A stretch of DNA of 64,000 bases. It comes from Chloroflexota bacterium. GTDB taxonomy: Bacteria > Chloroflexota > Anaerolineae > Anaerolineales > Anaerolineaceae. Below the pieces are notes generated by a model. It did no database searches. It was not told where the DNA came from and worked only from the letters and a program-made list of their open reading frames with translations. Shown here piece by piece: positions 1 to 64,000 of the stretch (positions within the stretch are counted from its first letter, which is position 1; every line of letters starts with the position of its first letter). The position numbers and the translations under genes are program-made. The stretch covers positions 1 through 64,000 of the forward strand of contig JAMCRR010000151.1 of assembly GCA_023381565.1 (NCBI GenBank), in the 5' to 3' direction.

Positions 1-294
1 AATGGTCATAGCAGGGGTCGGGCTTTTTTGTGCTGCGGGGCCACACTCTCGGCGGAAATAGGCCCACTCGTCACAGGTGCTGCCACCCGGGAAAACACAG
101 ATACCGGATTGGCTGCCATCGGCAGCCGTGCGAATTTCGAGTTTGTTTCCTTGCTGCTCACAATAGACCGAGGCAGGATTGGTCATATTCGCTTGAGGGT
201 TGTCCGTCGCAGTTGGTTCAGGTGTCTGGACCTGGGGAGTTGTGCAGGCTGCCAGTGCCATCAAAATGATCACAAATATCGAGAGCTTTTTCAT
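1..294 (-). CDS. DUF333-type lipoprotein, copy A (3' end outside window)
   Basis: The reading frame starts MKKLSIF and has a lipoprotein signal peptide with lipobox LAAC, so the product should be lipidated and extracytoplasmic. After a Thr/Pro-rich linker comes a DUF333-like domain: NPASVYC, a GNKLEIR strand, DGSQSGICVFPGGS, CDEWAYFRREC. The cysteines probably form disulfides. The function of the family is unknown. The frame is open to base 1, so the C-terminal part is missing from the window. It is nearly identical over about 290 bp to the start of the gene at 8262-8903, which marks a segmental duplication. Family call is firm, role unknown. Confidence 0.8.
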   Translation of the reverse strand, partial: MKKLSIFVIILMALAACTTPQVQTPEPTATDNPQANMTNPASVYCEQQGNKLEIRTAADGSQSGICVFPGGSTCDEWAYFRRECGPAAQKSPTPAMTI

Positions 295-481
295 TTTTTC
301 CTTCCAAATAAACCAGTTGATTATTTCGATTGTTGACTATAGACGTCATGGTCTGCCCGATAGTTCCAGAAATCACAAAAGCCATTTTTGTTTTTTCACA
401 GTCAGCAAACTGAGTGGATGCCATCATTGCTGTCGCTTTTTTTCGGTATAACCCAAATATTAATGCGGTCTGCTATTCACG
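295..481 (-). repeat. Decayed copy of the 3' tail of the CPBP gene at 9001-9999
   Basis: This stretch between lipoprotein copy A and the broken CPBP gene aligns by eye with about 9000-9195. Shared words include gaaatcacaaaag, gagtgga and tgctgtcgctttt. In the right-hand copy the same DNA encodes the charged C-terminal tail of the CPBP protein; here the frame is broken and no convincing protein is encoded. It ties the left edge of the window to the block at 8.3-10 kb as two copies of one ancestral segment. Confidence 0.6.
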
Positions 482-1197
482 TCATCCTGAGATAAATGCA
501 ATGCCTGTGACCACGTTCATCATGTTGCACAGAACGTGGACCATGATTCCAACATAGATATTCTTCTTTTTTTACCCCAAAGAGCAGCGGCAATAATCCC
601 AGGGTTATTGTGATCAGCATCCACGGAGTGAAGAAATGTTGAGCTGCAAATAGGAAGCTGTGGAATAATGTGGCATACTTCCCTTGCACCCTGGGCCGCA
701 AATAACCCCGGAAATACAATTCTTCAACCAACGGACTCAAGATTGCCACGAATATAAAAACCATCGTGTAAGTAACAATTAAAGTCTTTTTGGAATAAAT
801 CCCATCCGATCCATAATCTGGTTCTGGCATCCACGAAAACAAATTACCCAGCAAAAAAGCGTTAACAGGTTTTATCAAGGTAAATATGGCTCCGATCGCA
901 ATAAAAATAATAGGTACCCAAATAAGATTTTGCCACCACGAGATTCCCTGACGATGGCTGATGATTCCCTGTAATGTAATTCGACCATTTTTTCTTCCCC
1001 TGATAGAGCAGGTATCCCAGCTCGACAGGAATCAGGATAACTGCAAATGCAAGAATTAAGGGAACCACCGAGGGATATCCCAGGTTGGCAACCGGCTGGC
1101 GCGCGAGCAGGTAAACGCACGTGCTCAGGATTCCAGGCAGTAAATGCAAAAGGATCGATTGTGTTGTTAAATGTTTCTCGATTTGATCCTGTTTCAT
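482..1197 (-). pseudogene. CPBP-family intramembrane protease, broken by two frameshifts
   Basis: The N-terminal part (MKQDQIEKHL, then hydrophobic segments) is in one frame, and the middle with the CPBP motif EELYFRG and a following AAQHFF His motif is in another. The last stretch (VGIMVHVLCNMMN) requires a third. Both shifts fall in homopolymers: six T at 988-993 and seven T at 567-573 on the plus strand. Restoring both gives a continuous multi-pass CPBP protein ending at 482. CPBP proteins are membrane-embedded glutamic-type proteases related to Rce1. The gene is either recently inactivated or carries homopolymer read errors. It lies between lipoprotein copy A and an MDR oxidoreductase. 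Confidence 0.7.
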
Positions 1198-1222
1198 GTT
1201 GTTCGTTCCTCATTCTGTGTCG

Positions 1223-2197
1223 TCAGATTTTAGCAAAATGATCCACTGTAATGACGACATTGCCCTTTTTGTGCCCCTGTTCCACATAGCGGTGAGCCTC
1301 GGCGATCTGTTCCAACGGGTAACACCTGTCGATGACTGGTTTGATCTTCCCTGCCTCAATCAGCTCAGTGAGGAAGACAAGGTCCTTGATCTTCTCAATT
1401 GACGGCCTCAAACCCGTAGCCGCAAACTTAACCTTTTTGCCACGGCTTTTTGAGGACCACAACGCTTGAAGCATCATTACCGGTGTGGGGACTGTGGCTA
1501 AATAGATGCCTTCATCCGTTAGCGAGCCTTTGCATTCTGAAATAGATCGCTTGCCTACCGTGTCAAAAATAATGTCATAGGTTTTACCATTTTCGGTAAA
1601 ATTCTCTTTGGTGTAATCAATCACGTGATCAACGCCCAAAGATTTGACCCATTCTAAATTCGCAGTACTGCATACTCCGGTCACCTTTGCTCCATAGTAC
1701 CTGGCCAGTTGTACCGCAGCAGTGCCAACCGATCCAGAAGCGCCGTAGATCAGCACGGTTTGCCCTCTCCGTATATTGCCTTTATCTCTCAGAAAAGGCA
1801 GCGCAGTTAATGCCCCATTCGGAACGCTGGCCGCCTCCTCATAGCTCATATTGGCCGGTTTGATGGCCAGCGCCCCGTTTTCAGGCATACACTTGTATTG
1901 ACCATACGCGCCAAACATGTCTATGCCAAATACCTGGTCGCCAGATTTGAATCGAGTCACATTTTTGCCGATGGATTCAATTTCCCCAGCCAACTCTTGT
2001 CCCAGGATCGGATGTCTGGGTTTCAGAATCCCATTAAAACCTGGGGAAGCCCTCATGTCTGGGTCTTCTTTTACGACGGTGGTCGCATGTATTTTTATCA
2101 GCACCTCATTCGGTTTGGGAGTGGGCTTTGCCACCTCTTGAAGATGGAGAACCTCGGGTGGACCAAATTTTGTGTACACAATCGCTTTCATTGACAT
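1223..2197 (-). CDS. Zinc-independent MDR oxidoreductase (quinone oxidoreductase-like), copy A
   Basis: A 324-residue medium-chain dehydrogenase/reductase. The N-terminal GroES-like part begins [15 protein letters not shown] and contains [16 protein letters not shown]. The Rossmann part has the dinucleotide motif [15 protein letters not shown], then a C-terminal [23 protein letters not shown] typical of the family. The cysteine cluster of zinc-dependent alcohol dehydrogenases is absent, so it probably reduces quinones or activated double bonds with NADPH. Substrate unknown. AAGGAAA precedes the ATG; a second in-frame ATG lies two codons in. A paralogue sits at 16932-17918 in the third cassette. 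Confidence 0.85.
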
Positions 2198-2222
2198 TTT
2201 CCTTTTTATTAGAAAACTATTC

Positions 2223-2885
2223 TTATAGTGAAAGAACAGATTTCATGATGATCCATAAGTCAGCCGGTTTTGCACTAAAACTATTGTTAAACAAGATCGC
2301 TGCTGCTATCACATAGGCGAAAGATCCAATAACAACGCCAATTTGCAATAACGACGTTTTCTGGATCTCCTGTTTTGCCTTGAGATCACAAATTTCACCA
2401 GGACAGTGTTGAGTTTTTTCTTTATGAAACATTGGATAAAATTTACATCCCAGACAAATGCCGAACACAGCTTCAAAGAATAAGAATATCAGGCAGATTT
2501 GACAGATAATCCCGGTTATGAAGCTAGTTGAATTCATTACAACCAACAGCAGGAATATGATCGTGGCTAGCACCAGACCAATCGTCCAGGCAAACTTTTT
2601 TTGAGCCGCACCGACATATTCGGGGGTTTGATTGCTTACGATTAACCTCCCGATTATTAATGAAGGAGAATACCTGGGACTGATCATTACCCGTATGATG
2701 AAATCTGTCAGGAAGACAGTGTTGACAAACTTGATCAAAAAATAATTCTCATTAAATATGACCAGCATCCAGGCCAGGAACATAAAAAAATATAATATTC
2801 CTGCCGATGCTCTTATTTCCCGCTCGTTTAAAACAGGAATGTTATACCCTTCCACGGTTTCTCCGAATTGTTTACCTTTTTTCAT
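2223..2885 (-). CDS. DUF4395 integral membrane protein
   Basis: About 220 residues. Start chosen at MKKGKQF because AGGGAGAG lies six bases upstream; a longer in-frame start at 2924 lacks such a site. The N-terminus ([10 protein letters not shown]) is followed by hydrophobic segments, a conserved [14 protein letters not shown] loop, AAQKKFAW, and a late [10 protein letters not shown] motif with two cysteines, the pattern of DUF4395 proteins. Four or more transmembrane helices are visible. Family members often sit near redox or sulfur-handling genes, but function is not established. It lies just upstream of the MDR gene on the same strand. Confidence 0.75.
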
Positions 2886-2952
2886 TTTTCTCTCCCTGTT
2901 CTGATCCATTTTCGGCTTAATCAAGTTGCCTACGTCAATTTTTGATTTGACT

Positions 2953-2977
2953 GAGGGAGGGTCTTAAGCCCTCCCTC
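2953..2977 (-). terminator. Inverted repeat behind the DUF4386-like gene
   Basis: Nine-base arms gagggaggg and ccctccctc flank a seven-base loop. The position, just past the stop at 2993 on the minus strand, suits transcription termination, but no clear U tract follows. A related, longer hairpin lies at the matching place after the DUF4386 gene at 12317, so the two gene ends share ancestry. Confidence 0.45.
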
Positions 2978-2992
2978 TCCCTTGATGTAAAC

Positions 2993-3679
2993 CTATGCCG
3001 CTCTCAGAATCTCATAAGTCGTTGACATGACCGCATTCCTGCGCAGCAGTACAACTCCCATCCAGATGAACCAGATAATTTGGGTCAAGCCAAAAACCGG
3101 ACCCAGCGTGCCTGTTAGCACTGGGACAAGAGAGATGATACCGACTGCGCCAACCACTAAACCGAGGATATTCACACCCTTGGGAAGTTCACCAGTTCGC
3201 AGTGCAGCCAGACTGATCAATAACGTCATAAGACCACCAAGTATTTCACCATTTGCGTTGCCCAGCCCGTCAATTGTGGGTTCAATTCCCTGCCAGGTCA
3301 ACGCAGCCTGGGTTGGGTCAGTAGAATTGAGCGCCACTACTGAGGTGAGCCCGGCATTCGCGACCATACCGCTGGCAATCAATGAGCCAGCCCAGATAAT
3401 CCCAATTACGGTTGCCACTTGCATCAGTGCAGGCGAGCCAGCTTTTAATCTGTCATATAAAGCCAGTGAAAATACAATCAGAAAAAAGCCAAAGAATACA
3501 TACATGAGCAGATTGGTTGAAAAAACGACCACCTGGTTGTTGACATTCAAGGCGACCTTCTGGGCTAATTCGGTTATGCTGATGTAATCCAGAATAACAA
3601 TGAAGATGATTAATCCCATCAAGTGCGCCAATGCCATATAAAGCCCGGCAATTCCGCCAAATTTCTGTAAAGCTTTCAT
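2993..3679 (-). CDS. DUF4386-like multi-pass membrane protein
   Basis: 228 residues with about six hydrophobic segments, beginning MKALQKFGGIAGLYMALAH. The organisation (N-terminal GxAGLY segment, long middle helices, WFIWMGVVLLRRN at the end) resembles DUF4386 proteins, and the 3' end is related at base level to the DUF4386 gene at 12317. The function of the family is unknown. Its ATG overlaps the stop of the preceding gene in an ATGA (3676-3679), which implies translational coupling with the HExxH membrane protein. AAGGAGAA provides the ribosome site inside the upstream gene. Confidence 0.6.
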   Translation of the reverse strand: MKALQKFGGIAGLYMALAHLMGLIIFIVILDYISITELAQKVALNVNNQVVVFSTNLLMYVFFGFFLIVFSLALYDRLKAGSPALMQVATVIGIIWAGSLIASGMVANAGLTSVVALNSTDPTQAALTWQGIEPTIDGLGNANGEILGGLMTLLISLAALRTGELPKGVNILGLVVGAVGIISLVPVLTGTLGPVFGLTQIIWFIWMGVVLLRRNAVMSTTYEILRAA

Positions 3680-4338
3680 TTTAATTCTCCTTGTTTGAAC
3701 GATATTGTGTTTTGTTTTAATGATATTTTGCTCAATCTAGTGTTTGAAAAACTAACCAAGTGGCTGAGTGTTGATGAAATAGAATACACAGCGAGACCGA
3801 TTGAGATTAAGATGAATGACCATGTTGCAAAGGATCCGACAATCTGTTGTATTACGTAGAAATCACCTCTAATGCCAGAAAGAAAACCAATAGGTTCAAA
3901 TACAAAGTCACAGGCAGGCCTGAGGCACAGAAGCATGAAAGCCAAGCCAGTAAAAAAAAGATTTCTAGAAAAACCTCGCCTGAAGACAAATATCGCAACA
4001 ACAAGACAGACAATGTCCAGTATGTATGGGAAGGCGGAAGACGTTAATTGTTGCCAACTTTGAGTAAATCCACTTGGAATAGCCCATGCACCACCGAATT
4101 CACCCAACCAGAATCTTGGAATAAGCCTATATTCTATGACTTTGCCTCCGACCAAATAAGTGCCAGCGGCGTGACTCAACTCATGTATGGGTGCATATGT
4201 AAAAAACCAAAGGATGGGGATGACCACGAGAGGCGGAATAACCTTGCGCAATGGCCAATTTCCCTTGAGGTATAAGACGAGCAAAGGCATGACGATGACA
4301 AGTAAGATTTCACACATGATTAGCAGATAGTTTTGCAT
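3676..4338 (-). CDS. Membrane-embedded HExxH putative zinc metalloprotease
   Basis: A 220-residue protein with several transmembrane helices. Near residue 50, after the second hydrophobic segment, it has HELSHAAGTYLVGGKV, a zinc-binding HExxH in a helix followed by Gly-rich sequence, as in M50-type intramembrane metalloproteases and related DUF families. No clear distal NPDG/LDG motif is visible, so protease activity is an inference and a different HExxH membrane family is possible. GGAGACTGACC precedes the ATG. It is translationally coupled to the DUF4386-like gene and follows the DUF6326 gene at 4371-4871 on the same strand. Confidence 0.6.
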   Translation of the reverse strand: MQNYLLIMCEILLVIVMPLLVLYLKGNWPLRKVIPPLVVIPILWFFTYAPIHELSHAAGTYLVGGKVIEYRLIPRFWLGEFGGAWAIPSGFTQSWQQLTSSAFPYILDIVCLVVAIFVFRRGFSRNLFFTGLAFMLLCLRPACDFVFEPIGFLSGIRGDFYVIQQIVGSFATWSFILISIGLAVYSISSTLSHLVSFSNTRLSKISLKQNTISFKQGELK

Positions 4339-4370
4339 GGTCAGTCTCCTAAGAATGGCGAATTGTTTGC

Positions 4371-4871
4371 CTATTTGCGGCCCAACATCGGTTGGGGAAT
4401 GGATACGCCGGTACTGGCCGATGTCCTTGCCACTTCATCTGCCGGGACTACCGTTTCAGGGTTGGTCCACTTCCAGGCATTCCAAACAATGAGTAAGAGA
4501 GCTGCAATTTCGACTGTGCTGTAAAAAATGTATGCAGGAGAGGGGGCTCCAAGAAACAATGATCCGATTTGAGCCAGAACAAATAATGTGCCTGCGATGA
4601 TGTTTGCCCAACGATTAGCGCGATACTTTAATACCCACGAAAGGACAATCATTAAAAACGGAATCTCAAACATAATCGCGGTTCCCAACAAAAATCCGTC
4701 GGTGATTTTGACAGTTCCATCTGCCGTAAAACCTGTCATGTGCATTTCCAGAACTCTAGGCTCCAATGATGAGAGGGTGTCACAGTACATAAAATTTACT
4801 GTAAAAAACACCCATAATAAAACGAGTAAAACTTTCGGATTCATTTTGGTGGACTTTATGTTCGTATTCAT
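4371..4871 (-). CDS. DUF6326 membrane protein A (first payload gene of cassette A)
   Basis: 166 residues starting MNTNIKSTKMNPKVLL; AAAGGAG lies about eight bases upstream. Four hydrophobic segments and the family signature NRWANIIAG, then a C-terminal IVWNAWKWTNPE. The early MYCD motif after the first helix matches DUF6326 proteins (YxD). Function unknown. The first codons and the leader resemble those of payload genes at 12317 and 17960. It begins two bases after the stop of small protein A, from which a deletion has removed the normal spacer. Confidence 0.7.
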   Translation of the reverse strand: MNTNIKSTKMNPKVLLVLLWVFFTVNFMYCDTLSSLEPRVLEMHMTGFTADGTVKITDGFLLGTAIMFEIPFLMIVLSWVLKYRANRWANIIAGTLFVLAQIGSLFLGAPSPAYIFYSTVEIAALLLIVWNAWKWTNPETVVPADEVARTSASTGVSIPQPMLGRK

Positions 4872-4872
4872 T

Positions 4873-5154
4873 TCATACTCCTTTTTTTGAATGATATGGA
4901 TGAGTTTCATTGAATTGAACTTGACTGACCGAGACCAATGGAATGCCTAAATCGCGCACTTTTTTGAGCAGGCCGTGCAGCGCGGCCTGATCGATCACCG
5001 GACCGGTTAAGAGCGTATCGCCGTCCTCTACCAGCGTGATGGTCAGATCCTCAAACCATTCAGCCCACCGGTCATCCAGGTGTCCCTTGAGGCGGATTTC
5101 GTAGCATGGATTCTGGTCATGTTCTTCGTCGAGCGTTTGTTTGTCACCCATCAT
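4873..5154 (-). CDS. Regulator-linked small alpha/beta protein A
   Basis: About 93 residues; start at MMGDKQT by comparison with the two paralogues, not the longer open frame to 5229. The core is CYEIRLKGHLDDRWAEWF, DLTITLVEDGDTLLTGPV, IDQAALHGLLKKVRDLG, PLVSVSQVQ, which reads as a beta-beta-beta-alpha-beta fold. I recognise it as a protein often found next to large LuxR/MalT genes in Chloroflexota, without a known function. The C-terminus (FNETHPYHSKKGV) differs from copies B and C because a deletion fused the gene to the downstream leader. It lies after the terminator of regulator A. Confidence 0.75.
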   Translation of the reverse strand: MMGDKQTLDEEHDQNPCYEIRLKGHLDDRWAEWFEDLTITLVEDGDTLLTGPVIDQAALHGLLKKVRDLGIPLVSVSQVQFNETHPYHSKKGV

Positions 5155-5209
5155 GCGCCTCGCGTTTTCCTTTCGTTGTTTATCTGCCCAAAGGATACTG
5201 GCCGATTGA

Positions 5210-5224
5210 GGGATAACGCATCCC
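5210..5224. promoter_or_regulatory. Inverted repeat upstream of small gene A (candidate operator)
   Basis: GGGAT-AACGC-ATCCC, five-base arms with a five-base spacer, 55-70 bases before the start of small gene A. It occupies the same place as the GGTGA/TCACC repeats of cassettes B and C, inside an otherwise conserved control region. It may be the target of the adjacent LuxR-type regulator. Just upstream (5227-5265) are imperfect repeats of gatgtgatt. Inference only. Confidence 0.4.
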
Positions 5225-5281
5225 CACATGATGTGATTGATGATGTGATTAATGTGGTGATTGATGATTTAAAACATAAAA

Positions 5282-5315
5282 GCCCCAGCAGAGGGTTTGA
5301 TAACACCTGCTAGGG
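5282..5315 (-). terminator. Rho-independent terminator of regulator A
   Basis: On the minus strand, GCCCTAGCAGG pairs imperfectly with the arm ending CTGCTGGGGC and is followed by TTTTATGTTTT. It lies about 25 bases after the stop of regulator A and before small gene A, so the two are separate transcripts. Cassettes B and C have equivalent hairpins. Confidence 0.8.
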
Positions 5316-5338
5316 CCGGTTAGTTGATATCGGGCAAG

Positions 5339-8107
5339 CTAAAATAAATTGAGTTCCTCGGCGCAACGGATGGCTGCCCGGCGGTCATTGACCCCCAGTT
5401 TATTAAAAATATTTTTGGTGTGGGTGCGAAAGGTGTTGAGCGAAACGACCAGCTTTTGGGCAATTTCTGGTCCGCTTAATTCGCTACGAAGTAATTTGAG
5501 TACTTCCAGTTCACGTTCGCTTAAGGGCTCTAGAAGAATTTTAGATTGGAGATTGCTGATTGTAGAATGAGTAGATAGATCTGCTAAAGCTCCCACCGGA
5601 AACCTGGTTAGCAATCGATCCAGGTAGGCGAGCAGTCGCTCATCTGATTTTGAATGGGAGCTATTCAATCGCTTTTCAATCTGCAATCGAAAATCTGCAA
5701 TTAGCAATTTAATGGGTACGCCTTCATCCACAAAGACGTGCACATAACCTTCCGGTTCGGCAAGCTTCAAGGCGCGTTCCAGTGCAGCGATAGCGTGCAG
5801 CTGATCACCTTGCGTTTGATAAGCGAGCGATTGCTGTATCAAGATTTCGATCACACTCCCATTCCGCTCACCTTCTTCTGCGGCCTGCAAGAGGCGCGCC
5901 AGTAATCTCAATGCCGCCTGTAGATCTCCATCTACCCGTTCGGTTTTATACCGGGTGATGAGTATCCGGGCCAGTGTAAGATGCTCGAACTCGCGCATGT
6001 AGCTGAGGTCGTCATCAGGTGATAAGTTCTGTTCACGCACCCACGACATCGCCTTACTCAACTGACCCTGCCTGGCCCAGGTCCGCGCCTTCAGCGCTGC
6101 AATAGGACGATCCGGCAAGGGATTCCTGACTTTCTGGTGTTCGGCCTCACCTAGCAAAACAAGGGCGCCAACCAGATCACCCTGAGCTTCTTTCAATCGA
6201 GCCTGGGCAACGCACAAGCGTTGCGGCCAGCCGGTTGTTGCACCTTGCTCACCCAATTGCCGGGCAGTTAGCAGATATTGTGTTGCCGCGTCCAGATCGC
6301 CTTGCTCGCAGAGCATTTCACTGAGGCCCCGGTTCACATCAGACGCGCCAATAAAGGATGGCGCGCCCCTGCTCTCTGCAAGCTGTAATGACTGGCGGTA
6401 GGCGCTAACCGCCTCATGAAGACGACCCTGGACGAGCTTGATGTTCGCCAGGATAAAGGTGATGCCGATGGCGCTGGCGATATCATTGACCTGCCACATC
6501 ATCGTCTGAAACTTGAGCAGTTCCTGCTCTGCAGCCTGCAAGTTGCCGCTGGCGTATTCGGCCATTCCCAGTAAAGCAGTAGCCTGTGTGCGATGGATTG
6601 TTCCATCATCCGGGACAATCGCCAGCGCTTGACGCGCATAAAGCTTCGTGCCGGATATATCCCCCAATGCCAAGGCGTGATAGGCGCGGGCGGCAGCGAT
6701 CGAGACGGACAGCGATTTGAACTCCACCTCGTCCACAACGACCATTTTCATAGCCGAGTTTTCTGTTTGCGCATTTACCGGTTTCAGCCATCGTTCGGCA
6801 TCCTGTAAACGAGCCTCACTGGCTTCCAGCTCGCCCACACCCAGCAATGCCCAGGCATAACCCACACTGAGCACCGGCCGGGCACGGATCATCTCCTCGG
6901 GCAGTGCTTTCACCCACACAAGCCATGCATCGTATTGGTAATTTATGTCCATCGCCAGCCAGACCCGTTCGATCAAGTCCGCCGCCCGATCGAAATCTTT
7001 AGCAGCCAGGGCATGGCGAATGGCTTCTGCTGGCAGGTCATTCTGCTCGAACCAAAGGCTTGCCCGCTGGTGGAGCATGGACACCGAATTGGGCTCCTCC
7101 TCTCCCAAGTAGGTTTGCAGAACCTCGGCAAAGAGATGGTGATAGCGATACCATTGGCGTTGGTCATCGAGCGGAATGACGAAGAGGTTACCGCGCTCCA
7201 GGGTCTCCAACATTGCCTTGCTGTCTTCGTAATCAGTAATTGCATTACACAGCGGGCCACATAACCGTTCGAGAATACAAGTCTGCAGCAGGAAACTGCG
7301 GACACGTCCAGGTTGGCGTTGCAAAACCTCTTCGACCAGATAGTCCAGCACAAAACGGTGGCTGCCAGTGAAAGACTTGATAAAACTGGAAGTATCTTGA
7401 CGGTTCTGCATCGAGAGCGCAGCTAATTGCAGGCCTGCTATCCAACCTTCGGTGCGATTTTCTAATGCCGTTATGTCTTCTGTGGAGAGGTTCAAGCCCA
7501 TCACCTGGTTGAGAAATTCAGCAGCTTCGGTAGGGGTAAACCGCAAGTCAGCGGCACGCAGTTCGGTTAGATGGCCGCGTGCGCGTAAGCGAGCCAGGGG
7601 CAACGCTGGATCCTCACGGGTGGTGATGATCAGGTGCATCTGGGGCGGCAGATGCTCGAGCAGAAAGGTGAGGGCATGGTCAACCGGCTTGGAATCAATT
7701 ACGTGGTAGTCGTCCAGGACAAGGACGAAATTGTCTGGGATGGAGGCTAACTCATTAAGCAAAGTGGTAAGAAGCAATTCAGTGGGTGGTGGCTGAGGGG
7801 ATTGGAGCGCAACCAACACACCTGCGCCAATCTCCGCTTTGATAGTCTGCAACGCCGCGACGAGGTAAGAGAGGAAACGCACCGGATCGTTGTCCCCTTC
7901 ATCTAACGATAACCATGCCACCGGCCTCCCACAATGAGATATCCATTCGCTGACCAGGGTGGTTTTGCCAAAGCCGGCGGGGGCCGAGATGAGGCTGAGT
8001 TTGCACTGTTGACCCTCGTTCAGCCGCTCGTTCAGGCGGGGGCGGAGAACAATTTTAGGGTGAGGTGGGGGGATATAAAGCTTGGTGAGGAGAAGGGGCT
8101 CAGGCAT
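5339..8107 (-). CDS. MalT-type large LuxR transcriptional regulator A
   Basis: 922 residues, start at MPEPLLLTKLY by alignment with the paralogues; the open frame continues to 8320 but has no support there. Walker A GFGKTT at 45-50, then AWLSLDEGDNDP, a Walker B-like LVLDDYHVI, a winged-helix/sensor region (RTEGWIAGLQLAALS), a long run of TPR-like helices, and a C-terminal LuxR helix-turn-helix (LSERELEVLKLLRSELSGPEIAQKL). MalT-type STAND ATPases oligomerise on an inducer and activate promoters. The linker before the HTH contains a repeat-like NLQSKI stretch. Probably controls the small gene and payload behind it; ligand unknown. Confidence 0.9.
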   Translation of the reverse strand: MPEPLLLTKLYIPPPHPKIVLRPRLNERLNEGQQCKLSLISAPAGFGKTTLVSEWISHCGRPVAWLSLDEGDNDPVRFLSYLVAALQTIKAEIGAGVLVALQSPQPPPTELLLTTLLNELASIPDNFVLVLDDYHVIDSKPVDHALTFLLEHLPPQMHLIITTREDPALPLARLRARGHLTELRAADLRFTPTEAAEFLNQVMGLNLSTEDITALENRTEGWIAGLQLAALSMQNRQDTSSFIKSFTGSHRFVLDYLVEEVLQRQPGRVRSFLLQTCILERLCGPLCNAITDYEDSKAMLETLERGNLFVIPLDDQRQWYRYHHLFAEVLQTYLGEEEPNSVSMLHQRASLWFEQNDLPAEAIRHALAAKDFDRAADLIERVWLAMDINYQYDAWLVWVKALPEEMIRARPVLSVGYAWALLGVGELEASEARLQDAERWLKPVNAQTENSAMKMVVVDEVEFKSLSVSIAAARAYHALALGDISGTKLYARQALAIVPDDGTIHRTQATALLGMAEYASGNLQAAEQELLKFQTMMWQVNDIASAIGITFILANIKLVQGRLHEAVSAYRQSLQLAESRGAPSFIGASDVNRGLSEMLCEQGDLDAATQYLLTARQLGEQGATTGWPQRLCVAQARLKEAQGDLVGALVLLGEAEHQKVRNPLPDRPIAALKARTWARQGQLSKAMSWVREQNLSPDDDLSYMREFEHLTLARILITRYKTERVDGDLQAALRLLARLLQAAEEGERNGSVIEILIQQSLAYQTQGDQLHAIAALERALKLAEPEGYVHVFVDEGVPIKLLIADFRLQIEKRLNSSHSKSDERLLAYLDRLLTRFPVGALADLSTHSTISNLQSKILLEPLSERELEVLKLLRSELSGPEIAQKLVVSLNTFRTHTKNIFNKLGVNDRRAAIRCAEELNLF

Positions 8108-8117
8108 GCTAAAAATA

Positions 8118-8123
8118 ATTATA
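8118..8123 (-). promoter_or_regulatory. -10 box of regulator A, almost at the start codon
   Basis: Perfect TATAAT on the minus strand, ten bases before the ATG, with no Shine-Dalgarno sequence. Transcription would start about three bases before the start codon. The same promoter block, nearly base for base, precedes the regulator remnant at 23.5 kb. No -35 box is evident. Confidence 0.55.
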
Positions 8124-8208
8124 CATCGATCCACTACCGCGTCTCCCTGTGGGATTGCTGCGTGCCGGGCAAGGGAGAACCAGCGTTCGTCGGTTGAGTA
8201 CGCCCAAC

Positions 8209-8243
8209 TTCCGAGTTCACCCGCCGTGCGGGGGAACTCGGAA
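8209..8243 (-). terminator. Strong hairpin after DUF333 lipoprotein B
   Basis: Arms TTCCGAGTTC and GAACTCGGAA enclose an inner stem CCCGC-CGT-GCGGG. It starts just past the lipoprotein stop at 8262. No U tract follows on the minus strand, so it may stabilise the 3' end or act with Rho. The rest of 8108-8261 is the promoter of regulator A. Confidence 0.55.
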
Positions 8244-8261
8244 ATTGGTTTGTATGGATCG

Positions 8262-8903
8262 TTACCCTTCAATCTCGATGCGATCCACCTGGATCTGCGA
8301 GCCGTTGTAGTCGGGCACATTGCTCAGTAATGTGCCGTAAAGGTGAACGATCTTGCCGCTATCGCGTTGGGCCACGATCTGGGACTTAACCGCCGGGTCC
8401 ATTGAATCGATGCCAAAGTAGATGAGCTGCCCCAGATCTTGCCGCTCGAAGTAGTCATCATACTGGGCGCCGGACTCTGTACTCTTGATGACGCCCCACC
8501 AGTCACTTATATCTTCTGAGGTACCAGGTGACATGAAACCGCCCGAGGCATTTTCTCCTGAGTAATTACTTCCTCCTGGGCCACCACCACTTGCTTCTGT
8601 GGTTGGCTCAATGGTCATAGCAGGGGTCGGGCTTTTTTGTGCTGCGGGGCCACACTCTCGGCGGAAATAGGCCCACTCGTCACAGGTGCTGCCACCCGGG
8701 AAAACACAGATACCGGATTGGCTGCCATCGGCAGCCATGCGAATTTCGTGTTTGTTCCCTTGCTGCGTGCAATAGACCGAGGCAGGATTTGGCATATTCA
8801 TCTGAGGTATGTCCGTCCCAGTAGTTTCATGTGTCTGGACCTGGAATGCTGTGCAGCCAGTCAATGCCAACAATATGATTGTGAATGTAAAGATCTTTTT
8901 CAT
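8262..8903 (-). CDS. DUF333-type lipoprotein, copy B
   Basis: 213 residues. Signal peptide MKKIFTFTIILLALTGC with lipobox, Thr/Pro linker, then the DUF333-like domain (PASVYCTQQGNKHEIR, DGSQSGICVFPGGSTC, EWAYFRREC), a low-complexity Gly/Ser linker, and a C-terminal domain (DWWGVIKST, GSQIQVDRIEIEG) that looks like a small OB-type beta domain, common after DUF333 in Chloroflexota. Predicted to sit on the outer face of the membrane; role unknown. The first ~100 codons match copy A at 1-294 nearly base for base. It follows the CPBP pair on the same strand. Confidence 0.8.
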   Translation of the reverse strand: MKKIFTFTIILLALTGCTAFQVQTHETTGTDIPQMNMPNPASVYCTQQGNKHEIRMAADGSQSGICVFPGGSTCDEWAYFRRECGPAAQKSPTPAMTIEPTTEASGGGPGGSNYSGENASGGFMSPGTSEDISDWWGVIKSTESGAQYDDYFERQDLGQLIYFGIDSMDPAVKSQIVAQRDSGKIVHLYGTLLSNVPDYNGSQIQVDRIEIEG

Positions 8904-9000
8904 TTTTTCCTTCTTTCTTTTGTACTAGATTTTTTGTAATTCGTCCGTTTGCGAAATGTTATGAGGGTCTCCAGGTTATCTTATGTTTTTATCTTCAACT

Positions 9001-9999
9001 CTATGTCATTTTTCCTTTCTTTAAACCAATTGCTTTCTTCCTTTCTTGACCAAAGATGCCAAGTTCTGCAAGATAATTCCGGAAATCACAAAAGTCGTAC
9101 ATGGTTTTTTTGAACAAAGTGCCAATTGAGTGGACGTCATCACTGCTGTCGCTTTTAACATCGGTATAAGCTAATGTTTTCTGCGGTCTGCTCAACGTCT
9201 GAGGTTTCCAAATCAAGACGACAACGAGAGCCATGATCACATAAGGTAAACATTCCAACCAGTTATAGAGAGGAGACCGGGTTACCCCGGAGGACAACAC
9301 TTGGGCAGCGTATGTATATAACCAGTGAAGCAGGATCGCTGACCAGAGACTCTGATTGGTGTTGTTGTAAAGCCATGTATATAGAATCGAACTGGCTATC
9401 ATCTTTATCAGGAAACCAATGAACGGGACTCCCAATTCATGCTGCGAAGTGCCCGCCATCATAAACAATGGTAGATGCCAAAATCCCCAAACCAAACCGA
9501 CAATCAAGGATGAAGTTAAAACATTCCACCGTGTCTGAAGTCTTCCCAGGGCATATCCGCGCCAACCAATTTCTTCTGACAGCGGGCCAAGGACCAGAAG
9601 CGGTAAAAAACTTCCTAACTGTGCCCCAATAAGGTATCCGTTAAAAGTATTACCGAGGAGTTTGTCAATGATTAATTGCCCTGCCGTACCAATAATAACG
9701 ACCAGAAAGGTAAACGCATACCAACGCCAGCCAACCTTGAATTGAATGATCCGCCACCCTAATGCACGCAATCCAGTCAACCCTTCCTTGCTCCAGGTCA
9801 GAAAGATTGCCAACAGCGAGGGTACAAATCCTCCAGCGAGATATAACCCGATCGCCCAGGAGGGACCTCTGACATCACTTACGAAACTAATGGTTGGGAT
9901 CTTAAAGAGAGCCAGGGGACCCCAGAAAACAAAATAGGAAAATGCAAGTGTTAATCCTAGGAAGGTATAAGCTTCCTTGACTGTTTTTGTACTTTTCAC
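9001..9999 (-). CDS. CPBP-family intramembrane protease B
   Basis: 332 residues; GTG start with GGAG seven bases upstream, one base after the stop of the preceding CPBP gene. Multi-pass, with CPBP motifs EEIGWRGYALGRLQ (catalytic Glu pair and Arg), GFWHLPLF, and a later LLHWLYTYA His. Such proteases act within the membrane; bacterial ones are linked to bacteriocin immunity or protein maturation. The hydrophilic tail after about residue 270 (DVHSIGTLFKKTMYDFCDF) is not typical of the family and aligns with non-coding DNA at 295-481. Confidence 0.85.
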   Translation of the reverse strand: MKSTKTVKEAYTFLGLTLAFSYFVFWGPLALFKIPTISFVSDVRGPSWAIGLYLAGGFVPSLLAIFLTWSKEGLTGLRALGWRIIQFKVGWRWYAFTFLVVIIGTAGQLIIDKLLGNTFNGYLIGAQLGSFLPLLVLGPLSEEIGWRGYALGRLQTRWNVLTSSLIVGLVWGFWHLPLFMMAGTSQHELGVPFIGFLIKMIASSILYTWLYNNTNQSLWSAILLHWLYTYAAQVLSSGVTRSPLYNWLECLPYVIMALVVVLIWKPQTLSRPQKTLAYTDVKSDSSDDVHSIGTLFKKTMYDFCDFRNYLAELGIFGQERKKAIGLKKGKMT

Positions 10000-10000
10000 T

Positions 10001-10855
10001 TTAGTCTCCTTGTGTTTTATATCTAGGCCATCTACCCGTACTCCAAACAAAGATTGCTGTTATTAGGTAGATCCCAGTCGTAATGACCAATAAAGACAGT
10101 GTTGGCCCAAAGCCCAGCCCACGTGCATCAACAAGGTTCAGACTGGCATTGAAGGAAAAGTGAGTAATCACGATTGGAATAAGGCTAATGGGTGTTTTAT
10201 TGGAGATCCAGGTGATCAAGAATGTCAGTGAAATAATGCTCACACTAAAGGCGAGAACATAGATCAGTAAGTCAAGACCGGAATATCCACTGAGGAGCCA
10301 TAGGGGCAAATGCCAGAAATTCCATAGGAGCCCCAAAATCAGACTTGCCTTAACCGGCCCATAGGTGTCTTGGAGACGTGGGAGAGCAAAGCCCCGCCAG
10401 CCGGCTTCCTCACCGGTTGCACCTTGCAACAGGTTGAGAATAATCAAGCCAGCCCAAAAACCCACTGATAAGCCCATATTCCCAGGAGCAACTCCCCCCG
10501 CTAACCGATATAGACTAGCCGCAGCAAAAGCTAATGGAAAAGGGAACAGCGCAATAAAATACCAACGAACGGCTATTCGAGTTGCGAAGAATTTGCCCAG
10601 TAGTTGCCGGATACCTTCACGACCTGCGAGAACACCTGTCACGGTCACGGCAGCGAGATTGGGCATCCAAGAACCTAGAATACCAATGATCGGCATCGCC
10701 CATGCTGGCAATGCATCCGGCTGTAACCGCAACATACCCAGAATGGCGATAATCAAAACAAGAAATCCCCAGAAGAACGTGTAGCTGAGCACAAAATATG
10801 CCAACAGTGGCCTACGAACGATAAAGTTGTTTGACTTCCATTCAGTTGAATTCAC
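10001..10855 (-). CDS. CPBP-family intramembrane protease C
   Basis: 284 residues, GTG start with AAGGAG eight bases upstream. About eight hydrophobic segments; CPBP motifs GEEAGWRGFALPRLQ, WNFWHLPLW and THFSFN in the expected order carry the catalytic Glu and His residues. It is immediately upstream of CPBP B with a one-base gap, so the two are co-translated and may work together. Substrate unknown. Confidence 0.88.
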   Translation of the reverse strand: MNSTEWKSNNFIVRRPLLAYFVLSYTFFWGFLVLIIAILGMLRLQPDALPAWAMPIIGILGSWMPNLAAVTVTGVLAGREGIRQLLGKFFATRIAVRWYFIALFPFPLAFAAASLYRLAGGVAPGNMGLSVGFWAGLIILNLLQGATGEEAGWRGFALPRLQDTYGPVKASLILGLLWNFWHLPLWLLSGYSGLDLLIYVLAFSVSIISLTFLITWISNKTPISLIPIVITHFSFNASLNLVDARGLGFGPTLSLLVITTGIYLITAIFVWSTGRWPRYKTQGD

Positions 10856-10903
10856 AGTCTCATCTCCTTTTTTAATCTAACCACGGGGGCACGGAAGACA
10901 CGG

Positions 10904-10931
10904 ACCCTGGCACCTGCACCCAGGGCAGGTG
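10904..10931. repeat. Short palindromic element (CACCTGC/GCAGGTG family), copy 1
   Basis: Nested inverted repeats: CCCTGG...CCAGGG and CACCTGC...GCAGGTG. It lies between two genes. Related palindromes occur at 13902-13928, inside a regulator gene, and at 23688-23736, which suggests a small interspersed family. Confidence 0.5.
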
Positions 10932-10936
10932 GAAAA

Positions 10937-11398
10937 TCATTTTGTATGGTCCACGGAGTGTGAAATGCTTATATATTCGCGTCTCTCCCGGTAGATCCTG
11001 ATGGAGAAAATGAGCGTCAGTAGAAAGAAGGGGTACCGCAGCAAGGTAGCCCACCAATTTGCCAACGGGTCATGTACTCCGGCATCCACCAGACCGAAGG
11101 ATATGATCATGAATACGGTGTGAGATAGGATGAGCATGGTGGAAAGACCCAATATGCCGGTGAGCCCCATTCGTTTCCCAAAGAGGAACATGGCGGTGAA
11201 AATGCCCAATATGATATAGATCAGCAATACGGTCAATGCGCTTCCAGTGTCGTTATAGTCATATTGGTCTTTTCCAGCCAGGTACCCCCCGAAGAGCAAA
11301 TTGAAGAGCATCGTCACGGCTAAAGCCTTACCACTTGAGGTGAGTTCCACCATGCTGGCGATCTTTTGGGGCGAATTAAATCTTTCTTTGTCAGTCAT
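10937..11398 (-). CDS. Small membrane protein, unknown
   Basis: 153 residues starting MTDKERFNSPQK; AGGAG lies nine bases upstream, better than the longer frame to 11419. A hydrophilic N-terminus is followed by four hydrophobic segments and a basic tail (RIYRERREYIS). No family recognised. It is on the same strand as, and upstream of, the CPBP pair in the payload of cassette B. Confidence 0.6.
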   Translation of the reverse strand: MTDKERFNSPQKIASMVELTSSGKALAVTMLFNLLFGGYLAGKDQYDYNDTGSALTVLLIYIILGIFTAMFLFGKRMGLTGILGLSTMLILSHTVFMIISFGLVDAGVHDPLANWWATLLRYPFFLLTLIFSIRIYRERREYISISHSVDHTK

Positions 11399-11545
11399 TG
11401 TTTTTACTCCTAATATCACAGGTTTTTATGGGTAGACGACACCACCGTATCGTTGAAGTGCTCTCCGCTCTCAGGAGTTGAGAGCCTTCCATGTTGAACC
11501 GAACAAATCGAGGTTAGCGGCATTTCCATATCTCGACCGTTGCAT

Positions 11546-12136
11546 CTAGGTAACTGGTGGTTCATCAGCCGAGTCGATAGCCGGTATTCTTCGCAGCCAC
11601 AGAAACTGTCTAATGGTGGACGTCATGCCAGCGATGGCAACCCCCACAATAAAGGGGGATGCAGAACAAACCGCAAGCACGCTGATAAAAACGGTGAGTG
11701 CCAGATAGCGCCCCATTTGAATGAGGTAGTCGGTGCGCAAGTGCAAGAATTGCTTGCCATGCAACCCGCGGCGCCCGGCCCGGTATCCGATGATATTACC
11801 AAGATGGGTGGTATCCACAATCAGAAAGAGTCCCCACACGTATCCGATGAATGCCACCTGAAAAATCTCGGGAATCCAGACGAGCGCATAGGCCACCAGC
11901 GCACTTAGGATTAACGCAGGAATGAGGTGCCTGGGTTCAGCAATCCGCCTCGCTTTGATCGGCGACTGGTACAGCGGACTTCCCTCGATCGTGTTAATTG
12001 GATAGCTTTGATAATGCTCAGCGTAGTGAAGAATACGCTCCCGTTCTTGCAGGATGGTGAGCAACCAATCTCCCCACATCAAAAAGAAAGTGGCAACGCC
12101 TGTTAACCAAGGATGAATTACAAACCAGTCAATCAT
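11546..12136 (-). CDS. Multi-pass membrane protein, unknown
   Basis: 196 residues; GAGAGG six bases before the ATG. Four or five transmembrane segments, with a hydrophilic loop containing HAEHYQSYPINTIEG after the first, and a conserved-looking YRAGRRGLHGKQFLHLRTDY before the last two. I do not recognise the family. Part of the payload of cassette B. The flanking gaps (11399-11545 and 12137-12316) hold no further gene that I can support. Confidence 0.55.
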   Translation of the reverse strand: MIDWFVIHPWLTGVATFFLMWGDWLLTILQERERILHYAEHYQSYPINTIEGSPLYQSPIKARRIAEPRHLIPALILSALVAYALVWIPEIFQVAFIGYVWGLFLIVDTTHLGNIIGYRAGRRGLHGKQFLHLRTDYLIQMGRYLALTVFISVLAVCSASPFIVGVAIAGMTSTIRQFLWLRRIPAIDSADEPPVT

Positions 12137-12270
12137 AAAAATACCTCTCGACTTTCGTTAATGAGCCCGTCCAATGAAGTCATCAGGACCAATGTAAAAC
12201 TTTGTCGCACGCATCCCTCCAGGCCAAAATTAGTAATGTTTATTCCATGAGCATTCACATGTAGCTGAGC

Positions 12271-12304
12271 GGGGAGAGAAAGGGTCTTCTGCCCTCCCTC
12301 TCCC
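12271..12304 (-). terminator. Imperfect hairpin behind the DUF4386 gene
   Basis: Arms ggggagag...aaggg and ccctccctctccc around tcttctg, directly after the stop at 12317. The ccctccctctccc arm recurs after the related gene at 2993. No U run, so termination is only suggested. Confidence 0.4.
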
Positions 12305-12316
12305 TATATTGCAGCT

Positions 12317-13078
12317 CTATGCCGCGCTCAAAAGCTTGTTAGTCGCTGTTTTTGCAACCCCGGAAGCAATCGCAGATGGATTGAATCCCTTCACAATCAT
12401 CCAGACTGCAAAGACCATTTCTTGAATGGCAGTTGGAACCAATAAGAGCCCGATTCCCTCACCGATGTTTGGCTCTAAATGCAGCGGACTAAAGATGCTG
12501 ACAATTTTGGCAATGAAGTACAACACCGCGCCAATTAAACCCCAGCCTGATAGCCAACGAGGAATGAGCCTGGTTTGATAAAACAGGGCGAAGACCATCA
12601 GCGTGCCGACGACGAAAACGATTCCATTGATATTTTGGATCCAATTTCCGGCGGCGATGAGCATAGAACCCAGTGTGTGAAAATTGGAAGGATCTGCTGC
12701 TCCAGTCTTTCCATAGATTTCGCTGACGGCCAACAACAGGAACATACTGATCGCCAGGAGTGTTTCGAGTACCTGTTCAAGTACTCCTCTGAACAGGATG
12801 GCCCCGAACGCCAGGACTTCATTGTGCTTTCTAAAGATCGGGTACAACAGTACCGGAATCATGGCGAGGGATAATCCCATTAGCAAGGTGAGGAGTGTTG
12901 CGATAATCCAGGAGGTTTCACTTGCTGATACATTGAGTGGATACGTCGCCCCTGCCTGGATCGGGGCGGCAAAAACACCAGCCAGGACACCGGTAACCGT
13001 CCCAATAATGAATAGAATTCCAACCATCACAGCGGTCTTTCTGTATGTCCCATGGGGACTTCCTTTGGTCGTATTCAT
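12317..13078 (-). CDS. DUF4386 membrane protein (first payload gene of cassette B)
   Basis: 253 residues with seven or so hydrophobic segments. DUF4386 signatures: RKTAVMVGILFIIGTVTG near the start, ALFYQTRLIPRWLSGWGLIG, and LLVPTAIQEMVFAVWMIVKG near the end. Function unknown. AGGAG lies seven bases before the ATG. The first residues MNTTKGSPHGT match those of the unrelated DUF6326 protein at 17960 (MNTTMESPQWT), as does the 5' leader, so the gene appears joined in frame to a shared leader. Confidence 0.85.
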   Translation of the reverse strand: MNTTKGSPHGTYRKTAVMVGILFIIGTVTGVLAGVFAAPIQAGATYPLNVSASETSWIIATLLTLLMGLSLAMIPVLLYPIFRKHNEVLAFGAILFRGVLEQVLETLLAISMFLLLAVSEIYGKTGAADPSNFHTLGSMLIAAGNWIQNINGIVFVVGTLMVFALFYQTRLIPRWLSGWGLIGAVLYFIAKIVSIFSPLHLEPNIGEGIGLLLVPTAIQEMVFAVWMIVKGFNPSAIASGVAKTATNKLLSAA

Positions 13079-13155
13079 TTTCTTTCTCCTTTTTTTCGAT
13101 ATGGATGAGTTTCATTAAATTGGACTTGAATAAAATTGTGGCCGCCACCCGATTA

Positions 13156-13188
13156 CTAGGGCTTGAAATGGGCTAGAAATGTTATCAA
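13156..13188 (-). CDS. Candidate 10-residue leader ORF, cassette B
   Basis: A strong ribosome site AAAGGAGG is followed after seven bases by TTG and the frame MITFLAHFKP, ending in TAG. It lies between small gene B and the DUF4386 gene. Cassette C has the equivalent MITIPAQINPR. The ribosome site is better than those of most genes here, so translation is plausible. A role in attenuation is inference. Confidence 0.35.
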   Translation of the reverse strand: MITFLAHFKP

Positions 13189-13225
13189 AGGCAAACCTCC
13201 TTTCCAGGTAGCAACTATCCATTTT

Positions 13226-13498
13226 CTATTTGACGTCTGACTGATCCGCCTGGCCGTGTTCGATAGGTCTGACCGAGACCAATGGCATGCCTAAATCACG
13301 CACTTTTTTGAGCAATCCATGCAATGCAGCCTGATCGATCACCGGGCCGGTTAAGAGCGTATCGCCGTCCTCTTCCAGCGTGATGGTCAGGCCCTCAAAC
13401 CAGTCGGCCCACCGTTCATTTAGGTGTCCCTTGAGGCGGATTTCGTAGCACTGCTGCTGGTTATGTTTTTCGTCGAAAGTTTGTTTGTCACTCATCAT
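13226..13498 (-). CDS. Regulator-linked small alpha/beta protein B
   Basis: 90 residues starting MMSDKQTFDEK. The core (CYEIRLKGHLNERWADWF, GLTITLEEDGDTLLTGPV, IDQAALHGLLKKVRDLG, PLVSVRPIEHG) is nearly the same as in copies A and C and ends ADQSDVK. The predicted order is three strands, a helix and a strand, with no signal peptide or membrane segment, so it is probably cytoplasmic. Always behind a MalT-type regulator in this window. Possible roles include ligand binding or modulation of the regulator; neither is shown. Confidence 0.8.
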   Translation of the reverse strand: MMSDKQTFDEKHNQQQCYEIRLKGHLNERWADWFEGLTITLEEDGDTLLTGPVIDQAALHGLLKKVRDLGMPLVSVRPIEHGQADQSDVK

Positions 13499-13553
13499 GC
13501 GCCTCGCGTTTTTCCTTTCGTTGTTTATCTGCCCAAAGGATACGGCTCGATGT

Positions 13554-13570
13554 GGTGAGGTGTCATCAGC
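13554..13570. promoter_or_regulatory. Inverted repeat upstream of small gene B (candidate operator)
   Basis: GGTGA-GGTGTCA-TCAGC, the same site as in cassette C with one mismatch in the right arm. It lies about 55-70 bases before the small gene, just downstream of the terminator of regulator B in transcription order. Conservation at this place in B and C suggests a regulator binding site. Confidence 0.45.
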
Positions 13571-13626
13571 ATATGTGTTGATTGATGTGTTGATTCTTAA
13601 TCGGGAGGTTGTGATGGTAATAAAAA

Positions 13627-13660
13627 GCCCTGGCAGGTGGTTCGAACCACCTGCCAGGGC
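13627..13660 (-). terminator. Rho-independent terminator of regulator B
   Basis: A perfect 17+17-base palindrome (arm gccctggcaggtggttc) followed on the minus strand by TTTTTATTA. It starts about 25 bases after the stop of regulator B and separates it from small gene B. Confidence 0.9.
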
Positions 13661-13683
13661 CAGAGGTGAAGATTGCGTATCCG

Positions 13684-16494
13684 CTATAACAAATCGAGTT
13701 CCTCAGCGCGGCGGACGGCCGCCCGGCGGTTGTTCACTCCCAGCTTGTTGTAAATGTTATTGGTATGGGTGCGCAGAGTGTGGAGCGAGATGATCAGTTG
13801 TTGGGCAATTTCCGGGCCGCTTAATTCGCTTCGCAGCAGCTTGAGCACTTCCAGTTCGCGTTCACTCAAAGGCTCTATCAGCGTTGATCGTTGATTTCTG
13901 ACACTTGCACCTGCAGCAAGTGCAGGTGTTTTTGATTTTTGATTGTCAGTACTTGAGCGTGACCTCACCATTGGTGATGAAAAAGCCGCCAGGAGTTTCT
14001 CAGAATAACCGATCAATTTATGGTCCGAATCGCGCCTTTGCTTTTCAATCCACAATCTAAAATCTGCAATCAACAATCTCATGGGCTCGCCTTCATCAAC
14101 AAAGAGCCGGACGTAGCTCTCCGGCTCAGCCAGCGTCAGAGCACGTTCCAGAGATAGAAGAGCTGGAGGGATGTTGCCCTGCGCCTCGTGAGCGAGCGCC
14201 TGCAGCATCAAGATTTCGACGATGCTTCCTACCCTCCCGCCCGCTTCCGCCGCTTGCAGGAGGCGCTCCAGTAGTCCCATTGCCTCGTGGATGGAGCCAT
14301 CTGCCGGGTCATTCTTATATCGGGCAATGAGAACTCTGGCCAGTGTGATGTGTTCAAATTCGCGCAGGTAGCTGAGCTCATCATCAAAAGATAGGCTCCA
14401 CTCCCGTGCCCAAGCCAGAGCTTCGATCAACCTACCTTGCGTAACCCAAATCCGAGCTTTCAATGCAGATATTGGACGCACGTCGGGCAAGGGGGTTCTG
14501 ACATACAGGCGCTCAGCTTCGTTGAGAAGGTCGAGAGCGCCATCCAGATCTCCCCGAGTCTGCTTCAGGCGAGCCTGGGTGACGCACAGACGACGCTGCT
14601 TATACAATAATTCAGCTTGCTCACACAGTTCTTTGCTTTTTAGCAAGTATTTCGCAGCAGCTTCCAGATCACCCCGTTCACGGTACAACTCACCCAGTCC
14701 CCTGTACAGGTCAGTCGTATCCGGAGGCATCGGCTCGCCCTGGTCCACCATGAACTGCAATAACTGCTCGAGTGTGCTTGCTGCCTCGCGGAGACGACCT
14801 AGTGCCATCCGGATATCGGCCAGGATACAGGTTGTGCTGATTGCGTCAAGGATGTTGCCGGCTGTATGCAGCATCATCGTGTACCCGGCGAAGGTCCGGT
14901 TGGCGGCTTCCAGGTCTCCGCTTGCCCAGTATGCAAGCCCCAGGAGCGCAGTTGCCTGTCCACGCTTGAGATGGTTTGTTTCAGGTGTGAGGTCGAGCGC
15001 CCGCCGAGCATACGTCACAGCACCGGGCACATCACCGAGAGCCTGAGCATGAAAGGCGCGGGCAATGGCTATTGTTGCTGGCAGAGATCGAAACTGTTCT
15101 TCGTCCACAACGACCATCTCAACTGCCGGGTTTTTTGGTTGTCCATTCATGTTATCTAGTGGTTCCAGCCATCGTTCGGCGTCCGTCAGTCGGGCCTCGG
15201 CAGCCTCTATCTCGCCGCTAACCAATAATGCGTTGGCATACCAAACACTGAGCACCGGCCGGGCATGGATCATCCCGTCAGGCAGCGCTTTGACCCAGCC
15301 AATCCACTGGGTGGACAGGGAACCATCTTCTACTTCCGGCCATGCCAGTTCGATCAAGCCCGCCGCCCCTTCGAAATCTTCGGCGGCCAGCGCGTGGCGG
15401 ATGGCATCCGAAGGCAGACCGTTCTGCTCGTACCACTCGCTCGCCCGCCGATGGAGCGTGGACGCGCGATCGGGTTGTGCCTCCCGCAAGTGCGCTTGGA
15501 GAACTTCGGCGAAGAGGTGGTGATAGCGATACCACTGGCGCTGGTTGTCGAGCGGGACGACAAACAGGTTGCCGCGCTCCAGGGCCTCCAGCATCCCCCT
15601 GCCACCTTCCTGCCCAGTGACCGCATCGCACAGAGACCCACTTAACCTGTCGAGAATGGCGGTTTGCAATAAAAAGTTGCGCACATGTTCAGGCTGGCGT
15701 TGCAGAACCTCTTCGACCAGATAGTCCAGGATGAAATGGTGGCTGCCGGTGAAAGACTTGATGAAACTGGCGGCGTCTGATCGCCCCTGCATGGAAAGTG
15801 CGGCCAGTTGCAGGCCGGCAATCCAGCCTTCGGTGTGGGTTTCCAGGGCAGTAATATCTTCTGCAGAGAGGTTTAGCCCCATTACCCAGTTGAGAAATTC
15901 AGCGGCTTCGGTGGGGGTAAAACGCAGATCGGCGGCGCGCAGCTCGGTCAGCTGGCCGCGCACGCGCAGCCGCGCCAGGGGCAGGGATGGATCTTCACGG
16001 CTGGGAATGACCAGGTGCATCTGGGGCGGCAGATGCTCGAGTAGAAAGGTAAGGGCTTCATCAACCGGTTTGGAATCAATCGCATGATAATCGTCCAGGA
16101 CAAGGACGAAATGATCCGGGACGGTAGTGATCTCGTTGAGCAGGGCTATCAGAATCGATTTGATTGGCGGTGGCTGAGAAGACTGGAGGATAGCCAACAC
16201 CCCTTTTGCAATATTCGCCGCAATCGTCTGCAAAGCCGCGACGAGGTAAATCAGAAATTGTGTGGGGTCGTTATCCCCTTCATCCAGTGAAAGCCAGGCT
16301 ACCGGTAGCCTACAACTAGCGACCCATTCACTGACCAGCGTGGTTTTACCAAAGCCAGCGGAAGCGGAGATGAGGGTCAGTTTGCGGCCTGCCGCCAGGC
16401 CCTCATTCAACCGCTCCACCAGGCGCGAGCGCGGGACAATTCCAGGCCGGGGTGGCGGGATATAAAGTTTTGTGGTCAAAATAGGCGCAGGCAC
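13684..16494 (-). CDS. MalT-type large LuxR transcriptional regulator B
   Basis: 936 residues, GTG start giving MPAPILTTKLYIPPPRPG. Walker A GFGKTT at 47-52, AWLSLDEGDNDPTQ, LVLDDYHAI, THTEGWIAGLQLAALSMQG, then TPR-like repeats and a C-terminal LuxR HTH (LSERELEVLKLLRSELSGPE, ending RAAVRRAEELDLL). The linker before the HTH contains an in-frame palindromic element at 13902-13928. Likely an ATP-dependent activator of the small gene and payload behind it. The ligand is unknown. Confidence 0.92.
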   Translation of the reverse strand: MPAPILTTKLYIPPPRPGIVPRSRLVERLNEGLAAGRKLTLISASAGFGKTTLVSEWVASCRLPVAWLSLDEGDNDPTQFLIYLVAALQTIAANIAKGVLAILQSSQPPPIKSILIALLNEITTVPDHFVLVLDDYHAIDSKPVDEALTFLLEHLPPQMHLVIPSREDPSLPLARLRVRGQLTELRAADLRFTPTEAAEFLNWVMGLNLSAEDITALETHTEGWIAGLQLAALSMQGRSDAASFIKSFTGSHHFILDYLVEEVLQRQPEHVRNFLLQTAILDRLSGSLCDAVTGQEGGRGMLEALERGNLFVVPLDNQRQWYRYHHLFAEVLQAHLREAQPDRASTLHRRASEWYEQNGLPSDAIRHALAAEDFEGAAGLIELAWPEVEDGSLSTQWIGWVKALPDGMIHARPVLSVWYANALLVSGEIEAAEARLTDAERWLEPLDNMNGQPKNPAVEMVVVDEEQFRSLPATIAIARAFHAQALGDVPGAVTYARRALDLTPETNHLKRGQATALLGLAYWASGDLEAANRTFAGYTMMLHTAGNILDAISTTCILADIRMALGRLREAASTLEQLLQFMVDQGEPMPPDTTDLYRGLGELYRERGDLEAAAKYLLKSKELCEQAELLYKQRRLCVTQARLKQTRGDLDGALDLLNEAERLYVRTPLPDVRPISALKARIWVTQGRLIEALAWAREWSLSFDDELSYLREFEHITLARVLIARYKNDPADGSIHEAMGLLERLLQAAEAGGRVGSIVEILMLQALAHEAQGNIPPALLSLERALTLAEPESYVRLFVDEGEPMRLLIADFRLWIEKQRRDSDHKLIGYSEKLLAAFSSPMVRSRSSTDNQKSKTPALAAGASVRNQRSTLIEPLSERELEVLKLLRSELSGPEIAQQLIISLHTLRTHTNNIYNKLGVNNRRAAVRRAEELDLL
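13902..13928. repeat. Palindromic element inside the linker of regulator B, copy 2
   Basis: Overlapping inverted repeats CACTTGC...GCAAGTG and CACCTGCA...TGCAGGTG. It encodes the Ala-rich linker KTPALAAGASVR between the TPR region and the HTH, a stretch that regulators A and C lack. Arms match the palindromes at 10904 and 23688. Confidence 0.55.
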
Positions 16495-16500
16495 ATGTTA

Positions 16501-16506
16501 ATTATA
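16501..16506 (-). promoter_or_regulatory. -10 box of regulator B, six bases before the start codon
   Basis: TATAAT, then TAACAT, then the GTG start. Transcription would begin at or next to the start codon, giving a leaderless mRNA. No ribosome site is present. Confidence 0.6.
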
Positions 16507-16561
16507 ATGCGACATCCTCTGCCACACATGCATGTCCTGCCCCCTGGCAATCTGCACTATG

Positions 16562-16924
16562 TTAGCTCCAATTCCAGGCATACCAAATCGTGACCAAATT
16601 GAATCCCATGCTGACAGCCAGTAGGAATTTGTCAAACAACGGTGGATAGGTGGGCAAGCCAACCAGGTTGAACAGGAAAAAGAAGGCGGCCACGATGATA
16701 TTCGCCCAGCGACTCGCAGGCTGGGGCAATACCAGGGTCAGGAAAACCATCAGGATGGGTGTCAACATCAAAACCGCGATTCCCAGCCAAACGAACTGGT
16801 TTAAATTCATGCCGGCCAACACTTTTGCCTTGTCGCCGCTGTAGTAGATGCGCAAGACATCGCCATAAAGATAGGTTAGAGTGGCGACCACCCAGGTTGC
16901 GGAAATAATAAGTTTTGTATCCAT
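16562..16924 (-). CDS. DUF6326 membrane protein B
   Basis: 120 residues starting MDTKLIISATWV; the ribosome site AGGAG lies in the last codons of the MDR gene upstream. Four hydrophobic segments; the family signatures YLYGDVLRIYY after helix 1, ASRWANIIVA, and IWYAWNWS at the end are present. Function unknown. The start stands seven bases after the MDR stop, so both are on one transcript. The longer open frame to 17062 overlaps the MDR gene and is rejected. Confidence 0.75.
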   Translation of the reverse strand: MDTKLIISATWVVATLTYLYGDVLRIYYSGDKAKVLAGMNLNQFVWLGIAVLMLTPILMVFLTLVLPQPASRWANIIVAAFFFLFNLVGLPTYPPLFDKFLLAVSMGFNLVTIWYAWNWS

Positions 16925-16931
16925 TGTTTTA

Positions 16932-17918
16932 TTACTCCTGTGTCGCGATTGTGATGACGACACTGCCCCTTTTATGCCCTGTATCTGCGTAGCGGTGCGC
17001 CTCGGCCGTCTGCTCCAGGGGATAGCACCGGTCGATGACCGGTTTGAGTTTGCCGGCCTCAAGAAGCCCTTTGAGGAAGACCAGGTCCTCTACACGGTCG
17101 GGCGCCATCGCGGTGATCACTTTCTTGCCGCCGGTCAGCCCGGTCCAGGCCATTTGAGCGAATGATTCCAGACCACCTGCCCCGGCCAGGTACAGTCCGT
17201 TGGGCTTGAGGGAGGATTTATCGCGTGCAAACGAAGACTTGCCCGGGACCATATCCAAAATCACATCATACGTCTGGCCGTTTTGGGTGAAATCTTCGTT
17301 GGTGTAATCGATGACATGGTCTGCCCCAAGCGACCGCACCAGCTCCAGGTTCCGCGTGCTGCACACACCGGTAACTTCAGCCCCATAGTATTTGGCGAGC
17401 TGAGTAGCATAAACGCCGGTGCAACCTGAAGCGCCAATGATGAGAACCTTCTGCCCGGGCTGAAGTTTAGCCATGTCTCTCAAAAAATAGAGGGCGGTGG
17501 AGGCGCCAAATGGGATGGAAGCTGCTTCTGCGCAGGTCAAATTCGCCGGCTTCGTGACCAGCCGGGCATCTTCAGCCATGCAGATATATTCGGCATACGC
17601 CCCATATTTTCCGCTGGTGCCAAAGACTTGATCACCTACCTTGAACCGCCTGACATCCTTGCCGGCTGCGACAATTTCGCCCGAAAACTCCACGCCGAGG
17701 ACTGGCTGTTTGGGTTTTCGAAAGCCAAACATCAAGCGCGCCATGAAACCAAAGCCAGGCGGAACGAAGACAAAACCTCGTGCGTTGCAGTCCCCAGCGG
17801 TGACAGAGGTGGCGTGCACTTTGATCAGTACTTCATTGTCCATTGGGGTGGGTTTTTCCACTTCTTCAAGATGAAGAACATCGGGTGATCCATATTTTGT
17901 GTAAACAATCGCTTTCAT
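16932..17918 (-). CDS. Zinc-independent MDR oxidoreductase, copy B
   Basis: 328 residues from [25 protein letters not shown] lies seven bases upstream. The GroES-like half contains KQPVLGVEFSGEIVAAG; the Rossmann half has IIGASGCTGVYATQLA, and the C-terminus has RCYPLEQTAEAHRYADTG. It closely resembles the MDR at 1223-2197, and like it lacks a structural zinc cluster, which points to an NADPH-dependent quinone or enone reductase. Physiological substrate unknown. It stands between two DUF6326 genes in cassette C. Confidence 0.88.
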   Translation of the reverse strand: MKAIVYTKYGSPDVLHLEEVEKPTPMDNEVLIKVHATSVTAGDCNARGFVFVPPGFGFMARLMFGFRKPKQPVLGVEFSGEIVAAGKDVRRFKVGDQVFGTSGKYGAYAEYICMAEDARLVTKPANLTCAEAASIPFGASTALYFLRDMAKLQPGQKVLIIGASGCTGVYATQLAKYYGAEVTGVCSTRNLELVRSLGADHVIDYTNEDFTQNGQTYDVILDMVPGKSSFARDKSSLKPNGLYLAGAGGLESFAQMAWTGLTGGKKVITAMAPDRVEDLVFLKGLLEAGKLKPVIDRCYPLEQTAEAHRYADTGHKRGSVVITIATQE

Positions 17919-17959
17919 AGTTTTCTCCAAATTCCTTTGAACGGCAATTTAAATCAGGT

Positions 17960-18424
17960 TTATCCTTCAGGGTTAGGCCATTTCCAGGCGTACCAAACAA
18001 CAAGTAAGGCAATCACAAGTTGTGCGGTGTACCAAACGATCTCATAAATTGCTACCTGGCCAGCGGATAGCGAAACAAACGTGAGAGCCCAAAAAGCAAG
18101 ATGGATAACCGCATAGAATATGCCGATGATGCGGTTGGCCCAACGACTCACGGCAGGCTTCAACGTCAGGGTCAAGACACTCATAAAAATCGAACCCACA
18201 AAGATTAATGACATTACCAACAATAATTCGGGGGTTACGACAATAGATCCGGTATTTGCGAGTGAAGACTTCAGTACAACCGGATCATTCAGGCGGTACG
18301 TATCCCCATTTAAACTGCTTAACATTCCAGCTCCCCATAGCACTGCAAGGATGATCCTCACATCTGGCAGATATCTTGCGGTTTCTTTGTTTGTCCACTG
18401 GGGACTTTCCATCGTCGTATTCAT
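17960..18424 (-). CDS. DUF6326 membrane protein C (first payload gene of cassette C)
   Basis: 154 residues starting MNTTMESPQWTNKETARY, with AAGGAG before the ATG. The N-terminal 15 residues resemble those of the DUF4386 protein at 12317; the rest is DUF6326: LNGDTYRL after helix 1, SRWANRIIGIFY, and VVWYAWKWPNPEG. Four transmembrane segments. Function unknown. It appears to be a chimera between the shared leader and a DUF6326 body. Confidence 0.75.
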   Translation of the reverse strand: MNTTMESPQWTNKETARYLPDVRIILAVLWGAGMLSSLNGDTYRLNDPVVLKSSLANTGSIVVTPELLLVMSLIFVGSIFMSVLTLTLKPAVSRWANRIIGIFYAVIHLAFWALTFVSLSAGQVAIYEIVWYTAQLVIALLVVWYAWKWPNPEG

Positions 18425-18498
18425 TTTTTCTCCTTACTTGAATGATATGGATGGGTTTCATTAATTTGGGCTTGAACAAATTTGTGGTCGCAACCCGG

Positions 18499-18534
18499 TT
18501 ACCGGGGATTGATTTGGGCTGGAATTGTTATCAA
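18499..18534 (-). CDS. Candidate 11-residue leader ORF, cassette C
   Basis: AAAGGAGG, seven bases, then TTG and the frame MITIPAQINPR with a TAA stop. A small perfect inverted repeat, cccggt/accggg, overlaps its stop. It is equivalent to the leader ORF at 13156-13188; cassette A has lost this segment by deletion. Confidence 0.35.
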   Translation of the reverse strand: MITIPAQINPR

Positions 18535-18571
18535 AGGCAAACCTCCTTTCCAGGTAGCTTGTATTCATTTT

Positions 18572-18844
18572 TTATTTGACGTCTGACTGATCCGCCTGGC
18601 CAGGTTTGAGAAGGCTGACCGAGACCAATGGCATACCTAGATCACGCACTTTTTTAAGCAATCCATGCAGCGCGGCCTGGTCAATTACCGGACCGGCTAA
18701 AAGCGTATTGCCGTCCTCTTCCAGCGTGATGGTCAGGCCCTCAAACCACTCGGTCCACCGGTCATCCAGATGTCCCTTGAGGCGGATTTCGTAGCATGGA
18801 TGCAGATTATTTTTTTCGTCGAATTTCGGTTTGTCATGCATCAT
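18572..18844 (-). CDS. Regulator-linked small alpha/beta protein C
   Basis: 90 residues starting MMHDKPKFDEKNN. Core CYEIRLKGHLDDRWTEWF, GLTITLEEDGNTLLAGPV, IDQAALHGLLKKVRDLG, PLVSVSLLKPG, ending ADQSDVK as in copy B. Predicted soluble. It keeps the position behind the regulator terminator and in front of the leader ORF and payload. Function unknown; the strong conservation of the core across three copies points to selection or recent duplication. Confidence 0.8.
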   Translation of the reverse strand: MMHDKPKFDEKNNLHPCYEIRLKGHLDDRWTEWFEGLTITLEEDGNTLLAGPVIDQAALHGLLKKVRDLGMPLVSVSLLKPGQADQSDVK

Positions 18845-18899
18845 GTGCCTTGCGTTTTTCCTTTCGTTATTTATCTGCCTGAAGGATACCGCCCAGTGT

Positions 18900-18916
18900 G
18901 GTGAGGTGTCATCACC
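18900..18916. promoter_or_regulatory. Inverted repeat upstream of small gene C (candidate operator)
   Basis: Perfect GGTGA-GGTGTCA-TCACC with a seven-base spacer, 55-70 bases before the small gene. Cassette B has the same site with one mismatch. Candidate binding site for the adjacent LuxR-type regulator. Confidence 0.5.
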
Positions 18917-18960
18917 ACATTATGTGAATGAAGTTGTGATTGTTGGTGAAAAATAAAAAG

Positions 18961-18993
18961 TCCCGGCAGCTGGTTTGAAGACAACTGTCGGGG
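18961..18993 (-). terminator. Rho-independent terminator of regulator C
   Basis: On the minus strand, CCCCGACAGTTGT pairs with ACCAGCTGCCGGGA across a short loop and is followed by CTTTTTATTTTT. It lies shortly after the stop of regulator C, as in cassettes A and B. Confidence 0.85.
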
Positions 18994-19017
18994 TCAGAGT
19001 TGGGGTTTTTGAGTCAG

Positions 19018-21705
19018 TTAGAATAAATCGAGTTCCTCGGCACGGCGGACAGCCGCCCGGCGATTATTGACCCCCAGTTTGTTGTAAATGTTTTGGGTGT
19101 GAGTGTGTAAGGTGTTGAGCGAGACGATCAATTGATCGGCAATTTCTGGGCCGCTCATTTCGGTGCGGAGCAGCTTGAGCACTTCCAGCTCGCGCGCGCT
19201 CAAAGGCTCTATCATGCCTGATTTTTGATGGATGATTGCCGATTTTGGCGCGGCCCCCGGTTGTATAAAGGCAGCCAGGATTTTGTCCGCATAACCGCTC
19301 AGCGGATGGTTTCGATTGCGCAATTGTTTTTCAATCAGCAATCGCATCGCTTCGCCTTCATCCACAAAGATGCGAACAAAGCCTTCTGGCTCGGCCAAAA
19401 CCAGGGCATATTCCAGCGTGGCGAGAGCTTGGGAGCGATTGCCCTGCGCGTCGTGGGCCAGCGCCTGTACCAGCAAGATGTCGAGCGCGCTGGCCCACCG
19501 CTTTTGCGCTTCGGCGGCATGCAACAGGCGTGCAAGCAGGGCGTTGACCTGCGGGTTGGCGATTTCCAGCCGCGCCAGGGTGAGGTGCTCGAACTCATGC
19601 AAGTAGCTGACTTCATCTGCCAACGAAAGCTTGCGTTCTGCCGCCCACGCCCGGGCTTTATCGAACCGCCCCTGTTTGAGATAAATGCGCGCTTTCAGGG
19701 CCGCTATGGGGCGCAGGTCAGGCACGAGGGTTTGGATATAGACCCGTTTGGCCTCGTCGAGCAGGGCCAGGGCGGTTTCCAGATCGCCTGCGGCCTCTCT
19801 CAATTGGGCCTGGGCCACATTCCAGCGGTACAGCCAATCCACCAGGGTGGTTTGCGGACCCAATTCAGCGGCTCGTTTCAAGTGATGAGCGGCAAGGGCG
19901 TCATTTCCCCGCTGACGGTAGATCATGGAAAGGCCGAGATGATGGTGGGCCGTGATATGTTCGGCCTCCGGGCCGTGTTGGGCGGCCAGTTGTATCGCAT
20001 CCTGATAGGTCCGCTCGGCCTCACTCAGGCTCCCCAAGCCCACTAGCAAGTCGGCTACAGCAAAGGCGCTGGCAACCACGAAGGTGTGATTGCCCACCTG
20101 GGTCATGCTCTCCATCCAATCGCCAATTGCCCGGATGGCCGGCTCCAGGTTGCCGCTGGCCCAGTGGGTGACCTCCAATGAGATGGTAGCCTGGGAGCGA
20201 AGGTAAGAATCATTCTCAGGAATCAATTGGATGGCCTGTTCGGTGTATTTCACCGTCGCGGCGAGGTTACCATTCACCTGGGCGTTGTAGGCGCGGGCTA
20301 GGGCAATCATCGCTGGCAGGGGCTTAAGCTGAGCTTCGTTCGCTACGTCCGAATCATCCAGGCATCGTTCGGCGTCCTGCAGGTGCAATTCACTGGCTTC
20401 CTGTTCCCCCATATCTGCGTAAGCCCGACCAAGCAGGGCGCAAAGCACCGGGCGGACACGAATGACCTCTTCTGGCAGTTTCTTCACCCAACCCAGCCAG
20501 GCGGCCAACTGGAAATGTTCTGCCATCCCCTGCCAGGCTGCTTCAGCCAATACCGCCGCCCTAACAAAATCCTCGGCTGCGGTGGCGTGGTAAAACGCCG
20601 CGCCCAGGTCGCCGTTCTCTTCATGCCACTGGCTGGCGTGCAGGTGGAATTCTACGAATTCTTTAGGTTTTCCCAGGCGCTGCCGCAGCAATTCAGCAAA
20701 GAGATGATGATAGCGGTACCAACGCCGTTCGTTATCCAGCGGCACAATGAACAGGTTGGCGCGTTCGAGATATTCCAGGGTTTCTTGTCCGGAAGCAGAA
20801 GAAGGACCTATAATAGAGTCACACAGCGGTCCGCAGAGACGGTCAAGGATCGACGTGCGCAGCAAGAAAGTCTGGATGCTCTCAGGCTGCTGTCCCAGAA
20901 CTTCTTCAACTAGATAGTCCAGCACGAAATAGTGGCTGCCGGTGAAAGACTTGATGAAACTGGCGGCGTCTTGATGTCCCTGCATGGAAAGCGCGGCAAG
21001 TTGCAGGCCGGCAATCCAGCCTTCGGTGCGGATTTCCAATGCGGCGACTTCTTCTTCGGAGAGGTTCAGTCCCATCATTTTGTTGAGAAAGTCGGTGGCC
21101 TCAGCGGGAGTAAAACGCAGGTCGGCAGCACGCAGCTCAGTTAATTGACCCCGGACGCGAAATCGAGCTAGGGGCAGATGTGGATCTTCACGAGTGGTGA
21201 TAACCAGGTGCATCTGGGGCGGCAGATGCTCGAGCAGATAGGTGAGGGCTTCGTCAACCGATTTGGAATCGATCACATGGTAATCGTCTAGGACGAGGAT
21301 GAAATGGTCCGGGATGGTGGTGATCTCGTTGAGCAGGACCGTCAGAATCGATTCAATTGGCGGTGGCTGAGGCGCTTGTAGAACACCTAACACCCTTGCT
21401 CCAATATTCGTCACAATCCCTTCGACTTTACTCAGGGCAAGCGTCTGCAAAGCCGCGACGAGGTAAATCAGAAATTGTGTGGGGTCGTTATCCCCTTCAT
21501 CCAGCGAAAGCCAGGCGACCGGTCGTTCACAAACAGCGACCCATTCACTGACCAGCGTGGTTTTACCAAAGCCGGCGGCAGCCGAGATGAGGGTCAGCTT
21601 GCGCTGTAAGCCCTCGTTCAGCCGTTCGATCAGGCGGGGGCGCAGGACAATTTTAGACCGAGGTGGGGGGATATAAAGTTTGGTGGCTAAAATTGGAGCG
21701 GACAT
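19018..21705 (-). CDS. MalT-type large LuxR transcriptional regulator C
   Basis: 895 residues starting MSAPILATKLYIPPPRSK. Walker A GFGKTT at 45-50, AWLSLDEGDNDPTQ, LVLDDYHVI, RTEGWIAGLQLAALSMQG, TPR-like repeats, C-terminal LuxR HTH (LSARELEVLKLLRTEMSGPE, ending RAAVRRAEELDLF). Near residue 95 it has an extra ALSKVEG stretch absent from A and B, encoded by a short interspersed repeat. It is divergent from a sugar symporter gene 69 bases away, which may be part of its regulon. Confidence 0.92.
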   Translation of the reverse strand: MSAPILATKLYIPPPRSKIVLRPRLIERLNEGLQRKLTLISAAAGFGKTTLVSEWVAVCERPVAWLSLDEGDNDPTQFLIYLVAALQTLALSKVEGIVTNIGARVLGVLQAPQPPPIESILTVLLNEITTIPDHFILVLDDYHVIDSKSVDEALTYLLEHLPPQMHLVITTREDPHLPLARFRVRGQLTELRAADLRFTPAEATDFLNKMMGLNLSEEEVAALEIRTEGWIAGLQLAALSMQGHQDAASFIKSFTGSHYFVLDYLVEEVLGQQPESIQTFLLRTSILDRLCGPLCDSIIGPSSASGQETLEYLERANLFIVPLDNERRWYRYHHLFAELLRQRLGKPKEFVEFHLHASQWHEENGDLGAAFYHATAAEDFVRAAVLAEAAWQGMAEHFQLAAWLGWVKKLPEEVIRVRPVLCALLGRAYADMGEQEASELHLQDAERCLDDSDVANEAQLKPLPAMIALARAYNAQVNGNLAATVKYTEQAIQLIPENDSYLRSQATISLEVTHWASGNLEPAIRAIGDWMESMTQVGNHTFVVASAFAVADLLVGLGSLSEAERTYQDAIQLAAQHGPEAEHITAHHHLGLSMIYRQRGNDALAAHHLKRAAELGPQTTLVDWLYRWNVAQAQLREAAGDLETALALLDEAKRVYIQTLVPDLRPIAALKARIYLKQGRFDKARAWAAERKLSLADEVSYLHEFEHLTLARLEIANPQVNALLARLLHAAEAQKRWASALDILLVQALAHDAQGNRSQALATLEYALVLAEPEGFVRIFVDEGEAMRLLIEKQLRNRNHPLSGYADKILAAFIQPGAAPKSAIIHQKSGMIEPLSARELEVLKLLRTEMSGPEIADQLIVSLNTLHTHTQNIYNKLGVNNRRAAVRRAEELDLF
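21418..21442. repeat. CCTTCGAC...CTCAGGGC interspersed element inside regulator C
   Basis: The plus-strand words CCCTTCGACTTTACTCAGGG and GCAAGC here encode ALSKVEG in regulator C. Regulators A and B align on both sides without it. Elements of this CCTTCGAC/CTCAGG type are widespread in Chloroflexota genomes, as I recall them. Confidence 0.5.
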
Positions 21706-21711
21706 AGATCA

Positions 21712-21717
21712 AGTATA
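21712..21717 (-). promoter_or_regulatory. -10 box of regulator C, six bases before the start codon
   Basis: TATACT, then TGATCT, then ATG. This is the same leaderless layout as regulator B. It lies in the 69-base divergent gap shared with the symporter gene. Confidence 0.5.
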
Positions 21718-21774
21718 TAGTAAATACTGGTATCATATTTCTAAAATATTTCTCAAAACTAGTCTTCAAATGAG

Positions 21775-23190
21775 ATGCAGGTCATGACAGCCTCAACTCA
21801 ACCGATCCAACCGCTAGCTTCCGGGGATATTGCCCAGGAGAAATTAAAGATCGGGGAGAAACTCTCCTATTTGCTAGCAACAATGGCCCCGTATCCGTTG
21901 TTAGGTTTGACATCGGGATACCTGATGATCTTCTACACAAATGTCATCGGGTTGAACCCCATCGCCATTGGGACGCTCTTCCTGCTTTCCAAGATCATGG
22001 ATGGCATCAGTGATCCAATCAATGGGTATTTGATCGATCGTTTACCCAGAACAAAGTTCGGAAAGTATCGCTCTGTGATGATCGGCGGTACGATCGTATG
22101 CTGTCTCAACTTCCTGCTGTTATGGTTCGGTCCGGCCTGGGCCACATCGGGCAAGTTGACGATCGCTTATATCAGTTACCTGGTGCTCGGTTTCAGCTTC
22201 GACTACATGGATATCCCGAAGAACAGTTTTCTCCCCGCGATGACCGCCAACCCTAAAGAGCGCTCCAGTCTTGGGATGCTGATTGCACTTGGAACTATTG
22301 TATCAGGGATGGTCGTAGCAATTATCGCTCCCCTGATATTGTCAGCTGGAGATCTGAGTCTGAAAGCATTTTCCACGCTTGTCCTGATCGTCACAGGCGC
22401 CGTCCTCGTCGTTGGCATTGTTGGAGCTTTAGGCGTAAAAGAACGCGTTGTTCCGGTCGATATGGAAACCAAGCACTCACCGAAGGAGTTCCTGAATATT
22501 TTGATCCAAAGACCAGTTTTTGTGAACTCGATGTATAGTTTGATGTTCTCTGCTGCATTATACATTCCTGGTGTAGTGAGCGTCTATTTCTTTACCTATG
22601 TGATGAAAAACCTGGCCCTGGCCAGTGCGGTTGCACCGATACAGCTGGTTGGCCTCCTTCTGGGTATATTCCTGACCGCGCATATTTTGGGAAAGTTGGG
22701 CAAGAAAAGGAGCTATATTTTTGCCTCGCTGGCGATGATCATTGTTACTGCGATCCGGTGGATAGACCCCACATCACTTGCATTGATCTACATATCCACA
22801 ATTATCGGGGGTTTCATCTTGGGCTTCTTGCAGCCCGTGACTCAGGTTCTCGCGGCAGACAATATTGACTATGTCGAATACAAAATGAAATATCGCTCTG
22901 AAGCCGCCGTGGCTTCGATAGGTTCTTTTGTTACGAAAGTCTCCTCAGGTATTGCCGGAGCGATCCCGGGGTATGTTCTAGGTTGGGCAGGATACGTAGC
23001 CACCAGCCAGACACAACCTGCGAACGTTATCACTGCGATCATCTGGCTTACCATCGGCTTCCCGATTTTCTTTTTTGCAGCATCGGCCCTGATCTTCGAG
23101 TTCGGATACAACTTGGATAAGAATACACTCCAAAAGGTGGAGGCTAAACTAAGCGAGAGAAGAGCAGCAAACCAAGTATCTCCAAAATAA
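21775..23190 (+). CDS. GPH-family (MelB-like) sugar:cation symporter
   Basis: 471 residues with about twelve transmembrane segments. The GPH signature is clear near residue 70: SKIMDGISDPINGYLIDR followed by TKFGKYR, with a second half IDYVEYKMKYRSEA typical of the family. GPH carriers import glycosides, pentosides or hexuronides with Na+ or H+. Start could be the first ATG or the fourth codon (MTASTQ). It diverges from regulator C, an arrangement that fits sugar-responsive control as for MalT; that link is inference. Confidence 0.88.
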   Translation: MQVMTASTQPIQPLASGDIAQEKLKIGEKLSYLLATMAPYPLLGLTSGYLMIFYTNVIGLNPIAIGTLFLLSKIMDGISDPINGYLIDRLPRTKFGKYRSVMIGGTIVCCLNFLLLWFGPAWATSGKLTIAYISYLVLGFSFDYMDIPKNSFLPAMTANPKERSSLGMLIALGTIVSGMVVAIIAPLILSAGDLSLKAFSTLVLIVTGAVLVVGIVGALGVKERVVPVDMETKHSPKEFLNILIQRPVFVNSMYSLMFSAALYIPGVVSVYFFTYVMKNLALASAVAPIQLVGLLLGIFLTAHILGKLGKKRSYIFASLAMIIVTAIRWIDPTSLALIYISTIIGGFILGFLQPVTQVLAADNIDYVEYKMKYRSEAAVASIGSFVTKVSSGIAGAIPGYVLGWAGYVATSQTQPANVITAIIWLTIGFPIFFFAASALIFEFGYNLDKNTLQKVEAKLSERRAANQVSPK

Positions 23191-23228
23191 AGATTGTGGT
23201 CGCTATCGAAACCTAAAAACATGCCCCT

Positions 23229-23256
23229 GCAGCCAGTCGTCCCTTGGACTGACTGC
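23229..23256 (+). terminator. Hairpin after the symporter gene
   Basis: GCAG-C-CAGTC and GACTG-A-CTGC flank a short loop, about 40 bases after the stop. No U tract. The rest of 23257-23446 holds no gene that I can support. Confidence 0.35.
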
Positions 23257-23446
23257 AAACATGAATCCAGGTCTTCAGTACAATTGCATACCCATTCGGG
23301 GCGGTAGCCAAGCTGTTAATAATTGAAAAGCAATGATCCGATGAAAAGAAATAATTATAATTCCGGCTGGAAGCATAATAAAAAGGTTAACATGATACAG
23401 CCTTCTTGGTCAATTTCCCCCACGATGCCATGCAGTATGTGTCGCG

Positions 23447-23579
23447 TCAACCAAAGATGAAATTCGGTGGCTTCGGAGGGGGAAAAGCGCAGATCAGGCG
23501 GGGGCGGAGGATATTTTTCGGGCGAGGTGGGGGGACATAAAGCTTGGTGAGGAGAAGGGGCTCAGGCATTCTAAAAATA
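23447..23579 (-). pseudogene. Remnant of a fourth MalT-type regulator
   Basis: The first 25 codons (MPEPLLLTKLYVPPPRPK, then LRPRL) match the start of regulator A. They are joined out of frame to a fragment that reads DLRFSPSEATEFH in another frame, matching the LRFTPTEAAEFL region about 180 codons further on. A large internal deletion thus removed the ATPase core, and everything after it is gone. The promoter with TATAAT (23590-23595) is still nearly identical to that of regulator A. Confidence 0.75.
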
Positions 23580-23687
23580 ATTATACATCGATCCACTACC
23601 GCGTCTCCCTGTGGGATTGCTGCGTGCCGGGCATTGCGAAGCATCCTCTTGCAGGGAGCAAGAACCAGGGTTCGCCGGTTTGGCTGA

Positions 23688-23736
23688 CACCTGCACTCCA
23701 TGGCACTTGCATGCCAGGGCAAGTGTGCCGCAGGTG
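23688..23736. repeat. Nested palindrome (CACCTGC/GCAGGTG family), copy 3
   Basis: Outer arms CACCTGC and GCAGGTG; inner arms GGCACTTGC and GCAAGTGTGCC around atgccagg. It could form a 49-base cruciform. It shares its words with the elements at 10904 and 13902. The flanking 23737-23889 has no supported gene. Confidence 0.55.
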
Positions 23737-23889
23737 TAAGCGTTTGCAGCAACCGCCGCACAAATCCCTGCTATGAGCGCAGGGGCGTTCCGGTGGCGCG
23801 GATTTTTGCTCACACCGCGCTTGGTGCCAGCGTAACCCGGAGGTCGGTGGTGCACATTAGGGGAGGAAATTCGAAGTCAGTAGGTGCCT

Positions 23890-24531
23890 TTACTTCACCA
23901 GTTTATTCTGTATTGCCAGAGAAATTGCTTCGCCCCGATTCGATGCTCCCAGTTTTGAAAGGATGCTGCTGACATGCACTTTTACCGTCGACCGGCTCAC
24001 CACCAGGCGCTCGGCAATTTCCGGGTTGCTGTACCCTTTGATTAGAAGAGTCAATACTTCCAATTCTCGGCGGGTTAAATCCTGGCCCAGGCAGGTAGTT
24101 TCACCAATAGGTTTTATAAGGGCCTGGATAGCTTCAGGGGCTAAAGTGGGTCTTCCAACATAAGCCTGACAGATTGCCTGGGCAAGCTCCTCCCCGGTGA
24201 TATTCTTCAACAGGTAGCCGATGGCGCCAGCTTGCAGGGCATCCTGCACCAGCTCTTTCTCCTGGAAGCTGGTCAGGGCGATGATCTGTACTCCCGGCCA
24301 GCGTTGGTGAATGGCATGCGTAGCCGCAACCCCGCCCATCTGGGGCATAACCAGATCCATCAAGATCACATCCGGATGGAGGCTCTCGCACTCCTCGATG
24401 GCTTCGTGCCCGTCCCGAGCTTCGCCGACCACGCGGATCTGAGCCTGATTGCCCAGGTAGGCCATCAGTCCCTTGCGCACCATACCATGATCATCCACGA
24501 TCATTACCCGGATAGGGGTAGGCTCATTCAT
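23890..24531 (-). CDS. NarL/FixJ-type response regulator
   Basis: 213 residues from MNEPTPIRVMIVDDHGM. Receiver domain with acidic pair D13/D14, phospho-acceptor D59 in VILMDLVMPQMGG, and the YLLKN lysine; linker; LuxR-type HTH (LTRRELEVLTLLIKGYSNPEIAERL, then STVKVHVSSILSKLG). It overlaps the kinase stop in an ATGA, so it is the cognate partner. Phosphorylation should promote dimerisation and DNA binding. The receiver is almost the same as that of the orphan regulator at 33729. Confidence 0.92.
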   Translation of the reverse strand: MNEPTPIRVMIVDDHGMVRKGLMAYLGNQAQIRVVGEARDGHEAIEECESLHPDVILMDLVMPQMGGVAATHAIHQRWPGVQIIALTSFQEKELVQDALQAGAIGYLLKNITGEELAQAICQAYVGRPTLAPEAIQALIKPIGETTCLGQDLTRRELEVLTLLIKGYSNPEIAERLVVSRSTVKVHVSSILSKLGASNRGEAISLAIQNKLVK

Positions 24532-26336
24532 GCTTTGTCTCCTTGTGTCCATGCTACACTGACCTGGGTCCCCTGGCCCGGTTTGCTTTCGATGGAGAGC
24601 TTCCCTCCAATGGCTTGAGCCCGCTCATGCATGATGCCCAACCCTAAGCGGTGATGCGGCGCCTGGGTGATATCAAAGCCGCGCCCGTTATCGGCGATGG
24701 AAAGCCACACACTCCGGAGCGATGAAAAATTGCACTCATCCTCCCCGCTACATGTATAGCGCAAGCAGATGTTCACCTGGCTGGCTCGCGCATGCTTGAC
24801 CACATTGTTCAATGCTTCTTGGGCGATCCGGTACATGGCTACATGGACTTCGGGTGGAAGGGTACCTTCACCATCGATGGTTATTTTTACCGGGATGCCT
24901 TCTCGCCCGCTGGCAGCTTCGCCGAGTTGCCGAAGGAGGTCCTCCAGACTTGTTTCCGCCAGAGCCGCCGGGCGGAGCTCTAACAGGAGGGTACGCATCT
25001 CAGCCAGTGCTCCCCGGTTCAGGCTGCGCAGCTCCTCGAGCAGCTCGTGCCCTTGAATTGGATCTGTCTCCCAGATCGGCGGGATGGCTTCGGCAATCAG
25101 GCTGGCTGAAAAGAGGGTTTGCGTCACCGCATCATGCAGATCTCGCGCCAGACGGCTGCGCTCTTCGATGACAGCCAGGTGCTGCGCCTTTTGATACAGC
25201 TGTGCATTCTCAATGGCGATGGCTGCCTGGTTGGCAAATCCCGTCAGCAGCTCCAAATCATCTGGTTTGAAATCTGTTGTCCCTCTCAACTTATCGATGA
25301 CGACCAGAGTTCCGATGACCTGCTGCTTGATCGTTAAAGGGGCCAATGCAGCATTCGAGATCGGTTTCAGGAAAGTCCCTTGTTTTACATAGGTAGACGC
25401 TCGCGGATCTTCAGCGATATGGTTCGAAATGTCTGGCTGGTTATGCAAGGAGACCCACCCAGATAAACTGCAATCCAACGGCATCTTGATCCCGAGCACT
25501 CCGGTCGCCGATCCATTACAGGCAAAGACCTCATCTTCTTTCTTTTCCCAATCCACCAGGTTCAGGATCCCACCTTCAGCCTGTAATAGGGTGGTAGCTT
25601 GTTCGATGATCAACTTCAACAGGGCATTCAGATCTAAGGTGCTTACGATTGCCCGGCTGGTCTCTTGCAGTGCTGCCACCTGTGCCAGCCTTTTCTGCAT
25701 ATCCGATAATAGCCGGGCATTTTCCAGGGATAGGCTCATACTGTTGGTCAGAGTTGCCAGCAGGTGAATGTCGGAGGCGGTAAATGCATTCTCCTTGTCT
25801 AAATTCTGCAGGCTGACCACCCCTTTGACTTCGCCCCCGACCAGAATGGGGACACCTAACCAGGACCTCGGCAGCTCTGTTCCGGGGACGATATGCATCT
25901 TCTCCGTATCAAGCAGTTCGATGACCTCCTCCAAAGGAAGGAGTACTGGTTTGCCTGTGTGGACGATCCTGGCCCGTGAGCTGTCGATCGGGTGCCATCC
26001 GGGAATAAGTAAATGCTGCCCGCGTTCGATGGCATAGTGGTGAAATATTCTCTGGGTGAGTGGATCGTATTGCGAGATCATCACCACCTGGGCGTTAAAC
26101 GTATCGCGCAGGCTATCTCCCACCAGGTCATAGATTGCCTGCATTTCCAGTTTGGATGAGAGCCCTTCCTGCACTTTGTTGATCAGGGCTAATTCAGTGG
26201 AGCGCTGCTCCATAGCCGCCGAATACCATTTTGCTGCCGCTTTCCAGTTCCCCTGGTCGGCAGCTTCTTTCGCCAGAGTTTGGAAATCGGCATTGCGATC
26301 CAGGCTTTCTGAGCATTCCTTCGAATGCACTTCCAT
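24528..26336 (-). CDS. NarX/LiaS-like GAF sensor histidine kinase
   Basis: 602 residues. N-terminal helical region, GAF domain 1 (about 60-205), GAF domain 2 (about 225-380, GWVSLHNQPDI), HisKA_3 dimerisation helix with the phospho-accepting H401 in EERSRLARDLHDAVTQTLFS, then a HATPase domain with N box EALNNVVKHA and G box DNGRGFD and GLGIMHERAQAIGG. No transmembrane segment, so it senses a cytoplasmic signal. Cognate to the overlapping response regulator. Upstream 26337-26593 has no supported gene. Confidence 0.92.
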   Translation of the reverse strand: MEVHSKECSESLDRNADFQTLAKEAADQGNWKAAAKWYSAAMEQRSTELALINKVQEGLSSKLEMQAIYDLVGDSLRDTFNAQVVMISQYDPLTQRIFHHYAIERGQHLLIPGWHPIDSSRARIVHTGKPVLLPLEEVIELLDTEKMHIVPGTELPRSWLGVPILVGGEVKGVVSLQNLDKENAFTASDIHLLATLTNSMSLSLENARLLSDMQKRLAQVAALQETSRAIVSTLDLNALLKLIIEQATTLLQAEGGILNLVDWEKKEDEVFACNGSATGVLGIKMPLDCSLSGWVSLHNQPDISNHIAEDPRASTYVKQGTFLKPISNAALAPLTIKQQVIGTLVVIDKLRGTTDFKPDDLELLTGFANQAAIAIENAQLYQKAQHLAVIEERSRLARDLHDAVTQTLFSASLIAEAIPPIWETDPIQGHELLEELRSLNRGALAEMRTLLLELRPAALAETSLEDLLRQLGEAASGREGIPVKITIDGEGTLPPEVHVAMYRIAQEALNNVVKHARASQVNICLRYTCSGEDECNFSSLRSVWLSIADNGRGFDITQAPHHRLGLGIMHERAQAIGGKLSIESKPGQGTQVSVAWTQGDKA

Positions 26337-26593
26337 GTGGATTTATCTGTCCTGTTTAAGGGAATAAATTCCTGATGGGCCTGACTTCAAAACCCCTATG
26401 AGCGGTTTAATACGAGTGGTTGCAAGTATTTCTGACAATCAGTCCATTTCTTCTTTATGGTAACACTTATTTTTCTAATTATGTATAGAAATTGGTCATC
26501 GATTTTGATTACTGAGGAAAAAGAATCCGATGCAGATGATGCTGCAACCGGATTATTATTGCTTCGAACTTTTTGCGATAAACCCAGGACTGG

Positions 26594-26971
26594 TTATGTA
26601 TATGATTTGCCCTCCAACCGGCGCTTAGCCTTCGAGATGGTCTCCAGGATGCGATTGGGTGGATCTACTTTACTCACATGAAAATCTACGTCCATGCCAT
26701 CTTTCTGGCAGCTTTCCAAAGGAACGTTGGTGAGTAAAATGATGGTTACCCCTATTGCCACCTGTCGCATCCGCTCAACCAACAAATCTATTGGCAAGCC
26801 CGGCAGGTCGCAGTCAAGTATCACTAATCCAGGTGATAGTTGATTGAGCTTGTCGATCAGATCAAACGAGTCGATGGCTTCTCCAACAACCTCCCAACCA
26901 GGCAGTCCACTGATCCAAATACAAAGCGCATGGCGCACGGTGGTTTGAGGATCGGCGATCAAGACTTTCAT
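26594..26971 (-). CDS. Stand-alone receiver-domain protein
   Basis: 125 residues from MKVLIADPQTTVRHAL; the longer open frame to 27178 overlaps the permease and is rejected. Receiver features: D7, phospho-acceptor D53 in VILDCDLPG, LLTNVP, and K in HVSKVDPP. There is no output domain, as in CheY or Spo0F-like phosphorelay proteins. It lies between the peptide ABC transporter and the kinase, on the same strand, so it may shuttle phosphate from that kinase or be coupled to peptide uptake. Partner unknown. Confidence 0.75.
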   Translation of the reverse strand: MKVLIADPQTTVRHALCIWISGLPGWEVVGEAIDSFDLIDKLNQLSPGLVILDCDLPGLPIDLLVERMRQVAIGVTIILLTNVPLESCQKDGMDVDFHVSKVDPPNRILETISKAKRRLEGKSYT

Positions 26972-27020
26972 AGCTGAATTGCCTGTATCTAACTCTTCCT
27001 TGTTGGGGAGATAACGTTCT

Positions 27021-28001
27021 TTATAAGCCTGCCCCTCGACCGCGCATGCGCGGGTCAAGGATATCTCGCAAAGCATCACCAACCAGGTTCCAGGCCAGTA
27101 CAAATAGAACAATCGCCATTCCGGGGAAGACGACGATATGCCAGTTTTCAGCGAGTGAAGGAATCCAATTTCGCGCAAAACTGATCATCTGACCCCAATC
27201 GGCATACCCACGTTGCGCGCCTAACCCCAAAAAACTCAAGGCTGCAAAGGTAAGCACATAGGAACCGATGTCCATGGATGCCATTACCAACACCGGAAAG
27301 ACGGCATTGGGCATCAGGTGACGGAAGAGAATGCGCATGTCGTTTGCCCCCACCATGCGGGCGGCCAGAGAATACTCCACCTCCTTGACCGACAATATGT
27401 TACTGCGGATTACCCGAGCATAGGTCATCCATCCAAAGGCGATGATTGCCATCATACCGGTCAAGATAGACATCTGGATGGGGTTCAAAGCTTGGTCAAA
27501 ACCCTGGGCAAACGTTATAAGTGCCAGCAGCTTGGTCAGGATCATCAATGGGCCAGCGCTGATTTTGCCGTAGATAGCCTGTAGCACTGAGGTCAGGGTT
27601 ATGGCTGCCAGCAAGAATGGGAATGCCAGGAAAATCTCAGTAATACGCATCAACAGCTCGTCAATCCAGTGACCGTAAAAACCTGCCAGCGAGCCAATCA
27701 CCAGACCGAGGATCAGGGTAAGAATGGTGACGATGATACCCACTCGAAACGCAGTACGCGTGCCCCAAATAATCCCGTAGAAGATATCGTACTGTCCCTC
27801 GGTGGTGCCGAGAAAGTGTTTCGCGCTGGGCAATCCAGGCGCCGTTTTAAAGCCATCCCGCGGGATCATGTAAGGGTCACGTGAGTTTTGGGGGACAGGC
27901 GCAATAGCCGGTGCTAAAATCGCCACGATCACATAGGTAAGGAGCAAAACGATGCCTATCAATGAAGTGGGATTCTTGAGAAGTTTTAAAACGACTTTCA
28001 T
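27021..28001 (-). CDS. Oligopeptide ABC transporter permease, DppC/OppC type
   Basis: 326 residues. N-terminal helix, a periplasmic segment (NSRDPYMIPRDG, HFLGTTEGQYDIF), then five more helices with the binding-protein-dependent transport signature near RMVGANDMRILFRHLMPNAV. It ends LRDILDPRMRGRGAGL, the classic OppC/DppC tail. It forms the membrane channel with the DppB-type partner 22 bases upstream. Confidence 0.92.
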   Translation of the reverse strand: MKVVLKLLKNPTSLIGIVLLLTYVIVAILAPAIAPVPQNSRDPYMIPRDGFKTAPGLPSAKHFLGTTEGQYDIFYGIIWGTRTAFRVGIIVTILTLILGLVIGSLAGFYGHWIDELLMRITEIFLAFPFLLAAITLTSVLQAIYGKISAGPLMILTKLLALITFAQGFDQALNPIQMSILTGMMAIIAFGWMTYARVIRSNILSVKEVEYSLAARMVGANDMRILFRHLMPNAVFPVLVMASMDIGSYVLTFAALSFLGLGAQRGYADWGQMISFARNWIPSLAENWHIVVFPGMAIVLFVLAWNLVGDALRDILDPRMRGRGAGL

Positions 28002-28023
28002 TTGCTCCTCCTACATCGCCCTT

Positions 28024-29088
28024 TCATTCTAAACGGATGCGCGGATCGATAGCACCGTAAAGCACATCCACAAACAGATTGCCCGCTACTAAGATAAACG
28101 AAGCAAACAGGGTAAACCCAAGCACTGATACGACGTCGAGAGAGAGGGCTGCCTCAGATAGGAATGAGCCCATCCCTGGATAATTAAAGACAGTTTCGGT
28201 AATCACCACCCCATTCAGTAGTCCGATTAAGGTAAGTGCGCCAACAGTGACCACCGGGATCAAGGCGTTGGGAAGCGCATGCCGGCGGATCACGACATTC
28301 TCGATCAAGCCTTTCGCACGTGCGGTGGTCATGTAATCCTGGCGCAAAATATCCAGCATCGAGGAGCGAGTTACACGGAGCAAGTACGCCCAGTTTAGGT
28401 AGGCAAGGGTGATTACCGGAAGTACCAGGTGAATGAATGCGTCCCAGAATATGTCCAAACGACCATTGAGAAGTGCATCCACAGTGTACATCCGTGTGTA
28501 ACTGGTGAAATTATTCGATTGGACAATTTGGGCGGCCCAATCCGAAAGCCTTCCGGGCGGGAACCAATCGAGGCGGGCATAAAATATCAGCAATACCAGC
28601 AAACCGAATACAAACACAGGGATTGAATATCCCACGATGCTGAACACGCGCAACAGCTGGTCGATCAGGCGGTTGTGGTGAATCGCAGAGAGCACGCCCA
28701 GCCAAACACCGATGGCGATCATGGGAATACCAGCCCACAAAGCCAGTTCGATGGTTGCCGGAAGCCGGCGCCCGATGACCTCTGCCACATCGCCTTTACC
28801 GGTCTTGGACCAGCCCAAATTACCACGCAGCACCCCACCTTTGATCTCGCCGGTTTCTGGATCGGTGCGGCCAACCAGCCAATACCAGTATTGCACCGGC
28901 GCAGGATCATCCAGTCCATATTTCTCGATAATTCCTTCTAATGCGCCGGATTGTTTGGGGATATCGGAGACATATAAAGACGCGCGTTCATAGGGAGTAA
29001 GCAGCGACATCATGGCAAAGATGAGTATCGTTACAGAGGTCAAAATGATTGGCAAGAGCAGCAGCCGGCGTATGATGTAGGTGAGCAT
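28024..29088 (-). CDS. Oligopeptide ABC transporter permease, DppB/OppB type
   Basis: 354 residues starting MLTYIIRRLLLLPIILTSV. Six transmembrane segments; transport signature TTARAKGLIENVVIRRHALPNAL, and the GVVITETVFNYPGMG motif followed by DVLYGAIDPRIRLE at the end. A longer than usual loop near residue 80 (VGRTDPETGEIKGG) is present. It pairs with the DppC-type gene next to it. Confidence 0.92.
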   Translation of the reverse strand: MLTYIIRRLLLLPIILTSVTILIFAMMSLLTPYERASLYVSDIPKQSGALEGIIEKYGLDDPAPVQYWYWLVGRTDPETGEIKGGVLRGNLGWSKTGKGDVAEVIGRRLPATIELALWAGIPMIAIGVWLGVLSAIHHNRLIDQLLRVFSIVGYSIPVFVFGLLVLLIFYARLDWFPPGRLSDWAAQIVQSNNFTSYTRMYTVDALLNGRLDIFWDAFIHLVLPVITLAYLNWAYLLRVTRSSMLDILRQDYMTTARAKGLIENVVIRRHALPNALIPVVTVGALTLIGLLNGVVITETVFNYPGMGSFLSEAALSLDVVSVLGFTLFASFILVAGNLFVDVLYGAIDPRIRLE

Positions 29089-29115
29089 ATAGATCCCTTA
29101 TCTCTTCGTGCTCTG

Positions 29116-29139
29116 GGGGGCTGGTTTTCACCAGCCCCC
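29116..29139 (-). terminator. Hairpin between binding protein and permease genes
   Basis: Ten-base arms GGGGGCTGGT and ACCAGCCCCC with a TTTC loop; no U tract. Such hairpins behind solute-binding genes commonly stabilise the upstream mRNA and lower expression of the permeases. Confidence 0.6.
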
Positions 29140-29158
29140 ATGTGGAGTGAAAGATTGC

Positions 29159-31228
29159 CTAAGGAGCGACTTTGGTCAATCCATAGAAGAAGGCAGCTTC
29201 TGCATTACCGAAGGCAGGATTATAGAAGAAACCATCCACCCATTTTTGCCAGTGAATGCCATCCAACGCCTGATACATCCAGATATTGATGACCTCATCT
29301 TGAGAGATTTTCTGCAGGTTCTCATAGATCACTTTACGCTTGGCTGGATCGGTTTCTTTGGCGCCTTGCAGGATCAAGCCATCGATTTGGGCGGATAAAT
29401 CCGCAGGTAGATTGATCGCGCGCCCATCGGTGCCTTGGGAGAACAGGAAGGGCTGGGCCCAGTTGTGCGGATCATGGAAATCTTCTACCCAACCCACAAC
29501 GGTTACGGGCAGCTTCCCCTGGCGGCGGCTTTCAAGCATCACCGCCCAGGGCATGCCAACCACGGCGATATTGAATTTGGGATTGACAGCTTCAACTCCG
29601 GCTTTCAGGATCTCTGATGACAGCTGCCGGGTATCATTGCCTGTGTTGTAGGCAATCTGGAGATAGAAACCCCTGCTCCAGACGTCATCCTCATCCTCCC
29701 CAGCCGGAACGCCGTCTTTATCGAGATCTGCGAGCTTGAATTCTTGCTCACATTTTGCCGGGTCGTAGGAAAATGCCGGAGGCTGGCCCTCCAGATAGCC
29801 CATCATACCTTTCAAGATTGGCCCTTGAGCCTGGAATCCTTCTCCCGCAAGGGATTCCTCAATCATGGCATTGAAGTCAAAGCAGTCGTTGAAAGCCTTG
29901 CGGATGTGAATATCGTTGAAGAAATCTGGGGGGATGCCATTTCCATCCAGCTCGCCGCTTCCGATATATGGGTTGCCCCCCTCAACATTAATATTCCAAT
30001 TCATTATTCCAGCTGTGATGAACGGTTGGGCAAGTTTACGGAAACCCTTGACGTAGCCATCTGGGTTGCCATCCTGGCACGAGGATTCATCAATTCCACA
30101 CAAGGTGCCTATGACCTGATCCATTTGAGGGCGGTATGCCGCCGGAACATAGATGTAGTCAGCATCTCCAGCCTCGAACATGGCCAGGCGGGTGCCCCAC
30201 TCGTCGATATTTTTGACTACCACCCGCGAGATTTTTGCTACACCGCTCGGGCCACCTTCCCACATTGGCTCCTTGCGCCAGTAATCCGGGAATGCCGTCA
30301 GGACGATTTCTTCATTAGGCGTCCAATGATCCAACATGTAGGGTCCAGTGCCGTTCGCCTGGTTGAAAAGGATGCTATCTTCCGCTGCGGGGTCAGCCCA
30401 TTTTGTCCAGGTCGTGCAGTCATAGTCCCAATCGCCGTTTTCGACCATCCATTCCTGGTCCAGGATGGCTCCCATGAAATTCTGTGCCAGGAGGGACAGT
30501 ATCCAGGGTACAGGTTGGTGGAATTTCATGGTGACGGTGCCGGCGGTGTCATCTGCGATGACTTTCGACTTTACATCCTCACAAATCCCCTTCAGCTCAG
30601 CATCCGTTATGTCCTCAAAATTCTCCTTACCGGTATAAGCTTTGGAAAATTCTTTGACAGAAGCGGTGGCAAGATCGGGGCCGAAGAAGGTTTCATAGAG
30701 GATCGTCTGATGGCCATCCAGGCGCCCTTGCAGCATGCTGCGTTGAAGTGTGTACGCTACATCATGAGGTTCCAGCGTCCCGCCCTTATGAAACTTGATC
30801 CCTGGGCGGATCATGAATTGCATTTCTAGTTTATCGCTGCTCGTGGTCCATTCAGTCGCCAAAGCGGGGATAAATTCGTCAAATTTTTCCCGCTTGAAGA
30901 ACACCAGACCTTCATAGAGATTAAGCTCTATACTCGACCCGGCAGTTTCGTAGGTCCAGGATGGTTCGAGGGTTTCCGGCTCGCCGGCGCCTGTAATGAC
31001 CATCAAGGTATCAGGGTTGCCGAATTTCGGGTTGATCTTTGAGGTTGACCCACCCGATTGGGTAGGAGCTGAGGGTTCTGGCGCTACGGGTTCGCTTCCA
31101 TCCTTAGGCTGATCCTGAGCTGGCGCAGTCGTTGGGGGGGCTTCATTGATGGCGAGTGGCTGGCAGCCGCCCAATACTAATGCAATCATGGTCAATATGG
31201 AGAACATTATAAAGATTTTGGATTTCAT
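29159..31228 (-). CDS. Extracellular solute-binding lipoprotein, family 5 (peptide)
   Basis: 689 residues. Lipoprotein signal MKSKIFIMFSILTMIALVLGGC, Pro/Ser-rich linker, then the SBP family 5 fold: EPSWTYETAGSSIELNLYEGL, IRPGIKFHKGGTLEPHDVAYTL, NGTGPYML, HIRKAFNDCFD, and the late DPHNW motif. An Asp-rich loop DLDKDGVPAGEDEDD resembles a calcium site. Anchored outside the membrane, it delivers peptides or similar solutes to the permeases. Encoded between the ATPase and permease genes. Confidence 0.9.
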   Translation of the reverse strand: MKSKIFIMFSILTMIALVLGGCQPLAINEAPPTTAPAQDQPKDGSEPVAPEPSAPTQSGGSTSKINPKFGNPDTLMVITGAGEPETLEPSWTYETAGSSIELNLYEGLVFFKREKFDEFIPALATEWTTSSDKLEMQFMIRPGIKFHKGGTLEPHDVAYTLQRSMLQGRLDGHQTILYETFFGPDLATASVKEFSKAYTGKENFEDITDAELKGICEDVKSKVIADDTAGTVTMKFHQPVPWILSLLAQNFMGAILDQEWMVENGDWDYDCTTWTKWADPAAEDSILFNQANGTGPYMLDHWTPNEEIVLTAFPDYWRKEPMWEGGPSGVAKISRVVVKNIDEWGTRLAMFEAGDADYIYVPAAYRPQMDQVIGTLCGIDESSCQDGNPDGYVKGFRKLAQPFITAGIMNWNINVEGGNPYIGSGELDGNGIPPDFFNDIHIRKAFNDCFDFNAMIEESLAGEGFQAQGPILKGMMGYLEGQPPAFSYDPAKCEQEFKLADLDKDGVPAGEDEDDVWSRGFYLQIAYNTGNDTRQLSSEILKAGVEAVNPKFNIAVVGMPWAVMLESRRQGKLPVTVVGWVEDFHDPHNWAQPFLFSQGTDGRAINLPADLSAQIDGLILQGAKETDPAKRKVIYENLQKISQDEVINIWMYQALDGIHWQKWVDGFFYNPAFGNAEAAFFYGLTKVAP

Positions 31229-31295
31229 TCTCTTTCCTCCGCGGAATTACTTTATGAGATAGGGATTGTGGGAAAAACGAAACCGGTTTACTTCA

Positions 31296-32282
31296 TTACC
31301 CTCCTTTCGATATCATGTAGCAGGCGGTATAATGCTCGGCTGAAACCTCGTTTAATCGCGGTTTTACGGTAGCGCATATCTCTGTTGCCAGTGGACAGCG
31401 GGTGCGGAAGTGGCATCCCGAAGGCGGATTGTCTGCCGATGGCACGTCGCCGGTGAGGATGGTGCGATTACGCTGCAGCTCAATTTTTGGATCCGGGATA
31501 GGTACCGCAGACATTAATGCCTGGGTGTAAGGATGCATCGGCTGAGCATATAAATCCTGGCTGGAAGCCAGTTCCACGATCGTTCCGAGGTACATAACGG
31601 CCACGCGATCGCTGATATGGCGCACCATCGACAGGTCGTGTGCTATAAACAGGTAGGTGAGATGCAGTTCTTTCTGAAGCTCTTTAAGCAGGTTCACAAC
31701 CTGAGCCTGGATAGAGACATCGAGTGCTGAAATCGGTTCATCGCAGACGATCAAATCGGGCCTGAGCGCTAAAGCGCGGGCGATCCCGATCCTCTGGCGT
31801 TGGCCTCCGCTGAATTCATGAGGGTAGCGGTCCACATATTGGGGGCTCAAACCCACCAGCTCGAGGTAACCTTGCACTTCCTTGCGCAGGTTAACGCCGC
31901 GAGATAACCGGTAAATCATCAACGGCTCACCTACAGTCTCCTTTACGGTCATGCGAGGGTTGAGACTGGCGTAAGGATCCTGGAAAATCATTTGGATACG
32001 CCGGCGGAAGGGGCGGAAACGGCTCTCGCTGAGACCGACCAATTCCTGATCGTCGAAATATATTTTTCCGCTGATTGGCCGGTTAAACTTTAAAATTGCC
32101 CGCCCGGTGGTGGTCTTACCGCAACCCGATTCTCCAACCAGGCCGAGGGTTTCACCTCTCCGGATGGTGAAGCTTACACCATCCACTGCCTGGACATGCC
32201 CTACTACGGTGCGAAATACGCCGCGGTGGATTGGAAAATACACCTTCAAATCTTCTACACGCAGCAGAACATCCTGGTTCAT
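31296..32282 (-). CDS. Oligopeptide ABC transporter ATPase, OppF/DppF type
   Basis: 328 residues from [20 protein letters not shown], which overlaps the OppD stop in ATGA. Walker [11 protein letters not shown] loop, signature [15 protein letters not shown], Walker [14 protein letters not shown] loop AHDLSMVRH, and the C-terminal oligopeptide motif [14 protein letters not shown] that defines the OppD/F family. It powers uptake with the OppD-type subunit. Confidence 0.93.
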
Positions 32283-33271
32283 TGGTTTTCTCTCCGTGTC
32301 TCGGGATTCACCCAACAGGCCACCCGATGACATTTATCGACCAGCCGCAGAGACGGGTTCTCAAGATTGCAGCGCTCTATTCGGAAATTGCATCGTTCGG
32401 CAAATGGACAGGATGTGGGTTTCTTGAATAAAACCGGGGGGAGACCTTCGATGGAGACCAGTTTCCTGCCCTGCACGTCGTCCAAACGCGGTAAACTGCC
32501 TAACAGTCCAAGGGTGTATGGATGCTGTGGTGCAGCGTACATATCCTCGACTGGAGCTTCCTCAATTACAAAACCCCCATACATAACCGCCATGCGCTGA
32601 GCCAGACCGGCAATCAAGGACAGGTCATGGGTAATCCAGATGATCGACATCCCAAGCCGGTCGCGCAAGCTTTTTACCAGTTCGACGATTTGGGCCTGGA
32701 TTGTGACATCGAGGGCGGTGGTGGGCTCATCTGCAATTAATATCTGCGGTGAGCAAATCAGAGCCATGGCGATCATCACCCTTTGGCGCATTCCACCGGA
32801 GAACTGGTGCGGGTAATCGTTAAGACGTTCTTTTGGTCTGGGGATGCCAACCAGCTCCAACATTTCCACAGTCTGGTCTAAAGCTTCTTTGTGGGACAGC
32901 GATCGATGCACCTCCAGTGGTTCCGACACCTGCCGGCCGATGGTCAGCACCGGGTTGAAATAGGTCAGCGGATCTTGAAAGACCATGCCAATCTCGGAAC
33001 AACGGACGTGGCGGATCTCGCTGTCTTTCATCTTGAGGAGGTCTTGCCCCCGGTAGAGTGCTTTGCCAGCGACTACTTTGCCGGGAGGGTTTGGGATCAA
33101 ACCTAATATGGAGAGCATAGTGACACTTTTTCCGCAGCCGCTCTCGCCAACGATGCCCAGGGTTTCGCCAGGCTCCAGCTTCATACTGACACCATTTACA
33201 GCGTGAATGGTTCCTTCTGGAGTCCGAAAACAGGTTTCCAGGTTTTCAATTGACAGCAGAATATCTGACAT
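32279..33271 (-). CDS. Oligopeptide ABC transporter ATPase, OppD/DppD type
   Basis: 330 residues from [24 protein letters not shown] lies upstream, and the longer frame to 33316 has no ribosome site. Walker [10 protein letters not shown], signature [15 protein letters not shown], Walker [13 protein letters not shown] loop THDLSLIAG, and the C-terminal CPFAERCNF cysteine motif. First gene of the transporter operon. Confidence 0.93.
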
Positions 33272-33328
33272 AAAATGACCTTCAAGGGAGTAAACGTGAG
33301 ACCACTTTTGATTCAATATTAAGAAAAA

Positions 33329-33360
33329 ATCCCCCCGTTTGCATCGGTCAGCGGGGGGAT
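33329..33360 (-). terminator. Rho-independent terminator
   Basis: ATCCCCCCG and CGGGGGGAT arms, followed on the minus strand by TTTTTTCTT. It stands after the decayed WD40 fragment and before the oligopeptide transporter operon, so it isolates that operon from upstream transcription. Confidence 0.88.
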
Positions 33361-33409
33361 ATTCATATTGTACAGTTGTCCAATTTGTTGGCTTCCGATC
33401 TTACATACT

Positions 33410-33722
33410 GGGAAATCCCCTATACAGATCGAGTGTTATCGTATCCCCCTGCGGCGAGTAAATTGCCATCCGGTGAGAAGGCAACGGCATTCGGCTCATC
33501 GGCGTGGGAGAGTGACCTCAGGAAATTTCCACTCTCCACTTTCCATAAGATAACCATACGATTACACCTTGCCAGAGCCAGGATCATGCTATCCGGCGAA
33601 ATAGTGATCCCATCCCAATCCAGTTTGCTGTTTGGAAAGGTGTAGACCTCTTTTTAACTTTTGATATCCCACAAGCGGATCTTGCCATCCAATCCCGCTG
33701 AAGCGAGGTATTTTCTATTCCA
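33410..33722 (-). pseudogene. Decayed WD40 beta-propeller fragment
   Basis: One minus-strand frame reads KYLASAGLDGKIRLWDIKS, stop, KEVYTFPNSKLDWDGITIS, PDSMILALARCNRMVILWKV, SHADEPNAVAFSPDGNLLAA, GGYDNTRSV, stop. These are two or three WD40 repeats with GH-like and WD ends. Two in-frame stops (one at 33654-33656) and the absence of a start show it is not expressed as protein. It is the 3' end of a once larger gene, replaced upstream by the orphan response regulator. Confidence 0.7.
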
Positions 33723-33728
33723 TATTGA

Positions 33729-34364
33729 TTAGATCAGCTGTTTTCGCAGGGCGAATGCAACGGCTTCCGAACGGTTTTTCACCCCCAACTTCGAAAAGAT
33801 ATTGCTGACATGCGCGCGGGCTGTTGATCGGCTGATGAAAAGCCGTTCGGCAATTTTGGGGTTGTTCATTCCTTCCACGATTAATGTCAACACCTCACGC
33901 TCGCGAATGGTCAATTTAGGCGCAGGTTGGGGGTCAAGGTTTTCCAGGATTAGCACATGAGAAATTTCCGGGGCAACGGTTGGTCTTCCAGCATAAGCGC
34001 GGCAGATTGCCTGGGCGAGCTCCTCCCCGGTGATATTCTTCAACAGGTAGCCGATTGCTCCTGCCTGTAGGGCATCCTGCACCAGCTCTTTCTCCTGGAA
34101 GCTGGTCAGGGCGATGATCTGTACTCCCGGCCAGCGTTGGTGGATGGCATGCGTGGCCGCAACCCCGCCCATCTGGGGCATAACCAGATCCATCAAGACC
34201 ACATCCGGATGGAGGCTCTCGCATTGCTCGATGGCTTCGCGCCCGTCCCGAGCTTCGCCGACCACCTGGATCTGAGCCTGATTGCTCAGATAGGCCATCA
34301 GACCCTTGCGCACCATACCGTGATCATCCACGATCATCACCCGAATAGGATTAGGCGCATTCAT
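33729..34364 (-). CDS. Orphan NarL/FixJ-type response regulator
   Basis: 211 residues from MNAPNPIRVMIVDDHGM. Receiver with D13/D14, phospho-acceptor D59 in VVLMDLVMPQMGG and YLLKN; C-terminal LuxR HTH (LTIREREVLTLIVEGMNNPKIAERL, then STARAHVSNIFSKLG). The receiver is almost the same, also at base level, as that at 23890-24531, while the linker and HTH differ. No kinase is adjacent, so it may be served by the kinase at 24528. Confidence 0.9.
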   Translation of the reverse strand: MNAPNPIRVMIVDDHGMVRKGLMAYLSNQAQIQVVGEARDGREAIEQCESLHPDVVLMDLVMPQMGGVAATHAIHQRWPGVQIIALTSFQEKELVQDALQAGAIGYLLKNITGEELAQAICRAYAGRPTVAPEISHVLILENLDPQPAPKLTIREREVLTLIVEGMNNPKIAERLFISRSTARAHVSNIFSKLGVKNRSEAVAFALRKQLI

Positions 34365-35077
34365 GCTTTCCCTCCCTGATCCAAAATTATGCTCACCCAT
34401 GACTCCAGGCCTGGCTAGTTGTCAATAACTACAAACAGCTTAAAGTATTTCTTTTCGAATCACATCCAACATCTAGCTAAAAACTGTCATCAACCAGCAG
34501 GGTTATTTTTCTAGTACATACAGATGGGTCGTGGAACTGCGGGCACAGCCTATCGTTGGTCAAACCCTGGATGTCCGGGCAACCCGACAAGCAGGTAGTA
34601 TCAAAAAAACCGATTAATAGATCAGGGCTTAGAAAAATAGACCTCCTGGCGCAGTTCCGATTTATCCGTATGCCTGATGCATCTGGCTTCCGTTTAATAT
34701 ATAGTAGCTGTGAAGAACCAGGATTGGTTTTGCATTGCGTCTTAAGTTGAAACGTCATGTTCCAGTGAGCGAAGATTCCCCATGGAGACATAGGAAGGTT
34801 CAATGATCCTCTCTGTTCTCAAGGTGAGAACAGAGTTCTATTTCCCTATCCGATCAATAATGGTCATTGTAAGTCTGGTTTTTTGTATATTATATTAAAT
34901 TATGTCAATAATTACGCTAACCTGTCAATCTGGATGATGAAAACCCTCCTATCGGCAGAAATGCGAGATTCGCTAAATCAGTAATCAACCAAGAATAACC
35001 GAAATTCCCCATTAGAATCCCTTCCGGCAACCAGTCTTCCGGAATTCGGAAAAGATCGTTGTCATTAAGGTAAAATT
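34365..35077. other. Intergenic region without a supported gene
   Basis: About 700 bases, AT-rich towards the right (34860-34930). A 108-codon open frame on the minus strand (34477-34803) has no recognisable domain, no ribosome site and unusual composition, so I leave it uncalled. The region probably carries the promoters of the orphan regulator (leftward) and the M23 gene (rightward). No clear boxes seen. Confidence 0.4.
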
Positions 35078-37165
35078 ATGCAATTGAACCGTCTACCCGT
35101 CATCATCTTCTTTTTCGCAGCCGCGTTGCTCCTTGAAGGTTTCGGAGACCCGCCGCCTGTCCCTGTGCCGCCCGATGTTGAAAACGCCCTTTCAGCGGCC
35201 TTAACTCGCAGGCTGCAAACGTTACCCGCGGCTCGGGCGCTGGCATTTGACCTTTTTACCCCTGAGCTGGATACTGCGTTTGCCACCCGGGATGGGAAGA
35301 CTGCAGTGTTGTGGTTGGCTCTACGCGATGATGGAGGGCATTTGCTGGCGACTGAACCCGGCCTAGCTTTGGCGCGCTTATTGAGTGATGGGTGGCAGGT
35401 ACTGCTTCCAGGCGACACCGGTTGGAAAGAGGCCCTGACTACCCTGCCGGATGGAATGCTGCCGTTGGAGTTAAGCACGGCGCCGGCAGGTGTTTCAGTT
35501 GACACGGCATCCATAAACAGCCCGCTCACCGGTTATTACCTGCCTTACGCCGCCGGTACTTCTCGTTGGTTGGAAGGCTCTATCAGCCACTTCCAATCCA
35601 TCCCCGAATTAGGTTATCCCTCCTGTACCGCAGATTACTGCCGTTATGCCTACGACTTTACAGATAGCGGCCACTTCCCCCTCCTGGCTTCTAAAGAGGG
35701 CATCGTAAAAGCCTCACGTGATAGTTGCTCGGATGGCGACCCGGGCTGTACTAATTACATCGTCCTCTACAATGCCGGAGATCAGGCATACCAGCTCTAT
35801 TTGCATATAGCCCATGGAACCATCCCGGATAAGCTGACCGCTGGGACACAGGTCCGGCGCGGTCAGTACCTGGGGGATACTGACGATACCGGTTACAGCA
35901 CTTCGCAGCATGTCCATTTTATGGTTACTAAGAGTATCTGGTACGGTAATGCGGGCTACTATTGGGGTCAATCGATTGACGTGCGCTTCGCAGATGTGGG
36001 AATCAACCATGGAATCCCCCGGACCTGCTACGAAGTGACGCATTTCCCGATCTATGATGGGGCAACCGAGTGTCTGGGCAACAAATTAGACCCGCGTAAT
36101 GCCGCAAATGATTGGTACGTCTCTGGAAATGTGGGTGCATATCCACCAGCCGGAATCCTCAGCCAACCCGCGGCAGGGGCGACCGTTTCCAGCGGAAGCA
36201 ACCCGCTGATGGGCGTCACCGCCACGGTCAGTGATGACGTCTGGGTTACGGCTGTCAGTCTGGTTGCGAAAATAAACGACCAGTGGGTAGAGTTTGGCCC
36301 GAAGGTCACCCAGCCAAAACAACCCGGTTTGTACAACTGGGAGGTTGACTTATGTGCAGCCGGACATCTCAACGGCCCTGTCGAAGTCGCCTTGCGTGCC
36401 TGGGATTACGAAGGTAATATCTCCACCGCGCTAGATCCTCGCACGATCCAGGTGGACCAGGCTTGTCCGCCGCCCAGCAGCGAACTCTACCCGGCTGAGA
36501 CATTAGGTTCAACCGCGGTACGCCTGAGCTGGGACGCAGTCGATGCTGGCGCTGGCCTGAGTTCATTCCAACTGCAGTGGCGGAGCGGACCTGACCCATG
36601 GAATGCAGACAACATACTCCCATTTTCGGGAAACCAGCGTTCAACCTGGTTTGCCGGACAGCCAGATGGTACCTATGAATTTCGCTTGCGCGCCATGGAC
36701 GATAACGGTCAACCGGAGCCCTGGCCTGCCGATGATGCGGCTGAAACCAGTGCCAGCATTCCTGCAACCTGCGTGCCAGACACCTTAGAACCGGACGACG
36801 CCTCTGCTCAAGCAAGCGAGCTTGCTCTCGGAGAATGGGTGGCGCACAACCTTTGTCCCTCTGGGAACCCCGATTGGTTCCGAGTCGAAATCAATGCTGC
36901 GGGGAACTATTCGATCTGGGCTGCTTCTCAAAACGGCGGAGCTGCTGTACGCCTCACCATCTTTGCCGAAAATGGCGAAACGATTGTGGCAAATGGGGAA
37001 GCGGATGGGGTGGGGCAGGATGCGAGAATGGCCTTCCCATTGGAAACAGGCAGCTATTACGTCGAGGTTGAACCCCTGTTGGGAAATCTTTTTGGTACGG
37101 ATGCAGTTTATCGGTTAGAGATGTCTGAAGTTGAAGTGATGTATCTGCCGCTGATAACGCGCTAA
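35078..37165 (+). CDS. Secreted M23-like peptidase with beta-sandwich C-terminus
   Basis: 695 residues. Hydrophobic N-terminal segment (LPVIIFFFAAALLLEGF) acts as signal or anchor. A middle M23/LytM-like domain (about 175-300) has YAYDFTDSGHFPLLASKEG, LYLHIAHG and the HVHF pair, but the usual first zinc-ligand His before the Asp is not evident. It is followed by an Ig-like module, a fibronectin-type module (STAVRLSWDAVDAGAGLSSF), a pre-peptidase C-like domain (DTLEPDDASAQASEL, GNPDWFRVEI) and a terminal VMYLPLITR, a tail I recall in Chloroflexota exoproteins. Probably a cell-wall or surface protein; catalysis uncertain. Confidence 0.75.
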   Translation: MQLNRLPVIIFFFAAALLLEGFGDPPPVPVPPDVENALSAALTRRLQTLPAARALAFDLFTPELDTAFATRDGKTAVLWLALRDDGGHLLATEPGLALARLLSDGWQVLLPGDTGWKEALTTLPDGMLPLELSTAPAGVSVDTASINSPLTGYYLPYAAGTSRWLEGSISHFQSIPELGYPSCTADYCRYAYDFTDSGHFPLLASKEGIVKASRDSCSDGDPGCTNYIVLYNAGDQAYQLYLHIAHGTIPDKLTAGTQVRRGQYLGDTDDTGYSTSQHVHFMVTKSIWYGNAGYYWGQSIDVRFADVGINHGIPRTCYEVTHFPIYDGATECLGNKLDPRNAANDWYVSGNVGAYPPAGILSQPAAGATVSSGSNPLMGVTATVSDDVWVTAVSLVAKINDQWVEFGPKVTQPKQPGLYNWEVDLCAAGHLNGPVEVALRAWDYEGNISTALDPRTIQVDQACPPPSSELYPAETLGSTAVRLSWDAVDAGAGLSSFQLQWRSGPDPWNADNILPFSGNQRSTWFAGQPDGTYEFRLRAMDDNGQPEPWPADDAAETSASIPATCVPDTLEPDDASAQASELALGEWVAHNLCPSGNPDWFRVEINAAGNYSIWAASQNGGAAVRLTIFAENGETIVANGEADGVGQDARMAFPLETGSYYVEVEPLLGNLFGTDAVYRLEMSEVEVMYLPLITR

Positions 37166-37262
37166 ACTCGCCAATTTTCTTGCACCAGGTGGCCACGGCA
37201 CATCATTTCATAGGGAAATGTCAGTTTTTGCATTGACAATCACCAATTGTACTGACAAGATT

Positions 37263-37281
37263 CAGAATAGTATCAATTCTG
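37263..37281. promoter_or_regulatory. Inverted repeat CAGAAT-N7-ATTCTG before regulator E
   Basis: Six-base arms with a seven-base spacer, about 65 bases before the regulator start and just upstream of its promoter. Candidate operator. Confidence 0.35.
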
Positions 37282-37308
37282 GTTTAGAATTGGACTGGAC
37301 TGCATCCG

Positions 37309-37337
37309 TTGCTCCCTTCTACAAGCACAGATAGAAT
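37309..37337 (+). promoter_or_regulatory. Promoter of regulator E
   Basis: TTGCTC and TAGAAT separated by 17 bases; the -10 box is nine bases before the ATG. This matches the near-leaderless layout of the other MalT-type genes here. No ribosome site precedes the ATG. Confidence 0.5.
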
Positions 37338-37346
37338 GATCTAGAA

Positions 37347-40073
37347 ATGGAAAGGACTGATCCTCTCATCCGTACGAAGCTGCGCCTGCCCTTCACCCGG
37401 CCTGGGCTGGTTTCTCGGCCGCGGCTCCAGGAACAGATTACGCAGGGGCTTCGTGGTCCGCTAACACTAATCACTGCCCCTGCTGGTTTTGGCAAAACCA
37501 CCCTGGCGGCTTCCTGTATCGCTATTTGCGGAATGCCTGTAGCCTGGTTTTCCCTTGATAAGGACGACAATCAACCGGGACGCTTCCTGATCTATCTGAT
37601 CGCTGCCTTACAAAGTGTTGATCGCCAGATCGGAAGCGAGGCTGTCCAACTCATGGCGGGAATGCAGCAGGCGCCGCCCGAAGCGGTGCTGGTCAGTCTG
37701 ATCAATGACCTGGATGCGGCTACCGCTGAAATGGTCCTGGTGTTAGATGACTACCATTTCATCAGCAGCCAGGCGGTACACTCTGCGTTAGCTTTTTTGC
37801 TTGAGCACTGTCCCAGGACGCTCCATCTGGTGATCGCCAGCCGCTCCGACCCCCCGCTTCCCATTATCCGTTTACGAGCGCGCGGCCAGACGGTCGAACT
37901 GCGGGCCGCTGATCTTAGCTTTACCGAGATTGAGGCAGCTCAGTTCCTCAATGAAATCATGGGTCTTTGCCTGGATGCCGGTTCAGTGGCGCTGCTGGAA
38001 GAGCGAACGGAGGGGTGGGCGGCCGGCTTGCAGATGGCGGCCCTCTCCATGCGCGATCGTAAAGATGTGTTCGGGTTCATCGAAGGGTTCTCCGGCACGA
38101 ACCGCTACATTTTGGATTACCTGATGGAAGAGGTTCTGGCCAGCCAGCCACCCGAAATCAATCACTTTCTGCTGTGTACATCGATATTGGAGCGGCTGAC
38201 GGCTTCGCTCTGCGAAGCCATCTTGCAGGATGAGAGTGGAAGTATAAAGGATGAAGTAAGGGAGCCAACTTTCACCCTTCATCCCTCATCCTTCATCCTC
38301 GATTATCTGGAACGGGCCAATCTCTTTCTGGTGCCCCTGGATGATGAGCGTATCTGGTTCCGCTATCACCACCTGTTTGCTGACCTGCTCAGAGTCCGGC
38401 TGCACCAGGCCCAACCCAATCTCAAACTCCTCTTGCATATTCGGGCTGCTGCCTGGTTGGAGCAGAATGGATTCATTCCCGAAGCGATCCAGCAGCTTTT
38501 CGCTGCCCAAGAGATTGACCGAGCAGCAGACCTGATCGAGCATTATGGACCCGTGCGCTGGGCAGAAAGCGACCTTTCGGTTGTGCAGATGGCGGACAGC
38601 CTGCCGCGCGAAATACTCATTAACCGACCCAAGCTCGGCCTTTACCTGGCCTGGCTCCTCATATTACAAGGCCTTATCGAAAAAGCTCTCCCACTTTTGA
38701 AAGATATGGCGCAACAGCTTGCCGGTGCAGATCTCGATTCTGGACAGCAATGGATAGAGACGATCGTCCGGTTGGCCCTCGCTTTTCTTGTCCCTCCGCC
38801 AATCACTCCCGGATCAGATCCTCTGCCCGATGACCAGGAATTGAATGGGATCCCATCCGATGAAATCATCCTGCGTGACGCTGCAGATATTCTCTACGGA
38901 ATGGCCCTGGGAAGACGAGGGGAAATCGACCGTGCTGCGGAGTTCTCACTCAAGTCCATACAGAGGATGAAGATGCACCATGGGCTGTTGGTCATCCCCA
39001 CTCTGGTTCCCTTCCTGGCCACTATCTACCTGTTTCAGGGTCGTCTGCATGCAGCAGCCTCCCTGTGCCGCGAATTCCTGGACCCCATCAAGGAGAAAGG
39101 CCTCCGGATCTCTACTGTCGGCAACATGGATGTCGTCATGGGGGATGTGCAGTATGAATGGAATAACCTGGAAGAGGCTGCGAAACATATCCGGGATGGA
39201 CTTCAAGCCAATGAACCCTGGGGGAATATCATGACAGATGCCTTCGGGTTATTAGCCCTGACGCATGTCCTTCTGGCAAAGGGGGATCATGCCGGAGCGA
39301 TGCAGATTGTAGAGAAATTTGAAACAAGACTGCAAGACCCAAGACGACCGGTTGAATTTCGAGAGGCTTTTTTCACCCTGAGAGTCCGCGTGCAGCTAGC
39401 CAGTGGAGATCTCCAAAATGCTTCCCATTGGGCAGACCAGATCCAGCATAGCGAAGACTTCCATCTTCACCCGAGTTATTACCGGCTCACCCTGGCCCGC
39501 ATCCGCCTGGCGCAGGGCATGTACGCCGATGCGGAAAAAATGCTGACCAGTACGCCCCCCCTGGAAATGTATGGCAATCGGATAACCGGGCAGATCGAAT
39601 CCAATTTACTCCTGGCCACGGCGAAGGCCGGACAGCAGCGCCTGCCGGAAGCCTTCGCATTAATCGATTCCTGTCTCGCCCTGGCAGAGCCGGAGGGCTA
39701 TGTGCGCGTCTTCCTGGATGAAGGTGAACCCATGCAGCTGCTGCTCGCTCAATGGCTGGCCCATGCCTGCCAGAGCCCACTCCGAGACTTCGCTGCCCAT
39801 GTGCTCTCCCAATTCGAAGCTGAGCCGCACCTGGAAACCAAAGTCCAGGAAAGAACCTCCCCTGTCAGAGGCATGGTTGAGCCCTTAAGCCAGCGCGAGC
39901 TGGAAGTACTGCATCTGATAGCCCTGGGCAGAACCAACCAGGAGATCGCCCGGCAGCTCATCGTCTCCCCGGGGACCGTCAAAGCCCACACAGCCAGTAT
40001 CTATCGCAAGTTGGACGTTGCCAACCGGACCGAGGCAGTCGCCCGGGCCAGGAAGCTAAGTATCCTTCCTTAA
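37347..40073 (+). CDS. MalT-type large LuxR transcriptional regulator E
   Basis: 908 residues. Walker A GFGKTT at 47-52, AWFSLDKDDNQPG, LVLDDYHFI, RTEGWAAGLQMAALSM, TPR-like helices and a C-terminal LuxR HTH (LSQRELEVLHLIALGRTNQE, ending RTEAVARARKLSILP). More distant from A-C than they are from each other, with no small gene or cassette behind it. Around residue 300 it has an extra stretch (DEVREPTFTLHPSSF) coded by a palindromic insertion. It stands upstream of the reductase/ligase operon on the same strand, which it may control. Confidence 0.92.
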   Translation: MERTDPLIRTKLRLPFTRPGLVSRPRLQEQITQGLRGPLTLITAPAGFGKTTLAASCIAICGMPVAWFSLDKDDNQPGRFLIYLIAALQSVDRQIGSEAVQLMAGMQQAPPEAVLVSLINDLDAATAEMVLVLDDYHFISSQAVHSALAFLLEHCPRTLHLVIASRSDPPLPIIRLRARGQTVELRAADLSFTEIEAAQFLNEIMGLCLDAGSVALLEERTEGWAAGLQMAALSMRDRKDVFGFIEGFSGTNRYILDYLMEEVLASQPPEINHFLLCTSILERLTASLCEAILQDESGSIKDEVREPTFTLHPSSFILDYLERANLFLVPLDDERIWFRYHHLFADLLRVRLHQAQPNLKLLLHIRAAAWLEQNGFIPEAIQQLFAAQEIDRAADLIEHYGPVRWAESDLSVVQMADSLPREILINRPKLGLYLAWLLILQGLIEKALPLLKDMAQQLAGADLDSGQQWIETIVRLALAFLVPPPITPGSDPLPDDQELNGIPSDEIILRDAADILYGMALGRRGEIDRAAEFSLKSIQRMKMHHGLLVIPTLVPFLATIYLFQGRLHAAASLCREFLDPIKEKGLRISTVGNMDVVMGDVQYEWNNLEEAAKHIRDGLQANEPWGNIMTDAFGLLALTHVLLAKGDHAGAMQIVEKFETRLQDPRRPVEFREAFFTLRVRVQLASGDLQNASHWADQIQHSEDFHLHPSYYRLTLARIRLAQGMYADAEKMLTSTPPLEMYGNRITGQIESNLLLATAKAGQQRLPEAFALIDSCLALAEPEGYVRVFLDEGEPMQLLLAQWLAHACQSPLRDFAAHVLSQFEAEPHLETKVQERTSPVRGMVEPLSQRELEVLHLIALGRTNQEIARQLIVSPGTVKAHTASIYRKLDVANRTEAVARARKLSILP

Positions 40074-40251
40074 CAATCCCACATCCATCCTTTTAAATCC
40101 ATCTTATAGAAATACGGGGTAAACCCTGTAAATAAACCCCGCAAATAAACCTTGATTATCCCCTTTGGCAGATGCGGGCTGTCTCGCCGCGCGCTAAATT
40201 ATAGTCAGATACTCATCAGGATAGTTCATTAACTGTCAAGGAATAATCACC

Positions 40252-41553
40252 ATGAATATTAAAAAGTCTCTCTTCCCATTTACTGCCCAATCTGCATTGC
40301 GGGTGCTGCTGCTCGGTTACAGTGGCGCAAACAACACTGGAGCAGAAGCTCTGCTCCTGGCCGACATCGAAGATGTGCGCGCGGTGTTTGGCCCACAGGT
40401 GGTGATCACCATTCCCAGTATCAACCCGCCCAACTTGCGGCGATATGTCAAAGAGACGCCTAACTTGCGCATCGCTCCACTGCCGACCATTTTCTTCTCC
40501 ACGCTGCGCCGCCTGGTACGTGAGAACGACCTGGTCATGCTGGTTGAGGGCAGCACTTATATGGATACCTGGAGCTCGGTTTTGCTATGGGCCTATCTGT
40601 GGACGACGCGCTGCGCCGATGATATGGGTAAGCCCTGCCTGGCCTATGCGGTAGATGCTGGTGAGATCAAGTCGGCCTTTAACCGCTGGCTGGTGCGCCA
40701 CGAAGCCAGCAAAACATCGCTGATCATCACCCGGGCGGCAGCCGCCGCTAAGCGTATGCACTCTTATGGTGTGACCGCTCCCTTAGAAGTAACCGCCGAC
40801 AATGCTTTCAGTTTCTGCCCAAACCCAGCCGACGCTGGTCTGCTTTTCAGGGCCTGGCCTGAGGCAGGACCTGATGTGGTGGGTATGGCGCTGGTGGACT
40901 TCTATCAGTGGCCAGTGGTCATGAAACCCTGGGGGCCCAAGGCAGATTGCTATAAGAGGCCATTGTATTTCACACACTCGCCAGAACGAACGCGCCTCAC
41001 AGAGGCACTGGCGCGCAGTTATGCGGCCCTGGCTGATGACATGATCACGCGCTATGACAAATCGGTCGCTCTGATCGGGATGGAAGAGCTGGATGAAGCC
41101 ATGCTTCACAAGGTGCACGGTTACATGGTCCATCCCGAGAGGGCGCGCATCTTCTGTTCTCGCCAGTACAACGCGTCTCAGATGGTATCTATCCTGCGCA
41201 GCCTTGACCTGTTGTTGACCTCCCGCTATCACGCCTGCGTGCTCTCCCTGGCTGCTCAGGTCCCACAAATCGCGATCGGCCATGACCTGCGGTTGAAAAC
41301 CATCTATCAGGAGCTAGGCCTGTTCGAGGATTTCTTTGTCGAGCCTGGTACACACGATCTATACGAAAGCTTAAAACTACGTGTTGAGAGGTTGCTGGAG
41401 GATCCCTACTGCATACAAGAAGCCTTGCAGGTTGGTTTTGAGCAGCACCAAGGTGATGCCCGGCGCAACCGCACTCTGCTCAAGGATTTCGTCCTGGCAC
41501 AGGGCTGGGAGCCTGTACCTGGCGCAGCAACTATTTATATGGAGGCAGCATGA
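40252..41553 (+). CDS. Polysaccharide pyruvyl transferase-family protein
   Basis: 433 residues with AAGGA before the ATG. The family pattern is visible: N-terminal LLLGYSGANNTGAEALLLADI, middle EGSTYMDTWSS, and the late SRYHACVLSLAAQVPQIAIGHD motif. These proteins resemble GT-B enzymes and transfer pyruvate from phosphoenolpyruvate to glycans as ketals; some members have other roles. First gene of a tight operon; its last four bases overlap the next gene. In this context it could modify the head group of a lipid. That is inference. Upstream 40074-40251 has short repeats of aaataaacc but no gene. Confidence 0.8.
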   Translation: MNIKKSLFPFTAQSALRVLLLGYSGANNTGAEALLLADIEDVRAVFGPQVVITIPSINPPNLRRYVKETPNLRIAPLPTIFFSTLRRLVRENDLVMLVEGSTYMDTWSSVLLWAYLWTTRCADDMGKPCLAYAVDAGEIKSAFNRWLVRHEASKTSLIITRAAAAAKRMHSYGVTAPLEVTADNAFSFCPNPADAGLLFRAWPEAGPDVVGMALVDFYQWPVVMKPWGPKADCYKRPLYFTHSPERTRLTEALARSYAALADDMITRYDKSVALIGMEELDEAMLHKVHGYMVHPERARIFCSRQYNASQMVSILRSLDLLLTSRYHACVLSLAAQVPQIAIGHDLRLKTIYQELGLFEDFFVEPGTHDLYESLKLRVERLLEDPYCIQEALQVGFEQHQGDARRNRTLLKDFVLAQGWEPVPGAATIYMEAA

Positions 41554-44456
41554 ACGGGAACACCTCGAATCGCTATGTTTTGCTCACAGGCGCGACCGGT
41601 TTTCTGGGCGCTCAGATCGCCCGGCGGCTGCTCCGCGAAACGGACCTGACCATCATTGCCCTGGTGCGCGCCGACAATCAGGCGGCTGCTGCTCACCACC
41701 TTTCGCGCGCCTGGTGGGATTGGCCTGAGCTGGTCTCAGCGCTCACCTCCGATCCTGCCGTTGGAGGGGGAGATGGAGCGGGACTTCACAAAAAGGGGAA
41801 GGTCGAGATTATCCCAGGCGATGTCTCGTTGCCCCACCTGGGGCTGGATGAGGCCACGTATTCCTGCCTGGCGAGCCGCATTACCCACATCATTCATAGT
41901 GCGGCCGATCTGCGTTTAGATGCCCCTCTCGACGAGCTGCGCAAAACCAATTTCCAGGGAACAGCCAACATGTTGGAGTTAGCCCATTTTGCTCACCGCA
42001 ATCACGGCCTCGAACGTTACGCCCACGTCTCCACGGCTTATGTAGCGGGTGGACGGACCGGCCCCATTCCGGAGGCGGATCTGACCGGGGAGTATGGCTT
42101 TTCCTGCGCGTACGAGCTCAGCAAATATGAAGGCGAATGCCTCGTTCAGGCAGCCAAGAGCGAGCTGCCGGTTTCTGTCTTTCGCCCGGGGATGATTGCA
42201 GGCGCCGTGGATACTGGCGAAATCCGGACTTTCAACACTTTCTACTTTCCCCTGCGGCTCTACCTGACCGGGAAGTTGCCCATCATCCCGACCGACCGTG
42301 CTCTGCCGGTCAACATCATCCCGGTGGACTACGTGGCCGAAGCTATTGTTCGCCTGACCTTCTCCCCGGAGGCTACTGGGTTGAACTTCCATCTGACAGC
42401 CCCAGCCGGGTCGCTACCCCAGGCGGGCGAGCTATTGGAATTCGCCCGAACCTGGGCGCGCGAGAACCACGGGGTGCACCTGCCCCGGCCATTGTTCATC
42501 CGACTGCAACTGCCTCAAAAGCGGTACAGGCTTGAGCGTGGGAATGCGATCCATTCAGGATTTTTGAGGCAAACCCGGTGCATATCCCATTGGCCTGAAC
42601 TCAACGGCCTCTCTACCCTTCTGCCCTATTTCAACGAACGCAAACAATTCCAGCGAGAAAATGTCGACCGGCTGTTGGGTCCTTATACCTTGAACTGGCG
42701 CGAGTTTCTGCCTCGCTTGCTCGCGTATGCTTTCGACCAGGGCTTTATGCACCGCACAGATCGCAATGTTTACGAGCAGCTCCTCCTCCGGCTGGGTAGT
42801 AAGACCCGGCCGATCAGATACTTCGACATCGTGGATGGGAGGCTGGTCAGGCACGACGCTGGCGAAATACGGCGGGAGATCCTGGCGGCTGCCGGATCCC
42901 TGACTGCCCTCGGTGTCCTACCTGGAGACCGGGTCGCCATCGTCGGTCACAATAGTGCCCGCTACCTTACTCTGGACGCAGCCATCGGTCTGGTCGGGGC
43001 GGTGAGCGTCCCGCTGGTTTACACCAGCCCGCCGGCCGATATCGATCACATCCTAGCTGCCAGCGGGGCTCGGGTGCTGTTCGTCGGCGCCTCGAAAATC
43101 CTCGAGCGTCTGGGGGAGATCCAGGCGCATCTACCGGTTGTCTCTTTTTGCAAGGGACCTCTACCTGCAGACTTGGGACGGGAGGTGATCTCTTGGGAGG
43201 TCTTCATGACCTTGGGGTCGGGTCGCCAGGTGCCCCTCCGCGCGCCGGTCGGCTTGGGCGATCTGGCGACGCTGCGCTATACTTCAGGAACCACTGGCCG
43301 GCCCAAAGGGGTGAGCTTTCAGCATCAGCACTTGCGCTGGATGGGGCAGACCCTGGCTTCCTTACTTCCCTGGAAGGCTCGTAACAAGACGACCCATTAC
43401 CTCTCCTTCCTGCCCATGAATCATGTGATCGAGGGAATCCTGGCGACCTACGCCCCCTATTACATGCCTGCGGCAGTGAACATCTACTTTTTAGAAGACC
43501 TGAAAGACCTCCAGCACGCTTTGCCCCTGGTGCGACCAACGATCTTCTTCTCCGTGCCTCGCATCTACGAAAAGATCTGGGAGACGCTGAAGGCGAATCC
43601 GGTTGGACGCCTCTATTTGGGCCTCTGCAGCGGGCCGTGGAAGCGAGCCCTGGGTAAATTACTTCGCTGGCAAACTCTGAGAAAAGCCGGTCTGAACCGC
43701 TGTGCCCAGTTGATCGCCGGCTCAGCCCCTTGTGACGTGGGCTTGCTACAGAATTTCCGAGAGTTGGGCATCGAGATCCACAACGCTTACGGGATGACTG
43801 AAGCGCCGCTGGTTACCCTGAACCGTCTGGGAGCGAACCGCCTGGGGACAGTAGGTGAGCTCCTACCCCAAACGGAGATTCGAGTGGCCGAGGACGGCGA
43901 GGTATTGGTGCGCGGCCCCCAGGTGATGGCAGGATATTTCAATGAGCAGGGTGGTGGAAAATCAAATCAACCTTTCCAAGATAGGTGGTTATTAACCGGT
44001 GACCTGGGCTCTCTCTCTTCGGAAGGAAGTCTGGTGCTGAAAGGACGCAAGAAAGATCTGTTCAAAACCTCCTATGGAAAGTACATTCAACCGGCGAAAG
44101 TTGAAACGCTCCTGCGGGAGATCCCTGGAGTGACTGAGGCGATGCTGGTCGGCGAGAAACACCCATACTGTGTCGCCCTGCTATGGGTCCAAGGTAAAAC
44201 CCTGGACCAGGACGCCGGGCAACGTATCGACCGCCTGGTCGGCCAGGTCAACCACGATCTGTCGCACCCCGAGCAGGTTAAGCGCTGGGCTGTGCTGGCC
44301 AACGATCTCTCAATCGAGGCTGGCGACCTGACCGCGAACCTCAAGCTGAAGCGCCGGGAGATTTCCCGGCGGCTGAAGGATGTCTTAGAGGGTCTGTACA
44401 ACGGTATGAACATTTCTCAAGCCGTCCTGCACGTGGGCGAGGCCGGGAGGGATTAA
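41550..44456 (+). CDS. Fused acyl reductase / acyl-CoA ligase
   Basis: 968 residues. The N-terminal part (1-380) is an extended SDR of the thioester-reductase/fatty acyl-CoA reductase type: TGATGFLG at 13-20, IIHSAAD, STAYVAGG, and catalytic Y188-x3-K192. The C-terminal part (400-960) is an AMP-forming ligase: YTSGTTGRPKG at 577-587, NAYGMTE, TGDLG, and KDLFKTSYGKYI, most like long-chain FadD enzymes. No carrier (PCP/ACP) domain lies between them. Together they could activate a long-chain acid and reduce the thioester to aldehyde or alcohol, with CoA or a separate carrier. Carboxylic acid reductases have the opposite order. Confidence 0.88.
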   Translation: MNGNTSNRYVLLTGATGFLGAQIARRLLRETDLTIIALVRADNQAAAAHHLSRAWWDWPELVSALTSDPAVGGGDGAGLHKKGKVEIIPGDVSLPHLGLDEATYSCLASRITHIIHSAADLRLDAPLDELRKTNFQGTANMLELAHFAHRNHGLERYAHVSTAYVAGGRTGPIPEADLTGEYGFSCAYELSKYEGECLVQAAKSELPVSVFRPGMIAGAVDTGEIRTFNTFYFPLRLYLTGKLPIIPTDRALPVNIIPVDYVAEAIVRLTFSPEATGLNFHLTAPAGSLPQAGELLEFARTWARENHGVHLPRPLFIRLQLPQKRYRLERGNAIHSGFLRQTRCISHWPELNGLSTLLPYFNERKQFQRENVDRLLGPYTLNWREFLPRLLAYAFDQGFMHRTDRNVYEQLLLRLGSKTRPIRYFDIVDGRLVRHDAGEIRREILAAAGSLTALGVLPGDRVAIVGHNSARYLTLDAAIGLVGAVSVPLVYTSPPADIDHILAASGARVLFVGASKILERLGEIQAHLPVVSFCKGPLPADLGREVISWEVFMTLGSGRQVPLRAPVGLGDLATLRYTSGTTGRPKGVSFQHQHLRWMGQTLASLLPWKARNKTTHYLSFLPMNHVIEGILATYAPYYMPAAVNIYFLEDLKDLQHALPLVRPTIFFSVPRIYEKIWETLKANPVGRLYLGLCSGPWKRALGKLLRWQTLRKAGLNRCAQLIAGSAPCDVGLLQNFRELGIEIHNAYGMTEAPLVTLNRLGANRLGTVGELLPQTEIRVAEDGEVLVRGPQVMAGYFNEQGGGKSNQPFQDRWLLTGDLGSLSSEGSLVLKGRKKDLFKTSYGKYIQPAKVETLLREIPGVTEAMLVGEKHPYCVALLWVQGKTLDQDAGQRIDRLVGQVNHDLSHPEQVKRWAVLANDLSIEAGDLTANLKLKRREISRRLKDVLEGLYNGMNISQAVLHVGEAGRD

Positions 44457-44457
44457 G

Positions 44458-45009
44458 ATGCGCGTATTAATAAAGGTTCTCCCACATAATCTACCGGCCT
44501 TTATCCGCAAAAAGATCTTTGCACAGCTAGGTGAGGCCACAGCAGATGCCTTCGGGTGCCCGGCTCCTGCGCTTGATCACCTCTCCTCCGACGATTGCCA
44601 TCGGGCCTATGCCTTGTTTACCCGGGAGCAGGCTGAAAAAGCTCTCCGAGCTGGTCGTGAAGTATCGATTATCAAAACCCTGCTATACCAGCACGCTTAT
44701 CCCTTAGGCGTGCGACTTCGCAATTGGTTCGGGGTCGATACGATGGAGGAGGTGATGGATCTTGGGCAGATCCTCTACCGGGCGATCGGGGTTGAAATCC
44801 AGGGGAATCACCAGGGCGACATAACGGTGAAACGCTGCTACTTTAGCCAGTTCTATAGCGGTCCGTTATGCGATCTGGTCTCGGCATTCGATGATGGAGT
44901 CTTCTCGGGCTTATCGGGAGGCGGCAGGCTGACGTTCTCGGAGCGCCTTACGGAGGGTGGGGAGAGCTGCAGGGCGAAATTATGTATAAGAAGGAGTGGG
45001 GATAGATGA
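44458..45009 (+). CDS. ATC hydrolase-like small protein
   Basis: 183 residues. The first part is helical; the C-terminal half has KRCYFSQFYSGPLCDLVSAF, DDGVFSGLSGGGRLTFSERL and TEGGESCRAKLCIRR, a pattern that recalls the L-2-amino-thiazoline-4-carboxylic acid hydrolase-like family (two conserved Cys and a late ...C.a.l strand). The family includes many members of unknown activity next to oxidoreductases. It starts two bases after the reductase/ligase stop and overlaps the GMC gene by four bases. True reaction unknown; it may assist the oxidoreductase. Confidence 0.5.
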   Translation: MRVLIKVLPHNLPAFIRKKIFAQLGEATADAFGCPAPALDHLSSDDCHRAYALFTREQAEKALRAGREVSIIKTLLYQHAYPLGVRLRNWFGVDTMEEVMDLGQILYRAIGVEIQGNHQGDITVKRCYFSQFYSGPLCDLVSAFDDGVFSGLSGGGRLTFSERLTEGGESCRAKLCIRRSGDR

Positions 45010-46286
45010 AAAAAGCCATCGTGGTCGGCAGTGGGGCTGGCGGCGCGACTGTGGCGAAGGAACTCCAGGGCAATTATGAGGTGACGGTACTGGAAGCCGG
45101 CAAAGAATTCAAGCCTTTTACAATGAAGCTGGAAGGCCTGGAAAAGTTACGGCGGTTCGGTATGTTCTTCGACGAGCGCGAGATCCAATTCGTCATCCCG
45201 GCATATAAGATCCGGAAAGCAACCGATGATATGATCCTGGTGAATGGGATCGGGTTGGGAGGGACGACTACGATCTGTACCGGGAATGCCCTGCGCATGG
45301 ATCGGGATCTGAAAACTCTGGGGATCAATTTAGACGCTGAGTTCGCGGAAGTCTACCGTGAGGTCCCGGTGACCACCGCCCACCAGAAGAAGTGGCACAA
45401 GGTCACCCGGCGGCTGTTCGCCATCTTCCAGGAGCTGGGCCTAGAGCCGCAGCCAATGCCTAAGATGGGGGAGTATGAGCGCTGCCTGCATTGCGGTCGC
45501 TGCCAGTTGGGCTGCCCCAATGGGATCAAGTGGGACAGTCGTCGGTTCCTGAGGATCGCTCAAGATAAAGGGGCACAGGTAATCACCGGCTGTCATGTGG
45601 AGAGCGTAGTGATTGATGGCGGGCGAGCGACCGGCGTGCGGGCTAAAAATGGCTGGAATCACCATTTCTTCCCGGCTGACCTGGTTATACTGGCTGCAGG
45701 AGGGCTGGGGACTCCGGTCATCCTGGATAATTCGGGCATCCCTTGCGAGCCGCGCCTGTTCGTCGACCCGGTCCTGTGTGTGGCAGCCAGGGTGCCTAAG
45801 AGCATGCAATACAAAGAGATTACCATGCCGTTCGTCTCCATCCAAGAACGACTCATCCTATCCCCTTACTTCGATCATCTGAGCTTCCTATTCAATCAGG
45901 ATTGGCGCCCTCATGCCGGGGATATCGTCTCGATCATGATCAAACTGGCGGATGACGGACTCGGAAGCATTTCGAGCCAGCGAGTGGATAAAACCCTCAC
46001 GGACCAAGACCGGCGCAGGCTGGACGAGGGTGTAGGGATCTGCAGGGAGATTCTATGCCGTTTAGGGGCCTGTGATGAAGCGACGTTCCTGGGGAGTGTG
46101 ATCGCCGGCCATCCGGGCGGGATGCTGCCGCTCACCGAAAAGGAGGCCTCTAGCTTCCATTCTAACCGGCTTCCTGAAAACCTCTACGTGGCCGATGCCA
46201 GCTTGCTGCCCAAATCTTTAGGGATCCCGCCTATTCTGACGATTATCGCCATGGCCAAACGGATCAGCAAAATATGCTTGAGCTGA
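45006..46286 (+). CDS. GMC-type FAD oxidoreductase with four-cysteine cluster
   Basis: 426 residues. FAD-binding GSGAGGATVAKEL at 8-20 and a following acidic strand end (VLEAGKEF), NGIGLGGTTTICTGNALR, LVILAAGGLGTPVIL, and the C-terminal ENLYVADASLLPKSLGIPPI signature of GMC enzymes. C160, C163, C166 and C170 form CxxCxxCxxxCP, which resembles a [4Fe-4S] ferredoxin motif. Related long-chain alcohol oxidases oxidise fatty alcohols. It overlaps the preceding gene in ATGA and ends the operon. Could oxidise the alcohol made by the reductase, or work on a linked lipid. Confidence 0.85.
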   Translation: MKKAIVVGSGAGGATVAKELQGNYEVTVLEAGKEFKPFTMKLEGLEKLRRFGMFFDEREIQFVIPAYKIRKATDDMILVNGIGLGGTTTICTGNALRMDRDLKTLGINLDAEFAEVYREVPVTTAHQKKWHKVTRRLFAIFQELGLEPQPMPKMGEYERCLHCGRCQLGCPNGIKWDSRRFLRIAQDKGAQVITGCHVESVVIDGGRATGVRAKNGWNHHFFPADLVILAAGGLGTPVILDNSGIPCEPRLFVDPVLCVAARVPKSMQYKEITMPFVSIQERLILSPYFDHLSFLFNQDWRPHAGDIVSIMIKLADDGLGSISSQRVDKTLTDQDRRRLDEGVGICREILCRLGACDEATFLGSVIAGHPGGMLPLTEKEASSFHSNRLPENLYVADASLLPKSLGIPPILTIIAMAKRISKICLS

Positions 46287-46449
46287 GGAGGCCTATGGGG
46301 GGTGAGATCCACCGACCTGGATCATCTTGCCAGGATTTGCAGAACCCAATGCAAAACCCCTGCGAAGACCATGAGGGGCATTCCGGTGGCTATGACCACC
46401 CCAATGCCTTTTCAAATCACGATCTTCGGGTGGAGAACCCGGTACTCCT

Positions 46450-46983
46450 TCAACCGCGGATTTTCTCCAGTTGGGTTTTTCCTCGATACCACATCCTTGA
46501 AATCCAGGCTTTGGGCTTGAAATTGACCAGGTACAGGGCGATTAAGAGGCCGACCACAAGATAGATCAAATCCGAGATGATCGGATGAAGTATTAAACTG
46601 ACGATCTGAAATGGGAACATGACCACGGTCAGGCCGACCAAAAGGTCTACTCCCCAATTCTTCTGGTAGATTAACCCAATTGCTCCGGCCAGTTTCGCCG
46701 CGCCGAGTACAATCAGATAGGCTGCCAGGGAGGTGTGCTGGGCAAAAAGTGATGGAACAATACGCTCGGTCAGTTGAGCTAACAAATCGTGCGGATCTTC
46801 GGTCAATTCTTGTGAAATGAACATTTGATACAGCCTGAAGGCACTCCCACCCCAGATTATCAGGCCGATTCCAGAGAAGAATTCGACAAGCCCAAGCAGA
46901 AATTTATAAGCAATAATGATCCTGGAGACGTGGAATTCCGTCTCTAAATTCTCTTCGATCGTTCGAGCTGATATGCGGGGCAT
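46450..46983 (-). CDS. DUF2127 membrane protein
   Basis: 177 residues with four hydrophobic segments. DUF2127 traits: IIIAYKFLLGLVEFFSGIGL near the start, AAYLIVLGAAKLAGAIGLI, and the ending LLIALYLVNFKPKAW. Function unknown. It is transcribed towards the GMC operon, tail to tail. The open frame on the opposite strand (46274-46564) is its shadow. Confidence 0.75.
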   Translation of the reverse strand: MPRISARTIEENLETEFHVSRIIIAYKFLLGLVEFFSGIGLIIWGGSAFRLYQMFISQELTEDPHDLLAQLTERIVPSLFAQHTSLAAYLIVLGAAKLAGAIGLIYQKNWGVDLLVGLTVVMFPFQIVSLILHPIISDLIYLVVGLLIALYLVNFKPKAWISRMWYRGKTQLEKIRG

Positions 46984-47251
46984 ATAAGGTGAATTTTACT
47001 TTATTTCAAGTGGTGAAGGGCAGCTGGTGGCAACCTTCTGTATGGATGCCAACGTTCATTATCATGGGTTGATTGCTCTGGGTTGAAGGCCGGAGTAGCG
47101 GAGATGGAATAGAGCTTCAATCAAAAGGATCGATAACGTCACCTGCTAAAAATAATAGATATTTAATAGGTTATTTCAAGGACTTGGGCAGACCCTATCG
47201 CATACAATGGATGGTATCTCAATAATCTTTAATACAGAAAGCATGGAAAAA

Positions 47252-47539
47252 ATGGAAACAAAACTTTATGTTGGAAATATGTCTCACGATACGAACGAAC
47301 AGGATTTGCGTACAATGTTCAGTGAGGCCGGTACCGTAGGATCGGTAGATATTATCATGGACCGCCAAACAGGGGAACCAAGGGGTTTTGCCTTTGTCAC
47401 GATGAGCAGCCAAGACGAAGCAGAGAAAGCTGTCGTCATGTTCAACGCCATGAACCTGAATGCCAATACGCTTAAGGTCAACATTGCCAGGTCGCGTGAA
47501 GAACGGCCAACCACGGGCGGTCGGCCTACAACATTCTAA
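47252..47539 (+). CDS. RRM-type RNA-binding protein
   Basis: 95 residues from METKLYVGNMSHDTNEQDL; a start nine bases earlier is possible. One RRM: RNP2 LYVGNM, helix, RNP1 RGFAFVTM, then AEKAVVMFNAMNLNANTLKVNIA and a short Arg/Gly/Pro-rich tail (REERPTTGGRPTTF). Bacterial single-RRM proteins act as cold-shock or stress RNA chaperones. It opens the cluster of stress-type genes. Confidence 0.9.
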   Translation: METKLYVGNMSHDTNEQDLRTMFSEAGTVGSVDIIMDRQTGEPRGFAFVTMSSQDEAEKAVVMFNAMNLNANTLKVNIARSREERPTTGGRPTTF

Positions 47540-47573
47540 TCAAGCAGCAATAAGGCTTTAAAGTAAAATGACC

Positions 47574-47604
47574 AGCATCGAGCCTCCTCGCGAGGCTCGA
47601 TGCT
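47574..47604 (+). terminator. Hairpin terminator after the RRM gene
   Basis: Perfect 13-base arms agcatcgagcctc and gaggctcgatgct with a five-base loop, followed by ttgatatt. Position, 35 bases past the stop, fits termination; the U run is weak. Confidence 0.7.
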
Positions 47605-47720
47605 TTGATATTAGAAAGACGAGATTTATTAGGAATTTAATAGACTCTCGTAGGGACTTAGATAGGCTCCGCCTGCTATGATAGAAATTAATCAATGCTC
47701 AATTGCAGGAGGCAAACCCT

Positions 47721-47843
47721 ATGGTAAACAAGATAAGCAAGACGAAAACTAGACGATTGTCCAAAGGACAGCGCATCCATGTACGGAGGTTGAAACAAGA
47801 AGCCCGCGCGGCAGGCACAGTTTATAAGCCGAGAATCCAATAG
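47721..47843 (+). CDS. 40-residue basic peptide
   Basis: An open frame starting MVNKISKTKTRRLSKGQRIH and ending RAAGTVYKPRIQ. AGGAGG lies eight bases before the ATG. About one third of the residues are Lys or Arg, which suggests nucleic-acid or ribosome binding. No family recognised. It lies between the RRM gene and the Dps-like gene, in a spacer of its own, and is too short for usual gene finders. Coding support comes from the ribosome site and the even basic composition. Confidence 0.6.
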   Translation: MVNKISKTKTRRLSKGQRIHVRRLKQEARAAGTVYKPRIQ

Positions 47844-47873
47844 TCAGATCTTCATCTGATCAAAAGGAGCAGT

Positions 47874-48425
47874 ATGCCACAAACCATTTCCTACGAACAT
47901 AAGAATTTACAGGTTACTTTCCAGCCAAACATCGGTTTGGATGCTGCTGCCCGCCAGTCTGTTGTCGAAATCCTCAATCATCTCCTGGCCGATGAGGCTG
48001 TGCTGTCGCTAAAAACCCGCCGCGCGAATGGGCATTCAAGCGGAGAGAATGTTCCTGAGCTACAGCCTCTCTATAATGCTCAATATAAGCAGATCAATGC
48101 CATCACGCGTGAGATTGGAGAAAGGATTCAAATCTTGGGCGGTTCTCCCCTGAGCGGTCCCAAAGAATTATTGGATACTGCCAGGTTGGATGGAAAACTC
48201 ACTATGGTTCCAGGGTCCATCAATATTTTAGCCGACCAGGAGGCTTTCATCCGTTGCTTGCGAGATGATATCCGCAAGTGTTCAGAGGAGTACGAGGACG
48301 AAGGTACTTTCGAATTGCTGGTAGGCGTTATGCGTCTGCACGAAAGGATGGCCTGGTTGCTCCGGTCCCATATCAAGCCGGAGATCATTCACGGCGTAGG
48401 CCAGAGACAGAATTTTGCTAGGTGA
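47874..48425 (+). CDS. Dps/ferritin-like protein
   Basis: 183 residues. Helical throughout, with the Dps-like pattern ADEAVLSLKTRRANG at helix 1, PLYNAQYKQINAITREIGERIQILGGSPLSG at helix 2, and EDEGTFELLVGVMRLHERMAWLLRSHI at helix 4. AAAAGGAG is about six bases before the ATG. Some iron-site residues of classical Dps (the HWxxxGxxF His pair) are not visible, so ferroxidase activity is uncertain. Probably forms a protective protein shell or binds DNA under stress. Confidence 0.7.
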   Translation: MPQTISYEHKNLQVTFQPNIGLDAAARQSVVEILNHLLADEAVLSLKTRRANGHSSGENVPELQPLYNAQYKQINAITREIGERIQILGGSPLSGPKELLDTARLDGKLTMVPGSINILADQEAFIRCLRDDIRKCSEEYEDEGTFELLVGVMRLHERMAWLLRSHIKPEIIHGVGQRQNFAR

Positions 48426-48522
48426 TTAAGGTAAGCGTCACCTTGATTTATTAATCGGACCACTCCAGGAAAACAAAAGCACCACCCGGGTAGTTCGAAG
48501 AAGAATACAAAAAGAGGGAAAA

Positions 48523-48942
48523 TTGACAGGTTATCAAGAAGTAAGAACCACAGAACTTGAAAAGGGAAGTGAGCAGTGTACCACAACCTTGAAGGTCACA
48601 CAAATTATCTGGTTGCTGCTGGGCATTCTCGAAGCTGTGATTGCACTGCGAGTTATTTTCAAGTTGATCGCGGTCAATGCAGCTAATCCTTTCGCAGCGC
48701 TTCTGTACAGCGTGAGCAATTTCTTTGTAGCTCCCTTTGCCAGTTTGGTGGGAACCCCGATAGCTGGCGGTATGGTGTTGGAAATTTCTTCGATCATTGC
48801 GATGATCGTGTACCTGCTGATCGCCTGGGCGCTTGCACGGATCGTTTATGTGCTTTTCTACCGCCCGCGCGGACCTGTGAGTGTCAGACAGACGACGGTT
48901 GCCGATCACACTCTGCAGCAAGCGCCTTTGGGATTTAGGTAG
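48523..48942 (+). CDS. YGGT-family membrane protein with early amber stop
   Basis: 139 residues from a TTG start with GAGGG five bases upstream. The YGGT pattern: QIIWLLLGILEAVIALRVIF, a PFAALLYSVSNFFVAPFASL re-entrant region, and LEISSIIAMIVYLLIAWALAR. Two or three transmembrane segments. The C-terminal tail VSVRQTTVADHTLQQAPLGFR stops at TAG 48940-48942, and the frame continues with similar sequence for 32 codons. YGGT proteins are linked to osmotic and cell-division functions. Confidence 0.8.
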   Translation: MTGYQEVRTTELEKGSEQCTTTLKVTQIIWLLLGILEAVIALRVIFKLIAVNAANPFAALLYSVSNFFVAPFASLVGTPIAGGMVLEISSIIAMIVYLLIAWALARIVYVLFYRPRGPVSVRQTTVADHTLQQAPLGFR

Positions 48943-49041
48943 ACAACGACGACCGATCGCATAACCACCCAGGCGCCCGTAGACGCCAATCAAACGACCG
49001 TCACTAATCGTACGGATACCCAGACACCGGGTTCCGTTTGA
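48943..49041 (+). other. In-frame continuation of the YGGT tail beyond the amber codon
   Basis: In the same frame after TAG the sequence reads TTTDRITTQAPVDANQTTVT, then NRTDTQTPGSV and TGA. It repeats the QTTV/Thr-rich style of the tail before the stop, so the ancestral protein was 32 residues longer. Either a recent nonsense mutation or readthrough. Confidence 0.6.
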
Positions 49042-49193
49042 TCATGGGGATAGGCACACACCGAGAGTTAAGTTATGTTACCGGCTGAAAATCCGGAGCT
49101 ACAGAACACGTAGGTCCAGGTATCCGTAAGGCGCATTTATTGCGCATGATTAATAAAACTTGATATATCAGATAAGACAATTGGAGGATTATT

Positions 49194-49469
49194 ATGGGAT
49201 GGCTTTCATGGATCGTAGTTGGTTTGATCGCCGGTTGGTTAGCCGGAAGAGTAATGCGAGGGGGCGGCTATGGGTTGATTGGGGATATTATCGTCGGCGT
49301 GCTTGGCGGATTGTTGGGAGGCTGGATTGCTACTTCACTGCTGCATATCGGCGCTGGGGTGAATGGGATTAACCTGGAGTCGATTGTGGTGGCATTTGCA
49401 GGGGCAGTAATACTGCTCATCCTGTTACGGTTGTTGGGGGGTGGAAGAAGGCGAAGTATTTTACGCTAA
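49194..49469 (+). CDS. GlsB/YeaQ/YmgE-family stress membrane protein
   Basis: 91 residues: MGWLSWIVVGLIAGWLAGRVMRGGGYGLIGDIIVGVLGGLLGGWI is typical of the transglycosylase-associated family, with three Gly-rich transmembrane helices and a basic GGGRRRSILR end. TTGGAGGATT lies before the ATG. Family members are small envelope proteins induced by general stress. Upstream 49042-49193 contains a short gcgca/tgcgc hairpin but no gene. Confidence 0.9.
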   Translation: MGWLSWIVVGLIAGWLAGRVMRGGGYGLIGDIIVGVLGGLLGGWIATSLLHIGAGVNGINLESIVVAFAGAVILLILLRLLGGGRRRSILR

Positions 49470-49480
49470 GATCAGCCAAT

Positions 49481-49529
49481 GTCCTCCGTGGGTTGCTGCT
49501 AAGAGATGACGAGTGTTCCCACGGAGGAC
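49481..49529. repeat. 12-base inverted repeat after the GlsB-type gene
   Basis: GTCCTCCGTGGG and CCCACGGAGGAC separated by 25 bases. No U tract follows. It could be the end of the GlsB-type mRNA or a small structured RNA. 49530-49774 shows no further gene that I can support. Confidence 0.5.
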
Positions 49530-49774
49530 TGTAAACAACGAATCCACGAAACAACCAAAAAATACGTCGTATTCTTTGTGGATTTATATTTTTATAGTAA
49601 AGAATCCGAACTGTAGTTTAGAGTTCGTCGATGACCTTCATCGGAAATCATGGAGGTATGGATGGATGAAGTGAAGACGACCCTGAACTTGTCTCAATCT
49701 ACGGGGAAACGCCCCGGAGTGAAAGAAGCCCATTTTACAGATCATTTGGTAGGAATGGGGTGTGTAGCTACTGA

Positions 49775-50096
49775 CAATGTTCCTGGAACAACCCGGCTTT
49801 ATTCCACACCGGCTGGTTCGTGGAGTCGCTCTTTACCCAGACGCTGATCATTCACGTCATCCGTACCAATAAGATCCCCTTCATTCAGAGTCAAGCCAGT
49901 TGGTCGTTGATCGTCAGCTCATTGATCATCGTCTCAGTGGGTGCCTGGCTGACGGTTTCTCCGCTTGCAACCACGATTGGATTTGTCATACTTCCACCGA
50001 TATATTGGCTGTTGCTGGCAATCATATTGATATGTTAGTTATGTGATTCTGACTCAAGTGGTAAAGACCTGGTTTTTTCGCAAGTTTGGCGAATGA
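49775..50096 (+). pseudogene. mgtA: C-terminal remnant of a Mg2+-transporting P-type ATPase (MgtA-like)
   Basis: The frame reads WNNPALFHTGWFVESLFTQT, IRTNKIPFIQS, then helices to ILIC, and after a frameshift near 50036 continues YVILTQVVKTWFFRKFGE with a TGA. This is the last ~105 residues of MgtA-type ATPases (FxTGWFVESL, RTxKIPFIQS, final FFRKFG). No phosphorylation or nucleotide domain is present upstream and no start codon in a sensible place. It is a degraded end of a ~900-residue gene. Confidence 0.85.
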
Positions 50097-50108
50097 GGAT
50101 TATATATT

Positions 50109-51092
50109 ATGGAATATCACTCTACGAATAAACGTCGCCTGCGAACCAAGCTCATCTTCAATCCCAGTGCAGGGGCAGCCAGAGCATCGCCCATAGAGAT
50201 TGTGGATGTGATCCATGAGATGCAGAGCTGGAAGCTCGTACCGGAAACCTTTCTGGTCGAACCAGGCTGCGATCTGCCAGGGGTGGTCCGAGATGCTCTG
50301 GCGCAGGAGATCCGCATGTTCGTGGTCTGCGGCGGTGATGGGACTATTTCTGCCGTGGCCAGGACGCTGGCCGGTACACACGCCACCCTGGGTATCATCC
50401 CCATCGGCACGCAGAATAACACAGCCCTCAGCCTGGGAATCCCATCCTATATCCCGGCTGCCATCGCCATCTTGCGAACGGGCCGGCGGATCAAAGTGGA
50501 TGTTGGCATGGCCACCTGCGGCAACATTAAGACCCCTTTCCTGGAAGTTTGCTCAGTCGGGCTGATTTCGACTCTCTTCCCGTCTGCCGACGATATCCAG
50601 CACGGCAACCTTGCACGTGTAGGTGATTTCCTGGCCACATTGGCCACTTCCCCTCCCGCCGAGATAAATCTATTACTGGATGACAAGCGGGAGATTCACA
50701 ATCTGGGTCACGTAGTGCTGGTTTCCAATATGCCTTATATCGGCCTCCATTATCAGGTTAGCACCCTGGCTTCGTTTAAGGACGGCTTGCTCGATGTACT
50801 GTTCTTTGCCGACCTATCCAAGATGGACCTGCTGCGCTACGTTTTCCAGGGCGTGGGTGTCGGCAAGCCGGAAGACCCACGCATCCAGCACTTCCGCGTG
50901 CGCAGGGTGGAAATTGATACCCACCCGGCGATGCAGGTTATGACGGATGGGACTGCATTAGGTGAAGGGCTGGTGCGGATCGAAGTGCAGCGACATGTCC
51001 TGGCAGTAATGGTCGGAATACAGGCGCCAGGATTGCGATCAGGACCGGGAGAGGACCGTGCGCAGCATATCGATGAAGCAACGCTTGCCTGA
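50109..51092 (+). CDS. Diacylglycerol kinase-family lipid kinase (YegS/BmrU type)
   Basis: 327 residues. N-terminal KLIFNPSAGAARA, then CGGDGTISAVARTLAG (GGDGT nucleotide motif), LGIIPIGTQNNTALSLG, and a C-terminal beta domain (VSTLASFKDGLLDVLFF, VEIDTHPAMQVMTDGTALG). These enzymes phosphorylate diacylglycerol or related lipids at the inner membrane face. It begins 12 bases after the mgtA remnant. The following 51093-51299 has no gene that I can support. Confidence 0.88.
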   Translation: MEYHSTNKRRLRTKLIFNPSAGAARASPIEIVDVIHEMQSWKLVPETFLVEPGCDLPGVVRDALAQEIRMFVVCGGDGTISAVARTLAGTHATLGIIPIGTQNNTALSLGIPSYIPAAIAILRTGRRIKVDVGMATCGNIKTPFLEVCSVGLISTLFPSADDIQHGNLARVGDFLATLATSPPAEINLLLDDKREIHNLGHVVLVSNMPYIGLHYQVSTLASFKDGLLDVLFFADLSKMDLLRYVFQGVGVGKPEDPRIQHFRVRRVEIDTHPAMQVMTDGTALGEGLVRIEVQRHVLAVMVGIQAPGLRSGPGEDRAQHIDEATLA

Positions 51093-51299
51093 AGTCAAAG
51101 GTCACGTGACCTGGGAGTGATTAACTCATTGGGTCAGCCATCATCAACCGATTGCCAGGCTTCCGGCTTACCCAGGCGTGCATCGTTGGTTAGCGGGCCA
51201 CCGGACGATCTTTCCCCAGTGGTCATACCAGCCAGGTCTTCACAATTTTTTGTATAATGATATCAACTTCGTCTGGTCTTTCGAAGCAAGGAGGGAAAT

Positions 51300-51617
51300 A
51301 TGTGTTGTCTGACTACCATTTTGTTAGTGTTCATTCCGCGAATCGGCATTGTGTACTGGTGGGTGACGAACCCGCAATCCCACGACCTTCCTTTTGCGAG
51401 CTGGGTCTTGCCGGGCCTCCCGGCGTTACCAGCCTGGCTCTGGACGCTGCTGGGTGGCATTTTCCTGCCCTGGACGACCCTGGCTTACCTCTTTCTTTTC
51501 CCGGGGGGTATCGTGGGCTACGAATGGCTCGTATTAGGGATCGCTCTCCTGGTTGACCTGGCGGGTCATGGCGGCACATACCGCCACCGCAATCGGCTCT
51601 CTCGTCAAAGAAGTTAA
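51300..51617 (+). CDS. Small membrane protein, unknown
   Basis: 105 residues starting MCCLTTILLVFIPRIGIVYWW, with the strong ribosome site AAGGAGGG seven bases upstream. Three hydrophobic segments, a Pro/Trp-rich loop (GLPALPAWLWTLLGG) and a short basic tail. It resembles small membrane proteins that gene finders leave as hypothetical in Actinobacteria and Chloroflexota. Function unknown. The next 220 bases up to 51839 show no gene. Confidence 0.65.
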   Translation: MCCLTTILLVFIPRIGIVYWWVTNPQSHDLPFASWVLPGLPALPAWLWTLLGGIFLPWTTLAYLFLFPGGIVGYEWLVLGIALLVDLAGHGGTYRHRNRLSRQRS

Positions 51618-51839
51618 GTTCAACCCATATTGTAAATATTTTTTGATATTTTATAGGTTGTATTAGGGACGCAGATAGCCATTACGATTAGACTGATACT
51701 ATAGCAAAAACTTGAAGGCATCCGCAGCCGGCAAGTGCTCTCGCTCCCGCCGCCACTAGTTGGTCAAGCGTGAAATCTATCCTGTTCGAGAGCACCACCC
51801 CGCTGAATCAGTGAAAGTCGTTGGATTAGGATAATCACT

Positions 51840-52415
51840 ATGGACGAAAAAGAATCGATAAAAACCGAAGCCAATTCTGTATTCCGCCCTCATAGGTCCA
51901 TGAGCGGCGTTTTGCGATGGATGCTGGTGGTTCTGTTGGCGTTTGGTTTGGGTGCATTGTTGGTTGCCTTCACGCTCTACTTCCCCACCCGGCAGAAGCT
52001 TGACAAAGCCATCACCGACCTGGGGACCGCCAACGCCTCGATCACCAGCCAAACCGATCAGATCAAGACGCTGCAGACGGGCAACGAGACTCTGCAAAAG
52101 GATCTGGATGCTGTCTCTTTACAAATGTACGTGCTCAAAGCCTTGTCAGGTGTGCGTGGAGCCAGCCTGGCGGTGGTCGCCAACGATTACGCTGGAGCGC
52201 GCCTGTCGTTGATCCAGGCGTCCGAAGCGCTGAACACACTTTCCGGCTTGCCGGATACGAGTCAAAAAGATGTGTTTACCGCTATGCAACAAAACGCTAC
52301 CCAGGCCTTGACTGATGTGCAGACATCCAACCTTAAGTCAGCGCAGCCGGAGCTGGATCAGTTGACAAAGAACTTGACGCAACTGGAGGCTAACCTATCT
52401 ACTAACAACCCTTAA
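51840..52415 (+). CDS. Single-pass membrane protein with coiled coil
   Basis: 191 residues. Cytoplasmic N-terminus (RPHRSMSGVLRW), one transmembrane helix (MLVVLLAFGLGALLVAFTL), then a coiled coil from about 50 to 95 (heptads in LDKAITDLGTANASITSQTD) and a helical, TPR-like part to the end. AGGA lies upstream. No catalytic motif. Possibly a structural envelope protein; family not recognised. Confidence 0.65.
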   Translation: MDEKESIKTEANSVFRPHRSMSGVLRWMLVVLLAFGLGALLVAFTLYFPTRQKLDKAITDLGTANASITSQTDQIKTLQTGNETLQKDLDAVSLQMYVLKALSGVRGASLAVVANDYAGARLSLIQASEALNTLSGLPDTSQKDVFTAMQQNATQALTDVQTSNLKSAQPELDQLTKNLTQLEANLSTNNP

Positions 52416-52571
52416 TAATTTCATCCTCATGGTGTGGCGCCTAACCGTGCGGTTGAATGGGGGCTATTGCTGAGGTAGTGGTAGCTAAAGCTTTCGTTCG
52501 TAAGGATACCACCGGCTGAGATCCGGGCCTAGTTTATGTCAAGGGATTGATCATTCAAAAGGAGACTCCTC

Positions 52572-52736
52572 ATGTCACTGTTGTGGATTATCATCATAGT
52601 ACTAGTAGTACTGTGGCTGCTTGGCTTTTTAGGTCGGAACATAAGCCCAAGGTTACCGCGCACAGGGGGTTGGATCCACACCCTGATCGTTATCGCCGTC
52701 ATTCTCGTTATATTAAACCTCCTTGGGGTGGTGTAA
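52572..52736 (+). CDS. 54-residue lmo0937-like membrane protein
   Basis: MSLLWIIIIVLVVLWLLGFL, a basic loop (GRNISPRLPRTGG), then a second helix (TLIVIAVILVILNLLGVV). AAGGAG lies eight bases before the ATG. The two-helix pattern matches small lmo0937-type membrane proteins that accompany stress genes. Function unknown. It is shorter than the usual gene-finder cut-off. Confidence 0.7.
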   Translation: MSLLWIIIIVLVVLWLLGFLGRNISPRLPRTGGWIHTLIVIAVILVILNLLGVV

Positions 52737-52921
52737 ACCGTTCTCACTCCGGCGATCAGACCAGGTACGTCAACGCTCGGGAGAAAGTCAGGCACGCTCC
52801 GGAAGTGCTATCCAACTTGCATATTCCTCATTAAAAATTGTCGGGCTGAGTATCGGTTGCGTGTCGATCGCTGCCAGCGTTTTACCAGCTTAGAAGGGGT
52901 GTCTGGAAGGAGAAATGTGAT

Positions 52922-55255
52922 TTGGAGCCATCTGCTCATTCGATCATCAATCGAATTGCTTTTATAGGGAATTACCTGCCTCGTCAGTGCGGCATTGCCA
53001 CATTCACCACCGATCTTTGTGAGGCTATCGCCGACGAGTACAAAAACACTTCGTGCATTGCCCTGCCGGTCAATGATATCGAAGAGGGCTACGATTATCC
53101 GCCACGTGTCCGCTTCGAGCTAACCGAGAAGGAAATAGATTCCTACCGCCGTGCCGCGGATTTCCTCAATATCAACAATGTGGATATCGTGTCATTGCAA
53201 CATGAATATGGAATTTTTGGCGGACGTGCGGGCAGTTATATTCTTGCGCTATTGCATGAGTTGCGCATGCCCATCGTTACCACCTTCCACACGATTTTAC
53301 GCAACCCCAATCATGATCAGCACCGTGTGCTCGAAGAAATCGCATCCTTATCGGATCGAGTAGTAGTCATGAGTCTACGCGGCGTTGAATTCTTGCAGGA
53401 CATCTATCACGTACCGCCCGAAAAGATCGATCTTATCCCGCACGGCATACCCGATGTGCCTTTTATGGATTCCAGTTTTTATAAGGATTTGTTTGGGGTG
53501 GAAGGCAAAAGTGTTCTGCTTAGCTTTGGGTTGCTCTCGGCAAACAAAGGCATCGAGAATGTCATTACGGCTCTACCCACCATTCTGGAAAAACACCCGA
53601 ACGTGGTGTATATCATTGTCGGCGCAACCCACCCTCATGTAATTCGAAACGAGGGTGAAAATTATCGGTTATCTTTGCAATGGTTGGCTCGCGAGAAGGG
53701 TGTAGAAGCAAATGTGATTTTCTATAATCGCTTTGTGAGTCTGGATGAACTTGTTCAATTCATCAGCGCCGCGGACATCTACATCACGCCGTATCTTGAT
53801 GTGGCTCAGATAACCTCTGGCACGCTAGCATACACTCTGGGAGCTGGCAAGGCGGTCATTTCAACACCCTATTGGTATGCGGAGGAAATGCTTGCTGAGG
53901 AACGCGGGGTGCTGGTGCCATTTCAGGACCCGCAGGCGTTAGCCGGGCAGGTAATCGATTTGCTGGATAATGAATCCAAGCGCCATGCCATGCGCAAGCG
54001 TGCCTATCTATTTGGCCGCGATATGATCTGGTCTCAGGTTGCAAGCCGTTATATGCAAAGTTTTGAACGCGCCCGCAGCGAGCACCATCAATATGCGCAG
54101 GCTGATTTCGCAGTTAAACCACTGGATAAAACTACCGGGGAATTGCCCCCACTCAAATTGGATCACTTGCACAACATGACGGATGGAACCGGTATACTAC
54201 AACATGCCATTTTCACCATCCCCAACTACAACGAAGGTTATACCACTGACGATAACACGCGGGCTTTACTGGTAAGCGCGCTCCTCGAAGAAATCGGCAA
54301 TAAGGAAGCCGCCGGGTTAGCAACCCGCTATCTCGCTTTCATTTGGTATGCTTTCAACGCAGAGAACAGGCGTTTTCGCAACTTCATGGATTATCAACAT
54401 CAATGGCTCGAAGACACAGGCTCGGATGACAGTCATGGCCGTGCCCTGTGGGCCTTAGGCACTATATTAGGTCGTTCGAATACGCCAACACTTCAAAATA
54501 TGGCGAGCCGGATATTTCAACAGTCTCTGCTTGCCATCCTCGAAACGAGCAGTCCGCGCGCCTGGGCATTTGCAATCATTGGCATCCACGAATATCTAGG
54601 GCGTTTTGCTGGTGACCGGCGCGCAGGCCAGGTGCAAGAAGAATTGGCAGGGAGGTTGTTGGGACTTTACCAAAACAATCGTGCGGATGGATGGGATTGG
54701 TTCGAGCAAAAGTTGACTTATTGCAACGCTGCTTTATCCCATGCCATGCTGGTATGCGGCGAATCCATGCAGAATGCGGCAATGACCGAGGCAGGGTTGG
54801 AGTCGTTGAATTGGCTGGCGGAAGTGCAGCACGCGGATTCGGACGGCAAGTATTTTGTCCCGATTGGCTCCAACGGCTTTTATCCACGAGGTGGTGAACG
54901 CGCCCGTTTCGATCAACAACCTACCGAGGCGCAGACGATGGTCTCTGCCTGCCTTGAAGCGAACCGTATCACGGGGGAAAAAAGGTGGTTCAAGGAAGCC
55001 CGGCGCGCGTTTGAATGGTTCCTCGGGCGCAATGACTTACACCTCCCGGTCTATGACCCTACGACAGGTGGCTGTCGGGATGGATTGCACCCAGACCGGC
55101 CGAATGAGAATCAAGGCGCCGAGTCTACGCTGGCTTTCCTCCAGGCAGACCTGGAATTAAGACTGACTGAGAACATTACACAGTCTGACGTGCATAATAA
55201 TAATAATAATGATAAATCATCCCTTCAAACACCAAATTCTAAGATAGTGGGGTGA
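52922..55255 (+). CDS. GT4 glycosyltransferase fused to a helical (alpha/alpha-barrel-like) domain
   Basis: 777 residues from a TTG start preceded by AAGGAG. Residues 1-390 are a GT-B glycosyltransferase: GNYLPRQCGIATFTTDLCEA, LQHEYGIFGG, IDLIPHGIPD, LLSFGLLSANKGIENVI, and the acceptor-side ITPYLDVAQITSGTLAYTLG. Residues ~410-740 are helical repeats with HNMTDGTGILQHAIF, GYTTDDNTRALLVS, DDSHGRALWALG and ENQGAESTLAF, like a six-hairpin glycosidase-type fold. The tail has a run of Asn from an AAT repeat. Probably makes or remodels a polysaccharide or trehalose-like glycan; substrate unknown. Confidence 0.85.
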   Translation: MEPSAHSIINRIAFIGNYLPRQCGIATFTTDLCEAIADEYKNTSCIALPVNDIEEGYDYPPRVRFELTEKEIDSYRRAADFLNINNVDIVSLQHEYGIFGGRAGSYILALLHELRMPIVTTFHTILRNPNHDQHRVLEEIASLSDRVVVMSLRGVEFLQDIYHVPPEKIDLIPHGIPDVPFMDSSFYKDLFGVEGKSVLLSFGLLSANKGIENVITALPTILEKHPNVVYIIVGATHPHVIRNEGENYRLSLQWLAREKGVEANVIFYNRFVSLDELVQFISAADIYITPYLDVAQITSGTLAYTLGAGKAVISTPYWYAEEMLAEERGVLVPFQDPQALAGQVIDLLDNESKRHAMRKRAYLFGRDMIWSQVASRYMQSFERARSEHHQYAQADFAVKPLDKTTGELPPLKLDHLHNMTDGTGILQHAIFTIPNYNEGYTTDDNTRALLVSALLEEIGNKEAAGLATRYLAFIWYAFNAENRRFRNFMDYQHQWLEDTGSDDSHGRALWALGTILGRSNTPTLQNMASRIFQQSLLAILETSSPRAWAFAIIGIHEYLGRFAGDRRAGQVQEELAGRLLGLYQNNRADGWDWFEQKLTYCNAALSHAMLVCGESMQNAAMTEAGLESLNWLAEVQHADSDGKYFVPIGSNGFYPRGGERARFDQQPTEAQTMVSACLEANRITGEKRWFKEARRAFEWFLGRNDLHLPVYDPTTGGCRDGLHPDRPNENQGAESTLAFLQADLELRLTENITQSDVHNNNNNDKSSLQTPNSKIVG

Positions 55256-55283
55256 AAATATCCGTTATTTTTGGAGACAAGCC

Positions 55284-55547
55284 ATGACCCAAGATATCGT
55301 TAATAAGCAGAATAAACAAACCCATGGGAAGGTACATGAGTTGTTAAGCAAACACAGTGCGGAGGATCCAGGCAAGCCGAACGCTAAACGCGAACGGTAC
55401 CTGGCCTTGCTGAAAAGCCGGTATGGTTACACAAATGAAAAAGCTGTTGACGAATTGGAGAGACTTCTGAAGCAATTCTACAGTATGAATAAGAGCTTAG
55501 GCATCCATCAGCCACGGCCAAATATTAAGCGCCCACATATTGAATAG
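55284..55547 (+). CDS. CsbD-like small stress protein
   Basis: 87 residues, hydrophilic. The stretch KRERYLALLKSRYGYTNEKA, then VDELERLLKQF, resembles the second half of CsbD-family stress proteins (QerYGytkekAeeEvd), but the N-terminal half differs, so the match is distant. GGAG lies upstream. Follows the glycosyltransferase on the same strand. Likely soluble; function unknown. Confidence 0.45.
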   Translation: MTQDIVNKQNKQTHGKVHELLSKHSAEDPGKPNAKRERYLALLKSRYGYTNEKAVDELERLLKQFYSMNKSLGIHQPRPNIKRPHIE

Positions 55548-55612
55548 CTTGAAGACACGATCTACATTATTTCAAGACGTAGATTTGGGCAAGTCGTAAA
55601 GGAGTATTTTCA

Positions 55613-56017
55613 ATGAAAAAAGAAGTAGGTTTGTGGATTGACCATCGCAAGACGGTGATCGTTTCGATCGAAAATGAAGTCGAAGTAACCCGAGAAATAA
55701 GATCGAACATGGAGAAGCATGTCCGATTTTCAAGCGGTACGCATACGAAAGATACCAACAATCCACAAGGCTCGACCGCAGAAGATATGCGAGACCGGCA
55801 GTTTGGGGAACACCTGGGTAGATACTATGAGGGGATTATCTCCCTGATCCGGGATGCAGATTCGATCTGGATATTTGGTCCTGGCGAGGCAAAGGTTGAA
55901 CTCGAAAATGCCTTAAAGCGTGAAGGACTTGGAGAGCGGATCGTGGGTATTGAAACCGTGGATAAGATGACGGATCGCCAAATTGCAGCCAAAATCAGAG
56001 ATCGTTATTTAAGATAA
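55613..56017 (+). CDS. eRF1 domain 3-like small protein
   Basis: 134 residues starting MKKEVGLWIDHRKTVIVSIE; GGAG lies about ten bases upstream. The second half (DSIWIFGPGEAKVELENALK, VDKMTDRQIAAKIRDRY) has the GPGEAK...MTdrQI pattern seen in bacterial eRF1-like (baeRF-type) and host-attachment-like proteins. It lacks the GGQ domain, so it would not be a release factor. Possibly a ribosome-linked stress protein. Confidence 0.45.
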   Translation: MKKEVGLWIDHRKTVIVSIENEVEVTREIRSNMEKHVRFSSGTHTKDTNNPQGSTAEDMRDRQFGEHLGRYYEGIISLIRDADSIWIFGPGEAKVELENALKREGLGERIVGIETVDKMTDRQIAAKIRDRYLR

Positions 56018-56111
56018 TGAAATTCCTACTGGAGTAGATACCATACCGCTAACTCCGCACGTTGAGCATCACTTTACGGGTTCCGAGCTCCTTAGAGACA
56101 TTGTCATCGGA

Positions 56112-56738
56112 ATGTCCGATGGGTTAACCGTCCCCTTTGCCCTCGCGGCAGGACTCTCCGGTATTGCCAACTCAACTTCCATCGTCATTACCGGCGGATT
56201 GGCGGAGATCGCGGCAGGATCGATCTCCATGGGCCTGGGGGGTTACCTGGCTGCCAGAAGCGATGCCGAGCATTACGCCACTGAACGTGCAATGGAGCAG
56301 CGCGAGGTGGACACGATCCCGGAAGTCGAGGTCGCGGAAGTGGAACAAGTATTTTTATCTTATGGTCTTGAAAAAGAGCAAAGCAGTCTTGTGGCCAACG
56401 CCTTACGTCTGCGCCCGACGGCATGGGTTGATTTCATGATGCGTTTTGAATTGGGCCTCGAAAAACCGGATCCCAAACGCGCGCTTAAAAGCGCGTTGAC
56501 CATCGGTCTATCTTACATCGCGAGTGGGCTGATCCCGTTGGCTCCCTACATCCTGATCCACACAACGGGAACCGCTCTCGGTTATTCGGTTGTTTTTACT
56601 CTCGTGGCTCTTCTGATCTTTGGTTACGTTAAAGGTCGCTTCACCGGGACGCGACCCATTCGCAGCGCTATTCAGACAACGATGATCGGCGGGCTTGCAG
56701 CAGCTGCAGCCTTTGGTCTGGCTAAAATCATATCGTGA
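56112..56738 (+). CDS. VIT1/CCC1-family Fe2+/Mn2+ transporter
   Basis: 208 residues from the first ATG. GMSDGLTVPFALAAGLSG, GGLAEIAAGSISMGLGGYLAARS, then the cytoplasmic loop (EVEQVFLSYGLEKEQSS) and C-terminal helices SALTIGLSYIASGLIPLAPY, typical of VIT/CCC1. It exports or stores iron or manganese. The frame is open upstream and encodes PHVEHHFTGSELLRDIVIG, normal for this family, back to about 56027, but no ATG, GTG or TTG is found there. The true start is therefore unclear. Confidence 0.85.
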   Translation: MSDGLTVPFALAAGLSGIANSTSIVITGGLAEIAAGSISMGLGGYLAARSDAEHYATERAMEQREVDTIPEVEVAEVEQVFLSYGLEKEQSSLVANALRLRPTAWVDFMMRFELGLEKPDPKRALKSALTIGLSYIASGLIPLAPYILIHTTGTALGYSVVFTLVALLIFGYVKGRFTGTRPIRSAIQTTMIGGLAAAAAFGLAKIIS

Positions 56739-56753
56739 TGATACGGAAATCCT

Positions 56754-58238
56754 ATGAATACAAATGACCAGCAGCACCGTGCCATATTAGAGAAGATCGC
56801 CCGGAGGGCGATGCTTGAAAGAGGATTACTCCCCGGTTTTTCTCCCGAAGAACTAGTCGAACTGGGCAGGATTCAGTCGCCTGCTGAAGCGAAAGGTGAC
56901 CCGACACGTGACCTCAGGGACCTTCTGTGGGCTTCTATTGACAATGATGATTCCCTTGACCTGGACCAGCTCACCGTAGCTGAAAGCATGCCTGGAGACA
57001 AGGTTAAGATTTACGTTGCCGTGGCGGATGTGGATGCGTTGGTAAAAGATGGGTCTGCCATCGACGAACATGCACACCATAATACGACCTCGGTATACAC
57101 CGCGGCGATGATATTTCCAATGCTTCCCGAAAAGCTTTCTACCGATCTTACCTCATTGAATCTTAATGAGGATCGCCTGGCTATCGTGGTTGAAATGGTC
57201 ATCGGCATGGATGGATCCCTTCAGGATGCGGATATCTACCGGGCGCGTGTCCGTAATCATGCGAAACTCGCCTATAACAGTGTGGCCGCCTGGTTGGAAG
57301 GGAATGCCCCTATTCCCGAGGGGGTAGCTGTTATCCATGGACTGGAAGAGAATCTGCGGTTGCAAGACAGGACGGCCCAACGGATGAAAAATTTGCGCCA
57401 TATTCACGGGGCCCTCAGCCTGGATACGATCGAGGCCAAACCGGTATTTGACGGTGATCAAATCCGCGCCCTCGAAATAGAAGAAAAGAACCATGCCAAA
57501 GAGATCATTGAGGATTTCATGATTGCAGCAAACGGAGTCACCGCACGATATCTTTCGGCCAAGAAATTCCCCTCGATCCGTCGCGTGGTGCGCACGCCAA
57601 AACGGTGGGAGCGGATTGTCGAAATTGCGGCGGATCACAAGTTCAACCTTCCAGAAAATCCGAATTCAAAAGCGTTGGAGGAATTTCTCGTCAAGCAAAA
57701 AGCCGCCGACCCGCTGCGCTTCCCCGACTTATCTTTGGCTGTGATCAAGCTCTTGGGTGTGGGTGAATATATTGCCGAACTTCCGGATGGGGGGGTCACG
57801 GGTCATTTCGGTCTGGCAGTCAAAGACTATGCTCACTCGACAGCTCCGAACCGTCGCTATCCCGACCTGATTACCCAACGCTTATTAAAAGCTGCCCTGG
57901 AAAGTAAACCTGTACCTTATCGTAAAGATGAGCTGGATGTCCTGGCGGCTCATTGCACCGAAGCAGAAGATGCAGCCAACAAAGTCGAACGGCAGGTCGG
58001 TAAATCCGCGGCTGCGCTTCTATTAGAATCGCGCATCGGACAACATTTTGATGGGCTAGTTACAGGCGCTTCTGAGAAAGGAACGTGGGTCCGGCTTCTC
58101 GAAATGCCTGTTGAAGGGAGGCTGGTGCATGGCTTCGAGGGACTGGATGTGGGCGACCGGGTTCGTGTGCAGCTAATATCAGTCGATATTGAAAAAGGAT
58201 ATATCGATTTCAGGAAAGTCGGCTCAACAAGGAATTAA
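56754..58238 (+). CDS. RNB-domain exoribonuclease (RNase II/R family)
   Basis: 494 residues, shorter than RNase R (about 800) as it lacks the N-terminal cold-shock domains. The RNB catalytic motif ASIDNDDSLDLDQL (metal-binding Asp residues), VAVADVDALV, then MIFPMLPEKLSTDLTSLNL, and YAHSTAPNRRYPDLITQRLL; the end (VTGASEKGTWVRLLEMPVEG) is an S1-like beta domain. It degrades RNA 3' to 5'. Similar short RNB proteins occur in stress clusters. Starts 15 bases after the transporter. Confidence 0.9.
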   Translation: MNTNDQQHRAILEKIARRAMLERGLLPGFSPEELVELGRIQSPAEAKGDPTRDLRDLLWASIDNDDSLDLDQLTVAESMPGDKVKIYVAVADVDALVKDGSAIDEHAHHNTTSVYTAAMIFPMLPEKLSTDLTSLNLNEDRLAIVVEMVIGMDGSLQDADIYRARVRNHAKLAYNSVAAWLEGNAPIPEGVAVIHGLEENLRLQDRTAQRMKNLRHIHGALSLDTIEAKPVFDGDQIRALEIEEKNHAKEIIEDFMIAANGVTARYLSAKKFPSIRRVVRTPKRWERIVEIAADHKFNLPENPNSKALEEFLVKQKAADPLRFPDLSLAVIKLLGVGEYIAELPDGGVTGHFGLAVKDYAHSTAPNRRYPDLITQRLLKAALESKPVPYRKDELDVLAAHCTEAEDAANKVERQVGKSAAALLLESRIGQHFDGLVTGASEKGTWVRLLEMPVEGRLVHGFEGLDVGDRVRVQLISVDIEKGYIDFRKVGSTRN

Positions 58239-58358
58239 GATAGAAGCTGCAATTAAACCATTTCACTCAAAAGGTTGCAAAATGCTGATTTCTACTTTCA
58301 AGTGGAATTGATTAATAAGTGGATTCCTTAAGAGAGAAGCAGGATTCAGATATTACCA

Positions 58359-59793
58359 ATGATAAAAGAAATGGAAAGCCAACCTGGCAACCGAAGGTTT
58401 AATCTACCGATCACTTCTTTGATCGTCATCGCTCTTATTTTCTGTAAGGGGTATCAACTGATCGCCGGTCGAGGTCCCGCGCCGCAAGTGATCTCTTACA
58501 GTGTGTTCAAGACGGATCTGAAAACAGGCCAGGTCAGCAGCGTTATTATCAGCGCAACCGACATCACGGGTAAGCTGAACGATGGTACATCTTTTACGAC
58601 AGTTCGGGTGGATGATCCAAACCTGACGGACCTGTTAGAGGTTAAAAATGTGCAGATTACCGGACAGGCACCCAGTAGTGGTGGTTTTCTAAGTATTCTA
58701 TTGACCTGGGTCTTGCCGTTAGCCTTGATGGGCGTCGTATGGTATTTTCTCTTCGGGCGTAACCGGGGTGGCGCCAGCTCGATGGGCAATATATTTTCCT
58801 TTGGTAAAAGCAAGGCCCGCGTAATTATGGGAGAACAGACCGGGGTGACCTTTAAGGACGTTGGCGGCGCCGGAGAAGCGATCACCGATCTGAAAGAGGT
58901 GACAGAATTCCTCAAAAACCCGGTCCACTTCCAAAGGCTGGGTGGCAAAATGCCCAAGGGGGTGCTGCTGGTTGGCCCCCCTGGTACCGGAAAAACCCTG
59001 CTTGCCCGGGCAACAGCCGGTGAGGCGGGAGGACAATTCTTAAATCTGAGCGGAGCCGAGTTTGTGGAGATGTTTGTCGGCGTCGGCGCCTCACGGGTGC
59101 GGGACCTCTTCAGCCGGGCCTAGAAAAGCTCCCCGTCGATTATCTTTATTGATGAGATCGATGCCATCGGAGGCCGGCGCCATGGGCGTGCACGAGGAGC
59201 ACGAACAGACGCTCAACCAGTTGCTGGCCGAGATGGATGGCTTCGAAACAGCCCGCGGAGTGATTGTGATGGCCGCTACCAACCGTCCGGAGATTCTTGA
59301 TCCAGCTCGTTTGCGACCCGGCCGGTTTGATCGTCAGATTATGATTGATCTCCCTGACCGACAGGGGCGTCTGGAAATTATCGATATCCACGCCCGGCTG
59401 GTCACCCTGGCTGAGAACACGAGCCTGGAGGATATTGCTCAGATGACTCCCGTCTTTTCAGGGGCTGATCTGGCCAACCTGGTGAACGAAGCAGTGTTGC
59501 TGGCATCCCGGAATGGCAAAGAAGCGGTCGAAATGGCCGATTTTGACGCTGCATTTGAACGGATCGTCGCCTGCTAGGAGCGCAGGACCCGATCCATTCC
59601 CTCGAATGATAAGAGGGTAATCGCCGTGGACGAAGCTCGACACGCCCTGATCGCCAGCCTTACTCCTAATGCGGATTAGGTGCGCAAAATGACCATTGTC
59701 CCCCGTGGGCGAGCGATGGTATATACCCTGCAATTGCCGACGAATGACCGTTACGTATTGGGTGAGAAGGAACTGGCGGCTCGCTCGCGATGA
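58359..59793 (+). pseudogene. ftsH: ftsH-like AAA metalloprotease, inactivated
   Basis: The N-terminal membrane part and AAA module are recognisable: [32 protein letters not shown] follows at 59121, then [15 protein letters not shown], a frameshift near 59190, and [45 protein letters not shown]. Behind it the protease part is decayed: DEARH stands for the zinc site HEAGH, another TAG falls in the following strand, and the frame ends with TGA at 59791 far short of the usual C-terminus. A neighbouring intact ftsH probably made it dispensable. Confidence 0.92.
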
Positions 59794-59801
59794 GGGTCAG
59801 G

Positions 59802-60917
59802 CTAGTGGGATCTGCTAATCTGGCGTCTTTCTAATGGATAACCCAGTAACCGCTCGATAGTGCGCAGGATGGGCAGATCCTCCTGAGTGATGAGAGATAG
59901 GGCGGTACCCAGATGGGTCATTCGCCCGGTGCGTCCGATTCGGTGCGTATAGCCGTCAGCGGTAGTGGGCATGTCGTAATTGATGACGTATGAGATTTTA
60001 GAAACGTCAATACCCCGCGCAGCAATGTCGGTCGCAACCATCACCTTCACTTGCCCGTCTCGAAAGCCATCCATCACCTCTTGCCGCTGGTTTTGCGACA
60101 TGTTCCCCTGGAAAGATTTCGCCGGATGCCCAGAATTCGTCAGCTGCAAGGCCAGTTTTTTCGCCCGGTGCTTGGTGCGAGTAAATACGAGGATTTGACC
60201 ACTGCCTGCCTGAGATACCAGAGCCAGCAGCGTGTCATACTTACGGTCGGGTTCAATGGGATAGATGGCGTGGCTGACCGTTTCTACCGGCCGTCTCGCT
60301 CCAATCTCAACCGTTACCGGTTGGTGAAGGAGTTGGGACGCCAACTCGCGGATCTCAGTCGGCATGGTTGCCGAGAAAAGCAGCGTCTGGCGGTGAGTGG
60401 GTAGGGCGGCCAGAATCCGCCGAATATCGGGTAAGAAACCCATATCAAACATATGGTCCGCTTCATCTAAAACCAGGATTTCAATCGAGCTCAGGTTGAC
60501 AACCTTCTGGCTCATGAGATCCAGCAACCGGCCGGGGCAAGCGACAGCGATTTCAATCCCTTGTCTCAGGCCTCTCAACTGTGGTTGCGGGCTCACTCCG
60601 CCATAGATCGTCATGCTGTGCAACCCTGTCTTGCGGCCAAAGATCTGGATAGCGTCATGGGTCTGCTCTGCCAGTTCGCGGGTTGGTGCAAGGATGAGCG
60701 CACGCAGTTTGCCGGTGGGGCCGTTCAAGAGGCGCTGCAAGATGGGGAGAACAAAGGCGGCTGTCTTCCCAGTTCCTGTCTGGGCCAATCCAATAACGTC
60801 TCGTCCTTCGATAATGGGTGGAATGGATTTACTTTGGATGGGGGTGGGGTCTGAATAACCAGCGGAAATAATTCCCGCATTTATCTGCGGGTAAAAAGAA
60901 AATGAATCAAAACTCAT
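59802..60917 (-). CDS. rhlE: DEAD-box RNA helicase, RhlE type
   Basis: 371 residues from MSFDSFSFYPQINAGIISAG; AAGGACT is near the ATG, and the frame to 61058 is rejected. Q motif with PTPIQSKSIP, motif I AQTGTGKTAAFVLPIL, PTRELAEQT, DEADHMFDMGF (II), SATMP (III), VFTRTKHRAKKLA, ATDIAARGID (V), HRIGRTGR (VI). It is a minimal helicase without a C-terminal extension and remodels RNA, typical of cold adaptation or ribosome assembly. It faces the ftsH pseudogene tail to tail, eight bases apart. Confidence 0.95.
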   Translation of the reverse strand: MSFDSFSFYPQINAGIISAGYSDPTPIQSKSIPPIIEGRDVIGLAQTGTGKTAAFVLPILQRLLNGPTGKLRALILAPTRELAEQTHDAIQIFGRKTGLHSMTIYGGVSPQPQLRGLRQGIEIAVACPGRLLDLMSQKVVNLSSIEILVLDEADHMFDMGFLPDIRRILAALPTHRQTLLFSATMPTEIRELASQLLHQPVTVEIGARRPVETVSHAIYPIEPDRKYDTLLALVSQAGSGQILVFTRTKHRAKKLALQLTNSGHPAKSFQGNMSQNQRQEVMDGFRDGQVKVMVATDIAARGIDVSKISYVINYDMPTTADGYTHRIGRTGRMTHLGTALSLITQEDLPILRTIERLLGYPLERRQISRSH

Positions 60918-61044
60918 TCGGAGTCCTTTTGGCAAAAAGATTGAGCCAAGGCGAACCCCAGCCCTTACATCGAAAACAGATAAATTGTATCTATTTAGCG
61001 GTGTCCCAATAGTATAACACACTCCGGCAGGCAGGATTTGCCAG

Positions 61045-62058
61045 CTACGTAACGGCACCAGAGGCTGCCCGCGCCAGAATCAAGATATGCTCTTGCGGAA
61101 ACTCAGCGTCAGATGGCTCGACCTCCACCCGGCTGCGCCATTTTTCCCCATTAACCGTCAGGGTAGCCAGTTCGAGTATTTCAAGCCCCCTACGAGCAAA
61201 TACCTCTCGAAATTCGACCTCTGAATAATATTGATAGCTCTCGAAACGCTCTGTTTCCCAGAGAGGCTTGCTGATGAAGATCGATTTGGTGATATAGCGG
61301 GTGAAATCGCGCCGCGAAAGCTCGACCGATTGAGGGTATTCGATCTGGCGAGCAACAATACGGAAAGGGCGATATTGGCGTGCAAATAATTCGAATTCAT
61401 CCCGCGCTTGATCGCTGAGAAAGTGGATTCTGAGCCGCTGGAAGGGGTCGCCAGGGGGTTCTAACCCATCGAACAATATCAGGCATCCTCCAGGCGCCAG
61501 ACAACCTGCTGCCGCGGCGAGAGCCTGCTCGACCCGTTGCTTAGCTTCTGGAACATCCACCTCTCCTAATTCGGGAGAATATCCTTCCGAAAATACCTCA
61601 TGCAGGGCATTGACGAGCAGGAGGATGTCAAATTTACCCAGCCCCAGGAGCAGCTCGCGATCGGTAAAATCACCTTCTACCCAGCGCACGCCGGGATAAG
61701 CACGCCGGCAGTGAGATAGTGCTTGCCGGTCTACATCGATCCCCACCGACGCGTGCACATCACACAATTGGGCGTGTGCATCCAGAAGAGTCCCCATAAT
61801 TTGACCCTCGCCACAACCCAACTCTAATATGCGCAACGGTCGGGCTGTCTTTTGGGCCAGCGAGCGGATCATTCTGGAGGCAGCCAGGATTGCCTCTCGT
61901 TTGCCCAGAGTCTCCATAGGCAGCAAACGCGTTTCCCAGAAGAAATCCCAAAATTCGTCGGTCTCTGCCATCGAGGTTTGGCTGTGGATCGTCTTCGATT
62001 GTTCCAGCCCGGATCCGCTAACAATAAAACCATGCAGGGGGGAATTATTACGAGCCAT
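61045..62058 (-). CDS. SAM-dependent methyltransferase (class I)
   Basis: About 337 residues from MARNNSPLHGF; a GTG four codons earlier or the MAETDEFWDFFW start at codon 30 are alternatives. SAM motif I ILELGCGEGQIMGTLL, acidic VGIDVDRQAL, WVEGDFTDREL, LLLVNALHEVF and PGGCLILFDGLEPPGD give a class I Rossmann fold; the rest includes QYYSEVEFREVFARRGLEIL. Substrate unknown. Overlaps the upstream unknown gene. Confidence 0.8.
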   Translation of the reverse strand: MARNNSPLHGFIVSGSGLEQSKTIHSQTSMAETDEFWDFFWETRLLPMETLGKREAILAASRMIRSLAQKTARPLRILELGCGEGQIMGTLLDAHAQLCDVHASVGIDVDRQALSHCRRAYPGVRWVEGDFTDRELLLGLGKFDILLLVNALHEVFSEGYSPELGEVDVPEAKQRVEQALAAAAGCLAPGGCLILFDGLEPPGDPFQRLRIHFLSDQARDEFELFARQYRPFRIVARQIEYPQSVELSRRDFTRYITKSIFISKPLWETERFESYQYYSEVEFREVFARRGLEILELATLTVNGEKWRSRVEVEPSDAEFPQEHILILARAASGAVT

Positions 62059-62788
62059 TACGGGAAACACACATGCAATGGGTAATGTTCTTACCGATCC
62101 CTTTTTCGTTCAAATATGCCGACAAGGCCTGAATACTCCTTTTACTTTTCACTTTGAAACTCACATCAATCGTCTGACCATTTGCTTTCCACCATTGTCG
62201 TAGCTCTGGATTTCGCATGATATACCATAGCTTTTTGCCTTTAATTCTTTCTGGGATCTCAATGTAATCGTCGGCGTTTTTGGGGTTTGCGCTAAATCCA
62301 AGGCGCGGAAAGAAGTAATAACCGTTGACTTCCCGGATCGTATCACTGTCTGGAGCGGTAAAAAACCGGGTCGCAGATGCATGGATGGATACCAACTCCG
62401 GGATTCTGGCTGCGTTAAATATCATGTTTGCTATGATCCGGGTGCCAAGTGTCCGGGGGGCCTGTTCGATTAAGAAGAAATCATTAATGGTAATCATGAT
62501 CCCGATTTCATCCCTCTCAATCGAATAATATAGAGGGGTTTCAAACCAATCGTGCGTCGTCCAAATATCTACATTTTTCTCATCCGATTTTATTGCGATG
62601 TGGCTCCCCTGTATCCCTCCGAACAGCAGACAAATCGTTTCATCAGACAAATCCACGCGCAATTTTTTTGCGAATGCCTGTCTATCGCCCGTAATCCTGA
62701 CAGTATCGCCATTTACTCGCGTTAATTCTGCTGCCAGGGATAATTCATCTGGAACATCTGGGGGGATTCGAGAAGTTTCGGTCAGCAA
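62048..62788 (-). CDS. Unknown protein downstream of ftsH
   Basis: 246 residues from a TTG start 20 bases after the ftsH stop. Mixed alpha/beta, no signal or membrane segment. Segments GTRIIANMIFNAARIPELVS and NGYYFFPRLGFSANP loosely recall GNAT acetyltransferase-like proteins, but the acetyl-CoA loop is not evident, so I name no function. The C-terminal part is Lys-rich (KVKSKRSIQALSAYLNEKG). Overlaps the methyltransferase, so the two are probably co-translated. Confidence 0.55.
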   Translation of the reverse strand: MLTETSRIPPDVPDELSLAAELTRVNGDTVRITGDRQAFAKKLRVDLSDETICLLFGGIQGSHIAIKSDEKNVDIWTTHDWFETPLYYSIERDEIGIMITINDFFLIEQAPRTLGTRIIANMIFNAARIPELVSIHASATRFFTAPDSDTIREVNGYYFFPRLGFSANPKNADDYIEIPERIKGKKLWYIMRNPELRQWWKANGQTIDVSFKVKSKRSIQALSAYLNEKGIGKNITHCMCVSRNGS

Positions 62789-62808
62789 TTTGTAAATTCT
62801 AGCCGGTA

Positions 62809-64000
62809 TTAGACCATGGCCGGAGTGCCCGATTCTTTCGCCACCGGGGAGGGGAAGATGCTCTCAAACTCACCCTGGGTCAGGGTTTCCATCTCCAGCA
62901 AACGATTCGCGACCGCATCCAATTGCACCCGATATTGTGTCAGGATTTTCCGGGCCATCTCGTGCGCATCGTCCACCAACCGGTACACTTGAGCGTCAAT
63001 TTGCTCGGCGATGGTATCAGAATAGTCGCGCTGGTTAGACATTTGGCGACTCAAGAAAACCATTTCTTGCCTTCTGCCATAAGTCATCATTCCCATTGCT
63101 TCCGTCATGCCGAGCTGGGTTACCATCAAGCGTGCAATCTGGGTAACGCGTTCGATGTCATTCGATGCGCCGGTGGTAATATCGTTAAAGACCAGCTCTT
63201 CAGCTGTGCGGCCGCCCAATAAGCTCACCATTTCAGAATTGAGACGTTTTCGAGATTCCAACGTTCGGTCTTCGGTCGGGCGGGGCATTGTATATCCAAC
63301 CGACAATCCCCGGGCTACAATCGTGATCTTGAACACCGGATCCGCTTTGGCCAGGGCGTGCATGACGACAGCATGCCCGGCCTCGTGGTAGGCGATGACC
63401 AACTTCTCTCTCTGGCTGATCAGGTGGCTTTTGCGTTCTGGGCCGGCGATAACACGCTCGATCGATTCTTCCAATTCTGCCTGTGAGATGACCTTCTTAC
63501 TCCGGCGAGCGGCCAGGATTGCCGCCTCGTTGACCAGATTTTCGATATCTGCCCCCACGAAACCTGGAATGGAAAGGGCGAGCTTGGAAAGATCGACGGC
63601 GGGATCGATCGGCTTACCGCGTGTATGGACTTTCAGGATGGCTTCGCGCCCCCTCATATCGGGCTGGTCGAGCACTACTCGCCGGTCGAAACGACCTGGG
63701 CGCAGCAGCGCCGGGTCGAGCACGTCCGGGCGGTTGGTAGCGGCGATGACAATCACGTTGGTGTCCGTGCTAAATCCATCCATCTCAACCAACATCTGAT
63801 TGAGGGTCTGTTCGCGTTCGTCATTTCCCCCGCCCAGTCCGATCCCACGCTGGCGTCCGACTGCATCGATTTCATCAATAAAAATAATGCAAGGCGATTG
63901 CTTCTTTGCCTGCTCGAATAAATCGCGCACCCGGCTTGCGCCTACCCCGACAAACATTTCCACAAACTCGGACCCGGAGATAGCGAAGAAGGGTACCCCG
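62809..64000 (-). CDS. ftsH: FtsH AAA metalloprotease, intact (5' end outside window)
   Basis: At least 396 residues; the frame runs on to base 63999 and would continue ([20 protein letters not shown]), so the first ATG at 63963 is internal. [15 protein letters not shown] (Walker B), [19 protein letters not shown] (SRH), then the zinc site [29 protein letters not shown] and the C-terminal helical part. It degrades membrane and short-lived cytoplasmic proteins. The zinc site is intact, in contrast to the copy at 58359. Confidence 0.95.

Follow-up and report, generated by a model that had tools for sequence, protein, structure and literature searches.

A four-gene cassette with a carrier-less reductase–ligase fusion in Chloroflexota and archaea, possibly for an uncharacterised lipid pathway

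Four adjacent genes of a Chloroflexota bacterium, encoding a pyruvyl transferase family protein (PST), a reductase–ligase fusion (FUS), a protein of predicted V4R/TRAPP fold (ORF3) and a GMC-family flavoprotein (GMC), may form a horizontally shared biosynthetic cassette for the pathway set out below, a reading to which we give a probability of about 45%. On our best reading, the substrate of this uncharacterised pathway would be a hydrophobic acid, which is reduced to the aldehyde or alcohol level, and a pyruvyl group would be added to the product or to a partner. Directly supported are the identity of the genes, the conservation of their order, the intact active sites and the predicted folds of ORF3 and of both halves of FUS. 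Each part comes from a known superfamily; their combination is conserved in both bacteria and archaea, and the literature searched contained no description of it. With the cassette, tests for a new lipid or lipid-glycan have a defined set of genes to start from, and a V4R-fold protein of prokaryotes gains a metabolic partner; the acid reductase, compact and free of a carrier, may also be of biotechnological use. What the V4R fold does in prokaryotes is poorly understood, and Bet3, a subunit of the eukaryotic TRAPP complex, is proposed to descend from it.

Gene layout and the reductase–ligase fusion

The window, that is, the whole analysed stretch of 64,000 nucleotides, belongs to a draft genome of 4.3 Mb. 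The cassette spans positions 40252-46286 and consists of four intact open reading frames, all on the plus strand: PST (40252-41553, 433 amino acids), FUS (41550-44456, 968 amino acids), ORF3 (44458-45009, 183 amino acids) and GMC (45006-46286, 426 amino acids). PST and FUS overlap by 4 bases, FUS and ORF3 are separated by 1 base, and ORF3 and GMC overlap by 4 bases, so the description of these genes in the initial annotation as overlapping or nearly touching was accurate. The genes flanking the cassette are unrelated in kind to its four members, and within it there is no glycosyltransferase or acyltransferase gene. A gene for a MalT-like LuxR regulator lies 178 bases upstream, and a DUF2127 membrane protein is encoded downstream on the opposite strand. 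Control of the cassette by the upstream regulator had been suggested, an idea that lost its footing when the regulator was not found near the cassette in any relative searched. Also downstream are genes for an ordinary RRM RNA-binding protein (47207-47539) and an ordinary Dps/ferritin-like protein (47874-48425).

Pfam profiles match FUS in the order NAD_binding_4 (E 2.5e-55), AMP-binding (E 1.4e-54) and AMP-binding_C_3. In the AF2 model (mean pLDDT 80.4, 12 sequences in the alignment) the chain divides into a thioester-reductase (R) domain at residues 4-400 (41559-42749, plus strand) and an adenylate-forming half of the acyl-CoA-synthetase type at residues 403-948 (42756-44393, plus strand). 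The closest fold to the R domain is that of the myxalamid terminal R domain MxaA (4w4t/4u7w; Z 37.2, 334 residues aligned, rmsd 2.4, 28% identity), and the model of residues ~403-948 matches acyl-CoA ligases with Z about 36-37. The model holds no third domain and leaves no room for a carrier between residues 400 and 403; Pfam gave no PP-binding (PF00550) match in FUS, and no convincing carrier serine motif was seen in it. The catalytic residues of both halves are intact and are invariant in 12 homologues. In the R half these are G14/G20, S161 and Y188-K192 (G17 is present in the window), and FUS thus has the PF07993 match, Rossmann glycine motif and Y-x3-K of SDR thioester/fatty-acyl reductases. 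In the ligase half they are YTSGTTG (577-583), Y747-G748/T750-E751, T816-G817-D818, R833, K844 and K932, corresponding to the YTSGTTG, YGxTE, TGD and C-terminal Lys motifs of adenylate-forming ANL ligases. The fusion had been annotated as reductase first and ligase second, with no carrier; the Pfam order and the model agree with this.

Among R domains of this kind, some end with the aldehyde and others carry the reduction on to the alcohol. Against TIGR01746 (cut-off 213 bits) FUS stays below threshold, with 158.7 bits for the whole protein and 162.4 bits for the isolated half. The ligase half matches long-chain acyl-CoA ligases, and the substrate is probably a hydrophobic, long-chain carboxylic acid, homology leaving the exact specificity of the ligase unfixed.

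Carboxylic acid reductases (CARs), like FUS, join adenylation and an SDR-type reductase in one chain, and the halves of FUS align with the A and R domains of 5mso/5msc. CARs, however, are built as A-carrier-R, whereas FUS is R-A without a carrier, and FUS scores 197 bits against the NCBIfam CAR model NF041592, whose cut-off is 1300. Terminal R domains of NRPS/PKS systems follow a carrier at the C-terminus of a megasynthase, while the R domain of FUS is N-terminal to its ligase. The reversed order, which had been taken as a novelty, is not new by itself, because ElbD of Myxococcus xanthus already carries an N-terminal FAR-like domain ahead of its ACS domain, together with ACP and AGPAT-like domains (PMC9131029). 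The likeness of FUS to ElbD lies in the described domains and includes a lipid context. Of the four kinds of domain in ElbD (FAR, ACS, ACP and AGPAT), FUS has only the first two, in an order that agrees with the published one; and while ElbD belongs to the elb operon, FUS sits with PST, ORF3 and GMC. The novelty, as far as the literature searched shows, lies in the two-domain build without a carrier and in the partners conserved with it.

The three partner proteins

PST belongs to a distinct clade of the PS_pyruv_trans family (PF04230, E 1.3e-17, 65.1 bits against a gathering threshold of 25.3). Its best NCBIfam match, CsaB (TIGR03609), reaches 98.3 bits against a cut-off of 213.1, and PST falls below every equivalog cut-off. 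R325 and H327 are invariant, in an SR-x-H-type motif, and the PST homologues that adjoin FUS elsewhere are 47-66% identical to that of the window. It is the Pfam family that points to the reaction of PST, because the PST profile returned only chance matches in the PDB and no solved pyruvyl transferase. The pyruvyl transferases CsaB and WcaK have PF04230 in common with PST, but PST does not lie in a polysaccharide locus. A second copy of PST, 73-74% identical to that of the window, lies at a contig end in the genome of locus L021 (G772 C658, 2926-3558; L075).

ORF3 has no Pfam match even at E<=1. It had been called ATC hydrolase-like, and at the superfamily level this holds: a profile of the ORF3 family reaches ATC hydrolases (best hmmsearch score 34.9 bits; hhalign probability 95.8%, E 7e-9). 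As a recognisable ATC hydrolase it fails, with no match of PF14196 to ORF3 at E<=1 or anywhere in the window's genome. C127, C138 and C171 are invariant among ORF3 homologues; C127 and C171 have cysteine counterparts in ATC hydrolases, whereas C138 is specific to the ORF3 family. The Cys of ATC hydrolases that stands three residues before a conserved Asp is apparently Ser142 in ORF3, which makes ATC hydrolysis by this remote relative unlikely.

Searched against the PDB, the ORF3 sequence profile gave chance matches only. The AF2 model (pLDDT 88.8) has as its best structural relative TRAPP Bet3 with bound palmitate (6aq3; Z 12.3, 143 residues aligned, rmsd 3.2), followed by the phenol-sensor domains of DmpR, PoxR and MopR (Z about 10) and the V4R protein MJ1460 (Z 9.4); BcsD and H-NOX are also among the fold matches. 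The model thus falls within the V4R/TRAPP fold superfamily, in common with Bet3 and the DmpR-type sensors, although ORF3 itself is invisible to Pfam. V4R and Bet3 have been described as relatives, and the ligands of V4R domains are believed to be hydrophobic (PMC2253512). We regard ORF3 as a putative divergent V4R/TRAPP-fold protein, of a fold suited to hydrophobic ligands, a common fold being no proof of function. Covalent attachment of an acyl group, as in Bet3, was considered and dropped: a hand alignment of ORF3 to what we take to be the Bet3 sequence shows no Cys at the palmitoylated position.

GMC matches GMC_oxred_N (PF00732, E 1.8e-20) and carries the FAD motif GxGxxG, which places it among the GMC oxidoreductases; for a member of that family it is short. 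In an alignment of six homologues C160, C163, C166 and C170 are invariant and form the motif CxxCGxCxxGC (residues 160-170; 45483-45515, plus strand), a candidate Fe-S cluster site. The top PDB match of the GMC family profile is the FAD-glucose dehydrogenase of Burkholderia (6a2u), and in the profile alignment the motif overlaps the [3Fe-4S] cysteine loop of that enzyme, where Cys212/218/222 are the ligands of the cluster (PMC6719666). Judging from sequence, GMC is more likely a dehydrogenase linked to a predicted Fe-S cluster than an oxidase, and a dehydrogenase of this kind would suit anaerobic carriers better. H369 is invariant, and the same alignment puts an invariant P408 at the usual catalytic Asn/His position, which makes alcohol oxidation by GMC uncertain. 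The alpha subunit of FAD-glucose dehydrogenase (6a2u) and MftG-type proteins are members of the same family, but the cassette GMC is about 120 residues shorter and has Pro408 in place of their conserved catalytic Asn; nor was a gene for a gamma or cytochrome subunit seen near it. A comparable cysteine motif occurs in a GMC paralogue (L108, 1489-4080, in G671) that is encoded divergently beside a Roadblock and a V4R-domain protein, an arrangement that echoes the ORF3-GMC pairing.

Distribution and co-divergence

Full-length FUS is rare, being present in 5/400 genomes sampled from the window's order and in 4/194 genomes of the phylum of archaeon L029. A scan of named genomes found relatives in Chloroflexota, Thermoplasmatota, Fermentibacterota and Atribacterota and in two MAGs labelled Spirochaetota and Dadabacteria, and the closest named matches to the window's cassette are Anaerolineae/Anaerolineales MAGs. 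All relatives are MAGs of uncultured organisms, some of them fragmentary. PST, FUS, ORF3 and GMC are linked in this order in the window, in Chloroflexota loci L021 and L022, and in Thermoplasmatota loci L029 and L072, in the last of which GMC runs off the contig end; in L071, also from Thermoplasmatota, FUS stands at the front (FUS-PST-ORF3-GMC). The set is split over two contigs in G815 (PST-FUS and FUS-ORF3-GMC), consistent with a cassette, and appears as PST-FUS and ORF3-GMC pairs in Fermentibacterota genome G974. PST and FUS are adjacent in Atribacterota, and in L023, L027 and L028 the pair can be followed up to the contig or frame end. Linkage of this four-gene set recurs in other Chloroflexota and in archaea, which puts the gene order far beyond chance; the search for this set in other genomes, which the initial annotation had named as its own test, went in its favour.

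Genomes G014, G020 and G755 have FUS without PST, and G020 also lacks the close GMC clade, so FUS can work outside the cassette. Six FUS-bearing genomes have no PST next to FUS, and a search of them gave no PST of this clade elsewhere. In the sample of the order, only two genomes encode a GMC of the close clade (about 730 bits, against at most 267), and both have the whole cassette. FUS copies without PST sit in unrelated neighbourhoods, for instance near a CBM9 protein, GH94 and an aldehyde ferredoxin oxidoreductase in L049, and have no common neighbours except one unrelated gene present in both L049 and L063. The viral contigs searched held no relative, and the plasmids searched held only ordinary CARs and ligases; a Sphingobium plasmid match that resembled the R-A order is actually A-PCP-R.

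Pairs of relatives that are similar in one of the four proteins tend to be similar in the others too (Spearman 0.65-0.93 for pairwise identities, with p-values indicative only because the pairs lack independence). In the PST tree four archaeal sequences separate from seven bacterial ones with support 100/98, and the contig of L029 carries a regulator of archaeal type (HTH_10/HVO_A0563) and an FpoD/NuoD-like gene; both observations argue that the archaeal copies are resident and not contamination. The scattered distribution suggests horizontal exchange of the cassette between bacteria and archaea that are mostly anaerobic. The FUS genes of L024 and L025, from the MAGs labelled Spirochaetota and Dadabacteria, are nearly identical and form neighbouring tips on very short branches; because they are so alike and the MAGs apparently come from one study, one or both are likely mis-binned. 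In L026 (Methanomassiliicoccales bin396) FUS runs into Ns with an HdrA-type gene downstream, and the assembly may be wrong.

Proposed pathway and its alternatives

In the pathway that we favour, the ligase half of FUS would activate a hydrophobic, probably long-chain, carboxylic acid to the acyl-AMP and then to the acyl-CoA, or load it on a partner protein. The R domain would then use NAD(P)H to reduce the thioester to an aldehyde and possibly on to an alcohol; because no carrier is fused, it would act on diffusible acyl-CoA or rely on a separate partner in trans. ORF3, with its hydrophobic-ligand-binding fold, may hold or present the greasy intermediate. GMC, probably wired to a one-electron acceptor through an Fe-S cluster, would oxidise an alcohol or a related group, and PST would move enolpyruvate from PEP onto a diol of the product or of its acceptor. 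The substrate, direction, order of steps and product of this pathway are inferred, and the re-oxidation step and the pyruvylated glycolipid that had been suggested earlier are likewise hypothetical.

The same genes could be read in other ways. FUS might be a trimmed version of ElbD, its fatty aldehyde or alcohol going into alkyl or alkenyl ether lipids of the plasmalogen type, with PST and GMC modifying the head group. The FAR-before-ACS order of ElbD and the missing aldehyde of elbD mutants (PMC9131029) fit such a role, as do the reported wide occurrence of ElbD-like genes, including in Chloroflexota and some archaea (Woesearchaeia) (PMC11868695), and a patatin/NTE-type phospholipase gene that adjoins the cassette in L022 and has a homologue in L021. 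We nevertheless consider it unlikely, given that FUS has nothing corresponding to the ACP and acyltransferase domains of ElbD, that the cassette contains no AGPS/GNPAT-like or glycerol-phosphate gene, and that the known pathway has no role for PST or ORF3. Envelope glycan pyruvylation is improbable to a similar degree: here PST would act on a surface polysaccharide, and the other three proteins would make a small organic decoration (for example, an aldehyde derived from an amino or hydroxy acid) instead of a lipid. The function of the PST family, the CsaB match (though below cut-off) and the latitude that homology leaves for the ligase substrate all allow this, but no glycan gene occurs in the cassette or is conserved beside it in the flanks examined, and both the long-chain matches of the ligase and the fold of ORF3 speak for a hydrophobic substrate.

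A role in catabolism or detoxification of hydrophobic acids appears very unlikely. GMC enzymes do oxidise alcohols and, together with FUS, could interconvert hydrocarbon alcohols, aldehydes and acids, while ORF3 would sense or bind the hydrocarbon, its fold being that of the aromatic-hydrocarbon sensors DmpR, PoxR and MopR. Yet it is hard to see what PST, whose occurrence is closely coupled to that of FUS, would do in such a scheme, and ATP-driven reduction of an acid is biosynthetic in direction. A more specific version of the biosynthetic reading, in which the V4R/TRAPP-fold protein takes the place of the usual carrier and handles activated or reduced acyl intermediates for the reductase–ligase fusion, and in which the end product is a pyruvyl-ketal-bearing alkyl lipid of undescribed type made by both bacteria and archaea, strikes us as a long shot.

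Within the biosynthetic reading, a lipid context is supported by the gene that directly follows GMC in L021 (6613-7293) and L022 (14694-17069). It encodes a cNMP-binding protein, 70% identical between the two where both are present, which in its complete form in L022 is a cNMP-NTE-patatin phospholipase and possibly a fifth member of the cassette.
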